Positions 1 to 12,969 of a stretch of DNA of 12,969 nucleotides are shown in pieces (position 1 is the stretch's first letter; each line of letters starts with the position of its first letter). Under the pieces are notes generated by a model. It worked only from the letters and a program-made list of their open reading frames with translations. It was not told the DNA's origin and ran no database searches. Position numbers and translations under genes: made by a program. The stretch is from positions 1 through 12,969 of the forward strand of contig JALUVB010000075.1 of NCBI GenBank assembly GCA_027021085.1, in the 5' to 3' direction. This DNA is from a bacterium. GTDB taxonomy: Bacteria; CAIJMQ01; JAADFP01.

Positions 1-154
1 AAATGCTGCGTAGGGGGACTTCCCGAGATTTCAGGGAAAGGTTAATAAGAAGCTGTATATACCTTTTTGCCAGAGCATACGTCTTGCCCGAACCAGCAGA
101 GGCCTCTTTTATGCAGACTTCCGGGAATCCAGGGAAAGGTTGGTTATTCAGCAT
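1..154 (-). CDS. UvrD/RecB-type ATP-dependent helicase, N-terminal fragment (partial)
   Basis: Reading leftwards from the ATG at 154, the frame stays open for 51 codons to the window edge, so only the N-terminus is present. Residues 17-25 read EASAGSGKT, the Walker A loop in the form typical of superfamily 1 helicases of the UvrD/AddA/RecB group. It is followed by YALAKRYIQLL, which fits the helix after the P-loop. In this family the motif sits close to the N-terminus, which supports the chosen start. Such proteins unwind DNA with ATP in recombination or repair; whether this one also carries a nuclease domain (as AddA does) cannot be seen. No Shine-Dalgarno sequence precedes the ATG. A TATAAT box lies 14 bp upstream, so the leader would be very short. 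Confidence 0.8.
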   Translation of the reverse strand, partial: MLNNQPFPGFPEVCIKEASAGSGKTYALAKRYIQLLINLSLKSREVPLRSI

Positions 155-168
155 AATCTAATCTTACT

Positions 169-174
169 ATTATA
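169..174 (-). promoter_or_regulatory. possible -10 box for the helicase gene
   Basis: The minus strand reads TATAAT at this site, 14 bp before the helicase ATG. Transcription would begin near 162, leaving a leader of about 8 nt and no room for a ribosome binding site. No good -35 box is seen at 16-18 bp spacing; the best match, TTGTAT at 195-200, is 20 bp away. The call is weak. Confidence 0.3.
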
Positions 175-253
175 AAATTTTTCTCGTTTTAATGATACAA
201 CCTGGTTCCTGCTGAGCTAAAAAGAGGTATAATTAATTTAAGAGACTTTAGCC

Positions 254-512
254 TTTAGACTGTAGACTATAGACCTTAGACGTTAGACTAGGAGGATAGT
301 AAACAGTGAACGGTGAATGGTGAGAAAGTAGCGGGTAGCGAGTAGATAGTAGCGAGGGGAACTATAGTAAACAGTGAACAGTAAGCAGTGAACGGTGAAT
401 GGTAACTCGGTATCCCGGTTCCCTGGTAATCCTGGTTTTTTGGTAAAGGGGATAGGTTTCGCAAGAATGACAAGAAACCAGTCCGCATGTCATGTCTGCG
501 AAAGCAGGTATC
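254..512 (+). repeat. composite repeat copy 1: 7-bp and 8-bp tandem arrays ending in a REP-like hairpin
   Basis: This fills most of the 397-bp spacer before the nitroreductase gene. In order: five NNTAGAC heptamers (254-288); four NNNGTRA heptamers (296-323); four RGTAGNN heptamers (327-354); six NNNGTRA heptamers (364-405); a looser array in which GGT recurs at 409, 417, 425, 434 and 442 (about 8 bp period); a decayed palindrome ending in AATGACA (about 450-472); and a REP-like hairpin (492-511). Positions 354-415 match 8246-8307 exactly on the opposite strand. Positions 371-512 match 12546-12687 without gaps at 131 of 142 sites. No gene is visible in 155-551 apart from repeat-derived frames. 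Confidence 0.9.
492..511 (+). repeat. REP-like hairpin with GAAA loop
   Basis: ATGTCTGC (492-499), loop GAAA (500-503), GCAGGTAT (504-511). The stem is 8 bp if G494-T509 and T495-G508 pair as G-U wobbles in RNA. The related hairpin at 12667-12686 has Watson-Crick pairs at the same positions. The ATG at 492 opens a frame that runs into the nitroreductase, but this is the repeat and not the gene start. Confidence 0.75.
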
Positions 513-538
513 CAGGATAGGCTCCTGGGATTGAAAAG

Positions 539-547
539 GGAGGTGAT
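539..547 (+). promoter_or_regulatory. strong Shine-Dalgarno site of the nitroreductase gene
   Basis: GGAGGTGAT is a long match to the 16S rRNA 3' end. GGAGG ends 8 nt before the ATG at 552. It fixes the start at 552 rather than at the in-frame ATG at 492 inside the upstream repeat. Confidence 0.85.
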
Positions 548-551
548 AAAG

Positions 552-1043
552 ATGGATGCATTAAGAGTATTAAAAGAGAGGAGAAGCATAAGGAAATTTC
601 AGGCAAAAGAAATAGCGGGTGAAATTATCGAGGATATCATTGACTGCGGCAGATTGGCAGCTACGGCTGTCAACATCCAGCCCTGGGAGTTTATCGTGGT
701 AACGCAGCCCGAGATACGAAAGAGAATAGCGGAGATAACTGACCACGGTAAATTTATTAAAGATGCCCCGGTTTGCATCGTGGTGTTTTGCCGGGATACA
801 AAGTACTACCTGGAAGACGGTTCTGCTGCCACGGAAAACATACTCCTGGCAGCAAAAGCGCACGGACTGGGAAGCTGCTGGGTAGCGGGGGATAAGAAGC
901 ACTACGCGGAAGATATACGGAAGCTGCTAAAAGTTCCGACAGGTTACAAGCTGGTAAGCTTGATTCCCATAGGATATCCGGCAGAATCTCCCCAACCAGC
1001 AAAGAGAAGCCTGCAGGAAGTTATGCACCGGGAGCAGTGGTAA
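552..1043 (+). CDS. nitroreductase family protein (FMN-dependent oxidoreductase)
   Basis: The protein has 163 residues, at the short end for the nitroreductase (Nitro_FMN_reductase) fold. Residues 9-15 (ERRSIRK) are the usual N-terminal FMN-phosphate-binding stretch, followed by LAATAVNIQPWEFIVV (35-50), the conserved segment around the flavin site. GLGSCW (105-110) and LIPIGYP (137-143) match the C-terminal core. Members reduce nitroaromatics, quinones, flavins or enones with NAD(P)H, normally as FMN-bound dimers in the cytoplasm; the substrate here cannot be told. The start is set by the strong ribosome binding site at 539-547. It is the only clear plus-strand gene in the window, and it converges on the gene ending at 1061 with a 17-bp gap. 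Confidence 0.9.
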   Translation: MDALRVLKERRSIRKFQAKEIAGEIIEDIIDCGRLAATAVNIQPWEFIVVTQPEIRKRIAEITDHGKFIKDAPVCIVVFCRDTKYYLEDGSAATENILLAAKAHGLGSCWVAGDKKHYAEDIRKLLKVPTGYKLVSLIPIGYPAESPQPAKRSLQEVMHREQW

Positions 1044-1057
1044 CCATATCCACTGTT
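1033..1057. terminator. possible hairpin between convergent genes
   Basis: AGCAGTGG (1033-1040) pairs with CCACTGTT (1050-1057) across a 9-nt loop that contains the nitroreductase stop codon; one of the 8 pairs is G-T. It lies where the two convergent genes end, so it could slow transcription from either side. There is no T-run on either strand, so this is not a canonical intrinsic terminator. Confidence 0.3.
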
Positions 1058-1060
1058 CAA

Positions 1061-2146
1061 TTACTTGCGGATATACGCAAATAAGTAGTTCACCGCTATG
1101 GGAAGGAGAACACCTATACTGATAAGGAGAAGGATACGCAGAATTAAAAAGATGGTTAGCCTGGATTCGGGCTTGCTGCTTACCACCAAAGGGAGTATGC
1201 TCCTTCTCTTTTCAAACTGCAGGGTTCCATTGTAATTGATTACCTCTCCCAGTATATACACCTCATCCCCTACAGTGATTCCCCGCAGGGTATCCCTCTC
1301 CTCGCCGATAATGCTGCCTCCCCGGTTAAGCACCTTTGGCTCAAAGAAAGCCCCGGCAGGATTTACCCCGATTTCCCCCGTATCGTCCTCTACGCTAAAA
1401 GGGACCCATTTTCTTTCCTGCACATCACGTGCATAGCGGTAGTGTGTACCTGGGCTATGGAATAGTTCCCGTCTGCGTGTGTAGTGCACGTAATCGTAAT
1501 ACACGCATTTTAAGCCATATACCACTTCCGGTGCTCCGCAGAGCACCTTACCGCACACTTCAAAAAAACCTTCCTGCCTGATATCAGCAATCTTGGTAGT
1601 GGGGGTCTTTTTCACGAAAGCAAGCACCACAAAAAACCTTACGATAAAGTATAAACATATGGTTTCCCCTACACTGATAATTATCCGGGAAGCAATAACC
1701 CAAATATCGTTTGCAGGATGAATATATCGGGAAAAAAGAACTGCTCCCAACCCGCTTGATACGATGAGAAGACCCAATACTATACTGCCCAGGTGTCTCT
1801 TCAGCCAGGAACTCTCCCGGGCAATTACCACTCCTCCGACTTTTTTACCTGTTTTAAGGTCTGTGCCGCAGGAGATGCAGAAAGTGGCTTCCGGGGGTAA
1901 TGCATTCCGGCAATAAGGGCAACACACCTTTTCTGTAACCTCTGTTTTTTCCTGTTCACTGCGGGGGAAAAATGTCTGGAAAAGGGGAACCAGGCGGGCA
2001 AATTTCCATTCATCCTTTCCTTCTCTGCTTATAAAATCTTCCGGTAAAACTCTTTTTTCCTTTATCCAGTTTTGCAACGTTTCTGTGCTCACCGGGCCGT
2101 AGATACTCCCATCTGGCTTTTTAACTTTCCACCTTTCATCTGCCAT
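1061..2146 (-). CDS. membrane protein with GYF_2, zinc ribbon and MUL1/GIDE-like domain
   Basis: 361 residues. Residues 5-55 resemble a GYF_2 domain (IYGPVSTETLQNWIKEKRV, with a conserved W in DEWKFA). Residues 76-93 form a zinc ribbon, with C76, C79, C90 and C93. Hydrophobic segments follow at about 119-139, 149-178 and 329-356. The region 185-318, between the last two, contains GLKCVYYDYVHY, RKWVPFSVEDDTGEIGVNPAGAFF and a GEERDTLRGITVGDEVYILGEV stretch. That pattern resembles the region next to the membrane in mitochondrial MUL1/GIDE E3 ligases (Pfam GIDE family). The RING finger of the eukaryotic protein is absent. I assign the domains from memory, so the MUL1-like call is an inference; function is unknown. 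AAGGAGGAA stands just before the ATG. The aldo/keto reductase ends 15 bp upstream, suggesting an operon. Confidence 0.75.
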   Translation of the reverse strand: MADERWKVKKPDGSIYGPVSTETLQNWIKEKRVLPEDFISREGKDEWKFARLVPLFQTFFPRSEQEKTEVTEKVCCPYCRNALPPEATFCISCGTDLKTGKKVGGVVIARESSWLKRHLGSIVLGLLIVSSGLGAVLFSRYIHPANDIWVIASRIIISVGETICLYFIVRFFVVLAFVKKTPTTKIADIRQEGFFEVCGKVLCGAPEVVYGLKCVYYDYVHYTRRRELFHSPGTHYRYARDVQERKWVPFSVEDDTGEIGVNPAGAFFEPKVLNRGGSIIGEERDTLRGITVGDEVYILGEVINYNGTLQFEKRRSILPLVVSSKPESRLTIFLILRILLLISIGVLLPIAVNYLFAYIRK

Positions 2147-2151
2147 ATGTA

Positions 2152-2160
2152 TTCCTCCTT
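2152..2160 (-). promoter_or_regulatory. Shine-Dalgarno site of the GYF/MUL1-like gene
   Basis: The minus strand reads AAGGAGGAA in the 15-bp gap after the aldo/keto reductase stop codon. It is spaced normally from the ATG at 2146 and supports that start. Confidence 0.8.
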
Positions 2161-2161
2161 A

Positions 2162-3277
2162 TCATTCCCCGGCAAAGATTTGTTCAGCTTCTCTCATTTT
2201 TTGGCTTATCCGGATATTGTAGGGACACCTTTTCTCACATTTCCTGCACTCCACGCATGCATCTGCCTTTATCTCCAGGTTTCTGTAGTTTTTAATAAGC
2301 TCCTTATCCTTTTTCTGCTGCCATTTAGTCAAAAGGCGCATTATGGAAGGAATAGGGATGTTTTGGGGACAGGGGAGACAGTATCCACATTGCCGGCATA
2401 AATCCTTTCCCCACCTTTTTGCCTCCTCTTCAAAATACCTTATTTCTTCCGGAGTAAGAGCATATGCCCTGTCTCCTGCTTTTACAAGTTCTTCCAGGTG
2501 GGCAAGCGTGCCCACACCAGGAGTGACTGTATGCACGTAAGGATTCTGCACCACGTAGCGGACAAGCTTTAAGGGAGAAAGCCCCTTACCATCAGCACCT
2601 TTCAGGGTAAGCGCTCCTCCTCCCAGGGGCTTCATCACTGTTAACCCGATACCGAATTTCTTAATCAGGGGAAAGACTCTCTGTGAAGTTATCTTCAAAT
2701 CTTCACCATCAGAAGCAACTCTTTTTTGCTGGAGAATATTGTAGGCTAAAGTCAAAACATCCACATCGCCTGTTTCAATCATTTTCTTCACTACCTCAAA
2801 GCTGCCATGCGTGGAAAACCCGATAAATTTCACCTTGCCTTGCCTTTTTGCTTTTTTCAAAACTTCGTAGAATCCTCCCTCCACCACTTTCTGATAGGCC
2901 TCAGGCGAGGTAACATCATGCAGCTGATATATGTCTATGCTATCAACCTGCAATCTCTGCAAACTTTCTTCCAGGGCAATTTCAATATCTTCGGGATTCT
3001 CTGACTTTTGCCAGGCATGAGTCCTGCTTAAAATTATAACATCACTCCTCCTTTTCTTCATAACCTCCCCTACCCCTTGCTCCGCCATCCCGTTTCCATA
3101 GGAGCAAGCAGTATCTATTATGTTCACTCCCAGGTCTAAGGCTCTATCTATAACTCTCTCCATTTCCTGTATCCCCTCTTTCCCTCTGGCAAAAAGGCCT
3201 TCCCGGCCAAAGCCAAGAGTTCCTATCCCCACCACCGAGACCTTTAAGCCCGTCCTCCCCAGCACCCTGTATTCCAT
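2162..3277 (-). CDS. aldo/keto reductase with C-terminal ferredoxin-type [4Fe-4S] domain
   Basis: 371 residues. Residues 1-290 form an aldo/keto reductase barrel: YRVLGRTGLKVSVVGIGT at the start, IIDTACSYGNG (53-63) and YQLHDV (117-122). Of the usual catalytic tetrad, Asp55, Tyr60 and His120 are present, but the lysine position reads Arg85 (ILSRTH; codon AGG). The C-terminus has two cysteine clusters, C294/C297/C300/C303 and C341/C344/C347/C351-Pro, as in ferredoxin-linked aldo/keto reductases (COG1453 type), which are common in anaerobes. It is likely a cytoplasmic redox enzyme of unknown substrate. The ATG at 3277 has GGAGA 6 nt upstream; the open frame continues to 3457 but upstream translation is not protein-like. 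It probably heads an operon with the following membrane protein. Confidence 0.9.
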   Translation of the reverse strand: MEYRVLGRTGLKVSVVGIGTLGFGREGLFARGKEGIQEMERVIDRALDLGVNIIDTACSYGNGMAEQGVGEVMKKRRSDVIILSRTHAWQKSENPEDIEIALEESLQRLQVDSIDIYQLHDVTSPEAYQKVVEGGFYEVLKKAKRQGKVKFIGFSTHGSFEVVKKMIETGDVDVLTLAYNILQQKRVASDGEDLKITSQRVFPLIKKFGIGLTVMKPLGGGALTLKGADGKGLSPLKLVRYVVQNPYVHTVTPGVGTLAHLEELVKAGDRAYALTPEEIRYFEEEAKRWGKDLCRQCGYCLPCPQNIPIPSIMRLLTKWQQKKDKELIKNYRNLEIKADACVECRKCEKRCPYNIRISQKMREAEQIFAGE

Positions 3278-3298
3278 ATTTATCTCCATGACACTATT

Positions 3299-3304
3299 AT
3301 TATA
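3299..3304 (-). promoter_or_regulatory. possible -10 box for the aldo/keto reductase operon
   Basis: The minus strand reads TATAAT 21 bp before the ATG at 3277, which would give a leader of about 15 nt containing the GGAGA ribosome binding site. The -35 region (TTATAA or TTTATA at 16-17 bp spacing) is a poor match. Confidence 0.45.
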
Positions 3305-3359
3305 CGACCAAAAAGGTAATTTATAAATAATCAGGGAGTGAGAGCAAGAAATCGGGGAT

Positions 3360-3411
3360 ACAGTAGGCAGCAGGCAAAGGAGAGTAGCAAGCAGCAGGTT
3401 CTGGTTCCCCG
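3360..3411. repeat. degenerate heptamer tract
   Basis: Units such as CAGTAGG, CAGCAGG, GAGTAGC and AAGCAGC follow one another at about 7 bp, then CTGGTTCC. This looks like a decayed relative of the arrays at 327-360 and 409-444. It lies in the 172-bp gap between the PHP gene stop and the aldo/keto reductase start. Nothing else is evident in that gap. Confidence 0.4.
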
Positions 3412-3449
3412 TTGTGGGGGTTGGATTCTCTGATACACGCCCAGGTAGA

Positions 3450-4451
3450 CTACACAATCCAGAAAGGATTGGTGAAAAGCCAGGGTTTATTCTTGAGATA
3501 TCCTTCCAGTCTGTAGACTCCTTTCTTTTTCAGCTCTATTTCACCTTTACTATCTTCCATCTCTTTCTCTGTTTCCCCGTTTCTTACCAGGCGAAAGAGT
3601 GCTTTGATAGGCGAGGTAAAATACAGTCTGCGGGCAGAGGCAAGCTCGATTCTATCTCCGGGGAGATTTCCCTCCTCGGTGAATATCTGAAACCCCCGTG
3701 CATCCCCTATCCTGTCCAGGGCAAAGAAAGAATGCCCTTCTTTCAGTGCTTGATAAATTTTCTCCTTATCCCTGGGGAATTCTCCCCTGAGTTCTTCGCA
3801 CCAGACATGGGTTCTGAGCGTTTTGAAGGCAAAGGTGTAAGAAGAGATGGAAACAGGCAAAAATTTATTCCCATGAATATCAAGCCCGGCAATTCCCACC
3901 ACCTTTCTCTTCTGGCAAAGAGTATCCCAGAGTCCAAGTATTTTTTCCGAAGGCCCGCGTAGTCCCCTGGTGGGAAAGAGGAAATGAAAGGGCAGATTGA
4001 ATAGGTGCACCTTTTTTATCCAGTCGTACATAAGTGACCAGATTTCTATGCCCTGGAAATCCCGGTAAAGGTAAAAGTCTTCCCAGGGATGAGGAGGAAC
4101 AAGAAGCATTTTATTGCCTTTATGAAAAGGATGGGTCACGAAGCCAAATCCTCCCTGCTGGTTTACTTTGTCTATGTATGCCTGCGGATTGGCAAATTGG
4201 TGGAAATCTATCTCCTCCCGGATATCTAAAGCCAGGTAATGTGCCTCATCCGGGCTTATCTCCTCCCCTACCATGACCATCACCTCTCCATGCCATCCCT
4301 CTTTTTCTTTTAACTGCAGGGTATCATGGTCAGTAATCACCAGGAAATCAATTCCCGCTGCTTTTCCTGCCTTGACTACCTGGGCAAAATTACCCGTGCC
4401 ATCCGAGCAGTCAGTATGGATATGTATTACTCCGATGTATTCGTGTAGCAT
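3450..4451 (-). CDS. PHP-domain metal-dependent phosphoesterase
   Basis: 333 residues from the ATG at 4451. The PHP (polymerase and histidinol phosphatase) metal-site motifs are clear: HIHTDCSDG (10-18), ITDHDT (39-44), GEEIS (62-66), THPFH (106-110) and GLDIHG (189-194, giving the late Asp-x-His pair). Family members hydrolyse phosphoesters with two or three bound metal ions; the substrate cannot be told. The C-terminal 80 residues are probably a separate small beta-rich domain. It is the last gene of the tldD operon and overlaps the upstream membrane-protein gene by 25 bp. GGAG stands 10 nt before this ATG. GTG codons at 4475 and 4496 are alternative starts, but the PHP homology begins just after 4451. 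Confidence 0.85.
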   Translation of the reverse strand: MLHEYIGVIHIHTDCSDGTGNFAQVVKAGKAAGIDFLVITDHDTLQLKEKEGWHGEVMVMVGEEISPDEAHYLALDIREEIDFHQFANPQAYIDKVNQQGGFGFVTHPFHKGNKMLLVPPHPWEDFYLYRDFQGIEIWSLMYDWIKKVHLFNLPFHFLFPTRGLRGPSEKILGLWDTLCQKRKVVGIAGLDIHGNKFLPVSISSYTFAFKTLRTHVWCEELRGEFPRDKEKIYQALKEGHSFFALDRIGDARGFQIFTEEGNLPGDRIELASARRLYFTSPIKALFRLVRNGETEKEMEDSKGEIELKKKGVYRLEGYLKNKPWLFTNPFWIV

Positions 4452-5407
4452 TTTCGTATTTCTCCGCCTTTCCACATGTATATCACTCCCCCCCACAGGC
4501 TGGTGAATAAAGTAATCAAATAAAGAGATAAAGAAAGCGCCAGGGCATCCACTTCACTTACTGCGGGCAAAGAAGAAAAGAAGAAAACAAAAGCCCATTC
4601 TCTTGTTCCCAGTCCACTAATGCTGACAGGTATTGACATAATCACAGCTACTAGAGGGAAGAAAAGGAAAAAGTAAACGGCGGGAATGGGAAGATGAAAG
4701 GCAAGAGAGATGAAGTAAACGATGATTATCATCTGGAATTGCACCAGGAGAGAGATTAAATAGGCTTTAAGTAGTGCACGGGGAGATTGCCTGTAGGTTT
4801 GGAAAGATTGAAAGAGATTCTGTATTTTTTCTCCCAACCTGAGCCATTTTATATGGTACAAAAAGGAAAGAAATTTATGGAATTTATGGTTGAGCAGCAG
4901 AAAGAATATAATCAGCAACAAGAAAGTGGCGCCTACTATAAGGGGGAAAAATTCCCGGGCAGCTGTTCTCTTCAGGTTTAAGAGAAGAGCCACAAACGCT
5001 ATGCTTAAAAGCCCCATGAACCCTATGACCCTGTCCATGAACACGGAGGTAAATGAGGAAGACATTTTTCCGGTTTTTTTACCCAGGTAATAGAACTTAA
5101 CCAGGTCACCCCCTACCACGCCGGGAAGAAAATTTGAGAAGAAGAATCCTATATAGGTAAGAGTAAAGAGGTCGGAAAAGGAAAGATGAATATTCTGCGC
5201 TTTCAAGAGCCATCCCCATCTTATGATTCCCCAGATTAAAGCCAGGAAGAAAAGGGCTGTTGCCGCGGCTAACCATAAATAATTGGCCTCCCTGGCATAT
5301 TCCGGCAACTTCCCCAGATTTTCTCTGCCAATTTGAAGAAAAAGGAGGTAGATAAGTATGCCGCTTACCCCGGCCCTGATAATAAAGGAAATCGTTTTCT
5401 TCATCAT
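4427..5407 (-). CDS. LPG_synthase_TM (UPF0104/AglD2-like) integral membrane protein
   Basis: 326 residues, very hydrophobic, with about eight membrane segments (roughly 7-25, 43-63, 80-97, 126-144, 153-173, 213-235, 243-263 and 288-311). Conserved features of the lysylphosphatidylglycerol synthase transmembrane family (PF03706) are visible: SNFLPGVVGGDLVKFYYL (91-108), DRVIGF (125-130) and SISGLGTREWAF (262-273). In MprF this region moves lysyl-phosphatidylglycerol across the membrane, but stand-alone proteins like this lack the synthase domain and their substrate is unknown; lipid or polyprenol-linked sugar translocation is possible. The ATG at 5407 overlaps the tldE TGA as ATGA, so translational coupling is likely. 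A second ATG follows directly at 5404. Confidence 0.85.
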   Translation of the reverse strand: MMKKTISFIIRAGVSGILIYLLFLQIGRENLGKLPEYAREANYLWLAAATALFFLALIWGIIRWGWLLKAQNIHLSFSDLFTLTYIGFFFSNFLPGVVGGDLVKFYYLGKKTGKMSSSFTSVFMDRVIGFMGLLSIAFVALLLNLKRTAAREFFPLIVGATFLLLIIFFLLLNHKFHKFLSFLYHIKWLRLGEKIQNLFQSFQTYRQSPRALLKAYLISLLVQFQMIIIVYFISLAFHLPIPAVYFFLFFPLVAVIMSIPVSISGLGTREWAFVFFFSSLPAVSEVDALALSLSLYLITLFTSLWGGVIYMWKGGEIRKCYTNTSE

Positions 5408-6699
5408 CCACCCAGTATATTTACCCTATCTATCAGTATATAAGGAGCAGGATTAGCGGGGAAAGGACGGAAGTCGGACGATATTTCTTTTATTTGCCGG
5501 ATAATCTCCTGGAAATTGCCTCCTGCCATGGCACCCTTAATCGGATAAGCAAATTCTCCTTTCTCAATTTTATAAGCTAAATCCAGGGGCACAGAAAATT
5601 CCCCGGAAACAGGGTGAGGAGAAAAGGAGATTATATCGGCAAAAATACCTTCTTCCAAATCACTTGCAATTTCCCTGAATTTTCTCTTCCCTCTGCTCAA
5701 TACAAGGTTAGTGGGAGAAATCCCCCCGCCTGTTGAAGCATGTGCTGTATTCTCAACGCCATCTTTATGAGCCGTATAGGAATTATGGAAATACGTTTGC
5801 AGGATTCCCTTTTCCACTACGGTTATTTTTCTATGAGGCACTCCTTCCCCATCGCAGGGGGAAGAGGCCAATCCCCCGGGTATTCCTCCATCATCTTTCA
5901 AGGTAAATAAATCCTGTGCGATTTTCTGCCCTATCTTGCTTCCCATGAATGACCTCTTTTTCTGAATATCCTCAGCGTTGAGAGAACGGGCAAATGTCTG
6001 CAACAATATATAAGTGGAAAGAGGGGAGAGTATAAGCGGATAAAACCCTGTTTTTACTGCTTTTTTATTAAGGTAGCCTTCAGCCCGTCTCACCACTCGC
6101 TCCGGCAGCTCTTCTGCAAAGGATTCTTCCCATTGGTGGGATTTCTCAAAGTCATAAAAAGAACCTGCCCCGTCTTTCTGCCAGATTATTGCTTCCAGGC
6201 TAATTTCCAGGAAAGTAACAGGCAGGCTAACTTCTACACCAAGGGAATTTACCACTTCCCATTCCTGGCAACTTGCCTCCAGAGAACCACTTAATACCAC
6301 GGAGGGGACAATTCCTTTTGCTTTTTTAATAATTCCCCGGGCTATTTTTAATAAATTCTCCCCTTTTATTTTTTCCAGGCAGGGTGAGTATAAACCTTCC
6401 ACAGGAGATATTTTTCGGGGTAAAGGTAGAGAATGGAAATCAGGGTCAGGTTCGGCATTCAGCGTTGTTTCCCGAATATAGGCGGCAAGGTCATTCCTCC
6501 AGGTTTCAAAGTTAAACAAACCTTTCTTCTTATCCTTGAAAGCCCTGATAATATGATAGTTAAACTCTTCCTCTTTATAGGAATGTATTTCGGAATTCTT
6601 AATGTCCACTTCTTTTCTCCAGCCTCTGCGGGTATTAACCTCTACCTGTTCCAGCTGTTTTCTTTCCAAAGCCTGGAGAATTTCTTTTCCTTTACTCAA
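5404..6699 (-). CDS. tldE: TldE/PmbA-family metalloprotease subunit
   Basis: 431 residues, close to the 450 of E. coli PmbA/TldE. Diagnostic stretches are DPDFHSLP (85-92), the KDDGGIPGG loop (268-276), DGEGVPHRKITVVEKG (283-298) and HPVSGEFS (362-369). As in TldE generally there is no HExxxH motif; the metal site is in the partner TldD. The TldD/TldE heterodimer is a cytoplasmic protease that trims small unfolded peptides, for example in microcin B17 maturation and CcdA degradation in enterobacteria. The start is a TTG at 6699 with GGGAG 7 nt upstream, only 1 bp after the tldD stop, which fits equimolar expression. The gene ends in a 4-bp overlap with the next. Confidence 0.93.
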   Translation of the reverse strand: MSKGKEILQALERKQLEQVEVNTRRGWRKEVDIKNSEIHSYKEEEFNYHIIRAFKDKKKGLFNFETWRNDLAAYIRETTLNAEPDPDFHSLPLPRKISPVEGLYSPCLEKIKGENLLKIARGIIKKAKGIVPSVVLSGSLEASCQEWEVVNSLGVEVSLPVTFLEISLEAIIWQKDGAGSFYDFEKSHQWEESFAEELPERVVRRAEGYLNKKAVKTGFYPLILSPLSTYILLQTFARSLNAEDIQKKRSFMGSKIGQKIAQDLFTLKDDGGIPGGLASSPCDGEGVPHRKITVVEKGILQTYFHNSYTAHKDGVENTAHASTGGGISPTNLVLSRGKRKFREIASDLEEGIFADIISFSPHPVSGEFSVPLDLAYKIEKGEFAYPIKGAMAGGNFQEIIRQIKEISSDFRPFPANPAPYILIDRVNILGG

Positions 6700-6700
6700 A

Positions 6701-8080
6701 CTATTTCTCCCTTCCTCCCACTAACATCCCCTCCACAAACATGAATGGCCCGCCATCATCCACAGGCACTCCCTGTCCTTCTTTACCGCATGTACCCCCA
6801 CTTTCCGAAAGAGTATGCGCCCTGGAACATGCCTTAACCTTAAAAAGTGTCTCCAGGGTAAATCCGGAAAGTGAAACATTACGCAGTAACTTTTTCTTTT
6901 TACCCTTTTCCACCCACCAGGATGAGTCAATATTAAACATAAATTGACCACTTTCGGGAGAGACGTAACCTCCGCTTCCCAATTCCTCCACCAGGATTCC
7001 TTCTCCCACCATATCCATAAGCTCCTCTACGGAGCATTCCCCGGGAGAAAACAATGTATTGCTCATTCTTACCAGGGGAAGGTGGTGATAATCCTGGGCC
7101 CTTCCGTTACCAGTGGGATAAGCCTCCATAAGTGCAGCAGTCTCCAGGCTGTGGAGAAAGCCGCAAACTTTTCCGCTTTCTACAAGCGTTTTCTTCTGAG
7201 CCGGAACTCCCTCCGAGTCAAAATAGTAGGAGCCGTAAGCAGCGGGATAGGTAGCATCATCTACCAGGGTTATACACTCGGACCCTATTCTTTCACCCGT
7301 TTTGTCTTTTAATAAAGATTGCCCGTGGATTATGTGGTCCCCCTCCAGATTATGCCCCAGGGCTTCATGTGCCAGGATACCAGCTACCTGGGGAGAAATA
7401 ATAACCTTGAACATCCCGGAAGGGGGCGGAGAAGCATCCAGGAGCTCAACAGCCCTATCCGCCACAGGCAAGGGAAAGCTCTCTTCCCGTAATTCCCTGA
7501 CAATCTCCCAGCCTCCCAGGGCAGCACGACTCTTATAAGAGGATTGTTTCAACCCGTCTTTCTCTGCCACCACGTTGAGAAAGACACGAATCCGGGGCAA
7601 TTCCTGCTCCACCCTGAAGCCAAGAGAATTTATTACTGTCTCTTTCAACCAGGACTCACCGTACACCAGCCGGGTATGCACTATACCTTTCCGCTTACGT
7701 GCAGCACCCTCCAAATTTTTCAGCGTTTCACTCTTTTCTTTGAAATTTATCCTCCTGAAATCTTCTTTTACCGCGTGTCTCTTTGTCTCCCTTACCGGAG
7801 ATAGGGAGAAGATACGGGAATTTCCCGGCAAAAGTTCACCGGTAGATTCCAGGTTTTTCCACAATCTCTTTATTTGTTCCCTGCCTCCGTTAGTAAGGGA
7901 AGCAAAGCTCCAGCCTCCCTTTTTCAGCACGCGCATAGCTATCCCTGAACGAATGGCAGAATTTACTGATTCAATCCTCCCGTCTTCTATAACCAGCGAT
8001 AGAGTATGTGTTTCCTCCCATCTCACCTCTCCGAACTTAATACGGGAGGAAGATACTAACTCTTCAAATAAATCTAACAT
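6701..8080 (-). CDS. tldD: TldD-family zinc metalloprotease, catalytic subunit
   Basis: 459 residues. It carries the metal-binding HEALGH motif (238-243) followed by NLEGDHI, and the late GTCGKEGQGVPV segment (429-440), whose Cys431 matches the cysteine metal ligand of TldD. DDATYPAAYGSYYFDSEGVP (274-293) is another family landmark. Together with TldE it should form the peptide-trimming complex. First gene of a four-gene minus-strand operon. The ATG at 8080 lacks a clear Shine-Dalgarno sequence (only AAGGGA about 12 nt away). Upstream lies a 270-bp spacer filled by repeats. No small precursor-peptide gene that might be its substrate is visible on either side. Confidence 0.95.
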   Translation of the reverse strand: MLDLFEELVSSSRIKFGEVRWEETHTLSLVIEDGRIESVNSAIRSGIAMRVLKKGGWSFASLTNGGREQIKRLWKNLESTGELLPGNSRIFSLSPVRETKRHAVKEDFRRINFKEKSETLKNLEGAARKRKGIVHTRLVYGESWLKETVINSLGFRVEQELPRIRVFLNVVAEKDGLKQSSYKSRAALGGWEIVRELREESFPLPVADRAVELLDASPPPSGMFKVIISPQVAGILAHEALGHNLEGDHIIHGQSLLKDKTGERIGSECITLVDDATYPAAYGSYYFDSEGVPAQKKTLVESGKVCGFLHSLETAALMEAYPTGNGRAQDYHHLPLVRMSNTLFSPGECSVEELMDMVGEGILVEELGSGGYVSPESGQFMFNIDSSWWVEKGKKKKLLRNVSLSGFTLETLFKVKACSRAHTLSESGGTCGKEGQGVPVDDGGPFMFVEGMLVGGREK

Positions 8081-8112
8081 ATGGGCTGTTTTTTCCCTTT
8101 TCTACTTCTCTC

Positions 8113-8339
8113 TTGTCATTCCTGTGCAGGCCTGCCCGTTCTCCCGACGGATGTCGGGGGAAAGCAGGCGGGCATGACATATAGAGCCGGTTACTTACCA
8201 TTCTTGCAAATCCTAAAATCCCTTAGAACCTATCCCAGGAAACCAGGATACCGAGTTACCATTCACCGTTCACTGCTTACTGTTCACTGTTTACTATAGT
8301 TCCCCTCACTACTCACTACTCGCTACTCACTACTTTCTT
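8113..8339 (-). repeat. composite repeat copy 2 (inverted): heptamer arrays and nested palindrome
   Basis: Read on the minus strand, the order is RGTAGNN-type heptamers (8339-8305), six NNNGTRA heptamers (8297-8256), an 8-bp GGT array (about 8255-8226), 50 bp of unassigned sequence, and a palindromic block (8177-8113). Positions 8246-8307 are an exact inverted copy of 354-415 (62 bp). The module lies between tldD and ispH and fills the 270-bp spacer 8081-8350. Any promoter for tldD must lie in or beside it; I see no convincing one. Confidence 0.88.
8126..8167 (-). repeat. nested palindromic element, 42 bp exact copy of 12363-12404
   Basis: On the minus strand a CCCGAC-ATCC-GTCGGG hairpin (8158-8143) sits inside an outer pairing of CCTGC with GCAGG. 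The same 42 bases occur on the plus strand at 12363-12404. Flanking TGTCAT/ATGACA ends resemble those of the other REP-like elements. Confidence 0.8.
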
Positions 8340-8350
8340 ACCATTCTGCC

Positions 8351-9175
8351 TCATAATCTTTTCAGGTATTCTACCACTTCCCGTATGACCCATTCGGGAG
8401 TAGAGGCTCCCGCAGTTATTCCCATTTTCCCAGTACCGCCAAAATCCATCCCGCTTAATTCCTTGCTTCTTTCTATCCACCAGGTTCTCTTTCCCTCTTC
8501 TGTAGATATCTTATATAATCGGCGAGTATTAGCACTGTTTTTACCCCCGATAACTATTACACCATCTACCTCCTTCAATATATCTCTAAGAGCCTGTTGT
8601 CTGGCAGCAGTAGCATTGCAAATGGTATGAAGAAACTTTAATTCTTCCACTCTATCAAGCAACAAGGCAACTATTTCCTTAACCCGGGAAATGTTCATGG
8701 TAGTCTGGCAGACTATTCCTATCCGCTTAGGAAGACTCTGGGGAACTTCTTCTGCGCAGGAAAAAATCAGAGAAGAATTCTTAAGGTTACCGGCAATACC
8801 CTTTACTTCGGGATGCTCTGAATCTCCTATTATCACTACAGTATATCCTTCTCTTTCCAGTCTTTTTGCCATATCCTGCGCTCTCTTCACAAAGGGACAG
8901 GTCACATCTATAACCTCATCCGCCTCCCGGAGCACTTCTGTAAATTTCTCCGGGGGCAGACCATGGGAAGGTATAACCACCCTTTTACCTTTCACATCTG
9001 CTTTCCCGGTAAGCGGCAAAACCCCCTCTCTTTCCAGCTTTTCAATCATGGGAGGATTGTGAATAAGAGGACCCAGGGTGTAAACTTTTCCTTTCTTAGC
9101 TTTTTCCCGGACTATTTCTACCGCTCTCTCCACCCCAAAACAAAATCCTGCATCGCGAGCAATTTTAATTTCCAT
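8351..9175 (-). CDS. ispH: 4-hydroxy-3-methylbut-2-enyl diphosphate reductase (IspH/LytB)
   Basis: 274 residues, a typical length for the short, non-proteobacterial type. It performs the last step of the MEP pathway, reducing HMBPP to isopentenyl and dimethylallyl diphosphate on a [4Fe-4S] cluster in the cytoplasm. The three cluster cysteines are Cys12 (AGFCFGV), Cys93 (VTCPFV) and Cys186 (TICNAT). Substrate-site residues are also present: His39, His71 (SHG), His121-Pro-Glu123, KNSAN (212-216) and GITAGASTPEWVI (252-264). The ATG at 9175 follows the previous stop by 3 bp, with no clear Shine-Dalgarno sequence, so it is probably translated by coupling. It is the last gene of the MFS-kinase-hxlB-like cluster. 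Confidence 0.96.
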   Translation of the reverse strand: MEIKIARDAGFCFGVERAVEIVREKAKKGKVYTLGPLIHNPPMIEKLEREGVLPLTGKADVKGKRVVIPSHGLPPEKFTEVLREADEVIDVTCPFVKRAQDMAKRLEREGYTVVIIGDSEHPEVKGIAGNLKNSSLIFSCAEEVPQSLPKRIGIVCQTTMNISRVKEIVALLLDRVEELKFLHTICNATAARQQALRDILKEVDGVIVIGGKNSANTRRLYKISTEEGKRTWWIERSKELSGMDFGGTGKMGITAGASTPEWVIREVVEYLKRL

Positions 9176-9178
9176 AAT

Positions 9179-9727
9179 TTATAGATTGAAGTGCCGGGCA
9201 TACATTTCTTCGTCGTTTATCTGCAGTTTATGGTAGAGAATATTGACTATCCCTTCCAGGACAAAAAATAACACCTGTTCAAAAAGAGAATTAAGGGGCT
9301 GAGAAGAAACCGAGGCAGAAAGCGATTTGAGAGAACGGGGAATTAAAACCGTGTGACTGCAATATTTATAGAGAGGAGCAGAAGAATTACCCGTTACAGA
9401 AACCACCTCCCCCCCTAACTTGTTGGCTTTAACCGCCATATCAACAGTCCGCTCCCTGTTTGCCAACCCGGAAAGAATAAGAAGCAAATCACCCCTTTTG
9501 AAAGAAGGGGTTAACATTTCTCCTACAAAATACACCTCTTTTCCAAAATGCATCAGGCGGACAGCAAACATCTTACCCACCAGCCCAGTACGCCCCTCCC
9601 CGTAGATAAACACCCGCGGAGCATTTTCTATTCTCTCCAGCAGGCATTGTATATCTCCCTCTTTGATTTTGCCTAAGACAGTTCTGATTTCGCCCGATAT
9701 TTTCCCCACACTTTCTGCCAGATTCAT
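9179..9727 (-). CDS. hxlB: SIS-domain protein, probable 6-phospho-3-hexuloisomerase
   Basis: 182 residues, the usual size of 6-phospho-3-hexuloisomerase (PHI/HxlB), which converts arabino-3-hexulose 6-phosphate to fructose 6-phosphate in the ribulose monophosphate pathway. Support: VFIYGEGRTGLVGKMFAVRL (39-58, usually GAGRSG), HFGKEVYFVGEMLTP (60-74), NSLFEQVLFF (146-155) and the terminal MYARHFNL. The phosphate-binding SIS motif, normally SGSGET, reads SGLANRERT (86-94), so activity or substrate may have shifted. No 3-hexulose-6-phosphate synthase gene is in the window. The ATG at 9727 overlaps the kinase stop as ATGA, indicating coupling. The family call is fairly firm; the exact reaction is inferred. 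Confidence 0.8.
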   Translation of the reverse strand: MNLAESVGKISGEIRTVLGKIKEGDIQCLLERIENAPRVFIYGEGRTGLVGKMFAVRLMHFGKEVYFVGEMLTPSFKRGDLLLILSGLANRERTVDMAVKANKLGGEVVSVTGNSSAPLYKYCSHTVLIPRSLKSLSASVSSQPLNSLFEQVLFFVLEGIVNILYHKLQINDEEMYARHFNL

Positions 9728-10908
9728 AGTTTATCCTGAGGAAGTATTATCTTAAATTCCGTGCCTTTTCCCACTTCGCTTCTTACCCTGACCTCTCCCC
9801 CATGTGCTTCTACCACCATCTTGCAAAAAGGCAACCCAAGCCCTGTGCCCTCAATTCCGCCCTCTTCATCCTTCCCTATTGTCCTGAACTTTTCGAAAAG
9901 CCTGGAAATCTCCTCGGGAGGTATTCCTCTTCCTTCATCTCTTATCTTGAAGAAAAAATGGTTATTTTCTTCCCCCCATTCCCAGCTTATTTTCTTACCG
10001 GGAGGAGTAAATTTTATAGCATTATTGAGCAGGTTGGAAAGCACCCTTTTGAGCAGTTTCTTATCCCCGTTTATCACAGATTTTTCCCTTCCTTTGTAAT
10101 TTATTTCCAGGTTTTTCTTTTTCCAGAAAATCTCCTGCTCTTTAACTACCTCCTGTAAAAGCAGGCCAAAATCAAATTTCTCTATAGAGAGCGGCACACT
10201 ACCCTCTTCCAGCCTGGTAATCCCGAGCAAATTCCCCACCATCTGCTCCAGATTTCTTGCCGCGCTCTCCATGTTCTGGGCTAACTGATTTTTCACTTCG
10301 GGAGGAAGCTTTGCATCTTTCCACATCGACAAAGCAGTAAGAATAACCGTAAGGGGCGATTTCATATCATGTACCACCATGTGAGTGAGGTCATCCTTTA
10401 ACCTGTCCAGCCTTTTGAGGGCCTCGTTTTGCTCCTTAAGCATATTTCTCATGGTGTAAAAATACACGGAGCTCATGATGGAAACCTCGTTATGCAGCAA
10501 TATATCCACTGCAAAGGTAACAGAGATTACCTTTCCCTTCTCCGGGTAAGCCTCGAATAAATAAGGGTAAAACGATTCTTCCAGAAGGTGAAGTATTATC
10601 ACCAGTTCTTCAAAGGAAAAGCCTCTTTCCACATACTCGCGGGCAAGCGAGGCTATCTTTTTATAATGTTCCTCCCAATTCCCCGAGATAAGCCCCTGCA
10701 AAAAAATTTCCACCCTTCTCTCCAGCTCCTTCTCTATTTCCTCTCCCTTCAAAAACCCATTTTCCCCCAGCTGCTTTTGATACTTTAATGCCCATTTCCG
10801 GGCTATTTCTTTTTTAAAAGGGGTAAACAGCTTACCACAGCTCTGCAGGGTAGGAGTAAACGGAGTCAGGTCTAAGGTAAATTTTTCAAATTCTATGACT
10901 TCTTTCAT
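9724..10908 (-). CDS. sensor histidine kinase with RsbR-like helical N-terminal domain
   Basis: 394 residues without membrane segments, so cytoplasmic. Residues 30-155 are helical, with GLISGNWEEHYKKIASLAREYVERGFSFEELV resembling the RsbRD_N/globin-like sensor domains of stress-response regulators; this assignment is tentative. A short coiled stretch (155-172) leads into HisKA, with the phosphorylated His180 in VVHDMKSPL. The ATPase domain shows the N box (SNLLNNAIKF, 291-300), DEGRGIP (324-330), F box FEKFRT (338-343) and GTGLGL (354-359). It should autophosphorylate and pass phosphate to a response regulator, none of which is encoded nearby. The start is the ATG at 10908, 37 bp after the MFS gene, with a weak AGAGAG before it. 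Confidence 0.9.
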   Translation of the reverse strand: MKEVIEFEKFTLDLTPFTPTLQSCGKLFTPFKKEIARKWALKYQKQLGENGFLKGEEIEKELERRVEIFLQGLISGNWEEHYKKIASLAREYVERGFSFEELVIILHLLEESFYPYLFEAYPEKGKVISVTFAVDILLHNEVSIMSSVYFYTMRNMLKEQNEALKRLDRLKDDLTHMVVHDMKSPLTVILTALSMWKDAKLPPEVKNQLAQNMESAARNLEQMVGNLLGITRLEEGSVPLSIEKFDFGLLLQEVVKEQEIFWKKKNLEINYKGREKSVINGDKKLLKRVLSNLLNNAIKFTPPGKKISWEWGEENNHFFFKIRDEGRGIPPEEISRLFEKFRTIGKDEEGGIEGTGLGLPFCKMVVEAHGGEVRVRSEVGKGTEFKIILPQDKL

Positions 10909-10945
10909 CTCTCTTTTATAGAACGGCTTAGTAATCTAAAGTATA

Positions 10946-12106
10946 TCAGAGTTTACGCCGGATAGCCAGAAGGAGAAAGGCAATCCCCCCCATAACAGCG
11001 CCAAAAATGAAGGCAAATTCCACACCCACCCTATCCCAGAGAATCCCCATGATAATCGAGGATAAAAACAGGGTGATTCCGGTGACAGCATGGTAAACAC
11101 CGTATGCTGTACCCAGATGAGATTTATCTACCAGGTCTCCCACCATTGCCCTCAGGTTTCCATCGCTCATGCCATAGAAAAGCCCGTAAAACACAATAAG
11201 CAGCCAGGCAAATTTCACATCTTTCATAAAGGCAAATCCAAGGTAAATAAGGCCGTAAAGAAGAAAGGCAATTTCTATTAGCTTCTTCCTCCCCCATTTA
11301 TCCGAAAGCAAACCTGCCGGGATACTGAAAAGAGAATAGGAAACATTGAAAACCATCCAGAATATGGGAATTAAGTTTATGGATAATCCTGCACTTTTTG
11401 CCCTAAGGATTAAAAAAGCATTGGAAGAATTTCCCAGTGAAAAAAAGAACATTATTACAAGGAAATAACGAAAGGAGGGGGTAAACTCCTTAAAAGTTGT
11501 GTGAAGGGGAAGGACTACTTTCTTGGCTGCATATTTATCCCCCGGCACATCTATCACTGCACTGAGCACCATTATTGCAATAATTCCCGGGATAAAAGAT
11601 ATAAGAAATACGGGGCGGGGATTGCCCCGGAAAAGCGGAAGTAAGAGAAAAGCAAGCAGAGGGCCCACCACCGCACCTAAGGTGTCCATGGCACGGTGAA
11701 TTCCAAACGCCTTGCCCCTTCCCTTTTCCCCGGCGGAAAGAGAGATTAAGGCATCCCGGGGAGCGGTCCTTATCCCTTTTCCCACCCGGTCAATAAACCG
11801 CGTGCTCAGTGCCTGAATCCCCGAGTGAACCAGGGAAAACAAGGGTTTGGTAATATTGGAGAGGAGGTAGCCAGCTATTACTAATTTTTTTCTCTTTTTT
11901 ATCCTGTCCGAGAACCATCCCGAGAAGAGTTTAAAGAAAGAAGCAGAAGATTCGGCAAGTCCCTCAATCAAGCCGATAAAGCTCCGGCTGAGCCCTAAGG
12001 TAGCAGCAAAGAACACCGGCAGAAGGGGATAAATCATCTCAGAAGAGATATCCGTGAAAAAGCTGGTTAAACCCAGTAGAATAATATTCCTTCTGCCTCT
12101 CTTCAT
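10946..12106 (-). CDS. major facilitator superfamily transporter
   Basis: 386 residues with about twelve hydrophobic segments. The loop between segments 2 and 3 reads SGWFSDRIKKRKK, the MFS motif A form, and its half-repeat SIPAGLLSDKWGRKK follows in the second half. DRVGKGIRTAPRDALI and GIHRAMDTLGAVVGPL mark a group of bacterial MFS proteins of unknown substrate; efflux is a plain guess. I start it at the ATG at 12106 (MKRGRRNIILLGLTSFF). A TTG at 12142 in the same frame would add 12 residues, but that stretch contains a promoter-like sequence. No Shine-Dalgarno sequence precedes 12106. First gene of a cluster with the kinase, the hexuloisomerase-like gene and ispH. Confidence 0.88.
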   Translation of the reverse strand: MKRGRRNIILLGLTSFFTDISSEMIYPLLPVFFAATLGLSRSFIGLIEGLAESSASFFKLFSGWFSDRIKKRKKLVIAGYLLSNITKPLFSLVHSGIQALSTRFIDRVGKGIRTAPRDALISLSAGEKGRGKAFGIHRAMDTLGAVVGPLLAFLLLPLFRGNPRPVFLISFIPGIIAIMVLSAVIDVPGDKYAAKKVVLPLHTTFKEFTPSFRYFLVIMFFFSLGNSSNAFLILRAKSAGLSINLIPIFWMVFNVSYSLFSIPAGLLSDKWGRKKLIEIAFLLYGLIYLGFAFMKDVKFAWLLIVFYGLFYGMSDGNLRAMVGDLVDKSHLGTAYGVYHAVTGITLFLSSIIMGILWDRVGVEFAFIFGAVMGGIAFLLLAIRRKL

Positions 12107-12113
12107 ATTAGAG

Positions 12114-12142
12114 ATTAAACCACATAGCCACCCTATATTCAA
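12114..12142 (-). promoter_or_regulatory. candidate sigma-70 promoter of the MFS-kinase-hxlB-ispH cluster
   Basis: The minus strand carries TTGAAT (12142-12137), a 17-bp spacer and TTTAAT (12119-12114). Transcription would start about 7 nt further on, near 12107, directly before the ATG at 12106. The mRNA would then be leaderless or almost so, which fits the absence of a ribosome binding site. Confidence 0.45.
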
Positions 12143-12305
12143 TGAGAAATATGGGAAATAGTGAGTAGCGGGTAGCGAGGAGGGATTTTAGACTGTGGAC
12201 TATAGACTTTAGACCATAGACTGAGAGGACAGTGAACAGTAAATAGTGAGCAGGGGCTGGTATCTTGGTAGTCCTGGGTTCCTGGTTTCTTGGAGAAGAA
12301 TATGG

Positions 12306-12325
12306 ATTCCCGCTTTCGCGGGAAT
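12306..12325 (+). repeat. perfect REP-like hairpin
   Basis: ATTCCCGC, loop TTTC, GCGGGAAT, followed by GACA. This palindrome type is widespread in bacterial intergenic DNA and produces the spurious peptide WIPAFAGMT when translated. REP elements of this sort are often spread by RAYT transposases; none is encoded in this window. Confidence 0.85.
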
Positions 12326-12362
12326 GACAAGAGAGAAGCAAAAAGGAGAAAAGCCAGCCCGT

Positions 12363-12414
12363 CTGCTTTCCCCCGACATCCGTCGGGAGAACGGGCAGGC
12401 CTGCGAAAGCAGGC
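12363..12414 (+). repeat. nested palindromes: CCCGAC hairpin beside GCCTGC-GAAA-GCAGGC hairpin
   Basis: A hairpin CCCGAC-ATCC-GTCGGG (12372-12387) is followed by GCCTGC-GAAA-GCAGGC (12399-12414). The first 42 bp (12363-12404) are identical to the minus strand of 8126-8167. Confidence 0.8.
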
Positions 12415-12423
12415 ATCCAGGAT

Positions 12424-12495
12424 TTTAGACCTTAGACCGTAGACTGTAGACTGGAAGTACAGTGAGCAGTAGTGAGTAGTGGGTAGATAGTAGTG
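12424..12495 (+). repeat. heptamer arrays NNTAGAC and RGTAGNN
   Basis: Four NNTAGAC units (12424-12451) lead through TGGAAGT into an ACAGTGA unit (12460-12466) and four RGTAGNN units (12468-12495). Confidence 0.85.
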
Positions 12496-12503
12496 AGGGG
12501 GAT

Positions 12504-12728
12504 TTTAGACTTTAGACCATAGACTATAGACGTTAGACTGGGGAAACAGTGAACAGTAAGCAGTGAACGGTGAATGGTAACTCGGTATCCTGGTTTCCTG
12601 GTAATCCTGATTTCTTGTTAAAGGGGATAGATTTCACAGGAATGACAAGAAACCAGTCCGCATGTCATGCCTGCGGAAGCAGGCATCAAAGAAAGTAGTG
12701 AGTAGATAGTAGTGAGTAGTTAGGGAGG
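12504..12728 (+). repeat. composite repeat copy 4: near copy of 371-512 with flanking heptamers
   Basis: Five NNTAGAC units (12504-12538), five NNNGTRA units (12546-12580), an 8-bp GGT array (about 12584-12620), a decayed palindrome, a hairpin ATGCCTGC-GGAA-GCAGGCAT (12667-12686) and RGTAGNN heptamers (12694-12728). Positions 12546-12687 align without gaps to 371-512 with 11 mismatches, 10 of them transitions. Confidence 0.9.
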
Positions 12729-12775
12729 ATATGAGATACAGGCGGGGGCACAGGTGGAACTAACAACTCAGGACT

Positions 12776-12791
12776 CCCGACATATGTCGGG
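12776..12791. repeat. 16-bp perfect palindrome
   Basis: CCCGACATATGTCGGG is fully self-complementary. Its arms match those of the CCCGAC...GTCGGG hairpins at 8143-8158 and 12372-12387, so it may be a solo copy of that inner element. It is flanked by CAACTC on both sides. Confidence 0.65.
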
Positions 12792-12845
12792 ACTCACAAC
12801 TCTTACACCATATACTGGGAAGAAGCCAGATGCAGGCGGGGGGAA

Positions 12846-12874
12846 CCGCCTCCTGAGTATAAGTCAGGAGGCGG
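12846..12874 (-). terminator. strong hairpin downstream of the right-edge gene
   Basis: CCGCCTCCTGA (12846-12856) and TCAGGAGGCGG (12864-12874) form a perfect 11-bp stem with a 7-nt loop, 40 bp after the stop of the partial minus-strand gene. There is no T-run on either strand, so it may act as an mRNA 3'-end stabiliser or a non-canonical terminator. One arm contains AGGAGG and the other CCTCCT. Confidence 0.45.
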
Positions 12875-12913
12875 AAGAGAACTATCGGGAGGAGGTGTAA
12901 ATCCCGCTATCCA

Positions 12914-12969
12914 TTATTTCTCCAGTTTGAAGTCTATGTAATCCAGGTTGAAAAGTCCACCTACCATCC
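12914..12969 (-). CDS. C-terminal end of an unidentified protein (partial)
   Basis: The minus-strand frame from the window edge to the TAA at 12914-12916 gives MVGGLFNLDYIDFKLEK. The FNLDYIDFKLE ending resembles the last beta strand of some secreted carbohydrate-binding or beta-sandwich domains, where xxNIDYIDF-type endings are common, but 17 residues do not allow a firm call. The strong hairpin 40 bp beyond the stop codon is consistent with a gene end here. Confidence 0.5.
   Translation of the reverse strand, partial: MVGGLFNLDYIDFKLEK

Follow-up and report, generated by a model that had tools for sequence, protein, structure and literature searches.

How did several spacers of one contig come to be built from the same repeats in the same order? 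The window studied here, meaning the whole analysed stretch of 12,969 nucleotides, is a single contig of a 1.93 Mb MAG comprising 307 contigs (G000). Its spacers at 254-512, 8113-8339 and 12157-12728 all contain heptamer arrays, GGT arrays and REP-like palindromes, as the first-pass annotation had claimed, and a scan of the window against Rfam at gathering thresholds was without match. Two origins had been proposed for these spacers: a composite element spreading as a unit, or repeated slippage and recombination.

The heptamers fall into families A (TAGAC-NN), B (AGTRA-NN), C (RGTAG-NN) and D (AACT-NNN). The first three are those originally annotated; D is a fourth 7-bp family that had been overlooked, and the GGT array, given as 8 bp, has units of 8-9 bp. 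The first spacer, on the plus strand, carries an A array of five units (256-288, from heptamer chain calls), a short degenerate array of B-type AGTRA-NN heptamers (298-321) leading into a C array of four units (328-353), a B array of four units (366-391), and a module that we call G (409-514, a profile match), here a unit of about 106 bp with a GGT array, a decayed left REP and a right REP of CGTC type. The middle spacer lies on the minus strand. It contains a nested palindrome, CCCGAC(N)GTCGGG inside GCCCG...CGGGC (8126-8173), which is 98% identical, inverted, to 12357-12404, then a G module with GGT array and REP part (8168-8261, a profile match), a B array (8270-8295) and a C array (8308-8333), the last two of four units each; the segment 8235-8292 is an inverted copy of 12544-12601, identical at 58 of 58 positions.

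The third spacer, on the plus strand, reads C, A, B, GGT+REP, A, C, A, B, GGT+REP, C. C-type heptamers (12157-12179) come before its first A array (12189-12221), followed by a B array of three units (12231-12249) and a G module (12259-12419, a profile match) with an intact left REP at 12306-12325, a nested palindrome at 12357-12396 and a right REP. An A array of four units (12426-12451) stands directly 3' of the REP tail GCATCCAGGATTT, and is followed by a C array of four units (12469-12494), an A array of five (12506-12538) and a B array of three (12548-12566) that runs on as GGTGAAT GGTAACTC into the GGT array of the second G module (12584-12688, a profile match). That module has a decayed left REP and a right REP of the form ATGCCTGC-GGAA-GCAGGCAT, and a C array of four units (12695-12720) closes the series. 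Just beyond, a D array on the plus strand (12757-12808), seen directly in the sequence, is interrupted by the palindrome TCCCGACATATGTCGGGA.

We examined 480 kb of G000, in contigs chosen mostly for carrying matches, so that per-kb densities are enriched; firm conclusions rest on ratios and orders. Of the 183 A-pattern matches in the whole genome these contigs hold 101, and of its 172 B-pattern matches 88. Period 7 was the sole tandem period clearly over-represented in this sequence. Loose period-7 arrays numbered 206 in 480 kb, against 2 in shuffles, and strict ones 121 above a three-array background of N runs, unrelated periods giving 0-5. Chains of at least three units numbered 94, 83, 62 and 32 for A, B, C and D (0, 0, 0.2 and 0.4 in shuffles). 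Module bases were 97% intergenic, and the copies are spread over about 45 contigs rather than confined to one, frequently at contig ends. Such positions in a fragmented MAG might raise the suspicion of chance low-complexity sequence or an assembly artefact; we give this reading practically no weight, as it is refuted by the near-empty shuffles and by a separate MAG of a sister species, where the same families occupy orthologous sites.

Between chained arrays the 7-bp register was kept across 8 of 8 D>A and 9 of 19 B>C junctions. The heptamers had been described as unrelated, but for B and C, and for D and A, this does not fully hold because so many junctions stay in register. Related genomes are also enriched in period 7, with other heptamer motifs. 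As intergenic tandem 7-bp arrays in excess over other periods, the arrays match the general description of bacterial heptameric SSRs. The published heptamers CCCCART, GGGNATC, GGGGAYT and TAACTGA each gave 0 tandem pairs in the 480 kb, which rules out these known motifs as the identity of the arrays. Like the cyanobacterial STRRs, Xanthomonas GGGNATC, Nostoc GGGGAYT and Beggiatoaceae TAACTGA, they are intergenic and have degenerate positions; unlike them, they combine several families and REPs in a set order, and their neighbouring units are non-identical.

In the G module, a GGT array of 8-9 bp units (GGTATCCT GGTTTCCT GGTAATCCT GGTTTCTT) runs into a palindrome that fits the CGTC-1 (dRS3) REP family. 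The palindrome at 12306-12325, ATTCCCGCTTTCGCGGGAAT, is an exact instance of the dRS3 pattern ATTCCC(N8)GGGAAT (PMC3898611). REPs were collected with a scan in which GTC was fixed, so that the tag could vary at its first base alone, and a stem starting with AT was required; within those limits 39 of the 41 REPs from G000, and all 56 from the sister (G001), had TGTC or CGTC as their tag. In G000 the stem, with its scan-imposed AT start, was 8 bp long in 40 of 41, the loop had 4 nt (GGAA, GAAA or GCAA), and a CCA tail was present in 33 of 41. These are traits of CGTC-1 REPs, a family of the CGTC super-family (Di Nocera 2013, PMC3733652) that occurs mostly as head-to-head dimers. Here, decay of the left partner in most cases leaves few intact facing pairs (three HH and three TT intact pairs within 60 bp in G000), and heptamer arrays are regularly attached. 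Neisserial intergenic mosaic elements (NIMEs) resemble the mosaic in being intergenic arrays in which a dRS3-type CGTC-1 palindrome is interleaved with other repeats. They differ in the interleaved parts, which are RS repeats in NIMEs and, in what was seen here, strictly ordered heptamer arrays with a GGT array of 8-9 bp units, and in phylum, and the order seen here is species-specific.

Module order in G000 was far from random: A preceded B 46 times and followed it once (permutation maximum 32). The sub-order of B, GGT array and palindrome, first remarked in the window, recurs genome-wide, with B before G in 34 cases and after it in 0 (permutation maximum 19). Neighbouring modules lay on the same strand in 184 cases and on opposite strands in 18. 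Neither of the two outcomes named beforehand as refuting the first interpretation, a random genome-wide order or copies confined to this contig, was thus observed.

Such regularity could be explained if the composite were mobile but non-autonomous, an element like a REPIN or MITE that a RAYT (REP-associated tyrosine transposase) copies whole. The single intact Y1 transposase of G000, of 225 aa (L193, PF01797, E=3e-8), has a B array and one REP about 370 bp away, with the REP on one side; the REP halves have the facing arrangement of REPINs, and long copies exist, up to 91% identity over 152 bp (369-520 versus 12544-12695). Against this, Mantel tests on 20 A-B-G composites showed A similarity to be unlinked to that of B (r=0.05, p=0.27) or G (r=0.04, p=0.36), with weak linkage only between B and G (r=0.23, p=0.03). 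No Y1 match was detected in the sister (86% complete), yet its mosaic is rich, and CGTC REPs are without transposase association according to Di Nocera 2013 (PMC3733652). The tags found, TGTC and CGTC, are also not the GTAG of REPIN/RAYT systems. Among spacers compared with the sister we found no clean empty site or target-site duplication, these spacers being too diverged and both species usually having modules in the same ones. Copying by a transposase therefore seems unlikely to us, and spread as one linked MITE- or BOX-like unit is not supported, given the unlinked module histories and the different order at orthologous sites. Pneumococcal BOX is likewise a modular intergenic composite with a variable count of internal repeat units, but the terminal inverted repeats of its boxA-boxB(n)-boxC scheme (PMC3049150) are not seen here, and the order differs between sister species.

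The sister, which carries the label Caldisericota, has about 88% protein identity to G000, and gene order is conserved between the pair. In G000, C>A exceeded A>C by 22 to 7; in the sister this was reversed, with 2 C>A and 18 A>C (Fisher p=6e-6), and C>B was counted 11 times. The species-typical orders are C-A-B-G-REP in G000 and A-C-B in the sister. Both species had arrays at 12 of 127 syntenic adjacent-gene pairs (1.9 expected, p=3e-11), a count with some circularity, since it is long spacers that have room for arrays. At orthologous flanks both species often begin with an A array of like orientation, the next module being B in G000 and C in the sister (L046:4995, L064:15594, L047:3070); two further flanks have C-A-B in G000 and A-C in the sister (L064:9919, L071:10412), and at two the A orientation is opposite (L062:743, L054:9986). 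Species-specific composites inserted independently into shared hot spots could mimic a concerted order.

The explanation we consider probable, and hold with moderate confidence, is an old intergenic mosaic of REPs and heptamers, comparable to the neisserial NIMEs, in which recombination keeps reshuffling and homogenising the modules of each genome, while slippage removes identical neighbours. The three spacers would be members of a genome-wide family made of separate A, B, C and D arrays and the GGT/REP unit of about 106 bp, and many arrays would stand at ancestral positions common to both species. Within each genome, homologous recombination or gene conversion may copy and exchange modules among spacers and thereby make one order species-typical; we infer gene conversion as the copying route. 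Of the two origins first proposed, slippage with recombination fits the data better, and spread as a unit is not supported.

Within arrays, identical units rarely stand side by side. Adjacent A units in G000 were identical in 1 of 176 cases, with about 29 expected, and when words were shuffled only within position the expectation was still 18.5; the corresponding figures were 11 against 30 for B and 2 against 14 for C. Neighbours with one mismatch showed no clear depletion in G000. The sister gave 0 against 9.1 for A and 1 against 8.5 for C, and in its B arrays avoidance was not seen (4 against 4.8). A 14-bp higher-order unit was rejected as the cause of this avoidance, identity at lag 2 not being enriched. 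Replication slippage would gain and lose whole 7-bp units, perhaps deleting exact duplicates fastest, so that surviving neighbours differ. It does not clear duplicates everywhere, since B-type heptamer arrays in other phyla keep many identical neighbours. This avoidance, the enrichment of period 7 across unrelated motifs, several in one genome and others in related ones, and a register that can survive family changes would also suit a dedicated array-writing process or enzyme with a 7-nt ruler, for example templated or reverse-transcriptase-like, that avoids repeating the previous unit, the mosaic being its accumulated output. We regard such a writer as very improbable: a candidate enzyme was not found, perfect heptamer arrays occur in other phyla, and the known processes of slippage and recombination account for the data.

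The location of the mosaics was not biased by gene orientation (p=0.30), promoter and terminator spacers were not preferred, and array strand relative to genes was 18:10, not a significant bias; a promoter, terminator or other gene-linked element was rejected for want of an orientation preference. If the arrays were kept as binding sites, with a core read every 7 bp (21 bp being two helical turns) by an RNA or by a nucleoid or regulatory protein, this would agree with the conserved 4-5 nt cores, strict 7-bp phase and limited set of variable words, and with array position and orientation often being conserved between species; a regulatory role has been proposed for TAACTGA heptamers (MacGregor 2015, PMC4679880). 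However, spacer content is not collinear between sisters at about 88% protein identity, several unrelated cores coexist, related genomes use other heptamers, and the lack of spacer or strand preference also speaks against this reading, which we find rather improbable. The reshuffled mosaic probably has no dedicated role for neighbouring genes. Persistence of arrays at shared sites could reflect function.

We know of no accepted explanation for why the period is 7. Heptamers have been reported since 2007 as over-represented among bacterial tandem repeats, as cited in PMC4692102, and heptameric SSRs are known whose sites are common to species while their content varies (PMC4692102, PMC4679880). 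The parts of the present mosaic are thus of known kinds; their combination, the concerted order and the avoidance of identical neighbours appear to be undescribed. Two sisters with conserved gene order, the same modules in the same places, a different order and an identical-neighbour rule make this lineage a clean test case, and through the pair one could tell whether slippage, recombination or transposition gives rise to bacterial intergenic mosaics. By this pattern, concerted evolution of module order throughout a bacterial genome appears possible; it also points to repeat DNA copying and rewriting itself genome-wide in a little-known lineage. When the joined A>B module was sought in named genomes, five contigs matched; three, from Kiritimatiellae, Mariniphaga and Bacteroidaceae, have a single TAGAC each and look like chance joins, and the other two are from the sister itself and one apparently misbinned contig.

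The window is a complete contig (C75, 12,969 bp) from a MAG of 1,934,367 bp in 307 contigs (G000), and its annotated genes are ordinary in kind: a nitroreductase, a GYF-domain protein, an aldo/keto reductase with an Fe-S domain, an LPG-synthase-like membrane protein, a TldD/PmbA pair, LytB/IspH and a SIS-domain protein. The parts named in the first-pass annotation, namely heptamer arrays A (TAGAC-NN), B (AGTRA-NN) and C (RGTAG-NN), a GGT array and REP-like palindromes, were all found in the window where it had placed them. We then used a 480 kb sample of G000, consisting of the window and 40 fetched stretches enriched for array matches. By strict lag autocorrelation, and once a background of three N runs is set aside, this sample contains 121 period-7 arrays, whereas unrelated periods between 2 and 20 yield 0-5 each; an excess at period 14 is the harmonic of period 7. 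With a looser cut-off there were 206 period-7 arrays versus 2 in shuffles. Chains of at least three units numbered 94 for A, 83 for B and 62 for C (GTAG), compared with 0, 0 and 0.2 in shuffles, and a fourth 7-bp family that the annotation had overlooked, D (AACT-NNN), gave 32 versus 0.4. A D array lies at window positions 12757-12808, broken by the palindrome TCCCGACATATGTCGGGA, which looks as if it had been inserted there. Across the whole of G000, a four-unit A pattern matched 183 times (101 in the fetched stretches) and a four-unit B pattern 172 times (88).

In the fetched stretches, 97% of module bases are intergenic, spread over 46 spacers with a median length of 421 bp, versus 57 bp for spacers without modules. 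Module-bearing spacers account for 48% of intergenic bases in these stretches, which are enriched for matches. Convergent, divergent and co-directional gene settings were used without preference there (p=0.30), and the strand bias of modules relative to genes (18:10) was not significant.

GGATTT often precedes A arrays and TAGACTGGG often closes them. B follows A in 46 cases, mostly after a gap of 8-10 bp, and passes without interruption into the GGT array (AGTGAAT GGTAACTC GGTATCCT GGTTTCCT GGTAATCCT GGTTTCTT). The latter opens a conserved module of about 106 bp (G; 30 near-full copies in the fetched G000 stretches), which ends in two REPs, the left one decayed and the right one intact. With its TGTC or CGTC tag, 8-bp stem with an AT start, 4-nt loop and CCA tail, this REP fits the CGTC-1 type (PMC3733652), to which Di Nocera and colleagues assign the neisserial dRS3. 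The dRS3 pattern is matched exactly at window 12306-12325, and the REP core also matches in unrelated genomes. Palindromes nested one inside another at 8134-8173 and 12357-12396 of the window are inverted copies, 98% identical.

Counting neighbours at most 40 bp apart on one strand, we found A>B 46 times in G000 versus B>A once, B>G 34 times versus G>B never, and C>A 22 times versus A>C 7 times; neighbouring modules were on the same strand in 184 cases and on opposite strands in 18. When labels were shuffled within clusters, the maxima were 32 for A>B and 19 for B>G. The sister species G001, the nearest of the compared genomes and of the same genus, has another order: A>C in 18 cases and C>A in 2, with C>B 11 times and a direct A>B 7 times (Fisher p=6e-6 for the difference in C/A order between the species). 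Module order is therefore set within each genome rather than being inherent in the parts.

Gene order is conserved between the two species (median protein identity 88%). Both carry arrays at 12 of 127 syntenic neighbouring-gene pairs, where chance predicts 1.9 (p=3e-11), and arrays are found in G000 alone at 3 pairs and in G001 alone at 4. Spacer contents could not be aligned lengthwise at orthologous sites, and the comparison is limited to flanks traceable from a gene into the mosaic. The two species often share the position and orientation of the A array nearest the gene, but the module that comes after it is the one typical of each species. A-B in G000 corresponds to A-C in G001 at L046:4995 and L064:15594 (fetched stretch:position), A-B-G to a degraded A followed by C at L047:3070, and C-A-B to A-C at L064:9919 and L071:10412. 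Both species have A-C at L055:1608 and keep an A-B-G-D series at L061:2852-3108; A lies in opposite orientations at L062:743 and L054:9986. These flanks suggest that the arrays are ancestral and that the modules beside them were replaced.

The annotation had proposed a composite that either spreads as a unit or is built by repeated slippage and recombination. Pairwise comparison of 20 A-B-G composites bears on this choice: A similarity predicted neither B similarity (r=0.05, p=0.27) nor G similarity (r=0.04, p=0.36), and B and G were weakly linked (r=0.23, p=0.03). The independence of A speaks against composites having spread recently as complete units. The evidence overall favours the second alternative, in which modules would be copied or exchanged between spacers by recombination, with slippage within arrays; the copying step is inferred. 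Mobility driven by a RAYT is possible for the REP part, since G000 has one intact Y1 transposase (IS200 type/RAYT size, 225 aa; L193, contig C45, 626-1303), which adjoins a helicase-like gene; downstream of it lie a B array and a REP. Such mobility is not supported for the whole composite, given this single intact gene (a second G000 match is partial) and none detected in G001.

The variable letters between cores are restricted to a few words with position preferences, in A to TT, TA, CA, CT, TG, GT, CG and AT. Identical adjacent units are nearly absent from A (1/176, about 29 expected) and from C (2/104, 17.6 expected) and reduced in B (11/168, 33 expected); D (4/57, 8.9 expected) stays inside two standard deviations. 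Under a stricter control, shuffling words only within the same position of equal-length arrays, the G000 values were 1 versus 18.5 for A, 11 versus 30 for B and 2 versus 14 for C, and the deficit in all three persisted among distinct word strings only. One-mismatch neighbours showed no clear depletion in G000. In G001 the A arrays show this avoidance again (0 versus 9.1), as do the C arrays (1 versus 8.5), but the B arrays do not. Perhaps slippage would delete exact 7-bp duplicates much faster than imperfect ones, as a simple reading. Neighbour avoidance is no general rule for heptamers, because B-type arrays in other phyla are often perfect.

The G000 arrays belong to the bacterial heptameric SSRs, a known class without explanation (PMC4692102, PMC4679880, PMC2700814). 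The closest known system is the neisserial intergenic mosaic, which has the REP family (CGTC-1/dRS3) in common with that of G000. Searching the open-access literature, we found no description of heptamer families joined to REPs in a species-specific order, nor of neighbour avoidance in heptamer arrays.

G001 has additional families (AAACYCN-like and GATRCAG). Three genomes from the sister family within the class (G003, G004, G006) are also rich in period-7 arrays, some with identical neighbours, and carry many extra motifs, among them ACAGAAG, AATTAGN, TATGGTT and GTAATYN (L103-L113, L119-L121). The four-unit A pattern is present in 11 of 290 genomes and the B pattern in 26. An AGTGAAC array, often in perfect tandem copies, recurs in unrelated genomes (G100, G112, G156, G193), either as a shared motif or by convergence. 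An archaeal MAG labelled Geoglobus sp. includes a 3.4-kb contig (L166, JALUWC010000114.1) that carries a near-perfect A-B-G-REP composite at about 3112-3144; this contig is most likely misbinned and of Caldisericota origin. TAGAC heptamers were found in 21 IMG/VR contigs, and on a virus-labelled contig (L170, 9822-9932) two convergent TAGACGG-type arrays lie between genes and could form a large hairpin.
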